In this document: one piece after another, positions 1 through 64,000 of the stretch
Layout: the number at the start of each line of letters is the position of its first letter
Position numbering within the stretch: the first letter of the stretch is position 1
Origin: Azospirillum fermentarium
GTDB lineage: Bacteria > Pseudomonadota > Alphaproteobacteria > Azospirillales > Azospirillaceae
DNA: 64,000 bases
Assembly (NCBI RefSeq): GCF_025961205.1
Contig: NZ_JAOQNH010000001.1
Coordinates: 3,000,001 to 3,064,000, forward strand
Reading direction: 5' to 3'
Program-made: the position numbers and the translations under genes
The notes under the pieces: generated by a model
Told to the model about the DNA's origin: nothing
Databases searched by the model: none
Seen by the model: only the letters and a program-made list of their open reading frames with translations

Positions 1-356
1 GGAGTGACCTCGCGCTCGGTCAGCTTGGGCGTGCTGCCCGGTTTTTGCGAGGCGAGGTTGCCTACGGTGCCCGATGCCTTCCGGTCGCCCATCATCTTGG
101 CCACCGTGGCGGCATCCAGGTTCCCCGTCGCCGGCAGGCCCACCGATTTCTGGTATTGGCTGAGCGCAGCGCGTGTCTGGGGCGTCATCTGGCCGTTCGC
201 CCGGCCACCGATGTTGAAGCCCTTTTCCTTCAGGATGGTCTGTGCCCATTGCACGTCCGCCGCCCCCGGCTCGTTGGCCAGGGCGGGGGCACCCGCCATC
301 CCGGCCAGAACCGCCAGCACCGCCCACGGCACCTTGCGGCCGGTCTTGACCGTCAT
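1..356 (-). CDS. Secreted peptidoglycan-binding (PG_binding_1) protein, C-terminus beyond the window
   Basis: The first 118 codons are present; the gene runs off the left edge. The N-terminus MTVKTGRKVPWAVLAVLAGM... is a signal peptide (positive residues, hydrophobic core, ALA cleavage site near residue 27). Residues about 33-92 form a PG_binding_1 three-helix repeat (VQWAQTILKEKGFNIGG... TPQTRAALSQYQKSVGLPATG...LDAATVAKM), which binds cell-wall peptidoglycan in the periplasm. The start is fixed by an AGGAGG (365-370 on the complement) 8 nt before the ATG. Any catalytic domain would lie outside the window, so whether it is a hydrolase or only a wall-anchored protein cannot be decided. Confidence 0.8.
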   Translation of the reverse strand, partial: MTVKTGRKVPWAVLAVLAGMAGAPALANEPGAADVQWAQTILKEKGFNIGGRANGQMTPQTRAALSQYQKSVGLPATGNLDAATVAKMMGDRKASGTVGNLASQKPGSTPKLTEREVT

Positions 357-386
357 CCCCTGTTCCTCCTGCGCGCCATCGCTGGT

Positions 387-1139
387 CTATGACGGATTTA
401 GGTAGCAGATTCCGCCGCGCGCTTCGGGCGCGAAATTCGCGTCCCTGCGTTTCGCACACCGTTTCGCCGGCGACGATGGCACCGCCGCAACAGCCACCGT
501 CACCGCCCGCCCGGCCAGATGCGCCCCGTCGCCGGCCACCACCACCGCGCTGCCCCGCGCCACCGCCTGCGCCAGCAGCCGTTCCACCCCCCGCCGGCCC
601 GCCCCATCCAGCCCGCGTAAGGGGTTGTCGGCCAGAATCACCGGGTAGTCGATGGCAAAGGCCAGGGCGGCCGGCAATTTCCGCCGCTCCGCCGCCGGCC
701 AATGGCCGATGGTGCGGTGAAACAGCGTCCCCGGCACCCCGAGCGCGCCCAGAACCCGCCGCGCGGTGTCCGCCGCCGGATCCCACGCCCGCCCCGCCCG
801 CAGGGCCGGACCGGCCACCGTTTCGATTCCCGTCAGGTCCGGCGGCAGGCGCCGGCCCGACTCGACGGTGCCGATGGTGATCCGCCGGATCTCCAGCAGC
901 CGCTCCGGCCGCGCCCCGGTGACCTCCACCTCCACCCCGGCGTGGAGCACCCGCACGGCACCGCATGAGGGGCGCTCATCGCCGGCCAGGATGCGCAGCG
1001 CCGCCGACACCGCCCCCGCCGGCCCGGCCAGGGCCACGCACTCGCCGCCGTTCACCGCCAGCGACAGACCGGAAAAGCCGTTTTCCGGCACATCCCACGG
1101 CGCGCGGCCCACATCCAGCCCCGTCAGCCAACAGACCAT
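387..1139 (-). CDS. Degenerate PhnL-like ABC ATPase (probable pseudo-ATPase)
   Basis: About 250 aa, colinear with PhnL, the ABC-type subunit of the C-P lyase system. The match is clearest at GGECVALAGPAG, LEIRRITIGTVESGRRLPPDL and the segment ending in DYPVILADNPLRGLD. Every nucleotide-handling motif is altered: Walker A is GPAGAVSAA instead of GxSGxGKST, the signature SGGE has become PAAE, the Walker B glutamate is Asn (LADNP), and the H-loop histidine position reads GDGAH. ATP hydrolysis is therefore unlikely. The frame is open and coherent, so it is not an obvious pseudogene. An upstream in-frame start exists at 1208, but 1139 has GGGAGG just before it. No other phn gene lies within the window. 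Confidence 0.6.
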   Translation of the reverse strand: MVCWLTGLDVGRAPWDVPENGFSGLSLAVNGGECVALAGPAGAVSAALRILAGDERPSCGAVRVLHAGVEVEVTGARPERLLEIRRITIGTVESGRRLPPDLTGIETVAGPALRAGRAWDPAADTARRVLGALGVPGTLFHRTIGHWPAAERRKLPAALAFAIDYPVILADNPLRGLDGAGRRGVERLLAQAVARGSAVVVAGDGAHLAGRAVTVAVAAVPSSPAKRCAKRRDANFAPEARGGICYLNPS

Positions 1140-1337
1140 GGCCGCTCCCTCCCGTCCCCCCGTCTTTGCCGCGGGGGATATGATTTTCCCACCAGTGTGC
1201 CCGAGCACGCGGCGGAACGGAATCGACCAAAAGTCAGGGCCGGAACGGGGGCTGAATTAAGGAATCGCCGCCAAAGCCGTGCTATCGTTGCGTTTCTTCC
1301 CCGAAAGGGGCGCTGCCGGGGGCACAGGAGAATGGCG

Positions 1338-1586
1338 ATGGGACGGGTGGCCGCGCTGGCCGCGGCGGTGATGCTGACGGGATGCTCCGGCCAGCCCAGC
1401 TATCGGGAGTGGAAAGCCACGGAGGAGACCCCCATGGCCGCCTATGACGAATGCGGCCTGGAGGTGGACGCGACCATGCGCCTGCGCGGCTATCCCCTGC
1501 GCCCGCTGCCGGAAACGCCGCAGGCGGGGTATCGGAAGGAGATCTTCGCGCAGTGCATGCGCAAGAAGGGGTACAAGGCCGACTGA
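1338..1586 (+). CDS. Small lipoprotein of unknown function
   Basis: 82 aa. The start MGRVAALAAAVMLTGCSGQP has a lipobox (LTGC), so Cys17 should be lipidated after signal peptidase II cleavage, giving a mature peptide of about 66 residues anchored in a membrane. The mature part contains two further Cys (YDECGLE and FAQCMRKKGY), which could form a disulfide. AGGAG at 1326-1330 places the start at 1338; an ATG at 1332 is too close to it. The divergent neighbour is the PhnL-like gene. No family recognised. Confidence 0.65.
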   Translation: MGRVAALAAAVMLTGCSGQPSYREWKATEETPMAAYDECGLEVDATMRLRGYPLRPLPETPQAGYRKEIFAQCMRKKGYKAD

Positions 1587-1631
1587 CACGAGAGCGCGTG
1601 GCCGTATCCCCGATGCTCTTCCGTTTTTCGG

Positions 1632-2687
1632 TCAGACCGCGCCCATGAAGCGCCAGGACAGCTTCTCGCCGCTGCGGAAGGGCAGAACGGCATCGCCGTC
1701 GGGCAGGGTCACCAGATCGAGAACGACCGTGCCGCTGCGCTCCAGCACCACCTGTTCCTCCGACACCGGCAGGCCGTAGAAACGCGGGCCGTTCAGGCTG
1801 GCGAAGGCTTCCAGCTTATCCAGGGCGCCCGCCTCCTCGAACGCTTCGGCGTAAAGTTCCAGGGCGGTGGCGGCGGTGAAGCAGCCGGCACAGCCGCACG
1901 CAGACTCCTTGGCGGTGACCGGGTGCGGGGCGGTGTCGGTGCCCAGGAAGAACGGGCCTTCGCCCGAAATGGCCGCTTCCACCAGCGCCCGGCGGTGCTT
2001 TTCCCGCTTGGCGATGGGCAGGCAGTACAGGTGCGGGCGGATGCCGCCCTGGAAGATGTGCGAACGGTTGATCAGCAGGTGATGCGCCGTGATGGTCGCA
2101 CCCACCCGGCCCGAGTCCGCGTGGGCGCGGACGAAATCCACCGCCTCCTGCGTGGTGGCGTGTTCCAGCACCACCCGCAAGGTGGGATGGCGCTCCAGCA
2201 GCGGCGCCAGGGTGCGGTCGATGAACACCGCCTCGCGGTCGAAGATGTCAACGTTGCCGTCCGTCACCTCCCCATGGATCAGCAGCGGCAGGCCGATCTC
2301 GGCCATCCGCTCCAGCACGCGGGCGATGCGGTTCAGGTCGGTGACGCCATGGGCGCTGTTGGTGGTGGCGTTGGCCGGGTAGAGCTTGGCCGCGGTGAAG
2401 ATCCCCGCCGCCGCCCCCGCCGCCAGATCGTCCGGGTCGGTGGCGTCGGTCAGGTACGCCGTCATCAGCGGCGTGAACTCCACCCCCGCCGGCAGCGCCG
2501 CCAGGATGCGGTCACGATAGGCCGCGGCGTCCGCCGCCGTGGCCGCCGGAGGCTTCAGGTTGGGCATGATGATCGCCCGCCCGAACTGCCGCGCGGTGAA
2601 CGGCAGCACCGCCGCCAGCATGGCCCCGTCGCGCAGATGGACGTGCCAGTCGTCGGGACGGCGCAGGACGAGACGGGGGGTGGGCAT
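1632..2687 (-). CDS. pyrC: Dihydroorotase (type II, PyrC)
   Basis: 351 aa, the normal length for the PyrC class. It catalyses reversible cyclisation of carbamoyl aspartate to dihydroorotate, step 3 of pyrimidine synthesis, in the cytoplasm. The metal centre is complete: HVH at residues 15-17, the carbamylated lysine in AAKLYPAN (K101), His in LLIHGEV and LEHATT, and the catalytic Asp in [10 protein letters not shown]. The frame is open further upstream, but [18 protein letters not shown] is the canonical N-terminus and has GGGAG before it. carA, another pyrimidine/arginine gene, lies 13.5 kb away and is not linked. Confidence 0.95.
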
Positions 2688-2781
2688 GGCGGCGGCTCCC
2701 AAGATCCGGGTGGCGGTGATGCCGCCCCTTGTAGCCGCAACGCCCCGCCCGCTCAACCGTATCGGGGGCGGCCGCCCGCGG

Positions 2782-3192
2782 CTACAGCCATACCCCGCGC
2801 ACATAGGGGGTGAGCTGGGTGTCCTGCAAGATGATGTGGTTCACCAGCCAGTCGGCGGTGAAGCTGTAGATCCGCTCGGCGTTGGCGTGGGTGGGATCCT
2901 GGGTGAAATAGCCCGACAACTGGCTGATGATCTTCACCGCATGGACGTGCTGGGCCTTGTGCTCGGCGAACTTGGGATACTTCACCATCTGCATGATGCG
3001 TTCTTCGCGCGCAAAATGCTCGTGGGTGTATTCCAGCAGCTTCATCAGCGTCATCGCCACCTTGGCCGGCAAGAAGGTGCGCGCGTGCAACGCCTCGTCC
3101 AACTGGTTGAGGTAGTCGATCAGATGCTTGTGGTCCTCGTCGATGGACGGCTGCCCGACGCTGAGCTGCCGCCGCCAATGTATGGCCGCCAT
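2782..3192 (-). CDS. Bacteriohemerythrin (non-haem di-iron O2-binding protein)
   Basis: 136 aa, single hemerythrin domain. All expected iron ligands are visible: H21 (DEDHKH), H57/H59 and E63 (HEHFAREE), H78 and H82 (HKAQH), H119 and D124 (HIILQD). Such proteins carry or sense oxygen in the cytoplasm and are common in microaerobic and motile alphaproteobacteria. The start at MAAIHW fits the family N-terminus and has GGAGG before it. It stands alone, with a long upstream gap and pyrC downstream. A second paralogue lies at 49796-50302. Confidence 0.92.
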
Positions 3193-3315
3193 GCCTCCTC
3201 CGACCCATGCTTCCCGGCGGTTCCTTAACACGCCGGCCTTTCACCAACACCAAAAATGGTTAAATTCCGGTAAGTATAAATCTCCGGCGGGTGTTCCGCC
3301 GCCGGGCCGGTAAAG

Positions 3316-3335
3316 GGCTGATGCCGGCATCAGCC
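3316..3335. repeat. Perfect 20-bp palindrome GGCTGATGCCGGCATCAGCC
   Basis: The two 10-bp halves are exact reverse complements with no spacer. It lies about 125 bp upstream of the hemerythrin start and 310 bp from the fabI stop. A spacer-free palindrome suits a dimeric DNA-binding protein better than an RNA hairpin. Which regulator would bind is unknown. Confidence 0.55.
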
Positions 3336-3560
3336 AATGGTTCCGCACGCAAATGGTCACGCATCACAATCGAACATTGCCTGGTCAAACCCGCCGCCCC
3401 GGCGCGCAGCGCTGACAAATCCGTTCTTCGTCATCGCTTTAACACCTATGCGCAGGCCGATGATGCGCGACTTTCGATTACCGGCGGAAGCGGGAAGTCG
3501 CCGACACGGCAATGTGACGCACCCGCGCCCGCCCGGTTCGGCATCTCCGTACCGCGCGCA

Positions 3561-3600
3561 AACGAAACGGGCGGGAGCCGAAGCCCCCGCCCGCCATTCG
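3561..3600 (-). terminator. Rho-independent terminator of fabI
   Basis: Arms GGGCGGG (3569-3575) and CCCGCCC (3586-3592) close a GC-rich stem; read on the minus strand the loop is a TTCG tetraloop flanked by GC pairs. Downstream on the minus strand is the T-rich GTTTCGTTTG. It lies about 50 nt past the fabI stop. Confidence 0.75.
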
Positions 3601-3642
3601 TTTTCAATCTATAGTTAACGGACCGCTAACAAAGCGGCCGGG

Positions 3643-4428
3643 TTAGCCAACGATGGAATAACCGCAATCCACATAGGTGGTGTTGCCGGTGATGCCCTTT
3701 GCCCCGTCGGTGGCCAGGAAGGCGGTGGTGTAGCCCACCTCTTCGATGGTCACCAGCCGGTGTTCCGGCGCGCGGTCGGCGGCCTTGGACATCAGCTCGT
3801 CGAAATGGGCGATGCCCGACGCCGCACGGGTCTTGATCGGGCCGGGCGACACGGCGTGGACGCGGATGCCCTTCTGGCCCAGCTCGGCGGCCAGATAGCG
3901 CACGCTGGCTTCCAGCGCCGCCTTCACCGGCCCCATCACGCCATAGTTGTCGATCACGCGGATGGCGCCGAAATACGACATGGTGATGAGCGTGCCGCCG
4001 TCCTTCATCAGCGGTTCGGCATAGCGGGCCATGCGGATGAACGAATGGCACGACACGTCCATGGCCTTCATGAAGCCGTCGCGCGACACGTCCACCACGC
4101 GGCCGTGCAGATCCTCGCGCGGGGCGAAGGCGATGGAGTGAAGCGCGAAGTCCAGCTTGCCCCACTTCTCGCCGATCTTGTCGAACATGGCCTGAAGTTC
4201 GCCTTCGCCCGTCACGTCCACCGGCTCGAAGATCTCGGCCCCGATTTCGCCCGCCAGCGGCTCCACATGGGGCTTGGCCTTTTCGTTCAGGTAGCTGATG
4301 GCCAGATCGGCGCCCAGAGCCTTGAACGCCTTGGCACAGCCCCAGGCGATCGACTGGTCGTTGGCAATGCCGAGGATCAGGCCCTTCTTGCCGTGCAGGC
4401 TGGCGGCGGCCGGGATGATGGTCGTCAT
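3643..4428 (-). CDS. fabI: Enoyl-[acyl-carrier-protein] reductase (NADH), FabI
   Basis: 261 aa, full length for FabI. It performs the last reduction of each fatty-acid elongation cycle (trans-2-enoyl-ACP to acyl-ACP). It is an atypical short-chain dehydrogenase: cofactor loop GIANDQSIAWG at residues 20-30, active-site Y152, Y162 and K169 with the FabI-specific spacing (10 then 7), and GITGNTTYVDCGYSIVG at the C-terminus. It is transcribed alone, with a terminator downstream and an AT-rich upstream region. The GIANDQSIAWG loop and Y-x6-K spacing separate it from FabL and FabV. Confidence 0.96.
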   Translation of the reverse strand: MTTIIPAAASLHGKKGLILGIANDQSIAWGCAKAFKALGADLAISYLNEKAKPHVEPLAGEIGAEIFEPVDVTGEGELQAMFDKIGEKWGKLDFALHSIAFAPREDLHGRVVDVSRDGFMKAMDVSCHSFIRMARYAEPLMKDGGTLITMSYFGAIRVIDNYGVMGPVKAALEASVRYLAAELGQKGIRVHAVSPGPIKTRAASGIAHFDELMSKAADRAPEHRLVTIEEVGYTTAFLATDGAKGITGNTTYVDCGYSIVG

Positions 4429-4737
4429 GGTGAAATCCTATAACGAGCGTGGTCGGTGCGGGTGACGGGGGTAAGCGCCCGTCATCCCACGGCTATGCTG
4501 CGATGCAATATATCGGTGTTTTTTCTTTGCCGCAATGCGTTAAATAATTGTCATAGAAGCTTTAATTGATTTTCATATCGGCGCCGGAAAGAAAATCCCA
4601 ACCATTCGGGGCCGCTCTTCCAACGATTTTCGCACGAAAATTGCCCCGTCTTGTTCGGGCGCAAAACAAAGACAGCCCCGGTCCAGCGCGGACGGGGGCC
4701 GCTTTGACCGCCTGCGACATAATTACGCTGTTCCCCC
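4429..4737. other. 309-bp intergenic region upstream of fabI
   Basis: The part nearest fabI (about 4500-4590) is markedly AT-rich for this genome and is the likely fabI promoter region. A short Arg-rich open frame on the minus strand (4551-4805) has no domain and no ribosome site and overlaps the end of the next gene, so it was not called. No RNA gene recognised. Confidence 0.5.
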
Positions 4738-5106
4738 TTACGCCTTTCCCGGCGAGAACGAGGGCGGGTCGCTGGCGGGGAAGGATTCCTCCGCCGCTTC
4801 GTCAACCGTCTCCTTGCAGTCCGTGCCGTGGATGTCGCCGGGGTGGCGGGTGTAGCGTCGGGCGGGGCCGGGATCGTCGGGGCCGGTGGCGTGACGGCGG
4901 TCCATGGCGCTGTAGAGCGGGCAATGGCCGGTCAGGCCGCGGGCGGCCAGGACACCGCCCACCAGCGCCATCACCGTGCCCACCGCCGATCCCCGCCGCA
5001 GGCCCGCCACCGTCAACAGGCTGCCGCCCACCAGCGACGCCAGCCGTTCCCCGTCGCCGACGTTGACCGGCGGCCGGTGATCGTGAATCTCCGATCGGAT
5101 GGACAT
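4738..5106 (-). CDS. Small inner-membrane protein, DUF2892 (YgaP-like transmembrane) domain
   Basis: 122 aa. Residues about 14-70 match the DUF2892/YgaP-type segment: NVGDGERLASLVGGSLL..., two short hydrophobic helices (LASLVGGSLLTVAGL and VGTVMALVGGVLAARGL) and the closing TGHCPLYSAM. The tail is hydrophilic and ends AAEESFPASDPPSFSPGKA, a motif often seen at the C-terminus of small proteobacterial proteins. Function is unknown. The PRC-barrel gene upstream on the same strand, 24 bp away, suggests co-transcription. Confidence 0.75.
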   Translation of the reverse strand: MSIRSEIHDHRPPVNVGDGERLASLVGGSLLTVAGLRRGSAVGTVMALVGGVLAARGLTGHCPLYSAMDRRHATGPDDPGPARRYTRHPGDIHGTDCKETVDEAAEESFPASDPPSFSPGKA

Positions 5107-5130
5107 GGGGTCTGTCTCCTTGAAACGTGC

Positions 5131-5793
5131 TCAGGGCTGGGGCTGGGACGGGGCCGGCGAATCGGCACCCGTGCCGCCGGGTTCGGCGGGGGCGGTGGCC
5201 CCGGTGGTGCCGGGCGGGGGCGTCTGCGCCGTGGCCAGGGCCTGATGCAACCGGGTCACCTCCTGCGACAGCCGGTCCACCTCCTGCCGCAGGGCGGCGG
5301 TGTCGCGGCTGGCCGCCACCGCCTCCGCCGACCAATAGGGCGGCACGCCGTAATAGGCATGAACCGCGGTGGCCCATTGGGGATCGGTCATGTCGGGACG
5401 GTTGGAGCCGGTGAACTGCGGCGCCCCCTTCATGCGGTCGGCGGAAACGTTCAGCTCCAGCCGGCCGTCGGGCGTGGACGTCATCAGCGCCCACGGCACG
5501 GGGAAGGACCGTTCGCCGATGCCCAGGAACCCGCCCAGCTCCACCACGGCATAGACGATGCGCCCGCTGACCGGATCGACGACGATATCCTCGATCTCGC
5601 CCAGCCGGCTGCCGTCGGGGGCAAAGACCGAGCGGGATTCCAGATCGTCCGCCGACACCGCCACGGGGCGGTCGGGGACCGGGCGTTCCTGGGCGGCCGC
5701 GTGGCCCGGCGCTGCGGCCAGAACCGGCATCGCCGCCACCGCTCCCAGCAACGACAGGGCCAGGACGGCGGGGGTAAGGGCGCGGGCTGGCAT
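5131..5793 (-). CDS. Exported PRC-barrel domain protein with a coiled-coil tail
   Basis: 220 aa. Signal peptide at residues 1-35 (hydrophobic core ending AAPGHAAA). A PRC-barrel at about 45-120 (DDLESRSVFAPDGSRLGEIEDIVVDPVSGRIVYAVVEL...FPVPW). Then YYGVPPYWSAEAVAASRDTA leads into a short heptad coiled coil (LRQEVDRLSQEVTRLHQAL, about 165-190) and a Pro/Gly/Ala-rich tail. PRC barrels are small beta domains used for binding in RimM and in photosynthetic reaction centre H subunits; exported versions in alphaproteobacteria have no settled role. Probably in an operon with the DUF2892 gene. Confidence 0.8.
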   Translation of the reverse strand: MPARALTPAVLALSLLGAVAAMPVLAAAPGHAAAQERPVPDRPVAVSADDLESRSVFAPDGSRLGEIEDIVVDPVSGRIVYAVVELGGFLGIGERSFPVPWALMTSTPDGRLELNVSADRMKGAPQFTGSNRPDMTDPQWATAVHAYYGVPPYWSAEAVAASRDTAALRQEVDRLSQEVTRLHQALATAQTPPPGTTGATAPAEPGGTGADSPAPSQPQP

Positions 5794-5869
5794 CGGTCTC
5801 GGTCCTCCGGTCTGACGATGGTCTGGTACCGGAGAGAACGCGTGCGGGCCGGCGGAGTTCCCGCGCGGG

Positions 5870-6733
5870 CTATGAACCCAGGGATGCGAAGGGGGTGGGG
5901 TGCCCGAAGAAACGCCCGGCCAGCCGGCTGACCGTCTCCACCGGGCCGGTGGTCAGGAACACCGGCCCCTGCCCCGCTTCCGCCGGGCCGGGGGCGTATT
6001 CCGGGTGGCGTTCCAGATAGTTTTCCAGCGACCGCGCCGTCAGGGTCGGCTGGCACAGCACCTCCACCCCCGGCGGCAGGGCGCGGGTGAACAGCGGTGC
6101 CACCAGCGGGTAATGGGTGCACCCCAAAACCACCGTGTCCAGCGGCACGCCGTCCAGTTGCGCCAGCAATTCCGCCACATAGCCGGCGACGCGGGGAGCC
6201 ATCTCGTCCGCGGTGGCGCCGCGCTCGATCATGCCGGCCAGATCGTTGCACGGCTGCTGGAGCACGCGCACATCCGGCGCGCGCTTGGCGATTTCGCGGG
6301 GGAAGGAGCCGCTGGCGACGGTCAGCGGCGTGGCGAACACCGCCACCGTGCGCGGCGGCCCCGCCGGTTCGTCCAGGGGGGGGACGGGCGGCGCTTCCAC
6401 CATCCACGGCACGCGGGTGATGGCCTCCACCATCGGCACCAGCACGCCCAGCACGTTGCGGCCCGGCCACGCGGTGGGCAGCCAGGTCCGCTGCATCCGC
6501 CGCAGCGCCACGGCGGCGGCGGTGTTGCAGGCCACCACCACCAGCCGGCACCCGCGGGCGAACAGCGCGTCCACCCCGCGGCGGGTCAGCTCGTACACGT
6601 CCTCTTCGCTGCGCAGGCCATAGGGGGCCTTGCCATGGTCGCCCAGATAGACGAAGGGCCGGTCCGGTGCCGCATCCACCAGCGCCCTCAGCACGGTCAG
6701 CCCGCCGTGCCCAGAATCGAAAACCCCGATCAC
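5870..6733 (-). CDS. murI: Glutamate racemase
   Basis: 287 aa. Makes D-glutamate for peptidoglycan. Both catalytic cysteines are present: C69 in VACNTAAA and the second in LGCTHYPLV. The N-terminal DSGHGG loop carries His where most MurI have Val or Ile (DSGVGG or DSGIGG), a conservative spot next to the catalytic Asp. An insert of about 15 residues rich in Pro (APPVPPLDEPAGPP) sits mid-protein. The start MIGVFDSGHGG is the canonical N-terminus. Confidence 0.93.
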   Translation of the reverse strand: MIGVFDSGHGGLTVLRALVDAAPDRPFVYLGDHGKAPYGLRSEEDVYELTRRGVDALFARGCRLVVVACNTAAAVALRRMQRTWLPTAWPGRNVLGVLVPMVEAITRVPWMVEAPPVPPLDEPAGPPRTVAVFATPLTVASGSFPREIAKRAPDVRVLQQPCNDLAGMIERGATADEMAPRVAGYVAELLAQLDGVPLDTVVLGCTHYPLVAPLFTRALPPGVEVLCQPTLTARSLENYLERHPEYAPGPAEAGQGPVFLTTGPVETVSRLAGRFFGHPTPFASLGS

Positions 6734-6759
6734 CCGTCCGCCACCATCGCTGATCCACC

Positions 6760-6794
6760 TCCCCCACCCTTACTCCAGAAGAGGGGGTGGGGGA
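6760..6794 (-). terminator. Inverted repeat between xdhB and murI, terminator-like
   Basis: Arms TCCCCCACCC (6760-6769) and GGGTGGGGGA (6785-6794) are exact complements with a 15-nt loop, 13 nt beyond the xdhB stop. There is no T-run, so termination would be weak or Rho-assisted; it may only stabilise the 3' end. Confidence 0.45.
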
Positions 6795-6806
6795 AGGGAG
6801 CGTATA

Positions 6807-9147
6807 TCAGCCGTCCACCCCCGCCCGCACCGCCGCGCACGCCATCAGCACGCGTTCGGGCGTGGCGGGGATGTCCAGGGTCACCGGGTGGGCGTGGTTG
6901 CCCACCGCCGCCACCGCGTCCTTCAGCGCCAGCCACGCCGACAGCGCCAGCATCAGCGGCGGCTCGCCCACCGCCTTGGAGCGGTGGATGGTGTCCTCGC
7001 GGTTGGGACAGCCGTCGAACAGCTCCACGCGGAAATCGGCGGGCACGCTGCGGGAGGTGGGGATCTTGTAGGTGCTGGGGGCGTGGGTCTTCAGCCGGCC
7101 CTCGGCGTCCCACCACAGCTCCTCGCACGTCACCCAGCCCAGCCCCTGGACGAAAGCGCCCTCCACCTGCCCGCGGTCGATGGCCGGGTTGATGGACCCG
7201 GAACAATCCTGCACCAGATCGGCGCGGGGGAAGCTGTATTCGCCGGTCAGGGTGTCGATCTCCGCCTCGGTCACCGCCACGCCCCAGGCGAAATAGAAGA
7301 AGGGCCGCCCCCGCCCCGCCGCCGCGTCCCACCAGATCTTCGGCGTCTTGTAGTGGCCGGTGGCCGACAGCGGCACGCGGTTGAGATAGGCCAGCCTGGC
7401 CGCCTCGGCGAAGGTCAGGGCGTGGTTGCCGGCGGTGATGCGGTTGGCCTCGAACACCACCCGCTCGATGGCGACACCGAAATGCTCGGCCAGAAAGGCG
7501 GCGATGGCGTTCCTGACCGTCAGCGCCGCCGTGCGCACCGCGTGCCCGTTGAGGTCGGTGCCGGTGGAGGCGGCGGACGGCGGGGCGTTGGGCACCTTGT
7601 CGGTGTTGGAGGCGGTGACGCGGATGGCATCCACGTCGATCTGGAACACCTCCGCCGCGATCTGGGCCATCTTCACATGGATGCCCTGCCCCATCTCGGT
7701 GCCGCCGTGGTTCACCTGCACCGAGCCGTCGGTGTAGACGTTGACCAGCGCCGCCGCCTGATTGAGATGGCGGGCGGTGAAGGAGATGCCGAACTTCACC
7801 GGCGTCAGCGCCAGCCCCCGTTTGCGCACCCGGTTCGCGCGGTTGAAGGCGTCGATCTCCGCCCGGCGGCGGCGGTAGCCGCTGGTGCGCTCCACCCGGT
7901 CCAGCAAGGTGGGCAGGATGTCGGTGTCGGTCACCGTCATGCCATAGGGCGTCACGTCCCGCCCCGGCCCGTACAGGTTCGCCCGCCGTACGTCCAGCGG
8001 GTCGCGGCCCAGCGACCGGGCGACCGCGTCCACCACATGCTCGATGGCCGCCATGCCCTGCGGCCCGCCGAACCCGCGGAACGCGGTGTTGGACACCGTG
8101 TGGGTCATGCAGCGGTGGCCGGTGACCGTGGCGGCGGGCAGGAAATAGGCGTTGTCGGCGTGGAACATGGCCCGGTCCACCACGCCGTTGGACAGGTCGG
8201 GCGACATGCCGCAGCGGGCCGCCAGTTCCACATCCAGCGCCCGGATGCGCCCGTCGTCGTCGAAGCCCACGTCGTAGCGCACATGGAAGTCGTGGCGCTT
8301 GCCGGTCATCAGCATGTCGTCGTCGCGGTCCATGCGGAATTTCACCGGGCGCCCGCAGGCCGCCGCCAGCACCGCGGCGATGGCCGCCACGTGGGCCGCC
8401 TGGGATTCCTTGCCTCCGAAACCGCCGCCCAGCCGGCGGCATTCCACCGTGACGGCGCTCATGGGGCGGCCCAGCACCTTGGCGACGGTGGCCTGCACCT
8501 CCGACGGGTGCTGGGTGGAGGAGTGGATCAGCATCGCCCCGTCCTCGCCGGGGATGGCATAGGCGATGTGGGTTTCCAGATAGAAGTGATCCTGCCCGCC
8601 CACCCGCAGCGTGCCCGACAGCCGCCGGGGCGACGATTCCAGGTCCGCCGCCGCGTCGCCGCGGCGGAAGGTCTGGGCCGGGCTGACGAACAGCCCCTGG
8701 TCCAGCGCCTCCTCCGCCGTCAGCACGGCGGGGAGATCCTCGTAATAGACGGCGATGCGGCGGGCGGATGCCCGGGCCTGCAGCAGCGTGTCCGCCGCCA
8801 CCGCCACGATCGCCTGACCGGCATAAAGCACCGTGTCCCCCGCCAGCAGGGGATCGCCGGGCAGCACCGCCCCCACATCGGTTTCCCCCGGCACGTCATC
8901 CAGCGTCACCACGGCGTGGACGCCGGGTGCTATGCGCGCCTGCGCCAGATCCATGCCCAGGATGCGGGCGTGCGCCCGTTCCGACAGGTGCACGGCGGCG
9001 TGCAGCGTGCCCGGCAGTTCCGGCAGGTCGTCCACATAGCGGGCGGCGCCGGTCACATGGCCGGCGCCGCTGTCGTGGGCGATGGCGCTGTGGACCCCGC
9101 CGCGGATGGGGCGGGCCGCCGGGGCGGCGCCGGTGGGTGAAATCGTG

Positions 9148-9155
<8 letters not shown>
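6807..9155 (-). CDS. xdhB: Xanthine dehydrogenase, molybdopterin-binding subunit
   Basis: 782 aa, the normal length for XdhB. It oxidises hypoxanthine and xanthine to urate in purine breakdown; it binds the molybdenum cofactor and pairs with XdhA. Visible signatures: GAARYVDDLPELPGTLHAA near the N-terminus, RLGGGFGGKE, AFRGFGGPQG, GTEMGQG and the active-site Glu in KAVGEPPLMLALSAW near the C-terminus. The frame is open for 126 codons upstream, but MTDTISPTG has a GGGAGG ribosome site, and its ATG overlaps the last 8 nt of xdhA, indicating translational coupling. xdhC (cofactor insertion) is not in the window. Confidence 0.95.
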
Positions 9156-10620
<1,465 letters not shown>

Positions 10621-10717
10621 CATCCCTCCATCGACGGCTGTGTCCATGATGGAGAAAGCTGACGCTGACGGCAACCACACGTATGGCGGGGGGTGGAGGA
10701 ATGGAGGCACCCGGCCT

Positions 10718-10742
10718 CCCCTCTCCCCGGTGGGGAGAGGGG
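10718..10742. repeat. Palindrome CCCCTCTCCCC/GGGGAGAGGGG (third copy of a family)
   Basis: 11-bp perfect arms (10718-10728 and 10732-10742) around a GGT loop, between xdhA and the next gene. The same palindrome forms both ends of the element at 52078-52254. It can fold as a very stable hairpin on either strand. Confidence 0.7.
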
Positions 10743-10756
10743 GAAGAACGGGGATT

Positions 10757-11116
10757 TTACGCCCCCACCATCCGTTCCAGCGCGGCGACGGCGTTGCGGG
10801 CCAGCGGCAGCGTGTGGTCGCGGGGGCCGCCGCCGGGACCGTGGGCGATCCGGTCCACCACATGGTGCAAGGCCCGGATGACGCCGGTCAGCGTCGTCGG
10901 CTCCGTCCGCCGCAGCAGCGCACTGGTCTCGTCCCAGGTCAGCGCCGCCACCCGGTCCCGCAAATCGTCGTCATCGGGAGACAGGGTCTTCCACCCCGCC
11001 ACCTGACGCTCCATCACGTCCAGCAGCACCGTCACCGGGTCGGCGTTCCGGGAATCGGCGGTTTGGGAATTTTGCACGCGCAGGGGTGTGCCTGTGGTAT
11101 CCACCACATTAGCCAT
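10757..11116 (-). CDS. Hypothetical protein
   Basis: 119 aa, no family recognised. The sequence is soluble and acidic in the middle (SPDDDDLRDRVAAL) with predicted helices, including TTLTGVIRALHHVVDRIAHG and a hydrophobic C-terminal helix (LARNAVAALERMV). No signal peptide or membrane segment. It is supported by a good ribosome site (AAGGAG, 7 nt before ATG) and an unusual upstream leader with a 14-bp hairpin. It lies between xdhA and the rpoD terminator. Confidence 0.6.
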   Translation of the reverse strand: MANVVDTTGTPLRVQNSQTADSRNADPVTVLLDVMERQVAGWKTLSPDDDDLRDRVAALTWDETSALLRRTEPTTLTGVIRALHHVVDRIAHGPGGGPRDHTLPLARNAVAALERMVGA

Positions 11117-11150
11117 GAGTCGACTCCTTGGGTTAGTCGAGTTGTGGTCA

Positions 11151-11185
11151 GGCCGGGGCGGGTGTTGCTACCACCCGCCCCGGCC
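11151..11185 (-). promoter_or_regulatory. Leader hairpin upstream of the 119-aa gene
   Basis: Perfect 14-bp arms, GGCCGGGGCGGGTG (11151-11164) and CACCCGCCCCGGCC (11172-11185), with a 7-nt loop. It lies 34 nt upstream of the start at 11116, so in the mRNA it would be a very stable stem in the 5' untranslated region. No T-run follows, so it is more likely a stability or translation element than a terminator. Confidence 0.5.
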
Positions 11186-11269
11186 GTCCTGAAAGGCTGA
11201 ATCAAAGGACGGCGCTTGTCAATCGCAGACGTCGCCGCACCAAAAGCCCCTGAATACTCGGATATACAC

Positions 11270-11304
11270 AAAAGCCCCCTCTTCCGGCAGGAAGAGAGGG
11301 CTTC
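11270..11304 (-). terminator. Rho-independent terminator of rpoD
   Basis: Read on the minus strand, a stem of about 13 bp (AAGCCCTCTCTTCC with GGAAGAGGGGGCTT, one mismatch, TGCC loop) is followed by TTTTGTGT. It starts about 25 nt beyond the rpoD stop. Confidence 0.85.
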
Positions 11305-11328
11305 GTGACTGGTGCCTGTGCTTTACGC

Positions 11329-13302
<1,974 letters not shown>

Positions 13303-13463
13303 GCGACTGCTGCCCCCGCATTACCCCAGAGAAAAAACGAGAATGAACGAAACCGTGTTACGGCACGCTTCCGCCTATCCCGTCGGCTGGTTCCGATCCA
13401 TCATGAACACCCTGGCTTCGCCATTGGTTATAACAACCCCGCCCTGCCAACGTTCCGTCATTC

Positions 13464-15389
13464 CTACAACGCCCCGTCGTCAAGGTCGGAATCGTCCGCG
13501 ATTCCCATTCCGGTCCTGATGACCTCCTGCTGCAGCGCGACGACACGGGCAAGAGCTTCCTCACTGTTCTCGCGAGCCAAGATCTCTTGCGCCTCTCTCA
13601 ATTCGGCACGCACCTGACGGTGATGCACATGACGCCACGTCGGCCACCATCCCTGCAACGCTTCCTGCGGAGAAGCGTCGGGCTGAGCGAACCGTCCGTG
13701 GTCATAGGTCGTCCTGCTGAGCAACGACGCCAAAATGGTATCGAAGCCGGCCGATGACAAATGGCTATGGAGCGCGTCCGCGTCAAGCCTCGAGTCGCCT
13801 TCCGGCAGGGACGACAGGGTTGCGATCAGCGTTTGCCGTAGATCTTCCAGCGGACCGGCCGGGAAAACCACCATGCCGAGGTGTTCCCCTACCGTATCGA
13901 ACAGGTCGGGATGATTGATAACCGCCGCCAGCAGCAGCCGTTCCCGTGTGTTCTCCAGCGTCAGGCGGCGCGGCGGGGTGCGCCGGTGGCCCTGGGGGGC
14001 CGATGTGCGGGCACCGGCCAGCCCCGGCGTGTGCCGCCGGGGTACCCGATTCGCACCCCATCCCCCCCCGTTCGCCCCGACTCGGGAATCGCCGGAGCGG
14101 AACCGCGGCGGCGGCGCGAAGGCCGCATCCAGCCGGCGGCGGATCTCACTTCGGTAATAGGCCTGGACGTCGCGGTGGGCGATCTGGCCCACCCGGTCCT
14201 CCAGCGCCGCCTTGACCGCGGCCTTGGCCTCGGGCGTGTCGGCACGGCGGTTCTCGGTCTCCATCTGCCACAGGGCGTCGATCAGGTGGATGGCCTGTTG
14301 CAGCAGCGGCTGGATCGCCTTGGGGCCATGGGTGCGGATCAGGCTGTCGGGATCCTCCCCTTCGGGCAGGAAGGCGACGCGGGCCGAATGGCCGGGGGCC
14401 AGATGGGGCAGGATGCGCTCCACCGCCCGCCACGCCGCCCGCCGCCCGGCGTTGTCGCCGTCGAAGCACAGGACCGGCTCCTTCACCTCGCCGGGGATCA
14501 GCTTCCACAGCTCCTGCACCTGGGTTTCGGTGAGCGCGGTGCCCAGCGGGGCCACCGCCCCCTCGTATCCCGCCCGCACCAGGGCGATGACGTCCATGTA
14601 CCCCTCGGCCACCAGCACCGGCTGGCCGTCGGAGGCGGCCTGGCGCGCCCGCGACATGCCGTAGAGCAGCGATCCCTTGTGGAACAGCGGCGTGTCGGAT
14701 GAGTTGACGTATTTCGGCCCGTCGCCCTCCAGGATGCGCCCGCCGAACGCCACCACCTGCCCCCGCCGGTCGGTGACGGGGAACATCACCCGGTTGCGGA
14801 AGAAGGCGTAGGGACTGCGCCCGTCCTCGGGCTGGCGCAGCAGGGCGGCGGTCAGCATGTCGTCGTCGCTGTAGCCCAGCCCCAGCAGGTGCCGCCGCAT
14901 GGCCCCCGAGTCCGCCGGCGCGAAGCCCAGGCGGAAGCGGGCCATGGCCTCGCCGTCTAGCCCGCGGCGGAGCAGGTAATCCATGCCCGCCCGCCCGGCG
15001 GGTCCGCGGAGCTGCTGTTCGAACCAGCGGCAGCTTTCCTCCATCAGGTCGTGGAGGGTCTTGCGCCGTTCGTACTTGCGCCGGTCTTCCTCGGTCGGGC
15101 GCGGCACCTGCAGCCCGGCCTCCCCCGCCAGGGCCTCGACCGCCTCGGGAAAGGCCAGATTGTCGTGGCGCATCACGAAACCGATGATGTCGCCGTGGGC
15201 CCCGCAACCGAAGCAATGAAAAAAGCCCTTCTGGTCGTTCACATAGAACGATGGGGTCTTTTCATGATGAAACGGGCACGGGGCCTTGTATTCCCGCCCG
15301 GCGCGGATCAGCCGCATCCGTTTGCCCACCACCGCCGACAGGGCGAGGCGGGCACGCAATTCTTCCAGGAACTGCGGCGGGAAGGCCAT
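13464..15389 (-). CDS. dnaG: DNA primase
   Basis: 641 aa. Makes RNA primers at the replication fork. The N-terminal CHC2 zinc finger has C38, H41, C59 and C62. The catalytic TOPRIM domain has LVAEGYMDVIALVRAGY and CFDGDNAGRRAAWRAVERI. The C-terminal helicase (DnaB)-interaction domain follows a Pro/Arg/Gly-rich linker (about 440-480) that is unusually long and basic. Start at MAFPPQFLEELRARL. It begins 28 nt after yqeY ends and is followed 161 nt later by rpoD, an intergenic space that could hold an rpoD promoter. Confidence 0.97.
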   Translation of the reverse strand: MAFPPQFLEELRARLALSAVVGKRMRLIRAGREYKAPCPFHHEKTPSFYVNDQKGFFHCFGCGAHGDIIGFVMRHDNLAFPEAVEALAGEAGLQVPRPTEEDRRKYERRKTLHDLMEESCRWFEQQLRGPAGRAGMDYLLRRGLDGEAMARFRLGFAPADSGAMRRHLLGLGYSDDDMLTAALLRQPEDGRSPYAFFRNRVMFPVTDRRGQVVAFGGRILEGDGPKYVNSSDTPLFHKGSLLYGMSRARQAASDGQPVLVAEGYMDVIALVRAGYEGAVAPLGTALTETQVQELWKLIPGEVKEPVLCFDGDNAGRRAAWRAVERILPHLAPGHSARVAFLPEGEDPDSLIRTHGPKAIQPLLQQAIHLIDALWQMETENRRADTPEAKAAVKAALEDRVGQIAHRDVQAYYRSEIRRRLDAAFAPPPRFRSGDSRVGANGGGWGANRVPRRHTPGLAGARTSAPQGHRRTPPRRLTLENTRERLLLAAVINHPDLFDTVGEHLGMVVFPAGPLEDLRQTLIATLSSLPEGDSRLDADALHSHLSSAGFDTILASLLSRTTYDHGRFAQPDASPQEALQGWWPTWRHVHHRQVRAELREAQEILARENSEEALARVVALQQEVIRTGMGIADDSDLDDGAL

Positions 15390-15417
15390 AGGGCTCTTTT
15401 CTACCGGTTACCCGGCG

Positions 15418-15879
15418 TCACGAGGACGCCAGAACCTGCTTCACGATGCCGCTCACCTTGGTGAAGTCCATGCGTCCGGCGTAGCGGGCGCGCAGTTCGG
15501 CCATGGTCCGGCCCATGTCCTTGATGCTGGCGGCGCCGATCTCGGCGATCACCGCGTCGATGGCCTGCTTGGTCTCGCCGTCGGTGAGCTGTTTGGGCAG
15601 GAAGCCCTCGATCACCGCGATTTCCTCGCGTTCCTGCTCGGCCAGTTCGCAGCGCCCGCCCTGCTCGTACATCGTGATCGATTCCTGGCGCTGCTTGATC
15701 ATGGTCTGGAGCATCGACAGGATTTCGGTTTCGTCGATCCCGTCCATCACCCCGCGCGAGCGGGCGGCGATGTCGCGATCCTTCAGCGCGGCCAGGATCA
15801 GCCGCACGGTGGACACCGTGCGCTGGTCCTTGGCCTTCATGGCTTCCTTCAGCGACTCGTTCAACCGGGTTCGCAGCAT
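15418..15879 (-). CDS. yqeY: GatB/YqeY domain protein
   Basis: 153 aa. The YqeY family resembles the C-terminal tRNA-binding domain of GatB, and its gene classically precedes dnaG. Motifs: MLRTRLNESLKEAMKAKD, VRLILAALKDRDI, EREEIAVIEGFLPKQLT and TMAELRARYAGRMDF. The start at 15879 is supported by AAGGAA 7 nt upstream; a further upstream in-frame ATG lacks homology. The precise role (a tRNA-dependent amidotransferase-like activity or a translation accessory) is not settled for the family. First gene of the yqeY-dnaG-rpoD operon. Confidence 0.93.
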   Translation of the reverse strand: MLRTRLNESLKEAMKAKDQRTVSTVRLILAALKDRDIAARSRGVMDGIDETEILSMLQTMIKQRQESITMYEQGGRCELAEQEREEIAVIEGFLPKQLTDGETKQAIDAVIAEIGAASIKDMGRTMAELRARYAGRMDFTKVSGIVKQVLASS

Positions 15880-16218
15880 CGCAAGGTTCCTTAAAAACAG
15901 CGTTGTTGGGCCGATGGGCCGGCCCGGCCCCCGTTTCCGGGACACCAATCATGCGGGAAACACCTAACGAATTGATATCGGACTTCTCAAGCCCCTTTCC
16001 AGTGGCGGGGCATCGGGCCTGCCCCCCGCGGGGCTTGCGCTGGCAGAGCGGCCCGGCCATTCCCATATCGGACTTGACCGGACGGGTGGGGCTGTCTATT
16101 CGATGGCGGCTCGTCCGCTGGCCTCGTCAACGGGCGGGTCTCGCCGCGCCCGGCCCCCGCGGACGAGCCGCATGTTTCCTACGCCGCCCGCCAGCGGCCG
16201 ATGCTAAGGTCTGACCCG
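15880..16218. promoter_or_regulatory. Divergent yqeY/carA control region (339 bp)
   Basis: A sigma70-like carA promoter is visible: TTGACC (16075-16080), a 17-nt spacer, then TATTCG (16098-16103). About 6 nt downstream begins an 11-bp inverted repeat, GGCTCGTCCGC (16109-16119) and GCGGACGAGCC (16159-16169), which would fold in the carA leader. ATATCGGACTT occurs twice in direct orientation, near 15975 and 16066. The yqeY promoter must lie nearer 15900-15980. No gene called here. Confidence 0.5.
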
Positions 16219-17385
<1,167 letters not shown>

Positions 17386-17395
17386 TGTGAGAGGC

Positions 17396-17431
17396 AAAGG
17401 GCCGGGCGGGCGTTCTCCCCCGGCCTTTTTT
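17396..17431 (+). terminator. Rho-independent terminator of carA
   Basis: AAAGGGCCGGG pairs with the complementary part ending CCCCGGCC, followed by six T residues. It starts 11 nt past the carA stop and separates carA from the kinase gene. Confidence 0.85.
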
Positions 17432-17511
17432 CCAGTGCGTTTTCCCCGACAACCGTTCGAGATCCGCGGGTGCAGCCGACGACACCGCCGCCGCCAGCCC
17501 AGGAAACCCGG

Positions 17512-20566
<3,055 letters not shown>

Positions 20567-20592
<26 letters not shown>

Positions 20593-20992
20593 TCTCCACC
20601 CCGGCCAGCGCCTTGGACACCGGGCAGATCTCCTTGGTTTCGGCGGCGATCTTCTGGAACGCCGCATCGTCGATGCCCGGCACCGCCGCTTCCGTGTCCA
20701 GGTCGATGCGGGAAATGGCGACCACCCCGCCGGACGATCCGAAATGGACCCGCGCGGTGGTGGCGATGCTGGCCGGCGTGAACCCGGCCTTGCCCAGCCC
20801 GGCGGCCAGCGCCATGGAGAAGCAGCCGGCGTGGGCCGCCCCGATCAGTTCTTCCGGGTTGGTGCCGGCCCCGTCCTCGAACCGCGAGGGGTAGGAGTAC
20901 GGCCCTTCGAACGCGCCGCTGCCCAGGCGCATGGTGCCGCTGCCGTCCTTCAACGCGCCCGACCAACGTGCGGTGGATTCCCGTACGGCCAT
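20567..20992 (-). CDS. OsmC/Ohr-family thiol peroxidase
   Basis: 141 aa, full-length OsmC fold. The redox pair is C57 (AHAGCFSMAL) and C123 (KEICPVSKAL), used to reduce organic hydroperoxides in the cytoplasm. The sequence FEDGAGTNPEELIGAAHAGCF is closer to the OsmC subfamily than to Ohr. The start is preceded by AAGGGAGG. The stop lies inside the kinase gene (26-nt convergent overlap). Confidence 0.9.
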
Positions 20993-21084
20993 GGATGGTG
21001 CCTCCCTTCGGTGATCTGCCGGGGAACGATATCCCCGCGATTCAACCCTCGCCGCGCGTGCGCGGTTCCGCCCGCACCGATGAA

Positions 21085-21118
21085 AAAAGCCCCCTTCCCG
21101 AAGGAAGGGGGCTTTTCA
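21085..21118 (-). terminator. Rho-independent terminator of prpE
   Basis: Perfect inverted repeat AAAAGCCCCCTTCC ... GGAAGGGGGCTTTT around CGA (T-run on both strands, so it can stop transcription from either side). It starts about 30 nt past the prpE stop and also insulates osmC upstream. Confidence 0.88.
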
Positions 21119-21148
21119 CCAAAGGCCCGTCACGAGAGCCGGAAGGGA

Positions 21149-23074
21149 TCAGGCGGCGCCGTGGTGGTCCTTGGCGTAGCCCAGGCCCTGCAGCGCGTCG
21201 GCGATTTCCGACAGGATGGCCGGATCGTCGATGGTGGCGGGGGTCTTGTATTCCTGGTCGTCGGCGATCTTCTGCATGGTGCCGCGCAGGATCTTGCCCG
21301 AGCGGGTCTTGGGCAGACGCTCCACGACCACCGCGCGCTTGAAGTCGGCGACGGGGCCGATCTTTTCGCGCACCAGCGCCACCACTTCCTTGACGATATC
21401 CTCGTTGGAGCGGGTGACGCCGGCCTTGAGCACCAGCAGCCCCAGCGGCACCTGGCCCTTGAGCTGGTCGGCGACGCCGATCACCGCGCATTCCGCCACG
21501 TCGGGGTGGGAAGCCAGAACCTCCTCCATCCCGCCGGTGGACAGGCGGTGGCCGGCGACGTTGATGATGTCGTCGGTGCGGGCCATGATGTAGACGTAGC
21601 CGTCGTCATCGACGAAACCGGCATCCCCCGTCTGGTAATAGCCGGGATAATCGGTCATGTACGCCTTCACATAGCGCTCTTCCGCGTTCCACAGGGTGGG
21701 GAAGGTGCCGGGAGGCAGCGGCAGCTTGGCGCAGATGGCCCCGGTGTCGCCGCGCGGCACCTCCTGCTGCTCGGCGTTCAGGATGCGGATGTCCCAGCCG
21801 GGCATCGGGCGGGTGGCCGAGCCGTACTTGATGGGGAACAGATGGACGCCCAGCGGGTTGCCGGTGATGGCCCAGCCGGTTTCCGTCTGCCACCAATGGT
21901 CGATGACCGGAACGTTCAGCTTGTCCTCGGCCCAGTGCAGCGTGTCGGGGTCCGACCGCTCGCCGGCCAGGAACAGCGCGCGCAGGCACGACAGGTCGTA
22001 CTTGCCGATGAAGGTGCCGTTGGGGTCTTCGCGCTTGATGGCGCGGAACGCCGTCGGCGCGGTGAAGAGGGTGGAGACCTTGTGCTGCTGGATCACGCGC
22101 CAGAAGGTGCCGGCGTCGGGCGTGCCCACCGGCTTGCCTTCGAACATCAGCGTGGTGCAGCCGTGCAGCAGCGGGGCGTAGCAGATGTAGGAGTGGCCGA
22201 CCACCCAGCCCACGTCCGACGCCGCCCAGAACACCTCGCCCGGCTTCATGTCGTAGATGTTGCTCATCGTCCACTTCAGCGCCACCGCGTGGCCGCCGTT
22301 GTCGCGCACGACGCCCTTGGGCTGCCCCGTGGTGCCCGAGGTGTAGAGGATGTACAGCGGATCGGTGGCTTCCACCGGCACGCATTCCGCCGGCTCCACG
22401 CCTTCCTGCGCAGCAAACCATTCCACGTCGCGGCCGTCCACCAGGGTGGCGGTTTCCTGCGGACGCTGGAAGATGATGCAGGCCGAGGGCTTGTGGGACG
22501 ACAGCTCGATGGCGGAATCCAGCATCGGCTTGTACTTCACCACCCGGTTCGGCTCGATGCCGCAGGAGGCGGAGATGATGGCCTTGGGCTTGGCGTCGTC
22601 GATGCGGGTGGCCAGTTCGTTGGGGGCGAAGCCGCCGAACACCACCGAATGCACCGCCCCCAACCGCGCGCAGGCCAGCATGGCCATCACCGCCTGCGGG
22701 ATCATGGGCATGTAGACGATGACGCGGTCACCCTTTTCCACGCCGCGGGCGCGCAGGGCACCGGCCAGCCGGGCGACCTGATCCTTCAGCTCGGCATAAG
22801 TGATGGTCTGCACCACCCCGGTGACGGGGCTGTCGTAGATGATGGCCGCCTGATCGGCGCGGCCCTGTTCGACGTGGCGGTCAACGGCGTTGTAGCAGGT
22901 GTTGAGCACGCCGCCCTTGAACCAGCGGTAGAACGGGGGATTGGAGCCGTCCAGCACCGTATCCCAGCGCTTGAACCAAGTGATTTCCTCCGCCGCATCC
23001 CCCCAGAACCCCGCCGGGTCGGAGAGCGAACGGTCGTGCAACTGATCATAGGCGGCGGCTGACGTGGTGGTCAT
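21149..23074 (-). CDS. prpE: Propionyl-CoA synthetase (AMP-forming), PrpE-like
   Basis: 641 aa. Activates propionate (and often acetate) with ATP and CoA. The ACAS N-terminal region contains the PrpE/ACSS3-like WDTVLDGSNPPFYRWFKGG; the adenylation core has YTSGTTGQPKGVVRDNGGH, DHWWQTETGWAI and the YYQTGDAG loop; the C-terminal domain has LPKTRSGKILRGTM, whose Lys is the usual site of acyl-lysine inactivation. The start at MTTTSAAAYDQL is chosen from homology and an AAGGGA. Upstream (23176-23183) is a TTTGCAAA site. The assignment to propionate rather than acetate rests on family resemblance. Confidence 0.85.
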   Translation of the reverse strand: MTTTSAAAYDQLHDRSLSDPAGFWGDAAEEITWFKRWDTVLDGSNPPFYRWFKGGVLNTCYNAVDRHVEQGRADQAAIIYDSPVTGVVQTITYAELKDQVARLAGALRARGVEKGDRVIVYMPMIPQAVMAMLACARLGAVHSVVFGGFAPNELATRIDDAKPKAIISASCGIEPNRVVKYKPMLDSAIELSSHKPSACIIFQRPQETATLVDGRDVEWFAAQEGVEPAECVPVEATDPLYILYTSGTTGQPKGVVRDNGGHAVALKWTMSNIYDMKPGEVFWAASDVGWVVGHSYICYAPLLHGCTTLMFEGKPVGTPDAGTFWRVIQQHKVSTLFTAPTAFRAIKREDPNGTFIGKYDLSCLRALFLAGERSDPDTLHWAEDKLNVPVIDHWWQTETGWAITGNPLGVHLFPIKYGSATRPMPGWDIRILNAEQQEVPRGDTGAICAKLPLPPGTFPTLWNAEERYVKAYMTDYPGYYQTGDAGFVDDDGYVYIMARTDDIINVAGHRLSTGGMEEVLASHPDVAECAVIGVADQLKGQVPLGLLVLKAGVTRSNEDIVKEVVALVREKIGPVADFKRAVVVERLPKTRSGKILRGTMQKIADDQEYKTPATIDDPAILSEIADALQGLGYAKDHHGAA

Positions 23075-23174
23075 GAGGGTGCGTCCCTTATGTTCTGATT
23101 GATGCGAATTCCTCCGCCCGCCGCGCAATGATCCGTCACGCGGCGGCAGGCCACTATGCGAGAAATCACCCTAA

Positions 23175-23193
23175 TTTTGCAAATGGCTTTGCA
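23175..23193. promoter_or_regulatory. TTTGCAAA motif upstream of prpE
   Basis: TTTTGCAAA (23175-23183), followed 4 nt later by TTTGCA (23188-23193), in the region between prpE and the MarR-GNAT gene. TTTGCAAA palindromes are reported operators of short-chain-fatty-acid regulators (RamB/ScfR type). The match is short, so this is a suggestion only. Confidence 0.3.
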
Positions 23194-23231
23194 GCTTCGC
23201 AGAGCCGAAGCGGCGGTTGGACGCGGCGGGG

Positions 23232-24206
23232 TCAGACGGGGCACGGGCGGCTGAAACACTGCTCCATCACCTCGGTCCCCCACTGCCCTCCCCGCCATTC
23301 GCGCTCCAGAACGAACCCCGCCTCCTCATAGAGCCGGCGCGCCGCGTCCAGCCCGCGGAAGGTCCACAGCCGCGTCGCGGCAAAGCCCTGGGCGTCGCAG
23401 AAGGCCATGGCGGCGCTCAGCAGCCGGCGCCCGGTTCCGCCGCCGCGGGCGCCGTCGTCCACAATGAACCAGCGCAGGTGGGCCACTCGGCCCCCCTGCG
23501 CGCCGTCCTGGTTCAGGTCTTCGCCGTCGATGGCAAGCGTGCCAATGATTTGCCCCTGGCGCACCGCCACCCACAGGCCGTTGCCCGCCCGGTCCAGCCG
23601 TGGCGTGAACGCGGCCATCCCGGCGGCCACCGTGCTTTCGAACACCGCCCCGAAACCGGCGGTGCGGGCGTAATAGCGGGCGTGCATCTCCACGCAGCGC
23701 CCGATCACCCCCGGCTGGTAGCCGCAGACGATCTCCGCACCCGGCGCCGCCACCGCCGGGACGCCCGCGCGGCTGGCCCGCAGCGCGGCGGCATAGGCGT
23801 TCAGCCCCTCCGCCACCGTGCCCCGGACGGCGGGCGGCAGCACGTCCATGGCCCGGCGCACCTGCGAACGGGCGAAGCGGTGGATGGCCTCCAGCGTTTC
23901 CCGGCCCCTGCCGGTCAGGGCCAGCGGCTTCACCCGTCCATCCCGGCCGCTGGCCCCTTCGGTCATCAGGCCGGCGGCCACCAGCTTGCGGACCAGCCGG
24001 CTGACGCTGGATTTTTCCAGGCGCAGAAGATCGCACAAGGCGGCGGCGGTCACCGCCTCCCCCTCCCCCACCGCGATCAGGGCATGGACGGAGGACGGGG
24101 AGAGACCGGTCCCCGCCAGGGTTTGCCCCATGAAGCCCAGTTCCCGCACCAGCCGGCGGGAGGCGGCGCGGATCACGTCGATGGCCATGTCATCGGTGGG
24201 CGCCAT
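23232..24206 (-). CDS. MarR-type regulator fused to a GNAT acetyltransferase
   Basis: 324 aa. The N-terminal winged-helix MarR domain (about 10-140; LTAAALCDLLRLEKSSVSRLVRKLVAAGLMTE, with GRDGRVKPLALTGRG as the wing) is joined to a C-terminal GNAT domain (about 160-310; IIGTLAIDGEDL, RWFIVDDGARGGGTGRRLLSAAMAF for acetyl-CoA binding, and ARRLYEEAGFVLEREW). Such fusions occur widely in proteobacteria; the small-molecule ligand and acetyl acceptor are unknown. The start at MAPTDDMAID is chosen because GGAGGG precedes it. It is divergent from the DmdB-like ligase and has a palindrome just upstream. Confidence 0.88.
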   Translation of the reverse strand: MAPTDDMAIDVIRAASRRLVRELGFMGQTLAGTGLSPSSVHALIAVGEGEAVTAAALCDLLRLEKSSVSRLVRKLVAAGLMTEGASGRDGRVKPLALTGRGRETLEAIHRFARSQVRRAMDVLPPAVRGTVAEGLNAYAAALRASRAGVPAVAAPGAEIVCGYQPGVIGRCVEMHARYYARTAGFGAVFESTVAAGMAAFTPRLDRAGNGLWVAVRQGQIIGTLAIDGEDLNQDGAQGGRVAHLRWFIVDDGARGGGTGRRLLSAAMAFCDAQGFAATRLWTFRGLDAARRLYEEAGFVLEREWRGGQWGTEVMEQCFSRPCPV

Positions 24207-24221
24207 CTCACCCTCCATATG

Positions 24222-24236
24222 GTTGCATAATACAAC
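24222..24236. promoter_or_regulatory. Palindromic operator candidate of the MarR-GNAT gene
   Basis: GTTGCATAATACAAC: the halves GTTG and CAAC are exact and the full dyad has one mismatch. It starts 16 nt upstream of the MarR-GNAT ATG and 111 nt from the divergent ligase start, the usual place for a MarR autoregulatory site. Confidence 0.5.
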
Positions 24237-24346
24237 TATAACCCCGCAGTCACGGTTTCGGGAACCCCTTCCTTTTGGCCGGTCCCGCGGCCGTGCCGGG
24301 CCATGGTACAGTCGCGGCAAAATCAAACCGGGGAGAGAGAAACGCC

Positions 24347-26011
24347 ATGAGCAACCCCTACGACACCCACCTGGACCGCAACGCCGCCAACACCGAGGCG
24401 CTGTCGCCGCTGTCGTTCCTGCGGCGCACCGCCGACATCTACCCCAACCGCCCGGCGGTGGTTCACGGACCCGTGCGGCGGACGTGGAAGGAAACCTATG
24501 AGCGCTGCGTGCGGCTGGCCTCGGCGCTGGCGGCGCGGGGGATCGGGGTGGGCGACACCGTCGCCGTCATGGCCCCCAACATCCCCGAATCCTTCGAAGC
24601 CCATTTCGGCGTGCCCATGGCCGGCGCGGTGCTGTGCGCGCTGAACATCCGCCTGGACGCCGAGGCGCTGGCCTTCATCCTCGGCCATGGGGAGGCCAAG
24701 ATCCTGCTGACCGACCGGGAATTCTCCGGCGTCATCACCAAGGCGCTGGCCCTGATGCCCGCGGACGCGCGCCCCATCGTCATCGACATCGACGACCCCC
24801 AGGCCCGCGGCGGCTCCCTGATCGGGGAAATGGATTACGAGGCGTTCCTGGCCACCGGCAACCCCGCCCATGCCTGGACGCCGCCGGCGGACGAGTGGCA
24901 GGCCATCGCGCTCAACTACACCTCCGGCACCACCGGCAACCCCAAGGGCGTGGTCTATCACCACCGCGGGGCCTATCTGAACGCCATGGGCAACGTGCTG
25001 ACCTGGGCCATGCCGCACCATCCGGTGTATCTGTGGACCCTGCCCATGTTCCACTGCAACGGCTGGTGCTTCCCCTGGACCGTGGCGGCCATGGCGGGGG
25101 TGAACGTCTGCCTGCGCGTCATCGCGGCCAAGACCATCTATGACGCCATGGCCGACGAGGGGGTCACCCACCTGTGCGGCGCCCCCATCATCATGGGGCT
25201 GCTGTGCAACGCCGGCCCCGACCAGAAGCGCGACGTGCCCCGCGGCATCAGGATGATGACCGCCGGCGCCGCCCCGCCCGCCGCCGTCATCGAAAAGATG
25301 GAGGGGCTGGGCTTCGACATCACCCACGTCTATGGCCTGACCGAGGTGTACGGCCCCGTCACCATCTGCGCCTGGCACGACGACTGGAACGGCCTGCCGC
25401 TGGAGGAGAAGGCGCGGCTGAAGGCCCGCCAGGGCGTGCGCTACGCCACGCTGGAGGGGCTGATGGTCGCCGACCCGGCCACACTGGAACCGGTGCCCGC
25501 CGACGGCACGACCATGGGCGAGGTGTTCATGCGCGGCAACACCGTCATGAAGGGCTATCTGAAGAACCCCAAGGCCACCGACGAGGCGTTCCAGGGCGGC
25601 TGGTTCCACACCGGCGACCTGGGGGTGCTCCACCCGGACGGCTACATCGAGCTGAAGGACCGGTCCAAGGACATCATCATCTCCGGCGGCGAGAACATCT
25701 CCACCATCGAGGTGGAGGGCGTGCTCTACCGCCACCCCGCCGTGCTGGAAGCCGCCGTCGTCGCCCGCCCCGACGAGAAATGGGGCGAGACGCCCTGCGC
25801 CTTCGTCACCCTGCGCGAAGGGATGGACGCCGGCGAGGACGACATCATCCACTGGTGCCGCCAGCATCTGGCCCATTTCAAATGCCCGCGCACCGTGGTG
25901 TTCGCGCCCCTGCCCAAAACCTCCACCGGCAAGATCCAGAAGTTCGCGCTGCGCGCCCACGCCCGCGCCCTGAACGATCTGGCGGAGGCCGAAAAAGCCC
26001 GCCAGGGGTAA
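24347..26011 (+). CDS. AMP-dependent acyl-CoA synthetase, DmdB-like
   Basis: 554 aa. The adenylation core has NYTSGTTGNPKGVVYHHRGAY and HVYGLTEVYGP, the hinge area has WFHTGDLG and DRSKDIIISGGENIST, and the C-terminal domain has LPKTSTGKIQKFALR with the acetylation-prone lysine. The N-terminus EALSPLSFLRRTADIYPNRPAVVHG is typical of the medium-chain/3-methylmercaptopropionyl-CoA ligase group. Substrate is not decided by sequence alone. The start has GGGAGAGAG upstream. It stands divergent from the MarR-GNAT gene and may be under its control. Confidence 0.85.
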   Translation: MSNPYDTHLDRNAANTEALSPLSFLRRTADIYPNRPAVVHGPVRRTWKETYERCVRLASALAARGIGVGDTVAVMAPNIPESFEAHFGVPMAGAVLCALNIRLDAEALAFILGHGEAKILLTDREFSGVITKALALMPADARPIVIDIDDPQARGGSLIGEMDYEAFLATGNPAHAWTPPADEWQAIALNYTSGTTGNPKGVVYHHRGAYLNAMGNVLTWAMPHHPVYLWTLPMFHCNGWCFPWTVAAMAGVNVCLRVIAAKTIYDAMADEGVTHLCGAPIIMGLLCNAGPDQKRDVPRGIRMMTAGAAPPAAVIEKMEGLGFDITHVYGLTEVYGPVTICAWHDDWNGLPLEEKARLKARQGVRYATLEGLMVADPATLEPVPADGTTMGEVFMRGNTVMKGYLKNPKATDEAFQGGWFHTGDLGVLHPDGYIELKDRSKDIIISGGENISTIEVEGVLYRHPAVLEAAVVARPDEKWGETPCAFVTLREGMDAGEDDIIHWCRQHLAHFKCPRTVVFAPLPKTSTGKIQKFALRAHARALNDLAEAEKARQG

Positions 26012-26025
26012 AAGCATCACGCCCG

Positions 26026-26057
26026 GCGGGAAAATGCATCGGCGCGCATTTTCCCGC
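26026..26057. repeat. 12-bp inverted repeat between the ligase and Eis-like genes
   Basis: Arms GCGGGAAAATGC (26026-26037) and GCATTTTCCCGC (26046-26057) with an 8-nt loop, 15 nt past the ligase stop. A stable 3'-end hairpin without a clear T-run; possible weak terminator or mRNA stabiliser. Confidence 0.5.
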
Positions 26058-26134
26058 TGGTCCGTGCACAAACAAAGGATTACTGGTCATACCAAGCCGC
26101 CGGAAGCGCGGCGCTCTCCAAACCCCAGCGGCTG

Positions 26135-27340
26135 ATGACGACCGACCACCGCCTTTCAGCGCTTCGCGCACCGCCGCCGGCCTACCGCCCCCTGATCGAC
26201 AGCGACATGGGCGCCGTGGCCTATCTGGAACGTCAGGGCTTCGGAACCCCGCGGGAGGTGCTGGACCATTACCGCGCCCTGTTCGGGGACGAGGTGATGC
26301 GGGTCACCGACCGCGCCGGGCGCATCACCGGCTTTGCCGCCATGTGGCCGTTTCCCCAATGGTTCGGCGGCGCCCCGGTGCCGTCGCGGGCCATCGCGTC
26401 CGTCGTCACCGACCCCACCCTGCGCGGCCAGGGCGACGGCACCGCCCTGGTGGCCGGCCTGCTGCGCGAAGCGGCGGACGGCGGCGCCGGGGTGGCGGTG
26501 CTCTATGCCTCCACCCGCTCCCTCTACCGCAAGATGGGGTTCGCCCCGGCGGGGGTGATCACCGCCTTCCGCACCCCGGCCCGCGCCCTGTCGGCGGACC
26601 GGCTGAGCGCCTTTCCCCGTCTGGCGGACAGCCAGGACACGGGCCGTCTGGCCGCGCTGCGCCGCCCCTTGCTGGCCCGGAGCAACGGCATGGCCGAACG
26701 CACGCCGGCCATGTGGTCGCTGGCGCTGCGCGACGACAGCCGCCCCGCCGACGTCTTCCTGCTGCCCGGACCGGACGAGGACGGCCCCGCCGAAGGGTAT
26801 CTGGCCGTCTGCCCGCCCGACGACCGCCGGCTGGTGGTGGTGGACCAATGCGTCCTGACCCCCCACGCCGCCCGCACCGCCGCCGCCTTCCTGGCCGGCT
26901 ATGCCATGCAGGTGGATTGGGTGGTGTGGAAAGGTGCCTATGCCGACCCGTTGGCCCTGGGGGCCGTGGACAGCGGCACCGCCATCGAGGAATGGGAGGA
27001 ATGGCTGCTGCGCGTCGTCGATGTGGAGCGCGCCCTGTCCACCCGCGGCTATCCCGCGGGGCTCAGCGGGTCCGTGGTGCTGGACGTGACCGACCCGCTG
27101 CTGCCGGCCAACAACGGGCGGTTCCGGCTGGATGTGACCAATGGGCGCGCGGCGGTCCGCCGCCTGGACGGCCCCGGCCCCTTCGATCTAGCGTTGTCTG
27201 TTTGCGCATTGGCATCCCTCTTCACCGGCCATACCGCACCGGCAGCCTTGTCGCGGACCCATGAGATCATCAGCCTTAACGATAGTTTCCTAACTTTACT
27301 TTTTTCCGGGCCGCATCCCTGGATGCCGGACCGCTTCTAA
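26135..27340 (+). CDS. Eis-like GNAT acetyltransferase
   Basis: 401 aa. N-terminal GNAT (about 15-140; IASVVTDPTLRGQGDGTALVAGLLREA is the acetyl-CoA loop; YASTRSLYRKMGFAPAG follows), a second GNAT-like middle domain, and a C-terminal SCP2-like segment (LSTRGYPAGLSGSVVLDVTDPLLPANNGRFRLDV). This layout matches the Eis family, including aminoglycoside and enhanced intracellular survival acetyltransferases; physiological substrates are generally unknown. It ends PHPWMPDRF, close to the C-terminal carboxylate used in catalysis by Eis. Likely cotranscribed with the ligase upstream. Confidence 0.8.
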   Translation: MTTDHRLSALRAPPPAYRPLIDSDMGAVAYLERQGFGTPREVLDHYRALFGDEVMRVTDRAGRITGFAAMWPFPQWFGGAPVPSRAIASVVTDPTLRGQGDGTALVAGLLREAADGGAGVAVLYASTRSLYRKMGFAPAGVITAFRTPARALSADRLSAFPRLADSQDTGRLAALRRPLLARSNGMAERTPAMWSLALRDDSRPADVFLLPGPDEDGPAEGYLAVCPPDDRRLVVVDQCVLTPHAARTAAAFLAGYAMQVDWVVWKGAYADPLALGAVDSGTAIEEWEEWLLRVVDVERALSTRGYPAGLSGSVVLDVTDPLLPANNGRFRLDVTNGRAAVRRLDGPGPFDLALSVCALASLFTGHTAPAALSRTHEIISLNDSFLTLLFSGPHPWMPDRF

Positions 27341-27441
27341 GTGGAACGACAGGGCCAGGCACGCCTCAATGCCAAGCTGCGGTCCACAGCTTTGGGTTCC
27401 AGAGCCGGAATTCGTTGCAAAAGTTGCACGGGACACGCCGA

Positions 27442-27475
27442 AACGATTGGTTAAACACTGGGTGTTAACGATTGG
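27442..27475. promoter_or_regulatory. Direct and inverted repeats upstream of the chemoreceptor gene
   Basis: AACGATTGG occurs twice in direct orientation (27442-27450 and 27467-27475), and between them GTTAAACAC and GTGTTAAC form an imperfect dyad. It lies about 55 nt upstream of the chemoreceptor start. Operator-like, owner unknown. Confidence 0.4.
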
Positions 27476-27530
27476 GCTGTAGAAGAATCCGGCGTCTATG
27501 AGCCGCAGGACGGGGGAGGAGGTCAGCGTC

Positions 27531-29942
27531 ATGACCATCGGTACACGAATAGCACTTGGCTTCGCCACGGTCCTGCTGCTCACGGTGGCCGTCGCCTTCG
27601 TCGGGTGGAACAGCCTTGGCACCTATGCCAGCCGGGTTGACGTTGCATCCACCACCGCGGAACTGGACGCCCGGCTGAAGGCCGTCCGGCTGGAAGAGGC
27701 GCGTTTCGTCACCGACCGCGCCGCCGACGCCGCGACATCCGTGCCGGGGATGCTGGACGCGCTCCGCGCCGAAACCCAGCGCATCCGCGAATCCCTGGCC
27801 GGCTCCGACGGCGAGCGGCTGGTGGGCGACATCCAGGCCGGCATCAACGGCTACCGCGCCGCCTTCGCCAATTTCGTGACGCAGGAGAACGAGGCGGCGG
27901 CCCGCACCCGGTCCATGGCCGACCGCGCCAAGGAACTGCGCGGCGTGGCCGAACGCATCGGCCAGCAGCAGGCCGAACGCTACGACCACAACATGGTCAG
28001 CCTGCACGACGCCGCCGAAGCCGCCCGCCACGCCGACGACACCGCCAACCGCGCCGACCGGCTGATCGAACACCTGCTCCAGGCCCGCCGCCATCAGGCC
28101 GATTTCCTGCGCACCCGCTCCCCCGACGCGGTGAAGGCCACCGAAGCCTCGCTGGCCGAACTGGCCGAAGACGTCAAGGGCATGGTCGAGGACGTCAAGG
28201 GCACCAACGACGAGGAGCTGGCCTCCACGCTGGCCGCCTCGGTCAAGGCGTACCAGGACACCTTCGCCGAACAGTCGTCGCAGTCCACCCACGACGACGC
28301 CGACACCTTCGAGGCCCGCGTCACCATCCTGGACAAGCAGGCCGATCTGGTGCAGGAGCACGCCCACGAGATCCAGGAAAGCCAGCTCAACGTCGCCACC
28401 GCCCTGCGCGAGGCCGCCAACTTCGCCCAGAGCGAGGTGAACGAGGCCATCGTCCTGCGCAACCTGTCCATGCGGCTGGTGCAGTCGGTGCAGGCCGCCA
28501 TGCTGGGCGAGCGGGATTTCCGCATGAAGGGGGGCGAGCCCGCCCGCAGCGTGGTGATCGAGGCCACCCGCGAAACCCTGCGTCTGGCCGAACAGGCCGG
28601 CGCCATCCTGGTAGACGCCGAGGGCAAGGCCGCCGTCACCGCCGCCAAGACCGCGCTGACCGCCTACAACAACGAATTCACCGCCCTGGTCAACGCCGTG
28701 GAGAACCAGCAGAAGGCCTCCACCGCCATGGCCAAGGCCGCCACCGACGTCAGCGAGCAGGTCAACCGTCTGGTCACCCTCCAGCGCACCGAGCGCGAGG
28801 ACGGGCGCACCCAGGCCGGCACCTTCATCGCGTCCGGCCTGGGCGTGGCGCTGGTGCTGGGGCTTTTGCTGGCGTGGTTCATCGACCGGGCCATCACCGT
28901 GCCCATGCACGCCATCACCCGCGCCATGAACCGGCTGGCCGAGGGCGACCTGTCGGTGGACATCCCCGGCGCCGACCGCAAGGACGAGCTGCGCCACATG
29001 GCCGGCGCGCTCAGCGTGTTCAAGGAAAACGCCCAGGAAATGCGCCGCATGGAGCAGGAACGGGAGGAGATGCGCCGCCAGATCGACGCCGACCGCCGCC
29101 GCGCCATGAACGAATTCGCCAACGGCTTCGAAATGTCGGTCAGCACCGTGGTGCAGACCCTGACCGATTCCGCCGATTCCATGGCCCGCGACGCCCAGGA
29201 GATGTCGTCGGACGCGGCCCTGACCAACGCCAAGTCGGCGGCCGTCGCCACCGCATCGGAACAGGCCACCAGCAACGTCCAGACCGTGGCCGCCGCCGCG
29301 GAGGAATTGTCGGCCAGCATCGCCGAAATCTCCCGCCAGCTCACCGCCTCCTCCTCCGTCGCCCAGGACGCCGCCGACAAGGCGCTCCAGACCAACAGCA
29401 TCGTCGAGGGTCTGGCCGAGGCCGCCCAGCGCATCGGTCAGGTGGTGGACCTGATCGGCGAGATCGCCGAACAGACCAACCTGCTGGCGCTCAACGCCAC
29501 CATCGAAGCGGCGCGGGCGGGGGAAGCCGGCAAGGGCTTCGCCGTCGTGGCGACCGAGGTCAAGAACCTTGCCGGCCAGACCGCCAAGGCCACCGAGGAA
29601 ATCTCCAGCCAGGTGGCCCAGATGCAGGCCGCCACCGGCGGCGCCGTGGGCGCCATCCGCACCATCAGCGACTCCGTCGGCACCATCAGCAACACCGTGA
29701 CCGACATCGCCCGCGCCATGGAGCAGCAGGGCTTCGCCACCCGCGAAATCGCCCAGAACGTCCATCAGGCCGCCGCCGGCACCCAGGAGGTGAAGCGCCA
29801 CATCTCCGAGGTCACCACCGCCGCCAGCAAGACCGGCTCCGCCGCCGACGCCGTGCTGCGCGCCAGCCGCGAACTGGCCAAGCAGGCCGACACCCTGCGG
29901 TCGGAGGTGAAGGGGTTCCTCAACAAGGTGCGGGCGGCGTAA
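27531..29942 (+). CDS. Methyl-accepting chemotaxis protein with helical sensor
   Basis: 803 aa. Membrane helix about 6-28, a periplasmic region of about 400 residues that looks entirely alpha-helical (possibly a tandem helical-bimodular-type sensor), a second membrane helix about 432-452, HAMP to about 505, and a cytoplasmic signalling hairpin. The hairpin tip [34 protein letters not shown] (about 642-680) is the CheA/CheW-binding region. GGAGG 8 nt before ATG 27531 sets the start. The C-terminus lacks an NWETF-type pentapeptide. It signals to the flagellar motor; the ligand is unknown. Confidence 0.92.
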
Positions 29943-29959
29943 TTCCCCCGAAGCGTTGT

Positions 29960-30015
29960 GAAGGGGCGCTGCCCCTTCACGCTTCCCCGCCAAGGGCCGG
30001 CAGCCCTTGGAACCC
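29960..30015 (+). repeat. Double-hairpin intergenic repeat, copy 1
   Basis: Hairpin A: AAGGGG (29961-29966) with CCCCTT (29972-29977). Hairpin B: CCAAGGGC (29990-29997) with GCCCTTGG (30003-30010). The linker and tail (CGCTTCCCCG, GGAACCC) match copy 2 at 55818-55875 closely. It starts 18 nt after the chemoreceptor stop. Confidence 0.8.
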
Positions 30016-30102
30016 ATTCCCTTTTCGGCCGCGCCCGCCGGTCCGCGCCCGTCGATCAAGGCAACGAAGCCCTGGGCCCCGGTTGGGGAATTGAACACAC
30101 CC

Positions 30103-30122
30103 TGCAAGTCATTATCATTGCC
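30103..30122. promoter_or_regulatory. Fur-like iron-response box upstream of the iron permease
   Basis: TGCAAGTCATTATCATTGCC contains CATTATCATTG, close to the classic Fur element. It lies about 24 nt upstream of the permease start, so iron repression is plausible. Specific regulator (Fur, Irr or RirA) cannot be told from one site. Confidence 0.55.
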
Positions 30123-30145
30123 CTGGGCCGTTGACCCGTGGAACA

Positions 30146-31870
30146 ATGGGGGCGTTCCATCACCAGCGCGGCCTTCCCATCGTGACCAGCCAGACGTTCG
30201 ATGCCCCCTCCTCCGCCCCGCCGGTCCTGGCGCGGCGCACGGTCTTCAGCGGCTGGACGCTGGCAACCCTCGTCATCGCCGCCCTGGTGGCGTTGCCGGT
30301 GATGGTGGTGGCAAGCCGGGTGTTCGTACCCACCAACGGCGTCTGGGACCATCTGGTCCAGACCGTGCTGTGGGAATATCTGGGCAACACCGTGCGGCTG
30401 GTGGTGCTGGTGGGGCTTGGAACCGCCGTCATCGGCGTCGGCACCGCATGGCTGGTCACCATGTGCCGCTTCCCCGGCAGCCGGGTGCTGGAATGGGCGC
30501 TGCTGCTGCCCATGGCGGTGCCGGCCTATGTCATGGCCTATACCTACACCGACCTGCTGCAGTTCGTCGGGCCGATCCAGACGGGCCTGCGCGCCCTGTT
30601 CCACTGGACCCGGCGCGATTACTGGTTCCCCGACATCCGCACGGTGGAAGGGGCGGCGGCCATGCTGACGCTGGTGCTCTACCCCTATGTCTATCTGCTG
30701 TCGCGGGCGGCGTTTTTGGAACAGTCGGTGTGCGTGCTGGAGGTCAGCCGCACGCTGGGCCGCGGGCCGTGGCGCAGCTTCTTCACCGTGGCCCTGCCGC
30801 TGGCCCGCCCCGGCATCGTCGCCGGGCTGGCGCTGGTGATGATGGAGGTGCTGGCCGATTTCGGCACCGTGCAGTATTTCGCCGTCAACACCTTCACCAC
30901 CGGCATCTACCGCACGTGGTTCGCCATGGGCGAGCCGACCGCCGCCGCCCAGTTGGCCGCCGTGCTGATGCTGTTCGTGCTGGTGCTGATCCTGATGGAG
31001 CGCTGGTCGCGCAAGCAGGCCAAGTTCCACCACACCACCACCCGCTACCGCCGCCTGCCCGCCCAGCCGCTGACGGGGTGGAAGGCGGCGGCGGCGCTGA
31101 CCGCCTGTGTCCTGCCGCTGGTGCTGGGGTTCGTGGTGCCGGGGGGGATCCTGCTGGAGATGGCGCTGCGCACGGGCGACGAGCGGCTGGGGCGCACCTT
31201 CATCGACATCGCTACCAACAGCTTCACGCTGGCCGCCATCGCCTCGGCCATGGCGGTGACGCTGGCGGTGCTGCTGGCCTATGGCCAGCGGCTCCAGCCG
31301 ACGCCGCTGCTGAAAGGGGCGGTGCGCGTGGCCGCCATGGGCTACGCCATTCCGGGATCGGTGATCGCGGTGGGGGTGCTGATCCCCTTCACCCACCTGG
31401 ACAACGCCATCGACCAGTTCCTGCGCGCCACCATCGGCGTGTCCAGCGGCCTGCTGCTCAGCGGCACCATCGCGGCGGTGCTGTTCGCCTATATGGTCCG
31501 GTTCCTGGCGGTGTCGTTCAACACCATCGAGGCCAGCCTGGGCAAGATCCGCCCCACCATGGACCACGCCGCCCGCGTGCTGGGCAGCACGCCGGGCCGC
31601 ACCCTGGTGCGCGTCCACGCCCCCATCATGACCGGCAGCCTGCTGACCGCCGCATTGCTGGTGTTCGTGGACGTGATGAAGGAATTGCCGGCCACCATGA
31701 TCGTGCGCCCGTTCAATTTCGACACGCTGGCGGTGCGCGCCTACCAGATGGCGTCCGACGAACGTCTGGCCGAAGCCGCCACCGCCTCGCTGGCCATCGT
31801 GGCGGTGGGCATCGTGCCGGTGATCCTGCTCAGCCGCTCCATCCGCAAATCGCGGCCCGGCGGGGCATGA
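30146..31870 (+). CDS. Ferric iron ABC transporter permease, FbpB/SfuB type
   Basis: 574 aa, about twelve hydrophobic helices; two fused permease halves, each with an EAA loop (EVSRTLGRGPWRSFFTVALPLARPGI and AARVLGSTPGRTLVRVHAPI) that docks on an ATPase. This is the architecture of FbpB/SfuB. The ATPase (FbpC) and binding protein are not adjacent; a matching FbpA-type gene is at 41829. The N-terminus is uncertain: TTG at 30131, ATG at 30146 and GTG at 30182 are all in frame and none has a good ribosome site. A Fur-like box lies just upstream. Confidence 0.88.
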   Translation: MGAFHHQRGLPIVTSQTFDAPSSAPPVLARRTVFSGWTLATLVIAALVALPVMVVASRVFVPTNGVWDHLVQTVLWEYLGNTVRLVVLVGLGTAVIGVGTAWLVTMCRFPGSRVLEWALLLPMAVPAYVMAYTYTDLLQFVGPIQTGLRALFHWTRRDYWFPDIRTVEGAAAMLTLVLYPYVYLLSRAAFLEQSVCVLEVSRTLGRGPWRSFFTVALPLARPGIVAGLALVMMEVLADFGTVQYFAVNTFTTGIYRTWFAMGEPTAAAQLAAVLMLFVLVLILMERWSRKQAKFHHTTTRYRRLPAQPLTGWKAAAALTACVLPLVLGFVVPGGILLEMALRTGDERLGRTFIDIATNSFTLAAIASAMAVTLAVLLAYGQRLQPTPLLKGAVRVAAMGYAIPGSVIAVGVLIPFTHLDNAIDQFLRATIGVSSGLLLSGTIAAVLFAYMVRFLAVSFNTIEASLGKIRPTMDHAARVLGSTPGRTLVRVHAPIMTGSLLTAALLVFVDVMKELPATMIVRPFNFDTLAVRAYQMASDERLAEAATASLAIVAVGIVPVILLSRSIRKSRPGGA

Positions 31871-31953
31871 GCCGGTGAGAAAGAGGGGTATGAGGGACGG
31901 ACCGGCGCGCCAGCCCATGGCCGGGCCGGCGTGGCTCTGGTAAGCTTTTCCCC

Positions 31954-32409
31954 ATGCCCCGCCCCCCCTCCTCCCCCACCATCCCCTATTTCCCCGACGA
32001 CAGCGGCGACCGTGCCGCGTGGCTGACGCGGCAGGCCGGGCTGTTGCGCTCGGGCCACGTGACGGCGGTGGACGCCCCCCGCATCGCCCACGAACTGGAA
32101 GCGCTGGTCGCCAGCGAACGGCGGGAACTGGTGCGCCATCTGGCGGCGGTGATGCTGGTGATGCTGAAATGGCGCTTCCGCCCCGACGGGCGGTCGGTGG
32201 CCTGGCGCCAGGCCATCGCACAGGGGCGCGACGGCATCGACGACATCCTGGCCGACAGCCCCATCCTGCGCGCCGAGCTTGAAGCACTGGTCCGCCGCGC
32301 CTATCCCCGCGCGGTGCGCGACGCGGCGCTGGAGTGCGGCCTGCCCGCCTCCTCCTTTCCCGCCGAATGGCCCTTTGCCGTCGAGGACATCCTGAACGGC
32401 GATATGTAA
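31954..32409 (+). CDS. DUF29 family protein
   Basis: 151 aa. Matches DUF29: RAAWLTRQAGLLRSG, ELEALVASERRELVRHLAAVMLVMLKWRF and YPRAVRDAALECGL...FPAEWPFAVEDILNGD. Soluble, helical, no known function; DUF29 proteins are widespread in alphaproteobacteria and cyanobacteria. Stop is 19 nt before the next gene, so they are probably co-transcribed. Confidence 0.8.
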   Translation: MPRPPSSPTIPYFPDDSGDRAAWLTRQAGLLRSGHVTAVDAPRIAHELEALVASERRELVRHLAAVMLVMLKWRFRPDGRSVAWRQAIAQGRDGIDDILADSPILRAELEALVRRAYPRAVRDAALECGLPASSFPAEWPFAVEDILNGDM

Positions 32410-32427
32410 CCGGAGGATCGACCCAGC

Positions 32428-32745
32428 ATGTTCATCGCCATGAACCGTTTCCGCATCGCCCCCGGATCGGAGGAAGAGTTCGAACGCATCTGGCGCGAGC
32501 GGCAGACCAACCTGCCGGGCATGCCGGGGTTCGTCGCCTTTCACCTGCTGCGCGGCCCCGGTTCGCCGGAATTCACCCTCTTCGCCTCCCACACCGTGTG
32601 GGAGAGCCGGGAGCATTTCGAGGACTGGACCAAATCGGACGCCTTTCGCCGGTCCCACGGCGGGGCGGCACGCTCGGGCACCCTCTATCTCGGCCCGCCG
32701 CAGTTCGAGGGGTTCGACGTGGTGCAGGAAATCCTGCCGGGCTGA
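32428..32745 (+). CDS. Antibiotic-biosynthesis-monooxygenase fold protein, IsdG/HmoB-like (putative haem-degrading)
   Basis: 105 aa, a single ferredoxin-like dimer-forming domain. Asn6 (IAMNRFRI), Trp67 (HFEDWTKS) and His77 (RRSHGG) fall at the positions of the IsdG catalytic triad (N7, W66, H76 in S. aureus IsdG). That pattern supports a haem-degrading monooxygenase that frees iron, but the fold is shared with other monooxygenases. It lies 560 nt downstream of an iron permease whose promoter has a Fur-like box. Confidence 0.7.
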   Translation: MFIAMNRFRIAPGSEEEFERIWRERQTNLPGMPGFVAFHLLRGPGSPEFTLFASHTVWESREHFEDWTKSDAFRRSHGGAARSGTLYLGPPQFEGFDVVQEILPG

Positions 32746-32869
32746 CGTTTCCAAAAAACACCGCGGCCCTTCGGGCACGATCGCACGCTTTCCCGCTGAC
32801 GGCCGCCCCCCGGCACCCCACATCCTTATTCCGCACGTCCGCACCATCACATCATGGGGAGAGGAAGGG

Positions 32870-33502
32870 ATGAGCCTGTCCGACGATGCGCCGTCCGCGG
32901 CCGACGAAACCCTGCGCACCCTGGCGACCGCCGCCATGGATCTGGCGGCGGCGCGCGGGTGGCGGCGGGTGTCGCTGAGCGCGGTGGCCGAACGGGCCGG
33001 GGTGCCGCTGGGCACCCTCTACCGTCATGCCCGCAGCCGGTCCGACCTGCTGGCGGCGGTGGCGCGGCTGGCCGATGCGGCGGTGCTGGCCGATGCCGGC
33101 GGCGGACCGGCGGACGAGAGCCCGCGCGACCGGCTGTTCGACGTGATGATGCGCCGGTTCGACGCGCTTCAGCCCTTCCGCCCCGGTCTGGCGGCGGTGA
33201 TGCGCGATCTGCCCTGGGAACCGCTGACGGCGCTGGCCTTCGCGCCCGCCTTCGGCCGGTCCATGGCATGGATGCTGCGCGCGGCGGGGCTGGACCCCGA
33301 TGCCCGGGGCGGGCCGTTGCTGGTGGCCGGGCTGGGGATGGTGGACGCACGGGTCATGCGGGTGTTTGCCGGCGATGACACGCCCGACCTGTCGCGCACC
33401 ATGGCGGCCCTGGATTCGGAGTTGCGCCGGGCCGAAAGCACCCTTGAATCATGCTTCGGCATGACGAAACGGGGGCGAGTCGAACCTAATCCCTCACCTT
33501 GA
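32870..33502 (+). CDS. TetR-family transcriptional regulator
   Basis: 210 aa. N-terminal HTH at about 15-60 (LATAAMDLAAARGWRRVSLSAVAERAGVPLGTLYRHARSRSDLLAAV), then a helical ligand/dimer domain with MRDLPWEPLTALAFAPAFGRSMAWMLRAAGL, similar to TetR proteins with a COQ9-like C-terminus. Start with AGGAAGGG upstream. It precedes a phasin gene by 167 nt; whether it controls it is not known. Confidence 0.85.
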   Translation: MSLSDDAPSAADETLRTLATAAMDLAAARGWRRVSLSAVAERAGVPLGTLYRHARSRSDLLAAVARLADAAVLADAGGGPADESPRDRLFDVMMRRFDALQPFRPGLAAVMRDLPWEPLTALAFAPAFGRSMAWMLRAAGLDPDARGGPLLVAGLGMVDARVMRVFAGDDTPDLSRTMAALDSELRRAESTLESCFGMTKRGRVEPNPSP

Positions 33503-33567
33503 GCGTGGGGGAATCGTGCAAAAGTCGTGAATACGCTGGCGAATCGTCGAGTGCGGCGTCTTGTGTG

Positions 33568-33578
33568 TTGCGCTGCAA
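33568..33578. promoter_or_regulatory. TTGC-N3-GCAA dyad upstream of the phasin gene
   Basis: TTGCGCTGCAA is a perfect dyad 90 nt upstream of the phasin ATG. Reported PhaR operators are TGC/GCA dyads of similar form (for example CTGC-N3-4-GCAG in Paracoccus), so this is a candidate PhaR site; the short length makes it uncertain. Confidence 0.35.
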
Positions 33579-33668
33579 AATGACGTTGGCTATTGTTTGG
33601 GCACTCTTAAAACAGACCTGCCTGGCCCTGCCGGGTGAGGGGCGGGTCAACCCACGGGGAAAAAACAG

Positions 33669-34100
33669 ATGGCGAATCCGACCGGAAATCCCTTCTTTGA
33701 CGTGGATGTGACCAAGTTCCTGGGCGACCTGAAGGTTCCGGGCATCGATGTGGAAGCGATCCTGGCCAGCCAGCGCAAGAACATCGAAGCCGTGACCGCC
33801 GCCAACCAGCTCGCCATCGAAGGCGTGCAGGCCGTTCTGCGCCGTCAGGCCGAAATCCTGCGTCAGGCTTTCGAGGAATCCAACTCGGTCGTCACCGAAG
33901 TGCTGGCCGCCGGCTCGCCGGAAGAAAAGGCCGTGAAGCAGGCCGAATTCGCCAAGGCCGCCTTTGAAAAGGCTCTGGCCAACGCCAAGGAACTGTCGGA
34001 ACTGGTCGCCCGTTCCAACTCCGAAGCCGCTGAAGTCCTGAGCCGCCGCGTGTCGGAGAGCCTGGACGAGGTGAAGGCCGCTCTGGCCAAGCGGAAGTAA
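33669..34100 (+). CDS. phaP: Phasin (PHB granule-associated protein)
   Basis: 143 aa, Phasin_2 family: NPFFDVDVTKFLGDLKVPGID, then long amphipathic helices with heptad character (ASQRKNIEAVTAANQLAIEGVQAVLRRQAEIL) and a basic Ala-rich end. Phasins coat polyhydroxybutyrate granules and control their number and size. The codon choice is highly optimised, as in a strongly expressed gene. A terminator follows. Confidence 0.9.
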   Translation: MANPTGNPFFDVDVTKFLGDLKVPGIDVEAILASQRKNIEAVTAANQLAIEGVQAVLRRQAEILRQAFEESNSVVTEVLAAGSPEEKAVKQAEFAKAAFEKALANAKELSELVARSNSEAAEVLSRRVSESLDEVKAALAKRK

Positions 34101-34132
34101 GACGCCTTACGGATTTCCGGACAGGTTGTGTC

Positions 34133-34170
34133 GGGGGCCGCCCTTGTGAGAGGGTGGCCCCCTTCCGTTT
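34133..34170 (+). terminator. Rho-independent terminator of phaP
   Basis: Two-part stem GGGGGCC-g-CCCT ... AGGG-t-GGCCCCC with a TGTGAG loop, then CCTTCCGTTT. It starts 33 nt after the phasin stop and just before csaA. Confidence 0.75.
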
Positions 34171-34187
34171 GGGGAAAGGACATCCCG

Positions 34188-34541
34188 ATGACCGCCGGTG
34201 CCGGCACGCCCATCACGTACGACGATTTCACCCGCGTGGACATCCGCGCCGGAACCATCATCGCCGCCGAACCCTTCCCGGAGGCGCGCAAGCCGGCCAT
34301 CAAGCTGACCGTCGATTTCGGGCCGGAGATCGGGACCAAGCGCAGTTCGGCCCAGATCACCCGCCATTACGACCCCGCGGCCCTGGTGGGCCGGCAGGTG
34401 CTGGCGGTGGTGAACTTCCCACCCAAGAAGATCGCCGGCTTCCCCAGCGAGATCCTGGTGCTGGGCCTGCCCGACGCCGAGGGCGCCGTGGTGCTGGCCG
34501 GCCCCGATCAGGGCGTGCCCAACGGCGCCCGGCTGTTCTGA
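34188..34541 (+). CDS. csaA: CsaA-like tRNA-binding domain protein
   Basis: 117 aa, single OB-fold tRNA-binding domain, as in Csa[37 protein letters not shown], the loop [39 protein letters not shown] and VPNGARLF. In Bacillus it has chaperone-like or export-related activity; otherwise a tRNA-binding role is inferred. Start set by AAAGGA 7 nt upstream. Its last 34 nt overlap the convergent ligase gene. Confidence 0.85.
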
Positions 34542-36259
34542 GACCACGGCGGAGCCGCGGGCGGAGGGTTGTCGGTCACCGACGACACGTCGCCTTCGGG
34601 CAGCCCCAGGTCGTGGGCCTTCAGCAGCCGGCGCACGATCTTGCCGCTGCTGGTGTGGGGCAGAATGGGGGCGAAGGCGATGGCCCGCGGTGCCAGCGCC
34701 GGTCCCAGCGCCCGGCGTGCGTGGGCCAGGATGTCGGCGGCCAGCCCGTCGCTGGCCGCGATGCCGGGGCGCAGCGTGACGTACCCCTTCACCGTTTCCC
34801 CCGCGATGGGACAGGGAATGCCGATGACCCCCGCCTCCAGCACCGCGGGGTGCTGCAGCAGCACCTGCTCCACCTCGAACGGGCCGACCAGATGGCCGCT
34901 GGTCTTGATCACGTCGTCGGACCGGCCCACGAAATGGAACCGCCCCGCGGCGTCCCGCCGGGCCAGATCGCCGCTGAGATACCAGCCGCCGGCAAAACAG
35001 GCGCGCGTGCGTCCCTCGTCGCCCAGATAGCCCAGAAACAGCGACGGCCACGGCGTGCGCAGGGCGATCTCGCCGACGTCGCCCGGCCCGGCCACCGGCT
35101 CCACCCCCTGGCCGGTGCGGCGCAGCAGGGTGGCCTCGATCCCCGGCACCGGGCGGCCGATGGCGCCGGGCTCCGGGGCCTCAATCGCCGGGGTGGCGAT
35201 CATGATGGCGCCGGTTTCCGTCTGCCACCACGTGTCACGGGCCGGGATGCCGAGAACCCGCGCGCTCCAGTCCACCGCCTCGGCGTTCAGCGGCTCGCCC
35301 ACGGTGGCCAGATGGCGCAGGGCCGACAGGTCCAGCCCCCGCGCCAGCGTGTCGCCGCAGCGCATCATCAGCCGCAGCGCCGTGGGCGTGGTGTACCACA
35401 CCGCCACCCGCTGTTCCGCCGCCAGCCGCACCCAGCGGGCGGGGTCGAAATCCCCCTCGTCCACCACCACTTCCGTGCCGCAGGCCAGCGGGGCCAGCAC
35501 GCCATAAAGGGTGCCGGTCACCCACCCCGGATCGGCGGTGCACCAGTACACGTCCCCCTCGCCCAGCCCCAGGATGCAGCGGGCGGTGGCGTGCTGGGCC
35601 ACCAGCGCGCCGTGGGCGTGCAGCGCACCCTTGGGCCGCCCGGTGGTGCCGCTGGTCACGTGCAGCAGGGCCACATCGCCGGGGCCGGTGGGGGCGGGAA
35701 CCGTCTGGGGCGCCGCCCCCTTGACCATCTCGGCGAAGTCGTGGGCCTCGGGCGGCAGCACGCCGTCTTCGGCCAGCAGCAGCACGGCGGGCGGGTCGGC
35801 CATGGCGGCGACGGCGGCGGCGGCCTTGCGCTGCCACAGCCCGGCGGTGGTCACCAGCAGCCGGGCCTGGCCCAGTTCCAGCCGCAGCCGCAACGGCTCC
35901 GGCCCGAAGGTGGGGAACAGCGGTGCCGCCACCCCGCCGCCCAGCAGCGTGCCCAGAAGGGTGGCGAACAGTTCCACCCGCCGGGGCAGCAGGGTGAACA
36001 CGGTGTCCCCCGGCTCCATCCCCAGCCGCCGCAGCACGGTGGCGGTGCGCCCGGCCATGGCCCACAGTTCGCCCGCGGTCCAGGCGGTGACCGTGCCGTC
36101 CGGGTGGATGCAGCGCAGCGCCGGCCATGCCCCCTGCCCCGCCGCCACCCGCCGGCCCAGGGCGGCCCAGGCCATGTTGAAGCCCCCGGCGGGGCTGGTG
36201 CCCAGGGTGGCGCGGCTGGCGTCCCAAACGGTTTCGTCGCGGCGGGAATCCTCGGTCAT
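34508..36259 (-). CDS. AMP-forming acyl/acetyl-CoA synthetase (AcsA-like)
   Basis: 583 aa. Core signatures [44 protein letters not shown] and the C-terminal [20 protein letters not shown] with the acetylation-prone Lys. The N-terminus lacks the ACAS extension of acetyl-CoA synthetase, and the closest resemblance is to short acetyl-CoA/acyl-CoA synthetases paired with acetyltransferases. The start has AGGAGG 5 nt upstream. It follows the Pat-type gene on the same strand 28 nt downstream of its stop, so they are likely one operon. Substrate range is not known. Confidence 0.82.
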
Positions 36260-36287
36260 GGCCACCTCCTGGCGGGGGATGAAAGGG

Positions 36288-38513
36288 TCAAAGGGTCAGG
36301 GTGACGTGGATCACGCCGGGGTCGTCTGGGGTGGCCCGGCGGGTGAAGCCCAGCACCTCGCACAGCCGCAGCATGGGGCGGTTCTCCGCCAGCACCTCGC
36401 CGATGATGGCGCGCAGGCCGCGGCTGCGCCCATGGTCGATGATCCGCCGCATCAGCAGCGGCCCCAGACCCAGCCCGGCCATGTCGTGGGCCACCATGAT
36501 GGCGAATTCCGCCCGTTCCCCGTCGCCGTCGCCCGACAGATGCACGGCCCCGTGGATGGTGCCGCCGTCGCCGGCATCGGTCACCACCAGCCCCATTTCG
36601 CGCTGATAGTCGATCTGGGTCATACGGGCGGCAACAGAATGGGTCAGTTCCTGTTTCGGGGCGAAGAAACGCAGGCGGATCTCCTGCGGCGTCAGCCGGC
36701 GGAACAGCGCCTGCAGCCCCGGTTCGTCCTCGGGCCGCACGGGACGGACCAGCAGCCGGCGCCCGTCGGGCAGGGCCAGCGCCTGCTCCAGCGCCGCCGG
36801 ATAGGGCTGGATGGCGAAGGGCGTGCGTTCCCGCCCCGGCGGCACCAGCGTGGCCATGGCCCCGGCGGGGGAAAGGGCCAGCGATTCCAGCCGCTCCAGA
36901 TCGGCGGCCATGTGCGCCACCCGCACCAGCACCCCGGCCAGCGGCGCCGTCAGCGCCGGGTCCGGCAGCGCCACCCCCGCCACCCGCATCAGCGTTTCGC
37001 GGGCCAGCGTGGCGTTCAGCGGCGGCAGCACCGACACGGCAGCCCCATCCGTGCCGGCATGAACGGAGATCACCGGGCCGAACAGCGGGTCGGTGTCCAG
37101 CCGCACGGTCAGGCCCGTGCCCTCCGCCCCCGCCGCGGGCAGGCCGTAGCAGCGGCAGAGGTCCCCCGCCTCCGCCGCCGTCAGGGCGGTGCGGGCACCG
37201 GCGGCCCCGATCACCGCCAGGGCACCGCCGCGGTCGGGGGCCGGGCCGGGGGACGCCGCGGGCGGGGTCTCGGCCAGCAGCGCCTGCACCGTCCGCCACG
37301 CCGCCCCCTGGCAAAAGGCCCGCACCGCCCGGTCGGGCGTGTCGAAGGCCGGCACCTGCCGCCGCGCCAGATCGGGCAGCACCCGTTCGGCGTCGCGGTC
37401 GCCCAGCCAGCTCGTCAGCACCGGATGGCCGGGACCGGCACAGGCGCCGGCCACCGCGCGGGCGACGGCGGCGGCGTCCGATTCCACCGTGGGGGCGTGC
37501 AGCAGCAGAACCCCATCCACGCCCGGATCGGCGCGCAGCCGGGCCAGCGCCGCGGCATAGGCGGCTCCGTCCGCCCCCTCCCCCAGATCCAGCGGGTTGC
37601 CCCCCGCGGCGGGGTGGGCCAGACGGCCACCCGCGGTGGCCAGGGCGCGGGCGGCCAGCGCCCCCACCCCACGCCCGTTGGCGACGATGGCCAGCCGGTT
37701 GCCCGTCAGGGCCGGGGCCACGTCCAGGATTTCCAGGGCGTCGAACAGGGATTCCAGCGTGCCCGCCCGCAGCAGCCCGGCCCGGCGGAAGGCGGCGTCG
37801 ATCACCGGCTCCGGCGTGGTGGCGTCGCCGGTGGGGGTGTGCAGCACGATCACCGGCTTCAGCCGCGATGCCGCGCGGGCGGCGGACATGAAGCGGCGGG
37901 CATCGCCGATGCGGTCCAGCGCCAGCAGCACCGCGTGGCAATCCCCCTGCATGGCCAGGGTGTTGAGCACCTCGTCCGGGCCGACGTCGGCCATGCCCCC
38001 CAGCACCGCCACGTGGGAGAAGCCCACGTCCCGCCGCGCCGCCCAGTCGAGGATGGAGCCGGCCAGCGTCCCCGACTGGCTGACCAGCGCCACCCGTCCG
38101 GCGCGGGGCGGGCGGTGGAAGGCCCCGGCGACCAGCCGCCGCCCGGCGGCGGGCAGCGCGATGCCCAGACTGTCCGGCCCCACCACCCGCACCCCGGCGG
38201 CCCGTGCGGCGTCGCGGATGGCGGCGTGGTGGCGGGCGTCATCGCCGCCGTCCGGCGTGTGTGCGCCCACCAGCAGAACCACCCGCGCCCCGTTGGCGCC
38301 TGCCTGGGCGATCAGCGCCGGCTGGGCGGCGGGGGCCACGGCGGCCACCCACAGGTCGCAGGGGGCGGCGGGCGGGATGGTGCGGGTGACGGGAACGCCG
38401 GCGCCCGATGCGGTCAGGTTGCGGATCAGGGTGCCAGTCAGCGGGCCGTCGCCCTCCGCCGCCACGGCCACGCCGCGGGGCCGGAACAGCGCCTCCATAT
38501 CCCGGACGCTCAT
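36288..38513 (-). CDS. Pat-type protein acetyltransferase: CoA-ligase-like domains, collapsed ATP-grasp and GNAT
   Basis: 741 aa. CoA-binding and succinyl-CoA-ligase-like domains (about 1-420; RVALVSQSGTLAGSILDWAARR, GGNPLDLGEGADG), a remnant of the ATP-grasp domain (LTAAEAGDLCRCYGLPA joined almost directly to DPLFGPVISVHAG...VLPPLNATLARETL) and a C-terminal GNAT (about 580-741; LRFFAPKQELTHSVAARMTQIDY and MVAHDMAGLGLGPLLMRRIIDHGRSRGL). PatZ/YfiQ homologues are near 890 aa; the part lost corresponds to the ATP-binding Lys region. They acetylate and inactivate acyl-CoA ligases. The next gene in the operon is such a ligase. The frame is clean, so the loss is a real deletion rather than a frameshift artefact. 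Confidence 0.85.
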   Translation of the reverse strand: MSVRDMEALFRPRGVAVAAEGDGPLTGTLIRNLTASGAGVPVTRTIPPAAPCDLWVAAVAPAAQPALIAQAGANGARVVLLVGAHTPDGGDDARHHAAIRDAARAAGVRVVGPDSLGIALPAAGRRLVAGAFHRPPRAGRVALVSQSGTLAGSILDWAARRDVGFSHVAVLGGMADVGPDEVLNTLAMQGDCHAVLLALDRIGDARRFMSAARAASRLKPVIVLHTPTGDATTPEPVIDAAFRRAGLLRAGTLESLFDALEILDVAPALTGNRLAIVANGRGVGALAARALATAGGRLAHPAAGGNPLDLGEGADGAAYAAALARLRADPGVDGVLLLHAPTVESDAAAVARAVAGACAGPGHPVLTSWLGDRDAERVLPDLARRQVPAFDTPDRAVRAFCQGAAWRTVQALLAETPPAASPGPAPDRGGALAVIGAAGARTALTAAEAGDLCRCYGLPAAGAEGTGLTVRLDTDPLFGPVISVHAGTDGAAVSVLPPLNATLARETLMRVAGVALPDPALTAPLAGVLVRVAHMAADLERLESLALSPAGAMATLVPPGRERTPFAIQPYPAALEQALALPDGRRLLVRPVRPEDEPGLQALFRRLTPQEIRLRFFAPKQELTHSVAARMTQIDYQREMGLVVTDAGDGGTIHGAVHLSGDGDGERAEFAIMVAHDMAGLGLGPLLMRRIIDHGRSRGLRAIIGEVLAENRPMLRLCEVLGFTRRATPDDPGVIHVTLTL

Positions 38514-38613
38514 GGTTCGACCGCCTTTCCCCCGTTTTGCCTATGGCTGTGGTCCATGGTTGCCGCCCATGGCCGTGCGCGGCTTGCCTTTTCCGCCCGC
38601 CGCCGCCAAGATT

Positions 38614-38627
38614 TTGATAAGGATCAT
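38614..38627. promoter_or_regulatory. FNR/CRP-type site between pat and the acyl carrier protein gene
   Basis: TTGATAAGGATCAT matches the FNR/Anr consensus TTGAT-N4-ATCAA at 9 of 10 positions. It is 101 nt from the pat start and 76 nt from the carrier protein start, so it could serve either direction and link the cluster to oxygen limitation. Confidence 0.55.
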
Positions 38628-38702
38628 GCCTGCGCTGGTGACGCGAGGAAAGCGCCAGCAAGCCGCAGGCACGGCACCGGCGCAAAAGGGTGGTGAGACA
38701 GG

Positions 38703-38957
38703 ATGATCGAAACCGGCCGGGACATCGACGCCGCCATCATCGGCGCGCTCAGCGCCGTGGCGCCCGAGGTGCGGCCCGACGCGCTGGACCCCGACCGCCC
38801 GTTCCGCGACCAGATCGATCTGGATTCGGTGGATTTCCTGGGCTTCGTTCTGGGGCTGGAAAAGCGGCTGTCGCTGAAGGTGCCGGAACTGGACTATCCG
38901 CAACTCTCCACCCTGGACGGCTGCCGGGTCTACCTGCGCACCCGCATGGATTCGTGA
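38703..38957 (+). CDS. Acyl carrier protein-like protein
   Basis: 84 aa, a four-helix carrier domain. The phosphopantetheine serine is S42 in IDLDSVDFLGFV. It is not the housekeeping AcpP (that has DSLD and a different surround), and there is no polyketide or fatty-acid synthase beside it. The stop overlaps the next ATG by one base (TGATG), so it is coupled to the ModE-like gene. It stands opposite the ligase/Pat pair. Confidence 0.82.
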   Translation: MIETGRDIDAAIIGALSAVAPEVRPDALDPDRPFRDQIDLDSVDFLGFVLGLEKRLSLKVPELDYPQLSTLDGCRVYLRTRMDS

Positions 38958-39526
38958 TGACCCGCCTGCGTCTGCGCATCGATTTCCGCCCCGACGGCGC
39001 CATCGGCCCCGGCAAGATCCGCCTTCTCGAAGCCATCCGGGAGGAGGGGTCGATTTCCGCCGCCGCCCGCGCGCTGGATATGTCCTACCGCCGGGCGTGG
39101 CTGCTGGTGGACGACCTCAACCGCCTGTTCCGCGAGCCGGTGGTGTCGGCGGCGGTGGGCGGGCGCCACGGGGGCGGCACCGAACTCACCGCGTTCGGCG
39201 CCGCCCTGATCGAGGAATACCGTGCCATCGAGCGGGACATCTTCGCCGCCGCCCGCCCGCGGCTGGTCGCGCTGGAGGCCGCCCTGGCGCCCGAGGGCAG
39301 CCGCCCCGCGGCCACGCCGGGCACCGATGAATCCTTCGGCAAGGATCCCGCCCTGACGCCCGGCTGTGCCGCCGGGCTGAAATCGCTGAGCCGTGCGGTC
39401 GGCGGGCCCGCCACCTGTTCCGGCCCCGGTCCCGGCGGGGCGGGAGCCGCCGCCGCGCCCGCCGACGGCGCCCCGCGCAAGCGCCGCGGCCGCCCCCCGC
39501 GGGTCCGCCCGGCCGAGGTGCCGTGA
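38957..39526 (+). CDS. ModE N-terminal-domain regulator with an AT-hook tail
   Basis: 189 aa. Residues about 1-110 are the ModE/LysR-like winged HTH: DGAIGPGKIRLLEAIREEGSISAAARALDMSYRRAWLLVDDLN and GGRHGGGTELTAFGAALIEEYRAIERDI. The molybdate-binding (TOBE) domains of full ModE are absent. A Gly/Ala/Pro-rich linker leads to a C-terminal RKRRGRPPRVRP, a classic AT-hook core (RGRP). The protein therefore has two DNA-binding units. Molybdate response is unlikely without TOBE. Coupled to the carrier protein gene. Confidence 0.82.
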   Translation: MTRLRLRIDFRPDGAIGPGKIRLLEAIREEGSISAAARALDMSYRRAWLLVDDLNRLFREPVVSAAVGGRHGGGTELTAFGAALIEEYRAIERDIFAAARPRLVALEAALAPEGSRPAATPGTDESFGKDPALTPGCAAGLKSLSRAVGGPATCSGPGPGGAGAAAAPADGAPRKRRGRPPRVRPAEVP

Positions 39527-39624
39527 CCAAATCCTGATATGCGTCACGAACGGGTTGGGGATGCCGGGCAACGGTGCTAAAGGAAGGCCGCTTTCCCTTT
39601 TCCGCTGCATCCAAGGACGGACCC

Positions 39625-40281
39625 ATGCCCGCCGTGAAGATCGCCCCCTCCATCCTCTCGGCCGATTTCGCCAAGCTGGGCGAAGAGGTGCGGGCGGTGG
39701 ACGCCGCCGGTGCCGATTACATCCACATCGACGTGATGGACGGCCATTTCGTGCCCAACATTACCATCGGCCCGGCGGTGGTGAAGGCGCTGCGCCCCCA
39801 TTCGGCCAAGGTGTTCGACGTCCACCTGATGATCTCGCCGGTGGACCTCTACATCGCCGATTTCGCCAAGGCCGGCGCCGACATCATCACGGTCCACCCC
39901 GAAGCCGGCCCCCACGTCCACCGCACCATCCAGCTCATCAAGTCGCTGGGCAAGAAGGCCGGGCTGTCGCTGAACCCCGCCACCCCCCTGGAAGCGGTGG
40001 ATTACCTGCTGGAAGATCTGGATCTGGTGCTGGTGATGACCGTCAACCCCGGCTTCGGCGGGCAGAGCTTCATCACCTCGCAGTTGCCAAAGATCCGCGA
40101 GCTGCGCCGCCGCATCGACGCGCTGGGCAAGCCCATCGACCTGCAGGTGGACGGCGGCATCAACGTGGAAACCGCCCGCATCGCGGCAGAGGCCGGGGCG
40201 GACGTGCTGGTGGCCGGAACCGCCACCTTCACCGGCGGGCCGGAGCGTTACGCCGATAACATCCGCGCGCTGAAGGGTTGA
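39625..40281 (+). CDS. rpe: Ribulose-phosphate 3-epimerase
   Basis: 218 aa TIM barrel of the pentose phosphate and Calvin pathways, interconverting ribulose-5-P and xylulose-5-P. Signatures: [37 protein letters not shown] (metal His/Asp), [14 protein letters not shown] and [11 protein letters not shown]. Start set by AAGGA 7 nt upstream. Its stop codon directly abuts that of the convergent DUF1295 gene (TGATCA). Confidence 0.96.
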
Positions 40282-41049
40282 TCACAGAACATAGGGGATG
40301 AGGCAGCGCACCCGCGCCCGGTAGCCGTCCCACGCGGCGCCGTGGCGGGTGCGGCCCGCCCGTTCGCGCACGGGGATGGCGTCCAGCCAGTATTGCAGCC
40401 CGCAGGCCAGCGGCGCCAGCAGCCCCCACACCGACCCCGACAGCACGGCAAAGCCGGTGAACACCACCACGTCGCCGAAGCAATCGGGGTGGCGGCACAG
40501 CCCCCAGAACCCGGTGGTGACCGGCTGCCCCGCCACCGGCGGATCATGGCTGATGCGGAAGCGCTGGACCGCACTGCCGCTCTGGATCACCGTTCCCAGC
40601 AGATAGAGGGCGATGCCGAGGGCGTCCGCCCCGTCGAACGGTCCGGTGCGCGCCATGGCCCCGGCCAGCGGGGCGGCCAGCAGCCAGCCGGCCATGTTGG
40701 TCAGCGCCACCGGCACCAGTGCATCGTCAAGCCACCCCAGCCGCCGCTGCGTCAGCGATGCGGAGCCGGTGTGGGCGCCGTATTCGGTGGTGCCGCCGCC
40801 GCTGGTGCCGAACCACGCCGGTGCCATCCACCCCTGGCGGAAGGCGTAGAGATAGGCCAGCACCAGCACCAGGATCTGCCGCCACCCCGGCACGCCGCCG
40901 GCCAGCAGCAGCAGGGCCGCCACCGGCGGGATGGTGTTGACGGCGAACAGGAAGGTGGCCCGCCGGCTCTTGGTCAGCAGGGTGGCGGCGGCGTTCACCG
41001 CGGCCATCCCCTCGATCAGCAGCGCCAGCCACAGGGTCAGGGTGTCCAT
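40282..41049 (-). CDS. Integral membrane protein, DUF1295 (steroid-5-alpha-reductase-like)
   Basis: 255 aa with about seven hydrophobic segments. The C-terminal region matches DUF1295/3-oxo-5-alpha-steroid 4-dehydrogenase-like: GFWGLCRHPDCFGDVVVFTGFAVLSG, and WDGYRARVRCLIPYVL. The RHP motif followed by Phe-Gly is the family hallmark. A lipid or isoprenoid substrate is expected, but unknown. The ATG at 41049 was preferred over an upstream GTG (41061). Confidence 0.8.
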   Translation of the reverse strand: MDTLTLWLALLIEGMAAVNAAATLLTKSRRATFLFAVNTIPPVAALLLLAGGVPGWRQILVLVLAYLYAFRQGWMAPAWFGTSGGGTTEYGAHTGSASLTQRRLGWLDDALVPVALTNMAGWLLAAPLAGAMARTGPFDGADALGIALYLLGTVIQSGSAVQRFRISHDPPVAGQPVTTGFWGLCRHPDCFGDVVVFTGFAVLSGSVWGLLAPLACGLQYWLDAIPVRERAGRTRHGAAWDGYRARVRCLIPYVL

Positions 41050-41065
41050 GGGCGGCGCCACCCGG

Positions 41066-41581
41066 TCAGTGCAGGTTGCGCTGCATTTCCTCGAAGCTGC
41101 GGCCGAAGCCGTTCAGCGCGAAATCCACGTCGCGCTTGCCGCCGCGGGCCAGGTTGACGCGCACCAGCACCGAGGTGCCGTTGCGGAACTGCTCCACCGT
41201 GCGGCCCGACACGAAGTTGGGGAACATGCACATGTTCAGCGTGGCGATGTGGGTTTCGATGCGCGGCTGCCGGTCAACGCGGATGGCGCAATCCTCGATC
41301 ATGCCCTGGCTGGTGGTGACGAACAGGTGATAGTCGGTGCCGGCCGGAATCACGCTGAGCGCCACGAAGCCCGCCTCCTTCCCATCCTCGAACAGGCGGT
41401 AGGTCATCATCCGGCACATGCGGGTGTCGGTCATGCGGTCGATGTCGCAGGTGTTGATCCACACCCCTTCCGGCCCCAGGTCCAGGGCGGGTTTGGCGGC
41501 TTCCGCGGCGGCGGCCGGGGTGGTGGTGGCGGCGAGGCAGGCGAACAGGGCGGCAAACGGCAAAAAGCGCATCCAGCGCAT
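41066..41581 (-). CDS. Periplasmic protein, weakly IalB-like
   Basis: 171 aa. A signal peptide at residues 1-26 (MRWMRFLPFAALFACLAATTTPAAAA). The mature part has several Cys (INTCDID, TRMCRMM, EDCAIRV, NMCMFP) suggestive of disulfides, and a C-terminal ALNGFGRSFEEMQRNL resembling the SL-GF---L ending of invasion-associated locus B proteins. That homology is weak. The start has AAGGAG 8 nt upstream. It is divergent from fbpA. Confidence 0.55.
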   Translation of the reverse strand: MRWMRFLPFAALFACLAATTTPAAAAEAAKPALDLGPEGVWINTCDIDRMTDTRMCRMMTYRLFEDGKEAGFVALSVIPAGTDYHLFVTTSQGMIEDCAIRVDRQPRIETHIATLNMCMFPNFVSGRTVEQFRNGTSVLVRVNLARGGKRDVDFALNGFGRSFEEMQRNLH

Positions 41582-41708
41582 CGGCCAGACTCCTTGTGCG
41601 GGACGGGCGGGGCCAAAGACCCGGCGGTGCGGGGGGATTATAGACCCCATCGAAAGGGGTACAAGCACCCATTGCCCCCACCGCATCAAAGGCTTCGACT
41701 ATCTGGAT

Positions 41709-41727
41709 AATGAGAAGCGTTATCATT
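41709..41727. promoter_or_regulatory. Fur-like box upstream of fbpA
   Basis: AATGAGAAGCGTTATCATT: the form AATGAnAA-N3-TTnTCATT is a perfect-armed dyad and matches the Fur consensus AATGATAAT-N-ATTATCATT well. It is followed 6 nt later by TTGACA (41733-41738), a -35-like element, so bound Fur would block the promoter. It lies about 100 nt from fbpA. Confidence 0.7.
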
Positions 41728-41828
41728 CGCGCTTGACAGGGCAAACGCCGGCGGTCAAGGTTTTGCAACGGTCCGGCCTGCCCCCGGATGTCCCGCTGAA
41801 CAGTTCGCTTGAGAGAGGATCAGGTACG

Positions 41829-42854
41829 ATGACGGTACGGATGCGCGGTCTGATGGCCGCTCTTTTCGGTACGGCCATGATGGCCGCCGGCATGGCCGGT
41901 GCGGCGGAAGTGAACGTCTATTCCTCCCGTCACTACGACGTGGACAAGGATCTGTACGACAATTTCACCAAGGCCACCGGCATCAACGTCAACCTGATCG
42001 AAGGCAAGGAAGACGAACTGATCGAGCGCATGCGCAACGAGGGGGCCAACAGCCCCGCCGACGTGCTGATCACCGTGGACGCCGGGCGCCTGTGGCGGGC
42101 GCAGGACGCCGACGTGCTCCAGCCCACCCGGTCGGAACTGCTGGAGAAGGTGGTCCCCGCCCACCTGCGCGAGCCCAACGGCTATTGGTTCGGCCTGTCC
42201 AAGCGCGCCCGCATCATCATCTACAACAAGGCCGAGGTGAAGCCGGGCGAGATCTCCACCTACGAGGAACTGGCCGATCCCAAGTGGAAGAACCGGGTTC
42301 TGGTCCGCTCCTCCACCTCGGTCTACAACCAGTCGCTGGTGGGGTCGCTGCTGGCCGCCGACGGCGAGGCCAAGACCGAGGCGTGGGCCAAGGGCGTGGT
42401 CGCCAACATGGCCCGCAAGCCCCAGGGCGGCGACACCGACCAGATCAAGGGCGTGGCCGCGGGCGAAGGCGACATCGCCATCTCCAACACCTATTACTTC
42501 GCCCGAATCGCCGCTTCGACCAAGCCGGAAGACCAGGCGATCACCGCCAAGCTGGGCGTGATCTTCCCCAACCAGCAGGGGCGCGGCGCCCATGTGAACA
42601 TCTCCGGCGCGGGGGTGGCGAAGAACGCCCCGCACAAGGCCGAGGCCGTGAAGTTCCTGGAATACCTCGTCAGCCCCGAGGCCCAGCGGCTCTTCACCGA
42701 AAAGAACTTCGAATACCCCATCGTCGAGGGCTCGTGGGTCCACCCCGTGCTGATCGAATGGGGGAAATTCAAGGAGGATCCGCTGAACGCCGCCGTCTAC
42801 GGCAAGAACAACGCCGAGGCCCTTCGGATCATGGACCGCGCCGGCTGGAAGTAA
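41829..42854 (+). CDS. Ferric iron ABC transporter substrate-binding protein, FbpA/FutA type
   Basis: 341 aa. Signal peptide (GLMAALFGTAMMAAGMAGAA), then EVNVYSSRHYDVDKDLYDNF and the iron-ligand tyrosine pair Y222-Y223 (ISNTYYFARI) of the class. It captures Fe3+ in the periplasm and hands it to an FbpB-type permease such as the one at 30146. The frame stays open far upstream, but that part is antisense to the neighbouring gene; ATG 41829 starts the signal peptide. A terminator follows, so it is monocistronic. Confidence 0.92.
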   Translation: MTVRMRGLMAALFGTAMMAAGMAGAAEVNVYSSRHYDVDKDLYDNFTKATGINVNLIEGKEDELIERMRNEGANSPADVLITVDAGRLWRAQDADVLQPTRSELLEKVVPAHLREPNGYWFGLSKRARIIIYNKAEVKPGEISTYEELADPKWKNRVLVRSSTSVYNQSLVGSLLAADGEAKTEAWAKGVVANMARKPQGGDTDQIKGVAAGEGDIAISNTYYFARIAASTKPEDQAITAKLGVIFPNQQGRGAHVNISGAGVAKNAPHKAEAVKFLEYLVSPEAQRLFTEKNFEYPIVEGSWVHPVLIEWGKFKEDPLNAAVYGKNNAEALRIMDRAGWK

Positions 42855-42874
42855 GCCACCCGCCGGTTGCCCAG

Positions 42875-42907
42875 AAAGGGCGCGCCCGTCCAGGGGCGCG
42901 CCCTTTT
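42875..42907 (+). terminator. Rho-independent terminator of fbpA
   Basis: Arms AAAGGGCGCGCCC (42875-42887) and GGGCGCGCCCTTT with a GTCCAG-type loop and a TTTT tail, 20 nt past the stop. Confidence 0.88.
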
Positions 42908-42936
42908 CGTCTGGCACCCCCGCCGAAAACGGAACG

Positions 42937-43419
42937 TTATTTCTTCACATCCGCCACGCGCCCACCGGTCAGGCTGACCAGTTGGTCCGGCGTCAGGCGA
43001 AAGACCGCGTTGGGGGTGCCGGCGGCGGCCCAGATGGCCGAAAACGTCAGCAGATCATCGTCGATCAGCACCAGCGGCGGTTCGGCGTGGCCGATGGGGG
43101 GCACGCCGCCGATGGCATAGCCGCTCTTGTCCCGCACGAAATCGGGGGTGGCGCGCTCCACCTTTTCCCCGATCAGGGCGGCGACCTTCTTTTCATCCAC
43201 GCGGTTGGTGCCGCTGGCCACCACCAGCACCGGCACGCCGCTGGTGCGGGCGCGGAAGATCAGGGACTTGGCGATTTCCGCCACGGCGCAGCCGATGGCC
43301 GCGGCGGCATCCTCCGACGTGCGGGTGCTGCCCTCATGCTCCACGACGGCGAGGCCGAGGCCGACCGCATCCAGCAGTTCCTGAACCTTGCGGGCGGAGG
43401 GGGACAGGGGGGCGCTCAT
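42937..43419 (-). CDS. YbaK/EbsC-family aminoacyl-tRNA deacylase
   Basis: 160 aa. YbaK-fold trans-editing enzyme that removes mischarged amino acids from tRNA (Cys-tRNAPro or related). The catalytic Lys is K51 in IAKSLIFRA, with VDEKKVAALIGEKVERATPDFV and the GGVPPIGH loop following. Which tRNA it edits cannot be told from sequence. It lies 6 nt downstream of proC on the same strand; a proline theme is consistent with ProX/YbaK activity. Confidence 0.87.
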   Translation of the reverse strand: MSAPLSPSARKVQELLDAVGLGLAVVEHEGSTRTSEDAAAAIGCAVAEIAKSLIFRARTSGVPVLVVASGTNRVDEKKVAALIGEKVERATPDFVRDKSGYAIGGVPPIGHAEPPLVLIDDDLLTFSAIWAAAGTPNAVFRLTPDQLVSLTGGRVADVKK

Positions 43420-43425
43420 GACGGG

Positions 43426-44232
43426 TCAGCCCGCCAGTTCGCGCGACCGCCTGGCCGCGGCCGCCACCGCCGCCGTCAGCAGCGGCTGCATGCCGTCACC
43501 GGCCATCAGCACCGACAGCGCCGCCTGGGTGGTGCCGCCGGGGCTGGTCACCGCCTCGCGCAGCTGGCCGGCGGGGGTGTCGGACCGGTGCAGCAGTTCG
43601 CCGGCCCCGGCCACGGTGGCGCGGGCAAGCTGGACCGCCAGATCCGCGGGCAATCCTGCCTCGCGGCCCGCCGCCGCCAGCACCTCGGCCAGCAGGAAGA
43701 CATAGGCCGGGCCGCTGCCCGACACCGCGGTCACGGCGTCCATCAGCGCCTCGTCCTCGATCCACGCCACCTGCCCCACGGCGCGCAGCAGCGCATCGCA
43801 GAAGTTCCTGCGCTCTTCGGGCACCAGCGGGTTGGCGACGGCCACGGTCATGCCGCGCCCGATGGCCGCCGGGGTGTTGGGCATGGCGCGGACCACCGCC
43901 GCCCCATCGCCCAGATGACGGGCGAAAGAGGCGATGGTCTTGCCCGCCGCCACCGACAGGAACACGGTGCCGGGATGCACCAGCCCGGCGCAGCCGGCAA
44001 GCACGCCGTCCATCACCTGCGGCTTGACGGCCAGCACCACCACGTCGGCGGCGAAGCCCGCGGGCACGGCATCAATGGCCGGAACCACGCTCACCGCCGG
44101 ATGCTGCGGCGCGCCGGGGGCGCCGGAGGGGTCCACCACCACCACGCGGTCCACGATGGCCGCGGCCAGCCAGCCGGCCAGCATGGCGCTTCCCATCTTG
44201 CCGCACCCAACCAGCAGCAGCGAACCGGCCAT
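43426..44232 (-). CDS. proC: Pyrroline-5-carboxylate reductase
   Basis: 268 aa. Last step of proline synthesis. N-terminal Rossmann motif LLVGCGKMGSAMLAGW, AMPNTPAAIGRGM and the C-terminal signature SGSGPAYVFLLAEVLAAAG ... SPGGTTQAALSVL. Full length and typical. Upstream ybjN is 39 nt away and the YbaK gene 6 nt downstream, so all three may share a transcript. Confidence 0.95.
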   Translation of the reverse strand: MAGSLLLVGCGKMGSAMLAGWLAAAIVDRVVVVDPSGAPGAPQHPAVSVVPAIDAVPAGFAADVVVLAVKPQVMDGVLAGCAGLVHPGTVFLSVAAGKTIASFARHLGDGAAVVRAMPNTPAAIGRGMTVAVANPLVPEERRNFCDALLRAVGQVAWIEDEALMDAVTAVSGSGPAYVFLLAEVLAAAGREAGLPADLAVQLARATVAGAGELLHRSDTPAGQLREAVTSPGGTTQAALSVLMAGDGMQPLLTAAVAAAARRSRELAG

Positions 44233-44271
44233 GGTCCCGTATCCCTTATCTGTATCGGTGTCTTTTAAAAA

Positions 44272-44775
44272 TCAGGCTTCGCCGTGCGTATCGAGAATGG
44301 CGGCGGCCACCGCCTCCGTCGCCGATTTGCCGCCCCAGATGACGAACTGGAAGGCGGGGTAGAAGCGCTCGCACTCCGACAGCGCGATTTCCACCAGATC
44401 CTCAAGCTGCTCCACCGTCGCCCCGCGCGACCCGCGCAGCAGGGTGGTCTGGCGGAACATCGGCGTGTTCTCTTCGTTGCAGACGTCGAAATGGCCGAGC
44501 CACAGGCGGTTGTTGACCTCCGCCAGCAGGGCGCTGACGGCATCGCGGCGGCTGGGCTGCAGCTTCATGTCGAACTGGCAGGAGAACTGCATGGCGCTGA
44601 CATCGGGCTGCCAGACGAAATAGAGCCGGTAATCGCACCAGCGTCCGCCGATCTCGACCACCAGTTCGTCCTCGCTGGAGCGTTCGAACGGCCATTCGTT
44701 GGCCGTCACGATCTCTTCCACGACATCGAGGGGGTTGTGCATGGACACCGGGGTTTCGACGGCCACTGCCGACAT
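44272..44775 (-). CDS. YbjN domain protein
   Basis: 167 aa. NPLDVVEEIVTANEWPFERSSEDELVVEIGGRWCDYRLYFVWQPDV ... LAEVNNRLWLGHFDVCNEENTPMFRQT matches the YbjN family, which is structurally like secretion chaperones (type III chaperone fold). Role is unknown; in Azospirillum-like bacteria it often sits by proC. AGGAGG 7 nt before the ATG gives a strong start. Confidence 0.85.
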   Translation of the reverse strand: MSAVAVETPVSMHNPLDVVEEIVTANEWPFERSSEDELVVEIGGRWCDYRLYFVWQPDVSAMQFSCQFDMKLQPSRRDAVSALLAEVNNRLWLGHFDVCNEENTPMFRQTTLLRGSRGATVEQLEDLVEIALSECERFYPAFQFVIWGGKSATEAVAAAILDTHGEA

Positions 44776-44997
44776 CGTACGTCCTCCTAGGAAAGCGGCG
44801 CCGGATCACCCGTGCCGGCCGCTTTCGATACCTCTGGCCGGCCTGTCCGGCGGCGGAGACGCACCCCCGCCGCGGAGAAAGCCCGCCCCAACGGGCACCC
44901 TGCCAAAAAGGCCGGCGTGCCCGCAACAGCTTTCGGTCTCATCACCGTTTTGCAACGGATGGCGTGGCTTTCCCGCATCCCGGCCCCCCCCGGGGGA
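44776..44997. other. 222-bp gap between ybjN and ubiK
   Basis: No gene or RNA recognised. It must hold the ybjN promoter on the minus strand; it contains several short GC-rich dyads (for example around 44870-44915) but none decisive. Confidence 0.4.
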
Positions 44998-45342
44998 TCA
45001 CTCCGCCGGCTTGTCCTCGGCCGCCGCCGGGGCGGCGGTGTGGGCGCGGCGGCGGGGGGCGGCCTCGTCGTGGCAAAGCTGACGCTCGGCCAGCAGAGTG
45101 GCAATGGTGGCTTCCAGGGCGGTCACGCGCTCGGTCAGGGTTTCCTGTTCCTCGCGTGCCTTGGCGGCCATGGCGCGCACCGCGTCGAATTCGTCGCGGG
45201 ACACCACGTCCATGCGCGACAGAACCCGTTCGAACTGCTGGCGCATCTGCGCCTCGGCCTCTTCGCGCAGGTTGCTGAGCGCGCCCAGCGCCCCGCCGGC
45301 CACGCGGGCCAGATCGTCGAGGAGTTTGTTGTCAACCTGCAT
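44998..45342 (-). CDS. ubiK: UbiK-like accessory factor (BMFP family, DUF526)
   Basis: 114 aa. Helical, with a membrane-associating N-terminus and a coiled coil (QMRQQFERVLSRMDVVSRDEFDAVRAMAAKAREEQETLTERVTALEATI). In E. coli UbiK helps ubiquinone synthesis by assisting UbiJ; BMFP proteins also have membrane-fusion activity in vitro. Alphaproteobacterial versions are shorter on the N-terminal side. The C-terminal AAPRRRAHTAAPAAAEDKPAE is low complexity. Confidence 0.85.
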   Translation of the reverse strand: MQVDNKLLDDLARVAGGALGALSNLREEAEAQMRQQFERVLSRMDVVSRDEFDAVRAMAAKAREEQETLTERVTALEATIATLLAERQLCHDEAAPRRRAHTAAPAAAEDKPAE

Positions 45343-45432
45343 GGCTTGCGATCCCGATCAATGATCCATGAGACGAATCACGGCACAGGCTTTATGTGAA
45401 GCGCCACGGCGCGGGCGTCAATGCCCGGCCCG

Positions 45433-45714
45433 TCACGGCCCCTCATACAGCAGCGCCTGCAGCTCGTCCCGGCTGGTGCCGGGCTGGCCCAGAAGACCCA
45501 GGAAATGATCCCAGTCGGGATCGTCCAATGGTATGTCCAGCCGCGCGGCCACCTGTTGATACGCCGCCGCGCACACGGTGTCGAGGACGAAGCTGTTGAC
45601 CGATACCCCCGCCGCCGCCGCGGCGTGGCGGATCACCCGGCGCTGGGCCGGTGACGCCCGCAGGTGCAGGCGGTGGACGGTGGCGGGCTTGTGCTGGGGC
45701 GGCTTGGCGGGCAT
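45433..45714 (-). CDS. DUF1778 antitoxin-like protein (TacA family), no toxin beside it
   Basis: 93 aa. Middle region VHRLHLRASPAQRRVIRHAAAAAGVSVNSFVLDTVCAAAYQQVA has the DUF1778 ribbon-helix-helix layout (LRxSPEQR...FV). The usual partner is a GNAT toxin (TacT) encoded immediately downstream; on the minus strand the downstream neighbour is ubiK, so none is present. The start at 45714 (MPAKPPQHKPATV) has AAGG upstream; an earlier in-frame start has none. Possibly solitary or a remnant. Confidence 0.7.
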   Translation of the reverse strand: MPAKPPQHKPATVHRLHLRASPAQRRVIRHAAAAAGVSVNSFVLDTVCAAAYQQVAARLDIPLDDPDWDHFLGLLGQPGTSRDELQALLYEGP

Positions 45715-45948
45715 CGTCAACCTTGACCAGAAGGGATGCGGCTTGTCCTGAAACGCAGGAAAATCAGGATGGACAACCACACGGCGCAGGTCAACCGCAC
45801 ACGCGGGGGTGCGTCAACCGGCCCCGCACCCCCGCCCCCGCCCGGCAAGGGGCCGTGGGGATGCCGGCTTGCGGGGACCGCGGGGCACGGCCTATAACGG
45901 CCCCGGCGTCCAGACTGGAAACGCCCGAACGGCAGGAGCACGCGCGTC

Positions 45949-46935
45949 ATGATCGTTGTCACCGGCGGGGCCGGCTTCATCGGCTCCAACCTCGTCGCGG
46001 CGCTGGCCGCCCGCGGCCATCACGACGTGGCGGTCATCGACCGTTTCGGCACCGGCGACAAGTGGCGCAATCTGGCCAAGCACGAGCTGGCCACCATCGT
46101 CCGGCCCGAAGACACGCTGGCGTTCCTGGACCAGCACGCCGCCGAAATCGACGTGGTGTTCCACATGGGCGCCATCTCCGCCACCACCGAACGGGACGTG
46201 GACGCCATCGTCGCCAACAACGTGGCGCTGTCCATGGACCTGTGGCGCTGGTGCGCGTGGCGCGGCGCGCGGTTCATCTACGCCTCCTCCGCCGCCACCT
46301 ACGGCGACGGGGCGCTGGGGTTCGTGGACGACGGCGATGTCGCGGCGCTGGCCCGGCTGCGCCCGCTCAACGCCTATGGCTGGTCCAAGCATCTGGTGGA
46401 CCGCCGCTTCGCCCGCGCGGTGGAACTGGGCGAGACGGTGCCCCCCCAGTGGGCGGGGCTGAAGTTCTTCAACGTCTACGGCCCGAACGAGGCGCACAAG
46501 GGCGACATGATGAGCGTCGTCGCCAAGCTGACCCCCACCGTGCAGGCGGGCCACGCGGCGAAGCTGTTCAAGTCCCACCGCCCCGATTTCGCCGACGGCG
46601 GCCAGTTGCGCGACTTCATCTGGGTCGGCGACTGCGTGGGGGTGATGCTGTGGCTGCTGGACACCCCCGGCGTCAGCGGGCTGTTCAACGTCGGCACCGG
46701 CAAGGCCCGCAGCTTCAAGGATCTGGCGGAGGCCACCTTCGCCGCCCTGGGCCAGGAGCCGCGCATCGACTATTTCCCCATGCCCGACGAGCTTCAGGGG
46801 AAATACCAGTATTTCACCCAGGCCAGCACGGACAAGCTGCGCGCCGCCGGCTTCACCCGGCCCTTCACCGAGCTTGAGGAGGGGGTCCGGCGGTACGTGC
46901 AGGATTACCTGACCCAGCCCGACCCCTTCGCCTGA
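45949..46935 (+). CDS. hldD: ADP-L-glycero-D-manno-heptose 6-epimerase
   Basis: 328 aa. Final enzyme of ADP-heptose synthesis for lipopolysaccharide inner core. Rossmann VVTGGAGFIGSN (NADP+), the S-Y-K site YASSAATYGDG and NAYGWSKHLVDRRF, plus DFIWVGDCVGVMLW. Full length. It precedes lgt by 37 nt on the same strand. Confidence 0.93.
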   Translation: MIVVTGGAGFIGSNLVAALAARGHHDVAVIDRFGTGDKWRNLAKHELATIVRPEDTLAFLDQHAAEIDVVFHMGAISATTERDVDAIVANNVALSMDLWRWCAWRGARFIYASSAATYGDGALGFVDDGDVAALARLRPLNAYGWSKHLVDRRFARAVELGETVPPQWAGLKFFNVYGPNEAHKGDMMSVVAKLTPTVQAGHAAKLFKSHRPDFADGGQLRDFIWVGDCVGVMLWLLDTPGVSGLFNVGTGKARSFKDLAEATFAALGQEPRIDYFPMPDELQGKYQYFTQASTDKLRAAGFTRPFTELEEGVRRYVQDYLTQPDPFA

Positions 46936-46972
46936 TCCAGCCCCCTTCATCCACGACCGGAGCCGCCCGCCG

Positions 46973-47779
46973 ATGCTGGCCTATCCCGCCATCGACCCCG
47001 TCGCCCTGGAAATCGGGCCGCTGGTCATCCGCTGGTACGCGCTGGCCTATCTGGCCGGCTTCGTGCTGGGCTGGCGCCTCTGCCTGCGGCTGGCGCGCGG
47101 CAACCCGCCGGGGCTGCCGCAGCCGGTGGATTACGACGATTTCCTGACCTGGGCCGTGGTGGGCACGGTGCTGGGCGGGCGCATCGGGTACGTGCTGTTC
47201 TACAACCTGCCCTATTACATCAAGTACCCGCTGGACACGCTGATGGTCTGGCACGGGGGCATGTCGTTCCACGGCGGGCTGACCGGGGTGGTGGTGGCCA
47301 TCCTGCTGTTCTGCCGCAAGCGGGGACTGTCGGTCTTCGCCTTCGCCGACCTGATCGCGGTGGTGGCGCCCATCGGGCTGTTCTTCGGGCGCATCGCCAA
47401 CTTCATCAACGGCGAACTGTACGGGCGCGCGGCCGACGGCGTGCCGTGGGCGATGGTCTTCCCCCACGACCCGCTCCAGCTTCCCCGCCACCCCAGCCAG
47501 CTTTACGAGGCGGGGCTGGAAGGGATCGTGCTGTTCGCCATCGTGCTGGCCCTGGTGCGCATTCCGGCGGTGCGGGCGCGGGCGGGGCTGACGGCGGGGA
47601 TCTTCTTCATCGGCTACGGGCTGGCCCGCATCACGGCGGAATTCTTCCGCGAGCCGGACGCCCAGCTCGGCTTCCTGTGGGGTGGGGCCACCATGGGGCA
47701 ATTGCTGTCGATTCCCATGGTGCTGTTCGGGCTATGGCTGGCGCTGCGCGCCCGGCCCGCCGGGGAAGCCGCGGCATGA
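46973..47779 (+). CDS. lgt: Prolipoprotein diacylglyceryl transferase
   Basis: 268 aa, about seven membrane helices. Transfers diacylglyceryl to lipoprotein cysteines in the inner membrane. The signature GRIANFINGELYGR and HPSQLYEAGLEG are present, as is HGGMSFHGGL. ATGA overlap with midA downstream shows translational coupling. Confidence 0.95.
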   Translation: MLAYPAIDPVALEIGPLVIRWYALAYLAGFVLGWRLCLRLARGNPPGLPQPVDYDDFLTWAVVGTVLGGRIGYVLFYNLPYYIKYPLDTLMVWHGGMSFHGGLTGVVVAILLFCRKRGLSVFAFADLIAVVAPIGLFFGRIANFINGELYGRAADGVPWAMVFPHDPLQLPRHPSQLYEAGLEGIVLFAIVLALVRIPAVRARAGLTAGIFFIGYGLARITAEFFREPDAQLGFLWGGATMGQLLSIPMVLFGLWLALRARPAGEAAA

Positions 47780-48909
47780 GCGCGGAATCCCTGGCGCACC
47801 ATCTGGCCCGCCGCATGATGGTGGAGGGGCCGATGACCGTCGCCTCCTTCATGGCCGAGGCGCTGGGCCATCCCCGCTGGGGCTATTACACCGCCCACGA
47901 CCCGTTCGGCGCGGCGGGCGATTTCATCACCGCCCCCGACATCAGCCAGATGTTCGGCGAGCTGATCGGGCTGTGGGCCGCCGACACCTGGCAGCGGCTG
48001 GGCATGCCGGAGCACCTGCGGCTGATTGAGCTGGGGCCGGGGCGCGGCACGCTGATGAGCGACGCGCTGCGCGCCGCCTCCGCCCTGCCGCCGTTCCGCG
48101 ATGCGCTGTCGGTCCATTTCGTGGAGACCAGCCCGGTGCTGCGCCGGCGCCAGGCCCAGGCGCTGGCCGGCCAGCGCTTCACCGGCGGCGGCCCCCACTG
48201 GCACGACCGGCTGGAGGACGTGCCCGACGGCCCGGCCATCGTCGTGGCCAACGAATTCTTCGACGCCCTGCCCATCCGGCAGGTGCAGAAGACCCCCCAC
48301 GGGTGGAAGGAGCGGCTGGTGGACCTGGACCCGGCCTCCACCCCCGACGCGCCGCGCTTCCGCTTCGTGCTGGATCTGGTGGGCAGCCCCGGCGCCGCCC
48401 TGGTGCCCGCCGGGCTGGAGAATGCGCCGGCGGGCAGCGTGTTCGAATCCTCCCCGGCCTCGCTGGCGGTGGCGCGGGTGCTGGGCGCGCGGCTGGCGGC
48501 CCAGGGCGGGGCGGCGCTGATCATCGATTATGGCCACGACCTCGGCCCGGCGGTGGGCGAGACGCTGCAGGCGGTGCGCCGCCACGCCTATGCCCCCGTG
48601 CTGGACGATCCGGGAGAGGCCGACATCACCGCGCACGTGGACTTCGAGTCGCTGGCCGAGGCGGCGGCGGAGACCGGCGCGGTTGCCTTCGGTCCCGTGG
48701 AACAGGGGGAATGGCTGTCGCGGCTGGGCATCGGCCAACGCGCGGCTGTGCTGAAGCGCACCGCCACCCCCAAACAGGCCGCCGATATCGACACCGCGCT
48801 GCAACGCTTGATCGGGGCCGATCAAATGGGCACCCTGTTCAAGGTGCTGGCGCTGACCTGCCCCGGACTGGAGGCGCCCGCCGGCTTCGATCCCGTCCCA
48901 CCGACCTGA
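47776..48909 (+). CDS. MidA/NDUFAF7-type class I methyltransferase
   Basis: 377 aa. SAM-dependent methyltransferase family that in eukaryotes methylates an arginine of a complex I subunit (NDUFS2) during assembly. Signatures: DFITAPDISQMFGELIGLW, IELGPGRGTLMSDALRAAS (SAM loop), VVANEFFDALPIRQ and VDFESLAEAAAETG. Bacterial role in complex I is inferred. The start overlaps the lgt stop by 4 nt (ATGA); an upstream extension would run into lgt. lgt-midA-pgeF is the common alphaproteobacterial order. Confidence 0.9.
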   Translation: MSAESLAHHLARRMMVEGPMTVASFMAEALGHPRWGYYTAHDPFGAAGDFITAPDISQMFGELIGLWAADTWQRLGMPEHLRLIELGPGRGTLMSDALRAASALPPFRDALSVHFVETSPVLRRRQAQALAGQRFTGGGPHWHDRLEDVPDGPAIVVANEFFDALPIRQVQKTPHGWKERLVDLDPASTPDAPRFRFVLDLVGSPGAALVPAGLENAPAGSVFESSPASLAVARVLGARLAAQGGAALIIDYGHDLGPAVGETLQAVRRHAYAPVLDDPGEADITAHVDFESLAEAAAETGAVAFGPVEQGEWLSRLGIGQRAAVLKRTATPKQAADIDTALQRLIGADQMGTLFKVLALTCPGLEAPAGFDPVPPT

Positions 48910-48926
48910 CCCGGACCCGACCGCCC

Positions 48927-49694
48927 GTGATTACCCTTGGCGCGCTCAACGACATCACCGCCATCCGCCACGCCTTCTTCACCCGCACCGGGGGCGTGTC
49001 CACGGGGCTTTACGCCTCGCTGAACTGCGGGCTGGGGTCCGGCGACGCCCCCGCCGCGGTGGCGGAGAACCGTGCCCGCGCCGCCGCCCGGCTGGACATG
49101 GCGCCCGAGCAACTGGTCACCTGCTACCAGATCCACAGCGCCACCTGCGTCACGGTCACCGAGCCGTGGGCCCCGGCGGACGCGCCCCAGGCCGACGCCA
49201 TGGTCACCGCGGTTCCCGGCATCCTGCTGGGGGTGCTGACCGCCGACTGCGCCCCCGTTCTCTTCGCCGACCCCAAGGCCCGCGTCATCGGTGCCGCCCA
49301 CGCCGGGTGGAAGGGCGCCAAGGGCGGCGTGATCGAGGCGACGCTGAAGGCCATGGAGTCGCTGGGAGCGCACACCAACCGCGTGGTGGCCGCCATCGGC
49401 CCGTGCATCGCCCAGCGGTCGTACGAGGTGGGGCCGGAATTCCCCAGGCCCTTCCTGGACGAAAGCCCGGATCTGAAGGATTTCTTCGCCCCCGCGCGGC
49501 GCCCCGGCCATTTCCTGTTCGACCTTGGCGGGTACGTCAGCCGCCGGCTGGTGGATGCCGGCATCGCCCAGGTGCAGCGCTGCCCCAACGACACGCTGCT
49601 GGAAGAAAGCCGCTTCTTCAGCTACCGCCGGTCCTGCCTGCGCGGGGAAAAGGATTACGGGCGCGGCCTGTCGGCCATCACGCTGCTTCCGTAA
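48927..49694 (+). CDS. pgeF: Peptidoglycan editing factor PgeF (laccase domain protein, YfiH)
   Basis: 255 aa. The DUF152 fold (also called polyphenol oxidase/multicopper polyphenol oxidase). Motifs: HAFFTRTGGVSTGLYASLN, LVTCYQIHSATCV, LTADCAPVLFADP and GAAHAGWKGAKGGVIEATL carry the His/Cys metal ligands. PgeF removes misplaced L-Ser from peptidoglycan precursors; others report purine nucleoside phosphorylase activity. Start is a GTG (VITLGALNDI) 17 nt after midA, with no good ribosome site, so coupling to midA is likely. Family length near 260 aa. Confidence 0.9.
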   Translation: MITLGALNDITAIRHAFFTRTGGVSTGLYASLNCGLGSGDAPAAVAENRARAAARLDMAPEQLVTCYQIHSATCVTVTEPWAPADAPQADAMVTAVPGILLGVLTADCAPVLFADPKARVIGAAHAGWKGAKGGVIEATLKAMESLGAHTNRVVAAIGPCIAQRSYEVGPEFPRPFLDESPDLKDFFAPARRPGHFLFDLGGYVSRRLVDAGIAQVQRCPNDTLLEESRFFSYRRSCLRGEKDYGRGLSAITLLP

Positions 49695-49730
49695 CCAACA
49701 ATTCGCTTCGATAATAATTACTTTTGGTTT

Positions 49731-49749
49731 GCAATTACCCGACAATTGC
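49731..49749. promoter_or_regulatory. Dyad GCAATT-N7-AATTGC upstream of hemerythrin 2
   Basis: Exact 6-bp arms (49731-49736 and 49744-49749) in a short AT-rich stretch 47 nt before the hemerythrin start. Operator-like; owner unknown. Confidence 0.4.
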
Positions 49750-49795
49750 GCAAGGATTCTTGGGATCGACACATCCCTATGGATGGGAGCGGCCC

Positions 49796-50302
49796 GTGAT
49801 CGAATGGCGCGAATCCCTGGAAATCGACCATGGCGGGCTGGACCGGGACCATCGGGAACAGCATGATCTGATTCGCCGCTTCATCGGGACTCCGGCCACC
49901 GACGAGGGGATGCGGGCGGCGCTGCACCTGCTGCGCACCCTGCGGCGGGTGTCGGAACGCCACTTCATCCGCGAAGAACGGGTGCAGGCGGCGGTGGATT
50001 ACCCGGGCCGCATCGAACACCGTGCCCAGCACCGCCGGCTGCTGGAGATGCTGGACGAGATCACCGAGCAGATGGACCAGACGGCCTCGCTGTTCGATTT
50101 CGCCTATCGCAAGACCCACGCCAACGGCTTGTTGGAATTCTGGTTTTTCGATCATTTCGCCCGTGCCGACGTGGGCTTGCGCCGTCACTTGGCCCGCTTC
50201 CCCCTGCCCCGCCCGGCGGCTTCGGCCGTGACGCCGCAGTCTCTGGCGGCGGCGGAAACCATGCATCAGCCGCAGGGCAGGCAGCCCGGCCGTTCGTCAT
50301 AG
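49796..50302 (+). CDS. Bacteriohemerythrin (second copy) with C-terminal extension
   Basis: 168 aa. Ligands: H19 (DRDHRE), H56 and E60 (HFIREE), H75 and H79 (EHRAQH), H120 and D125 (FDHFARAD). It resembles the copy at 2782-3192 but has a Pro/Ala/Gln-rich C-terminal tail of about 35 residues. Start is a GTG (VIEWRESLEIDHGG) with GGGAG 6 nt upstream; the frame is open earlier, but family homology begins at IEW. An O2/NO-handling protein, function not established. Confidence 0.88.
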   Translation: MIEWRESLEIDHGGLDRDHREQHDLIRRFIGTPATDEGMRAALHLLRTLRRVSERHFIREERVQAAVDYPGRIEHRAQHRRLLEMLDEITEQMDQTASLFDFAYRKTHANGLLEFWFFDHFARADVGLRRHLARFPLPRPAASAVTPQSLAAAETMHQPQGRQPGRSS

Positions 50303-50428
50303 AAGATTTACACAGGCCGGAGGCTTTGTTATCGTCCGCCGCGTTTTCCGGGGCCTTCCGGCGATCCGCGGATGTGCGGCGCCCTTTGCGCTCCGGCCCC
50401 CTTTTCCCACAGAAGAGAGCCGATTGCG

Positions 50429-51364
<936 letters not shown>

Positions 51365-51376
51365 TCCTTGACCTTT

Positions 51377-51403
51377 GGGCCGTGGGTGGCGTATCCACGG
51401 CCC
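51377..51403 (+). promoter_or_regulatory. Hairpin 1 in the prs-rplY gap
   Basis: GGGCCGTGG (51377-51385) and CCACGGCCC (51395-51403) are exact 9-bp complements with a 9-nt loop. It begins 12 nt after the prs stop and is followed directly by hairpin 2. Confidence 0.65.
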
Positions 51404-51410
51404 CGCAACC

Positions 51411-51445
51411 GCGCCAGCACCCCTGGAGGCTGGCGCCTTTTCTTT
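51411..51445 (+). terminator. Hairpin 2 with T-rich tail directly in front of rplY (terminator/attenuator)
   Basis: GCGCCAGC (51411-51418) and GCTGGCGC (51429-51436) are exact 8-bp complements with a 10-nt loop, followed by CTTTTCTTT (51437-51445). It ends 13 nt before the rplY start, so it would stop prs readthrough unless the stem is prevented from forming. This makes it a candidate L25-responsive attenuator. Confidence 0.7.
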
Positions 51446-51457
51446 ATGGAGCAGACC

Positions 51458-52060
51458 ATGACCAAAGTGATCGCGCTCGCCGCCGAGCTGCGCGCCCGGG
51501 CTGGCAAGGGGACCGCCCGTCAGACGCGCCGCGACGGCCGCGTGCCCGCCGTGATTTACGGCAACAAGCAGGCCCCGCTCACCATTTCGCTGAACGAGCG
51601 CGAATTCGTCCGCGTTCTGCATCAGCCGGGCTTTTTCACGCACCTGTTCGACGTGACCGTCGATGGTGCGACCCACCGCGTTCTGCCGCGCGACGTGCAG
51701 TTCCACCCGGTCACCGACCTGCCGCTGCATGTGGATTTCCTGCGCGTGTCGTCGGAAACCCGCATCACCGTCAACGTGCCGGTGGAATTCGTGGACCAGG
51801 AAAAGTCGCCGGGCCTGAAGCGCGGCGGCGTGCTCAACATCGTCCGTCATGACGTCGAAGTCACCTGCGGCGCCGACGACATCCCCGAGCACCTGACCAT
51901 CTCGTGCGAAGGCTTCGACGTCGGTGCGTCGATCCACATCTCCGCCGTGAAGATGCCGGCCGGCGTGACCCCGACCATCACCGACCGCGACTTCACGGTC
52001 GCCACCATCGTGGCGCCGTCGGGCCTGAAGTCGGAAGAGGGCGCGGAAGCCACCGCCTGA
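51458..52060 (+). CDS. rplY: Ribosomal protein bL25 (CTC form)
   Basis: 200 aa. N-terminal 5S-rRNA-binding L25 domain (LRARAGKGTARQTRRDGRVPAVIYG) plus the CTC C-terminal beta domain (HVDFLRVSSETRITVNVPVEFVDQEKSPGLKRGGVLNIV...). The start at MTKVIALAAELR (GGAG 6 nt upstream) was preferred over an ATG at 51446 sitting against the hairpin. Order prs-rplY-pth is conserved in alphaproteobacteria. Confidence 0.95.
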   Translation: MTKVIALAAELRARAGKGTARQTRRDGRVPAVIYGNKQAPLTISLNEREFVRVLHQPGFFTHLFDVTVDGATHRVLPRDVQFHPVTDLPLHVDFLRVSSETRITVNVPVEFVDQEKSPGLKRGGVLNIVRHDVEVTCGADDIPEHLTISCEGFDVGASIHISAVKMPAGVTPTITDRDFTVATIVAPSGLKSEEGAEATA

Positions 52061-52077
52061 TCGCTTTGATGCGATGT

Positions 52078-52254
52078 CCCCTCTCCCCACCGGGGAGAGG
52101 GGGTACGGGGTGAGGGCCGGTTCCCGCGCGATAAGCCCGAGAACCGTTGCGAAGCAACGCCAAACCCCAGTTCTGCGAGCCTGACGGCTTGATTTTCGGG
52201 CTGATGCACGAAAATCGCCCCCTCACCCCGGCCCTCTCCCCGGCGGGGAGAGGG
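52078..52254. mobile_element. MITE-like element with inverted ends, between rplY and pth
   Basis: About 177 bp. Left end: CCCCTCTCCCC-AC-CGGGGAGAGGGG then GTACGGGGTGAGGG (52078-52116). Right end is its inverted copy: CCCCTCACCCCGG then CCCTCTCCCC-GGC-GGGGAGAGGG (52219-52254). Inside are GTTGC-GAA-GCAAC (about 52146) and GATTTTCG/CGAAAATC (52191-52198/52209-52216). It has no coding capacity, so it would move, if at all, by a transposase in trans. No clear target duplication was seen. A third palindrome of the family lies at 10718-10742. Confidence 0.55.
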
Positions 52255-52277
52255 TGAATGCTCTGGATGGAACACCG

Positions 52278-52883
52278 ATGCTGCTGATCGTCGGCCTGGG
52301 GAATCCCGGCGGAGAATACGCCCGCAACCGCCACAACATCGGCTTCATGGCGGTCGAGGAAATCGCCCGGCGCTACCGTTTCAGCCCGTGGAAGAAGCGT
52401 TTCCAGGGGCAGACCGCCGACGGGACCATCGGGTCCGAAAAGATCCTGCTGCTGGAACCCCAGACCTTCATGAACCTGTCCGGCCAGTCGGTCGGGGCGG
52501 CGCTGACCTTTTTCAAGCTGAAGCCCGAGCAGGTCATCGTCTTCCACGACGATCTCGATCTGCCGCCGGGGCGGATGCGGGTGAAGAAGGGCGGCGGCCA
52601 CGGCGGGCACAACGGCCTGCGGTCCATGGATTCGCATCTGGGCAGCAAGGATTACTGGCGGGTGCGCATGGGCATCGGCCATCCCGGCGACAAGAATCAG
52701 GTCTCCGGCTACGTCCTCCACGACTTCGCCAAGGCCGACCAGCCGTGGGTCGAAGGGCTGGTGGACGCCTGCGCCGAGTCCCTGCCCCTGCTGATCGAGG
52801 GCGAGGCCGAGCGCTTCATGAACAAGGTGTCGCTGGCGACCAAAGCGGTCCTGCCCCCGGCGACCAAGCCCGGCAACTCTTAA
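52278..52883 (+). CDS. pth: Peptidyl-tRNA hydrolase
   Basis: 201 aa. Releases peptides from stalled peptidyl-tRNAs. Catalytic His in NRHNIGF, Asp in [11 protein letters not shown], tRNA loop [20 protein letters not shown], all present. The start [18 protein letters not shown] is canonical. It follows the MITE-like element directly, and the ribosome site is weak, so the element may have replaced the original upstream sequence. Confidence 0.96.
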
Positions 52884-52964
52884 TTTTTTCCCTCAATCGG
52901 CGGGCGCGGCCATCCGGCCGCTTGCCTCCGCGCCCATGGGGGCGCCCGGCCGCCGTCGCGGCCG

Positions 52965-52990
52965 ATACCGGGTTCAAGAGAACCCGGTAT
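52965..52990 (-). terminator. Hairpin spanning the dinG-like stop codon
   Basis: ATACCGGGTT (52965-52974) and AACCCGGTAT (52981-52990) are exact 10-bp complements with a 6-nt loop CAAGAG. The stop codon of the helicase gene (52974-52976) lies partly in the loop. No T-run, so function as terminator or 3' stabiliser. Confidence 0.5.
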
Positions 52991-55769
52991 TGTCCCGTCC
53001 CGGCCCCAGCAGAAACCCGCGGGTCTCGGCCACCGCTTCGCGCAGGCCCACCCGGCGCACCTCCACGCCCTCGGGGAAGGCGCCGAACAGGCGGCTGGGC
53101 ATCATGGGATCCAGCAGGACGAACACGCCCACGTCGTCGGCCCGGCGCACCAGCCGCCCGAACGCCTGTTTCAGGCGAAGGCGCGCGATCATGTCCTCGT
53201 ACCGCCGCCGCCCGAAGCTGTTGCGCCGCGCCCGGTGCAGGATGTCGGGCCGCGGCCACGGCACGCGGTCGAACACGATCAGCCGCAGCGACCGCCCCGG
53301 CACGTCCACCCCGTCGCGCACCGCGTCGGTGCCCAGCAGGCAGGCGTGCTCCTCCCCCCGGAAGATGTCGATCAGGGTGGACACGTCCAGCGGGTCCACA
53401 TGCTGGGCGTAGAGCGGCAGCCCCGCCGTGTCCAGCGGCTCCACGATGCGGTCATAGACGCTGCGCAGCCGGCTGATGGCGGTGAACAGCCCCAATCCCC
53501 CGCCGCCCGCCGCCAGGAACAACTCGCGGTAGGCCGCCGAGACCTGCGCCAGATCGTCCTTGCGCACGTCGGTCACCACCAGCACACGGGTCTGGTTGCG
53601 GTAGTCGAAGGGTGACGGCACCTGCGCCCGCACCGCCGGGCGCGGCAGGTGGGAAGCGCCGCTGCGCGCCTCCGCAGCACCCCAGTCGGCCTGAAGATCG
53701 CCGGTGCCGTCGGTGAGCGTGGCGGAGGTGACCACCATCCCGTGCGCTTGGCCCGCCAGCGCCTCGGCAAAGGGCACGGTGGGGTCGATCCAGTGGCGGT
53801 AGAGGCCGACGTCCACGTCCCGCCCCTCCGCCCGTTCCACCGCGAACCAGTCCACATAGGCCACGGGCGTGGCGTCGGACAGGGATTTCAGCATGTCCCG
53901 CCACGCGGCGAGAGTCATGGTGCCCCGGCGGGTCAGGCTCCGCGACAGGGCGTCCAGCCGGCGGCGCTGGTCGCTGTCCAGTTCCGCCGCCTCGTCGTCC
54001 AGCCGCTGGGCCAGGCGGCGGGCCAGATTGGTCACCGGCTCGGCCAGCCGGGCCAGGGCCGCGTCCAGATTGGCCGCCGCCTCCAGCAGCCCATCGACGG
54101 GATAGGCGGTGTCGGCCTCCAGGCTGTAGGGGCCGGCATCCCCGGCGGTGCGGGCATAGACCTGGGCGCGGGCCAGCAGCAGGAAACGTTCGGTGGGGCC
54201 GGTGGGGTTGTCGGCGGACAGGCGCGCGCCCCACCCTTCCGACGGCAGCACGCGGGCGGCCTCCAGCACCGCGTCCAGCAGGGCCGACGCCTCGTCGTCG
54301 CCGGCCACCACATCCTCCATGCGGCGCTTCAGCCCGCGGGCACGGCCCCGCCCGCCCTCTTCCACGCCCAGGAACCAGCGGCGCAGCTCGTGCGTTTCCC
54401 GCCCGGTCAGATGGCCGGCGAAGGCGCTGTCGGCGGCGTCGAACACATGGTGTCCCTCGTCGAAGATGAAGCGGGTCGGCTGGTTCATGTCGTCACCGCC
54501 GCCCAAGGCCGCCTGGATCATCACCAGCGCGTGGTTGGCGATCACCACCTCCGCCCGCCGGGCCCGGCGCACGCTCTTTTCGATGAAGCATTTGCTGTAA
54601 TGGTCGCAGGCGGAATAGACGCACTCTCCCCGCCGGTCGGCCAGCCCCAGCGTGCGCGGGCGGCCCAGCAGATCCACCAGCCAGCCGGGGAAATCCCCCC
54701 CCGACAGGTCGCCGTCGCGGGTGGCCGCCGCCCAGCGCGCCATCAGCCCCGCCGCCACCATCGCACCCATGCCGTACTGGGCGGGGGCGGCGCGCACCGC
54801 GTCCTCCAGGTTCAGCAGGCAGAGATAGTTCTCGCGCCCCTTGCGCAGCACCACCCGCCGGGCCTTTTCCGCCGGGTCGGGGAACAGCCGGTCAAGCTCG
54901 GCGTCGATCTGATGCTGAAGATTGCGGGTGTAGGTGGACACCCACACCGCCCCGCCGTTCTTTTCCGCCCACACCGTGGCGGGGGCCAGATAGCCCAGCG
55001 TCTTGCCCACCCCCGTCCCGGCTTCCGCCAGCACCACGTTGGGGGTTTCCGGCGCGGGCCGGGGGGCGAAGGCGGCGGCCACCGCGCTGGCGTAATCGGC
55101 CTGCTGCGGGCGGGGTTCGGCCATCTTGCCCGCCACCTCGGCGGTCAGCATCTGTGCCAGCCGGCGGCGGGCGTCTTCGGGATCGACGGCGGTGTGGGTG
55201 GGGGGCGGGACGGGCGCGCCCTCCTCCCATTCCTTCAGGCCGGCCCAGACCTTCAGCCCGGCCAGCGCGCGGGCGCGCTCCGGCCCCTGGGGCATGTTCA
55301 GCGCGTGCAGCACCGGACCGGCCCACGGCCACCCGGCCTTGCCCATCTCCCACGCGATGGCCACGGGATCGGAGGACTCCGCCCGCCCCGGTGCGGCCAG
55401 CGTGCGCAACAGCCGCGGCACCGCCCGCAGCAACGCCACCGCGTCGGCCTCCGCCCCCTCGGGCAGCGGCAGGCCCAGCGCGTCGGCCAGCCCGCGGGGG
55501 GTGGGCAGGCAGAAGGTGGCGGGCTTTACGAACGCATAGAGTTCGAGAACGTCATAGGCCGGGAACGGGTCCATCCCCAGCCGCCGCGCCAGCGCGCGCC
55601 CGTGGCACACCACCGGCATGGTCCCGCGCAGCCGTCCGGCCAAGCGGTCGAGCGGCAGGGTTTCCACCTCCCCGTCCGGCGACAGGATCACCCCATGACG
55701 CGCGCGCACCACGACGGCAGGCGCCTCGTCGAGAGGAAGATAGGGGGATTGGACGGCGGGACCGGGCAT
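52974..55769 (-). CDS. DinG/XPD-type Fe-S helicase (ATP-dependent)
   Basis: 931 aa. Walker A AEAGTGVGKTLGYL at about 250, the Fe-S cysteines NYLCLLN, GECVYSAC and YSKCFIEK, DEGHH (motif II, about 438), and the C-terminal motifs GLFTAISRLRSVYDRIV, LLGTDAVRDGVDVPG and LKQAFGRLVRRADDVGV. It resembles the DinG family of 5'-3' DNA helicases that resolve R-loops. The first 230 residues (PVVCHGRALARRLG ... PRGLADAL) look like an added N-terminal domain. The frame extends upstream, but MPGPAVQSPYLPLDEAP at 55769 is the better start. Confidence 0.9.
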   Translation of the reverse strand: MPGPAVQSPYLPLDEAPAVVVRARHGVILSPDGEVETLPLDRLAGRLRGTMPVVCHGRALARRLGMDPFPAYDVLELYAFVKPATFCLPTPRGLADALGLPLPEGAEADAVALLRAVPRLLRTLAAPGRAESSDPVAIAWEMGKAGWPWAGPVLHALNMPQGPERARALAGLKVWAGLKEWEEGAPVPPPTHTAVDPEDARRRLAQMLTAEVAGKMAEPRPQQADYASAVAAAFAPRPAPETPNVVLAEAGTGVGKTLGYLAPATVWAEKNGGAVWVSTYTRNLQHQIDAELDRLFPDPAEKARRVVLRKGRENYLCLLNLEDAVRAAPAQYGMGAMVAAGLMARWAAATRDGDLSGGDFPGWLVDLLGRPRTLGLADRRGECVYSACDHYSKCFIEKSVRRARRAEVVIANHALVMIQAALGGGDDMNQPTRFIFDEGHHVFDAADSAFAGHLTGRETHELRRWFLGVEEGGRGRARGLKRRMEDVVAGDDEASALLDAVLEAARVLPSEGWGARLSADNPTGPTERFLLLARAQVYARTAGDAGPYSLEADTAYPVDGLLEAAANLDAALARLAEPVTNLARRLAQRLDDEAAELDSDQRRRLDALSRSLTRRGTMTLAAWRDMLKSLSDATPVAYVDWFAVERAEGRDVDVGLYRHWIDPTVPFAEALAGQAHGMVVTSATLTDGTGDLQADWGAAEARSGASHLPRPAVRAQVPSPFDYRNQTRVLVVTDVRKDDLAQVSAAYRELFLAAGGGGLGLFTAISRLRSVYDRIVEPLDTAGLPLYAQHVDPLDVSTLIDIFRGEEHACLLGTDAVRDGVDVPGRSLRLIVFDRVPWPRPDILHRARRNSFGRRRYEDMIARLRLKQAFGRLVRRADDVGVFVLLDPMMPSRLFGAFPEGVEVRRVGLREAVAETRGFLLGPGRDNTGFS

Positions 55770-55817
55770 GGCGGCGACTATAGGCGGAAAAAGGGTACAA
55801 AGCGAGCACACCGTGGC

Positions 55818-55875
55818 AAAGGGGTTCCACCCCTTCGCGCTTCCCCGCCAAGGGCCGGGAGGCCCTTGGAACCCT
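55818..55875. repeat. Double-hairpin intergenic repeat, copy 2
   Basis: Hairpin A: AAGGGG (55819-55824) with CCCCTT (55830-55835). Hairpin B: CCAAGGGCC (55848-55856) with GGCCCTTGG (55861-55869). Linker CGCTTCCCCG and tail GGAACCC are the same as in copy 1. The last base touches the stop codon of the neighbouring hypothetical gene. Confidence 0.8.
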
Positions 55876-56345
55876 TAGAGAATCTCGGCTGTCCTAATCG
55901 CTTCGTCCAACGGTCCCAGCACGTCCGACAAAGCGCCGTCCCATTCCGCCGGGGCGGCGAAGCTGAACATGGCGACGCGGACCGAGGCGGTGGCCTCGAC
56001 GCCGGCCAGCCACAGGTAATGGGTTTCGCGGCGGCCATCCTCCTCCGTCACCATCACCGCAGTGGCGATGATGCCGCCGCCGGGGCGGTCCTCCAGCACA
56101 CGGTCCGACGCCCGCCCGTCGTCGGGGCGCACGAAGCGCAGGGCCACTTCCCGCAGGGTATAGGCCGGGCTGTCCTTGGCGGCGATGGTGTCGGCCACCA
56201 CCCGCAGCACCCCCTGCCCGCCCGGCGGGCGGAGCGCCAGCACCGGCTTGCCTTCGTGCTCCTCCGTGTCGATGGACCAGTCGGCGGGAATCTGGAACCG
56301 CACCAGATCGTCCCACGCCACCGTCCGGGTATCCGCTCCGCTCAT
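55875..56345 (-). CDS. Hypothetical protein, last gene of the SNF2 operon
   Basis: 156 aa, no recognised family. A soluble beta-rich domain with repeated short hydrophobic strands (DLVRFQIPADWSIDTEEHEGKPVLALRPPGGQGVLRVV and TVTATAVMVTEE-like segments); it could resemble PsbP-like or stress-related domains, but this was not established. Its upstream start is ambiguous: an ATG at 56363 overlaps the SNF2 stop (ATGA), one at 56345 has AGGGA upstream. Either way it is coupled to or follows the SNF2 gene directly. Confidence 0.65.
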   Translation of the reverse strand: MSGADTRTVAWDDLVRFQIPADWSIDTEEHEGKPVLALRPPGGQGVLRVVADTIAAKDSPAYTLREVALRFVRPDDGRASDRVLEDRPGGGIIATAVMVTEEDGRRETHYLWLAGVEATASVRVAMFSFAAPAEWDGALSDVLGPLDEAIRTAEIL

Positions 56346-56359
56346 GCTCTCTCGTTCCC

Positions 56360-59300
56360 TCATGACAGCGGCTGGAACAGCGCGTCCAGGTCCGCTTCCT
56401 CGAAACCGGCAAAGCCGGCGGAATCGGGGTCGAACAGGGCGCCGGCCAGACCGCGCTTGCGCTCCTGCATCTCCAGCATCCGTTCCTCCACCGTGCCGGC
56501 GGCGATCAGCTTATAGACGAACACCGGCTTGTCCTGGCCGATGCGGTGGGCGCGGTCGGTGGCCTGATCCTCCACCGCCGGGTTCCACCAGGGATCGTAA
56601 TGGATCACCGTGTCGGCGGCGGTCAGGTTCAGCCCCACCCCGCCCGCCTTCAGGCTGATGAGGAACAGCGGCACCGTCTCCGCCTGGAACGCCGCCACCG
56701 GCGTTGCCCGGTCCACCGTGTCGCCGGTCAGTTCCACATAAGTGATACCGGCCCGCTCCACCTCAACCTTGATGAGATCCAGCATGCTGGTGAACTGGGA
56801 GAACAGCAGCACCCGCCGCCCGTCCTCGATCAGGGCCGGCAGGATCTCCATCAGGTAGCCCAGCTTGGCGCTGTCCTTCACCGCCTTGGCCTGCCGCAGC
56901 TTGACCAGACGCGGGTCGCAGCACACCTGCCGCAGCTTCAACAGCGCGTCCAGGATCATGATGTGGCTGCGGGCCATGCCCTTGGCCGCCACCTCCGCCC
57001 GCACCTTCTCGCTCATGGCCAGCCGCACGGCCTCGTACAGGTCGCGCTGGGTACCGTTCAGGTCCAGGCGGCGGACAATCTCGGTCTTGGGCGGCAGGTC
57101 GGCGGCCACCTGCCCCTTGGTCCGGCGCAGCAGGAAGGGCTTGAGCCGGCTGGACAGCAGGGTGCGGCGGTCGCCGTCCCCCTTCTTCTCGATGGGCGTG
57201 CGGAACAGCCGGGTGAAGGTCTTGGAATCGCCCAAGAGGCCGGGAAGGAGGAAGGCGAACTGCGACCACGCCTCCCCCAGATGATTCTCGACCGGCGTGC
57301 CGGACAGGCACAGGCGGTGCTGGGCGTTCAGCCGGCAGGCGACCTGGGTCGCCTTGGCGCTGGGGTTCTTGATGGCCTGCGCCTCGTCCAGAATGACGGC
57401 ATGCCAGTCCCGTGCGGTGAGCACCGCGGCGTCGCGTACCAGCAAGGGATAGGTGGTCACCACCACATCCGCCTCCCCCAGCCCGTCGAACAGCGCTGCC
57501 CGCGCCGGCCCGTGCAGCGCCACCGTGCGCAGGGACGGGGCGAAGCGTGCCATCTCTCCCAGCCAGTTGGGCACCAGACTGGTGGGGCAGACCACCAGGG
57601 CCGGGCTGGTCAGGTGGCCGCCCTCCTTTTCCGCCAGCAGGTGCGCGATGGTCTGGAGCGTCTTGCCCAGCCCCATGTCGTCGGCCAGCACCCCGCCCAG
57701 ATCGTTGCGGGCCAGGAACTGCAGCCAGGAAAAGCCGTCGCGCTGATAGGGGCGCAGCTCCGCCGCCAGCCCGGCGGGGGGCGGCTGGGCGGTCACCCCG
57801 CCGGCACCGCGCAGCCGGTCGATCAGCGTGCGCAGGCGGGTGCCGCCGATCCACCGCAGCTTCACCGCGTCGGCGATGGCGGCCAGCCCGTCGGCCTGCC
57901 CCAGCGACACCGCCAGCCGCCCGTCGTCGCCCAGGCTCAGCCCGTCGAACAGCTCCACCAGCACCGCCAGCACGGCGCGCACCCGCTCGAACGGCAGCGC
58001 CAGGGTGCGCCCGTTGCCGATGGCGGCGTAGAGCGTGCCGCCGTGGGCCAGCGCCTCCACCCCCTCGCCGGGGCGCAGGCGCTTCAGGGCCGCCACCAGA
58101 ATGGGGAGCAGGGGAATCCGTTCCCCCTCCACCTCGATGCCCAGATCCAGGGAGAACCACCAGCCGCTCCCCTGGTCGTCGAAATCGGCGCTCCATTCCC
58201 CGTCCGCCGCCACCAGCCGGTGACGGAAGCTGGGGTCGGAGACCACCCGCCACCCCTCGGCCTCCAGCATCGGGACGGCGCGGTGCAGAAAATCGGGCCA
58301 GCCGGCCTCATCGGGCAGGGACAGGGCGAAGCCGGGCCTGCGCACCGTCACGTAACTGGCGGCCATCACGCCGAGGGGGCGGAGCGTGTTGAAACACTCC
58401 TTTTCCGCCCGCACGTTGCGTTCCCGCACGATCACCCGCTGCCCGTCCACCGAACGCAGTTCCTGCGGCGCTGTGGTGGGGTCCACCATGATCCCGCCAT
58501 AGTCGAAGGTCAGGTGCATCAGGTCGTACGGAATGCCCCCGGCGCCCTTGGGTGAAGGAGGCCAGTAACCGGAGGACCGCATCTCGGTGGACAGAGTCAG
58601 CACCGGCACCGGCGGGTCGGCCACCACCACCTCGGTCATCTCCGCACTGGGCGGCGGGATGTCCAGGTGCGGCAGGCGCTGGCGCAGCGCCCGCGACACC
58701 ACCGCTGCGTCCCGTGCCCGCAACGGCGGGGCCGTCATCACCGCCCGCAGCACGGCGGGGGCCAGCGGCACCGTCAGCTTTCCCACCACCCCGGCGGCGG
58801 GATCCACGTAATAGGGGCTGGCCAGGGGCAGCGCCGTCACCCCCTCCACCCCGTCGGGCACGGTCAGAACCGGCCTCTGCTCGCCGCGCTCGGTGGTGGC
58901 CCAGCCCAGCGCCCCGGTCCGCGCCGGCCCCAGCGCCAGCACCGGCCCGTCCAGTTTGCCCCACACCAGCCGGCCCGTACCCGCCAGCCGCTCCATCAGC
59001 GCGTCCACCAGCGCCGGCTCCTGCGGCAGGTCGGTGTCCATGTTGGACGCTCCGGCGATGCGGGCGGTGGTGCGGTCGTCCGCCGTCACTCCGCGGGCCT
59101 GGGAATTGGCCAGGGTGAAGAAGGTGATGGGCCGCCCGCTGCCCCAGCCGCCGGACTTGCGCCGCCGGGCGGCGGTGGGAGTGATGGCGGGAAGCCGCCG
59201 GCCCTGGGCCGTATCGGCCAGCGTCAGCACATAGATGACCGCCTCGTCCGCCGGCTGGGCGCCACCGGGACCGGCGGCCACCGCCTCCAGCGCCCGCAGC

Positions 59301-59662
59301 CACGCCGCCGCCGGGCCGGACAACCCCTCCCCTGCCGCCTGCGGTCCCGGCTGGATACTCATGTCCAGAGCCGCCAGCAGGGCCGCGGCCACATGCTTGC
59401 AGTTGTAGCCCACGGGGCAGGTGCAGAACCCCTCGATCAGCGGCTGCCCCTTGCGGGTGCGCCGGATGGTGACCTCCACCTCGTACGGGTCGGGCTCGGT
59501 TCCCCACACGGCGGCGCAGACGGTCGGGCCGTCGTCGAACCCCACGTCCGCCACCGCCCCTTTGCGCTGGTAATCGAGGCCGCGCTTGAGCGTTCCCGGA
59601 TCGAACGCCCGTTCCAGATCGGCACGGGTGAAGGAGGCATCCTCGGGGGACAGATTTCTCAT
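56360..59662 (-). CDS. SWIM zinc-finger SNF2-family DNA translocase/helicase
   Basis: 1100 aa. N-terminal SWIM finger C80-x-C82-x5-C88-x-H90 (CTCPVGYNCKH). A long middle region of unknown fold (100-620). SNF2 ATPase: motif I DDMGLGKT (about 660), motif II DEAQAIKNPSA (about 760), motif III LSGTPVENHLGE, motif V GVGLNLTAADTVIHYDPWWNP, and motif VI QATDRAHRIGQ (about 1035). Such bacterial Swi2/Snf2 proteins (RapA-like or HepA-like) move along DNA. The ATG overlaps the HDAC stop (ATGA), so it is coupled to it. Not RapA: it lacks the Tudor-like N-terminus. Confidence 0.9.
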   Translation of the reverse strand: MRNLSPEDASFTRADLERAFDPGTLKRGLDYQRKGAVADVGFDDGPTVCAAVWGTEPDPYEVEVTIRRTRKGQPLIEGFCTCPVGYNCKHVAAALLAALDMSIQPGPQAAGEGLSGPAAAWLRALEAVAAGPGGAQPADEAVIYVLTLADTAQGRRLPAITPTAARRRKSGGWGSGRPITFFTLANSQARGVTADDRTTARIAGASNMDTDLPQEPALVDALMERLAGTGRLVWGKLDGPVLALGPARTGALGWATTERGEQRPVLTVPDGVEGVTALPLASPYYVDPAAGVVGKLTVPLAPAVLRAVMTAPPLRARDAAVVSRALRQRLPHLDIPPPSAEMTEVVVADPPVPVLTLSTEMRSSGYWPPSPKGAGGIPYDLMHLTFDYGGIMVDPTTAPQELRSVDGQRVIVRERNVRAEKECFNTLRPLGVMAASYVTVRRPGFALSLPDEAGWPDFLHRAVPMLEAEGWRVVSDPSFRHRLVAADGEWSADFDDQGSGWWFSLDLGIEVEGERIPLLPILVAALKRLRPGEGVEALAHGGTLYAAIGNGRTLALPFERVRAVLAVLVELFDGLSLGDDGRLAVSLGQADGLAAIADAVKLRWIGGTRLRTLIDRLRGAGGVTAQPPPAGLAAELRPYQRDGFSWLQFLARNDLGGVLADDMGLGKTLQTIAHLLAEKEGGHLTSPALVVCPTSLVPNWLGEMARFAPSLRTVALHGPARAALFDGLGEADVVVTTYPLLVRDAAVLTARDWHAVILDEAQAIKNPSAKATQVACRLNAQHRLCLSGTPVENHLGEAWSQFAFLLPGLLGDSKTFTRLFRTPIEKKGDGDRRTLLSSRLKPFLLRRTKGQVAADLPPKTEIVRRLDLNGTQRDLYEAVRLAMSEKVRAEVAAKGMARSHIMILDALLKLRQVCCDPRLVKLRQAKAVKDSAKLGYLMEILPALIEDGRRVLLFSQFTSMLDLIKVEVERAGITYVELTGDTVDRATPVAAFQAETVPLFLISLKAGGVGLNLTAADTVIHYDPWWNPAVEDQATDRAHRIGQDKPVFVYKLIAAGTVEERMLEMQERKRGLAGALFDPDSAGFAGFEEADLDALFQPLS

Positions 59663-60768
59663 GGCGCGCGCAAAACCTCCTCCACCACCCGTTTCACCGC
59701 GTCCCGCACCGGGCCGGGGCGCGGGGTGTCGGCGAAGGTGGTGAACCAGTGTTCCGGCGGGTTGCGCCCGGCGGCCCGGTGCCACGTCAGCGCCCGCAGA
59801 ATGTCCTCGGCCTCCGGCGTCGGCGTCCCGCACGGGTCGTGGCCGCTCAGGATGGCCCAGATGCCGGCCCAGCAGCGCCCGACCGTCCATGGGTTGTACC
59901 CGCCGCCACCCACCACGAGCAAGTGCGGCGCCAGCGGCACCAGCGCCCGCACGGCATCCCACAGGGCATGGTTGGACAGCTCCAGCCGGCTCAAGGGGTC
60001 TTCGGCCAGGGCGTCGGCGCCGGTCTGGATCACCAGCGCCTCGGGCGCGAAGGCACGGCCCAGCGGCAGCACGGCGTGGTCCATCACATAGGCCATCTCG
60101 CTGTCGTTGAACCCCTGCGGCACCGGCAGGTTCCGCGCCGTGCCGCCGGCCCGGTCCTCCACCTTGCCGGTGAAGGGCCAGCGGTTGTCCTCGTGCACTG
60201 AGATGGTCAGGACGCGCCCGTCGCCGGCGAACGCCTCCTCCACCCCGTCGCCGTGGTGGGCGTCGAGATCCACATAGAGCACCCGGCGGAACCCGCGGTC
60301 CAGCAGCCGCAGGATGCCCAGCACCGGGGCGTTGAAATAGCAGAAGCCGCTGGCCCGGTCCCGCCGGGCGTGGTGGGTGCCGCTGGCGGGGCTGTAGACG
60401 ACGCCCGGCCCCTCGGCCAGCCGGTCGGCCGCCAGCAGCGCCGCCCCGGCGGAGGTGGCGGGCCGGCGGTACATCTCGGGGAAGATGGGATTGTCGATGC
60501 GGCCCAGGTTGAAGCGCGCGCCCGTGGCCGGATCGACCCGCTGCGCCGCCTCCGCCGCCCACACCGCGTCGATGAAGGCGGGGTCGTGGAACCGCGCCAG
60601 CTCCGCCACCGACGCCATCGGCCCGTCGCAGTACACCGCCCCGTCCAGCCACCCCATGGCCCGGCACAGGTCCATGGCGGTGGACACCCGCGGGATCGAC
60701 AGCGGGTGGCGGGAGCCGTAGCTGGAATGGCGGTAGATCTCCCCGCCGATGAACACCGGCGGACTCAT
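59659..60768 (-). CDS. HDAC-family zinc deacetylase (AcuC/LdaA-like)
   Basis: 369 aa arginase/deacetylase fold. The active site is intact: tandem His in SGTHHARRDRASGFCYFNAPV, the zinc Asp/His in VLYVDLDAHHGDGVEEAF and a second zinc Asp in IQTGADALAEDPLSRLELSNHALW, with Tyr in VVGGGGYNPWTVGRCW. Class IIb/AcuC-type substrates are acetyl-lysine proteins or acetylated polyamines. R. palustris LdaA, of this fold, deacetylates acyl-CoA ligases. The start at 60768 overlaps the TPR gene stop (ATGA); the stop overlaps SNF2. Confidence 0.9.
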   Translation of the reverse strand: MSPPVFIGGEIYRHSSYGSRHPLSIPRVSTAMDLCRAMGWLDGAVYCDGPMASVAELARFHDPAFIDAVWAAEAAQRVDPATGARFNLGRIDNPIFPEMYRRPATSAGAALLAADRLAEGPGVVYSPASGTHHARRDRASGFCYFNAPVLGILRLLDRGFRRVLYVDLDAHHGDGVEEAFAGDGRVLTISVHEDNRWPFTGKVEDRAGGTARNLPVPQGFNDSEMAYVMDHAVLPLGRAFAPEALVIQTGADALAEDPLSRLELSNHALWDAVRALVPLAPHLLVVGGGGYNPWTVGRCWAGIWAILSGHDPCGTPTPEAEDILRALTWHRAAGRNPPEHWFTTFADTPRPGPVRDAVKRVVEEVLRAP

Positions 60769-62426
60769 GACGCCGCCCACGCCCGCAGCGCCGCCGCCAC
60801 GCTCTCCACCACCGGCCCCCACGCGTGGGGCACGGTCTGGCGGAACAGCCGGGCGGTGGGATACCACGGGCTGTCGTCCCGCCCCTCCAGCCAGCGCCAG
60901 CAGGCGTCGTGCCGCAGCAGAACCCACAGCGGCAGCCCCAGCGACCCGGCCAGATGGGCGGCGGCGGTGTCCACGCTGACCATCAGGTCCAGCCCGGCCA
61001 TGCGCTGGGCGGTATCGGCGAAATCGGCAATGCCCTCGGTGCCGTCGGGCAGGCCGGGAACGGTCCCCGCCGCCGGCCCCATCTGCAGCCCCACCCAGTC
61101 CACCCCCGGAACCGCCAGCAGCGGCGCCAGGGCCTCCGGCGGCAGGGAACGGCGCGGGTCGCCGGTGTCGTCGCCGCTGCGCCACACCAGCCCCACCCGC
61201 CGCCGCCCCGGCGGGATGGCCGCCGACCGGGGGACGGGCGGCAAGACCGGCGGCGGCACGGTGTCCGGCGTGGTGCCGAAGAGGCCGGGCAGGCTCATCA
61301 GGGGGGCCACGGCGTCGAAATCCGGGGCCTGTTCCAGCGGATACACCGCGTCCACGCCGGGCAGGCGGCGGAACAGCCGCACCAGGGCCGGGGGGCATTC
61401 CATCACCACCCGCGCGCCGGACCGGGCGGCGGCCAGGGGGGCGTAACGGCTGAACTGGATGCCGTCGCCGTGCCCCTGTTCGGCATAGAGCAGCAGGGTC
61501 CGGCCCGCCATCGCCTCCCCCCGCCACAAAGGCCGGCCGCGGCGGGGCACGGCCACCGCCTCGGCCAGCCGGGCGTCCCAATCCCGCCAGCCCTCGGGCC
61601 AGCGCCCGGCCTGGAGCAGCCGGTGGGCGCGGTTGAACCGGGGGCCGGGGCGCGCAGGGTCCAGCGCCACCGCGCGGTCATAGGCCGCGATGGCCTCTTC
61701 CCGCCGCCCGTCGTCGCCCAGCGTCACCCCCCGGTTGAACCACACCCCGGCGTCCGCCGGGTCCAGGCACAGGCTGCGTTCATAGATCCGGCAGGCCGTG
61801 GCGTAATCCCCGGTGCCCTTCACCGCGTCGGCCAGCCGCCGCCACGCCGCGGCGTTCCCGCCCCTTTCCACGGCGCGGCGGAACCAGCCCACCGCCCCGT
61901 GGTAGTCCCGCGCGGCAAAGGCGATGCCGCCCAACTCGTCCGCCGCCGCCGTCAAACCGGGGTCGAGCGCCAGGGCGTGGCGAAAACCCGACACCGCCCC
62001 GTCACCGCCGCCGCGGGCCAGCGCGCCGTTGAACCACGCCGCCACGTCGCCGGGCCGCAGCAGGGCCGCCCAGCGGTACAGCGCCGCCGCCGCCGGCCTG
62101 TGCCCCCGGTCGAACAGCGCGTCCGCCGCCGCCGACACCGCCACGGCCAGGGCGCCGCCGTCCAGCCGCCGGGCCGCGGCGGCCAGATTGCCGCGGTAGC
62201 CGTCCGCCGCCGGATAAAGCGCCGCCGCCTGGGCCATGGCCGTCACCGCCTCGGCGAAGCGGCCCCGCTGGGCCAGCACCACGCCGGACAGGTGCAGCGC
62301 ATCGCCGTGGCCGGGGTCGCGGGCCAGCACCGCGGCGTACCCCGCCGCCGCCGCCGCCGCCCGCCCGGCGCGGTGACAGGCCACCGCGTCCGCCAGCAGA
62401 CTGTCAATTGTCAATGGGCTGCTCAT
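60765..62426 (-). CDS. TPR-repeat protein with GT9-like glycosyltransferase C-terminus
   Basis: 553 aa. The N-terminal half has tetratricopeptide repeats (AVACHRAGRAAAAAAGYAAVLARDPGHGDALHLSG; CRIYERSLCLDPADAGVWFNRGVTL; AIAAYDRAVALDPARPGPRFNRA). The C-terminal half resembles ADP-heptose/glycosyltransferase-9-type domains (RTLLLYAEQGHGDGIQFSRY; MVSVDTAAAHLAGSLGLPLWVLL and the ending WYPTARLFRQ). Possibly a protein or lipid glycosyltransferase. First gene of the operon with HDAC and SNF2 (ATGA overlaps). Divergent from fixA. Confidence 0.82.
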   Translation of the reverse strand: MSSPLTIDSLLADAVACHRAGRAAAAAAGYAAVLARDPGHGDALHLSGVVLAQRGRFAEAVTAMAQAAALYPAADGYRGNLAAAARRLDGGALAVAVSAAADALFDRGHRPAAAALYRWAALLRPGDVAAWFNGALARGGGDGAVSGFRHALALDPGLTAAADELGGIAFAARDYHGAVGWFRRAVERGGNAAAWRRLADAVKGTGDYATACRIYERSLCLDPADAGVWFNRGVTLGDDGRREEAIAAYDRAVALDPARPGPRFNRAHRLLQAGRWPEGWRDWDARLAEAVAVPRRGRPLWRGEAMAGRTLLLYAEQGHGDGIQFSRYAPLAAARSGARVVMECPPALVRLFRRLPGVDAVYPLEQAPDFDAVAPLMSLPGLFGTTPDTVPPPVLPPVPRSAAIPPGRRRVGLVWRSGDDTGDPRRSLPPEALAPLLAVPGVDWVGLQMGPAAGTVPGLPDGTEGIADFADTAQRMAGLDLMVSVDTAAAHLAGSLGLPLWVLLRHDACWRWLEGRDDSPWYPTARLFRQTVPHAWGPVVESVAAALRAWAAS

Positions 62427-62453
62427 GCCATGAGGTTATACGCACAAAGCGGG

Positions 62454-62469
62454 TGTAGCGAAACCGACA
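62454..62469. promoter_or_regulatory. NifA upstream activator sequence 1 (TGT-N10-ACA)
   Basis: TGT AGCGAAACCG ACA: exact TGT-N10-ACA dyad, about 130 nt upstream of the predicted fixA transcription start. Confidence 0.7.
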
Positions 62470-62481
62470 CCTAACCCGCCT

Positions 62482-62497
62482 TGTCGGCTTTGCGACA
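62482..62497. promoter_or_regulatory. NifA upstream activator sequence 2 (TGT-N10-ACA)
   Basis: TGT CGGCTTTGCG ACA: a second exact TGT-N10-ACA dyad, 28 bp centre to centre from the first, about 100 nt upstream of the predicted start. Two in a row make chance occurrence less likely. Confidence 0.72.
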
Positions 62498-62565
62498 AAG
62501 GTCAAACGGTTCTGAAACTGGGGTGAAACCAAGCGGAATCAAGGTTTTGGGATAAAATCATCCGC

Positions 62566-62581
62566 TGGCACAGCTATTGCA
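62566..62581 (+). promoter_or_regulatory. Sigma54 (-24/-12) promoter of fixAB
   Basis: TGGCAC-N5-TTGCA with GG and GC separated by exactly 10 bp, matching the RpoN consensus at every core position. Transcription would start near 62592, 114 nt upstream of fixA. It needs an activator such as NifA, consistent with the two upstream sites. Confidence 0.88.
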
Positions 62582-62705
62582 TTTTTCCAGCCAGCCCGAT
62601 CACCCCCGGATGGGCGTACCCGCCGGGGGACCGCACAAATGCCGTACCCACTTTGCCGGTTCAGGCGCGACGACCCGCGCACGTCCACGGCCGCAGGAGA
62701 CCGGA

Positions 62706-63557
62706 ATGCACATCGTCGTCTGTATTAAGCAGGTGCCAGACAGCGCGCAGATCCGCATCCACCCTGTCACCAACACCATCATGCGTCAGGGTGTGCCGGC
62801 GATCATCAATCCTTACGACCTCTTCTCGCTGGAAGAGGCTCTGCGCATCAAGGACGCGACGGGTGCCCGCGTCACCGTCCTGACCATGGGTCCGCCCATG
62901 GCCGAGGCGGCGCTGCGCAAGGCCCTGTCCTTCGGTGCAGACTCCGCGGTGCTGCTGACCGACCGCAAGTTCGCCGGTTCGGACACGCTGGCCACGTCCT
63001 ACGCGCTGACCTCCGCCATCCGCAAGCTGGAGGAGGAGGAGCCGGTCTCCATCGTGTTCTGCGGCAAGCAGACGGTGGACGGCGACACCGCCCAGGTCGG
63101 CCCCGGCATCTGCACCCGCATGGGCCTGCAGCAGCTGACCTACATCACCAAGATCGAAGACGTCGATCAGAAGACGAACCAGATCACGGTGCAGCGCCGC
63201 TCCGAAGGGGGCGTGCAGGTGCTGAAGACCACGATGCCCTGCATGATCACCATGCTGGAAGGCACCAACACCATCCGCTTCGGCACCATGGACGACATGT
63301 TCCGCGCCGCCCGCACCCCGCTGAAGGTGTGGAGCAAGGACGATTGCGTCGATGACGAGAACAAGGTCGGCCTGAAGGGGTCGCCCACCGTGGTGTCCAA
63401 GGTGTTCGTGCCCAAGCCGCGCGCCGAACGCGCCAAGTTCATCGAGGTGGACGGCGGCGATCCCGTGGCGCTGGCCGCTGCCGCGGTCGATACCGTCTTC
63501 ACGGTCCAGCCCAAGCTGGCCGCCGACCTGCTCGGCGCCGCCGCCGCCGGCCACTGA
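62706..63557 (+). CDS. fixA: Electron transfer flavoprotein beta subunit FixA
   Basis: 283 aa. MHIVVCIKQVPDSAQIRIHPVTNTIMRQGVPAIINPYDLFSLEEAL and GKQTVDGDTAQVGPGICTRMGLQQLTY are the diazotroph FixA form, not housekeeping EtfB. With FixB, FixC and FixX it bifurcates electrons from NADH, reducing ferredoxin or flavodoxin for nitrogenase and quinone. It has an AGGAG 6 nt upstream. Regulation by sigma54 and NifA is expected from the promoter. Confidence 0.95.
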   Translation: MHIVVCIKQVPDSAQIRIHPVTNTIMRQGVPAIINPYDLFSLEEALRIKDATGARVTVLTMGPPMAEAALRKALSFGADSAVLLTDRKFAGSDTLATSYALTSAIRKLEEEEPVSIVFCGKQTVDGDTAQVGPGICTRMGLQQLTYITKIEDVDQKTNQITVQRRSEGGVQVLKTTMPCMITMLEGTNTIRFGTMDDMFRAARTPLKVWSKDDCVDDENKVGLKGSPTVVSKVFVPKPRAERAKFIEVDGGDPVALAAAAVDTVFTVQPKLAADLLGAAAAGH

Positions 63558-63586
63558 CAACCGCTAGCCCCGACGAGGCGACGACG

Positions 63587-64000
63587 ATGAGCCAACCGAG
63601 CAAGCCGCAAGGACGCCGTTTCCAGCTTCCCGAACACCTGAAGGTCTATCAGGGTGTGTGGGTGATCATCGAGCAGGAACGCGGACAGGTCCATTCCGTG
63701 TCGTGGGAGCTGGTGGGCGAAGCCCGCAAGCTGGCCGACAAGCTGGGGGTCGAGGTGGCGGCCGTGGTGCTGGGCGCCGAAGGCCCGGACCTGAACCGCA
63801 TCTGCGGCGAGTCCTTCGGCTTCGGTGCCGACGTGGTCTACAAGGTCACGCACCCGTGCCTGAAGGACTACCGCACCGACCCCTATTCCAAGGTGATGAC
63901 CGAGGTGGTCAACACCTACAAGCCGGAAATCGTTCTGCTGGGCGCCACCACGCTGGGCCGCGACCTGGCCGGCGCCATCGCCACCACGCTGAACACCGGC
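63587..64000 (+). CDS. fixB: Electron transfer flavoprotein alpha subunit FixB, 3' end beyond the window
   Basis: 138 codons visible (about one third). MSQPSKPQGRRFQLPEHLKVYQGVWVIIEQERGQVHSVSWELVGEARKLADKLGVEVAAVVLG is the FixB N-terminus; the FAD-binding C-terminus is past the edge. 29 nt after fixA, same operon. The rest of fixBCX and nif genes would be expected to the right. Confidence 0.93.
   Translation, partial: MSQPSKPQGRRFQLPEHLKVYQGVWVIIEQERGQVHSVSWELVGEARKLADKLGVEVAAVVLGAEGPDLNRICGESFGFGADVVYKVTHPCLKDYRTDPYSKVMTEVVNTYKPEIVLLGATTLGRDLAGAIATTLNTG

Follow-up and report, generated by a model that had tools for sequence, protein, structure and literature searches.

The gene considered here lies at the start of the window, a term that means the whole 64,000-nucleotide stretch of Azospirillum fermentarium DNA that was analyzed (host genome G000). 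It occupies the space between a gene for a peptidoglycan-binding protein, which runs off the window, and a divergent gene for a small lipoprotein-like product (Table 1). These two neighbors stand back to back in all 45 genomes of the genus that were compared. The gap between them measures about 209-351 bp in 42 of the 45 and about 973-1056 bp in the other three: A. fermentarium, A. soli, and G049. Each long gap holds an insert, a dead phnL gene in A. fermentarium and A. soli and an orphan phnF gene in G049. Two ABC ATPases remodel the C-P lyase complex, and PhnL is the second of them; PhnF is a GntR-type regulator of the phosphonate (C-P lyase) cluster.

Upstream of the peptidoglycan-binding gene, the gap also carries a conserved element, about 45 bp long (GTGTTACCAGATTGCGGCGGATTTCCGGGCGCGATTTTTG in many genomes), possibly a promoter or a regulator site. 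It is present at no fewer than 39 of the 45 genus loci, a count taken from printed contexts; the pattern search puts the figure at 43 of 45, though four displayed hits lie elsewhere. The element is found at about 400-450 in the window, at about 464-520 in locus L056, and at about 655-711 in locus L171. The A. fermentarium copy gives no pattern match at up to three mismatches and was recognized by eye. In A. soli and G049, the inserts start 23-28 bp beyond the element.

Outside the genus, the lipoprotein occurs in 10 of the 37 other genomes of the family, and 10 stretches from these non-genus genomes showed no peptidoglycan-binding gene next to it. The pair therefore looks like a feature of the genus. 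In the window, the lipoprotein gene adjoins an amidohydrolase gene (1632-2804, Pfam Amidohydro_1), presumably dihydroorotase-like. In A. soli, G049, L032, L047, L052, L055, and L060, a different conserved gene, for a PTRFAIQKARGKGW-type protein, stands beside the lipoprotein gene.

Table 1. Features of the locus. Positions are those of the window, except in the last row.
Feature	Position	Strand	Basis
Start of neighboring PG_binding_1-domain gene, continuing beyond the window; 315 aa in L157	3..356	-	
Degenerate PhnL-like ABC ATPase gene, 250 aa	390..1139 (stop codon 387-389)	-	open frame, NCBIfam match, alignment, A. soli syntenic ortholog
C-terminal tail of the frame, outside the PhnL homology, about 28 residues	390..473	-	base composition, pLDDT
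Diverged copy of the conserved intergenic element, upstream of the peptidoglycan-binding gene	400..450		recognized by eye
PhnL-homologous part, residues 1 to about 222 (MAFFT alignment)	474..1139	-	coding composition
H-loop remnant VAGDGA, residues 201-206, His lost	522..539	-	alignment
Walker B remnant VILADN, residues 167-172, with Asp retained and Asn for the catalytic Glu	624..641	-	alignment
Signature remnant PAAE, residues 148-151, SGG lost	687..698	-	alignment
Q-loop remnant ESGRR, residues 93-97, Gln lost	849..863	-	alignment
Walker A remnant GPAGAVSAA, residues 39-47, Lys absent, one-residue deletion	999..1025	-	alignment
Ribosome-site-like stretch GGGAGGGAG upstream of the ATG	1145..1153	-	read directly
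Divergent small lipoprotein-like gene, in 45/45 genus genomes	1338..1586	+	
Orphan PhnF gene of G049, numbered within L171 (G049:C1:772500-775900)	740-1510	+	

The reading frame on the minus strand is open from its ATG at 1139 to its stop at 387-389, and a ribosome-site-like stretch stands before it; the original prediction had spoken of an open frame with a good ribosome site. The best NCBIfam family for the 250-residue product is PhnL (TIGR02324; 92.9 bits, E 2e-26), whose model covers residues 22-200. The curated cut-off of that family, 256.3, is reached neither by this protein nor by its A. soli counterpart (156.9 bits). The Pfam ABC_tran model (PF00005) gives a score of 29.3, which passes the gathering score of 25. 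The best match among PDB sequences is E. coli PhnL (1.8e-25), and a predicted model of the protein has E. coli PhnL as its best structural match as well (7z15_K, TM 0.80/0.89). The gene descends from PhnL, its nearest relative in sequence and in fold (TIGR02324, PDB sequence, and PDB structure).

The original prediction called the protein colinear with PhnL and gave a span that takes in the C-terminal tail. Colinearity extends to about residue 222; the last 28 residues or so are not PhnL. Strong coding bias marks the first 215 codons (GC at the three codon positions 0.81/0.58/0.89). Codons 216-250 have the base composition of non-coding DNA (0.63/0.66/0.66), and the whole frame, tail included, has a third-position GC of 0.86. 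The tail overlaps the conserved intergenic element. Here, the frame has run on past its old C-terminal end into that element, which is a sign of weak constraint, as are the very fast evolution of this copy and the deletion in its hairpin region (both described below).

A set of 44 intact PhnL proteins served as the standard against which the motifs of this protein were read. These were chosen by similarity to one PhnL, at 170 bits or more: 85 candidate loci gave 51 matches, from which six below 170 bits and one duplicate were dropped. A set selected in this way leans, of course, to intact proteins. Within it, the Walker A Lys, the Q-loop Gln, the signature SGG, the catalytic Glu, and the H-loop His are each present in 44 of 44 proteins; the window protein has none of the five. 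Its aligned Walker A reads GPAGA-VSA, and its signature SGG has become PAA. The original prediction had named four losses (Walker A GKS/T, a signature reduced to PAAE, a Walker B Glu turned to Asn, and the H-loop His), each of which is confirmed against the 44 intact proteins. The replacement of the Q-loop Gln by Ser is a fifth, beyond these four. The Walker B Asp and the Leu-Asp of the D-loop are retained, both here and in the A. soli copy. The N-terminal hairpin region of the window protein has also suffered a five-residue deletion.

The losses may be set against the rest of the conserved core. At the 69 positions that are near-invariant in PhnL (at least 42 of 44), the window copy keeps 33 residues, the A. 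soli copy keeps 41, and both keep 27. Lost in both copies are 8 of 12 catalytic positions versus 14 of the 57 other near-invariant ones (Fisher p 0.013, with the 12 positions chosen after the table was seen). On these alignments, the motif losses appear to favor catalytic sites over other near-invariant positions.

AlphaFold predicts a complete nucleotide-binding domain (NBD) fold for the window protein (mean pLDDT 86.4, pTM 0.83), with low confidence in the tail (pLDDT below 50 for residues 232-250). Its input, however, held 23 sequences, of which 21 were ordinary PhnL, and would tend to return a PhnL fold. A basic, nucleic-acid-binding character was considered for the protein and rejected: the net charge over residues 1-220 is +3, compared with +2 for the A. 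soli copy and a mean of +2.3 for the 44 intact proteins.

One further column of the alignment, tentatively matched to Arg82 of E. coli PhnL, holds Glu in the window protein, Gly in the A. soli copy, and Arg in 37 of the 44 intact proteins. PMC9947105 calls this PhnK-contacting Arg fully conserved; since the column has Arg in just 37 of 44, the mapping is doubtful and carries little weight. The same source states that PhnL docks on PhnK, that C-P lyase function in E. coli requires the ATPase activity of PhnL, and that changing the Glu of PhnL to Gln is alone enough to abolish growth on phosphonate. The search of the A. fermentarium genome for C-P lyase genes covered PhnF, PhnJ, PhnI, and PhnL. 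At the thresholds used, an intact PhnL was absent, and the other three gave no match. With PhnJ and PhnI not found, the window protein cannot do the known job of PhnL.

A search for homologs with the same losses, which the original prediction had proposed as a check, finds one. Among the 45 genus genomes, and among the 82 of the order that include them, a single other gene scores as an ortholog. It belongs to Azospirillum soli CC-LY788 (G001; L002:1444-2148) and stands in the same place and orientation as the window gene. The two proteins are 44% identical over 185 residues. The A. soli protein is without the same five motifs; wherever a catalytic site has been lost in both copies, the two carry different replacement residues. 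A protein tree joins the dead copies (96/97, bootstrap not settled) on branches of 6.64 and 1.15, the first of these being the end branch, in changes per site, of the very fast-evolving window copy. Because both sit on long branches, this grouping is weak by itself, and synteny is the stronger argument for their orthology. Recent decay in the A. fermentarium genome alone is rejected by the loss of the same five motifs in A. soli, and a recent horizontal copy between the two genomes is unlikely at 44% identity.

No third dead copy emerged, in that no further gene of the 45 genus and 82 order genomes scores like an ortholog; a copy that had diverged to the level of an ordinary ABC ATPase would not stand out in such a search. 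The next 11 matches below A. soli all belong to the set of 44 intact PhnL. A scan of GTDB with two short patterns gave 73 loci and, among the stronger of them, no other candidate. Among the 25 of 823 matching plasmid records listed, the best is 46.8% identical to the A. soli copy.

The original prediction had also named what would count against it: homologs that keep intact motifs in near relatives, as expected from recent decay. Four of the 45 genus genomes, one of them A. soli, do have an intact PhnL, but all four genes lie on contigs other than that of this locus and are not orthologs of the window gene. In A. soli and G006, the intact gene stands with PhnJ and PhnI. The nine intact genes of relatives whose neighbors were read (L003, L004, L006, L072-L074, and L076-L078) adjoin a PhnK-like second ABC gene, and were likewise rejected as orthologs. 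The dead A. soli copy is nearer to the PhnL of Chelativorans (46.5%) than to the separate intact PhnL of A. soli itself (38.5%). As an aside, the intact PhnL of A. soli (L188) is about 87% identical to that of G006 (L189) or G022 (L191), and an RpoB tree places G022 outside the clade that holds A. soli and G006. Such identity across RpoB clades suggests horizontal spread of phn clusters within the genus.

If the gene were drifting freely, its codons should say so. In the pairwise comparison with A. soli, omega = 1 is rejected (2dlnL 88.1); because dS is saturated, the value of omega itself is unreadable, and the rejection is what counts. The dN against A. soli is 0.47 for the window gene, 0.42 for the peptidoglycan-binding gene, 0.23 for the lipoprotein gene, and 0.05 for RpoB. 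On a 10-gene tree, setting omega = 1 on both dead tips lowers lnL from -4947.1 to -4997.7 (about 50.7 units worse). Set on a single tip, it costs 17.5 units for A. fermentarium but only 2.5 for A. soli, so that the A. soli lineage alone says little about constraint. Free branch-specific omegas hit their bounds and were not used as values. Neutral simulations, 300 per setting, left 5-33% of outcomes without a stop, depending on settings, with mean third-position GC of 0.77-0.83. A third-position GC of 0.88 was reached in 0, 0, 0, and 2 runs of the four settings, never together with a stop-free frame.

These tests span the whole time since A. fermentarium and A. soli split, during part of which the ancestral gene may still have been active. 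Over that span, codon comparisons reject free drift of the window gene, and the gene is probably still constrained. The dN/dS analysis that had been called for went against omega = 1, in a comparison of two members with saturated dS. The phrase "conserved pseudo-ATPase" survives in part: the motifs are lost, an ortholog exists in A. soli, and omega = 1 is rejected, but the gene is kept at this locus in only 2 of 45 genomes. The suggestion that the protein binds something other than ATP, or regulates, is not supported.

The third long gap bears on how the gene came to be here. The insert in G049 is PhnF (258.5 bits against a cut-off of 156.8) and is the only PhnF of that genome, in which PhnL, PhnJ, and PhnI gave no match. 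PhnF is present in 13 of 82 family genomes. It is divergent from phnL in all seven genomes that have both on one contig (G001, G006, G058, G061, G068, G071, and G073); in four others (G022, G072, G094, and G096) the two are on different contigs. The orphan phnF alone is weak proof of a former cluster, because PhnF without a PhnL-level match also occurs in G095, at another place. At this site, however, phnL and phnF point in opposite directions (across genomes), as an ancestral cluster would predict. No intact phn cluster stands here in any of the 45 genus genomes, and a search beside the window gene for remnants of phnK gave no significant match (best E 0.07, in G049). A scan for PhnF operators by consensus gave nothing useful at this site and one 1-mismatch match upstream of phnF in G061 (L192).

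The RpoB tree came from a quick search with SH-aLRT support only, and holds 43 genus genomes and two outgroups (G052 and G060 gave no match). It places A. fermentarium and G049 on early branches and A. soli at the base of a 17-member clade; A. fermentarium and A. soli are not sisters. Counted on this tree, about five losses are required if the gene is ancestral at the site. The simplest history to be inferred is the insertion of a phn cluster in an ancestor and its piecemeal loss, two lineages retaining phnL and a third phnF. The window gene is then most likely the last remaining piece of a vanished phn cluster.

The explanation preferred here, and judged somewhat more probable than its negation, is that the gene descends from phnL, is catalytically dead, and remains from a lost C-P lyase cluster, its product being, if it works, a non-catalytic binding part. 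A cluster with phnL through phnG on one strand and phnF divergent would once have stood at this site, and would have been lost piecemeal, leaving one survivor or none. The surviving phnL is without its five ATP motifs in both species but keeps an open frame, a codon-position bias, and part of the conserved core. Its product, presumably still made, would adopt a nucleotide-binding fold unable to bind or hydrolyze ATP in the normal way; any role it has would be a passive one, through binding another protein. Only their position makes the adjacent envelope genes candidate partners. More tentative is the proposal that the protein is a soluble pseudo-ATPase, already dead in the common ancestor of A. 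fermentarium and A. soli, which was exapted after loss of the machine and is now linked to the adjacent envelope genes in a scaffolding or regulatory role.

Another view would hold that phnL, useless after the cluster was lost, is a decaying pseudogene whose frame is open since the genome is GC-rich and stops are rare. The site is, after all, without phnL in 43 of 45 genus genomes, the branch is very long, the C-terminus has run on, and 5-33% of neutral outcomes are stop-free. Against these stand the third-position GC of the PhnL part (0.89, above the neutral means), the rejection of omega = 1, a dN close to that of the neighboring peptidoglycan-binding gene, and the keeping of the gene in two non-sister lineages; a pseudogene is judged unlikely. 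A less easily dismissed alternative, if still a doubtful one, has a normal PhnL in the ancestor at this site and parallel decay in A. fermentarium and A. soli. This is compatible with origin as a cluster relic and differs on the timing of the motif losses. Replacements that differ between the species at every catalytic site lost in both are what it would expect, as are two long branches. It has more trouble with derived residues that the copies have in common at conserved sites, such as K12R (Lys in 44 of 44) and I202A (Ile in 39 of 44), and with a pairwise alignment that is gapless in the H-loop, where deletion of the His may be shared.

Perhaps no cluster was ever here, and phnL inserted by itself, the phnF of G049 being there by coincidence or through another insertion into a hot spot. 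The absence of an intact cluster from the site in all 45 genomes fits such a history, as do the orphan PhnF of G095 and the nearness of the A. soli copy to Chelativorans PhnL. The presence of two genes from one pathway, oriented as a cluster predicts and with the same element alongside, makes it improbable, however, as does the occurrence of PhnF in so few genomes of the family. Least credible of all is a working ATPase with non-canonical motifs. Both species do retain the Walker B Asp and the Leu-Asp of the D-loop, but five of five nucleotide-handling motifs are missing, and in E. coli the Glu-to-Gln change in PhnL (PMC9947105) by itself stops growth on phosphonate.

The window gene encodes a motif-less PhnL and, to judge by its sequence, a putative pseudoenzyme derived from a known ATPase. 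Among the titles and abstract openings searched, a source mostly outside subscription journals, none concerned a dead PhnL, a PhnL pseudogene, or a C-P lyase pseudo-ATPase. A PhnL that survives without ATPase motifs or the partner genes searched for would be a natural case in which a machine was lost and a dead part retained. The footprint at this one site (a dead phnL, an orphan phnF, or nothing), in a genus of plant-associated soil bacteria, would trace how a metabolic cluster dissolves and which of its pieces persist.

Among known systems, the nearest is PhnL itself (TIGR02324; E. coli 7z15 and 7z16), the best match of the protein by family, PDB sequence, and structure, with which it is colinear to about residue 222. 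It differs from PhnL in having none of the five motifs, in falling below the family cut-off, and in belonging to a genome without matches to PhnF, PhnJ, or PhnI. The orphan PhnF of G049 is likewise the one phn gene remaining at this intergenic site; unlike the window gene, it encodes a regulator, not an ATPase, and scores as a normal member of its family. Degenerate nucleotide sites are familiar in ABC dimers such as CFTR and TAP, where one of two sites is lost inside a working transporter. The window protein resembles these in having an NBD fold whose catalytic residues are lost. In contrast to them, it is a whole soluble domain without the motifs, and neither of the genes that flank it is permease-like.
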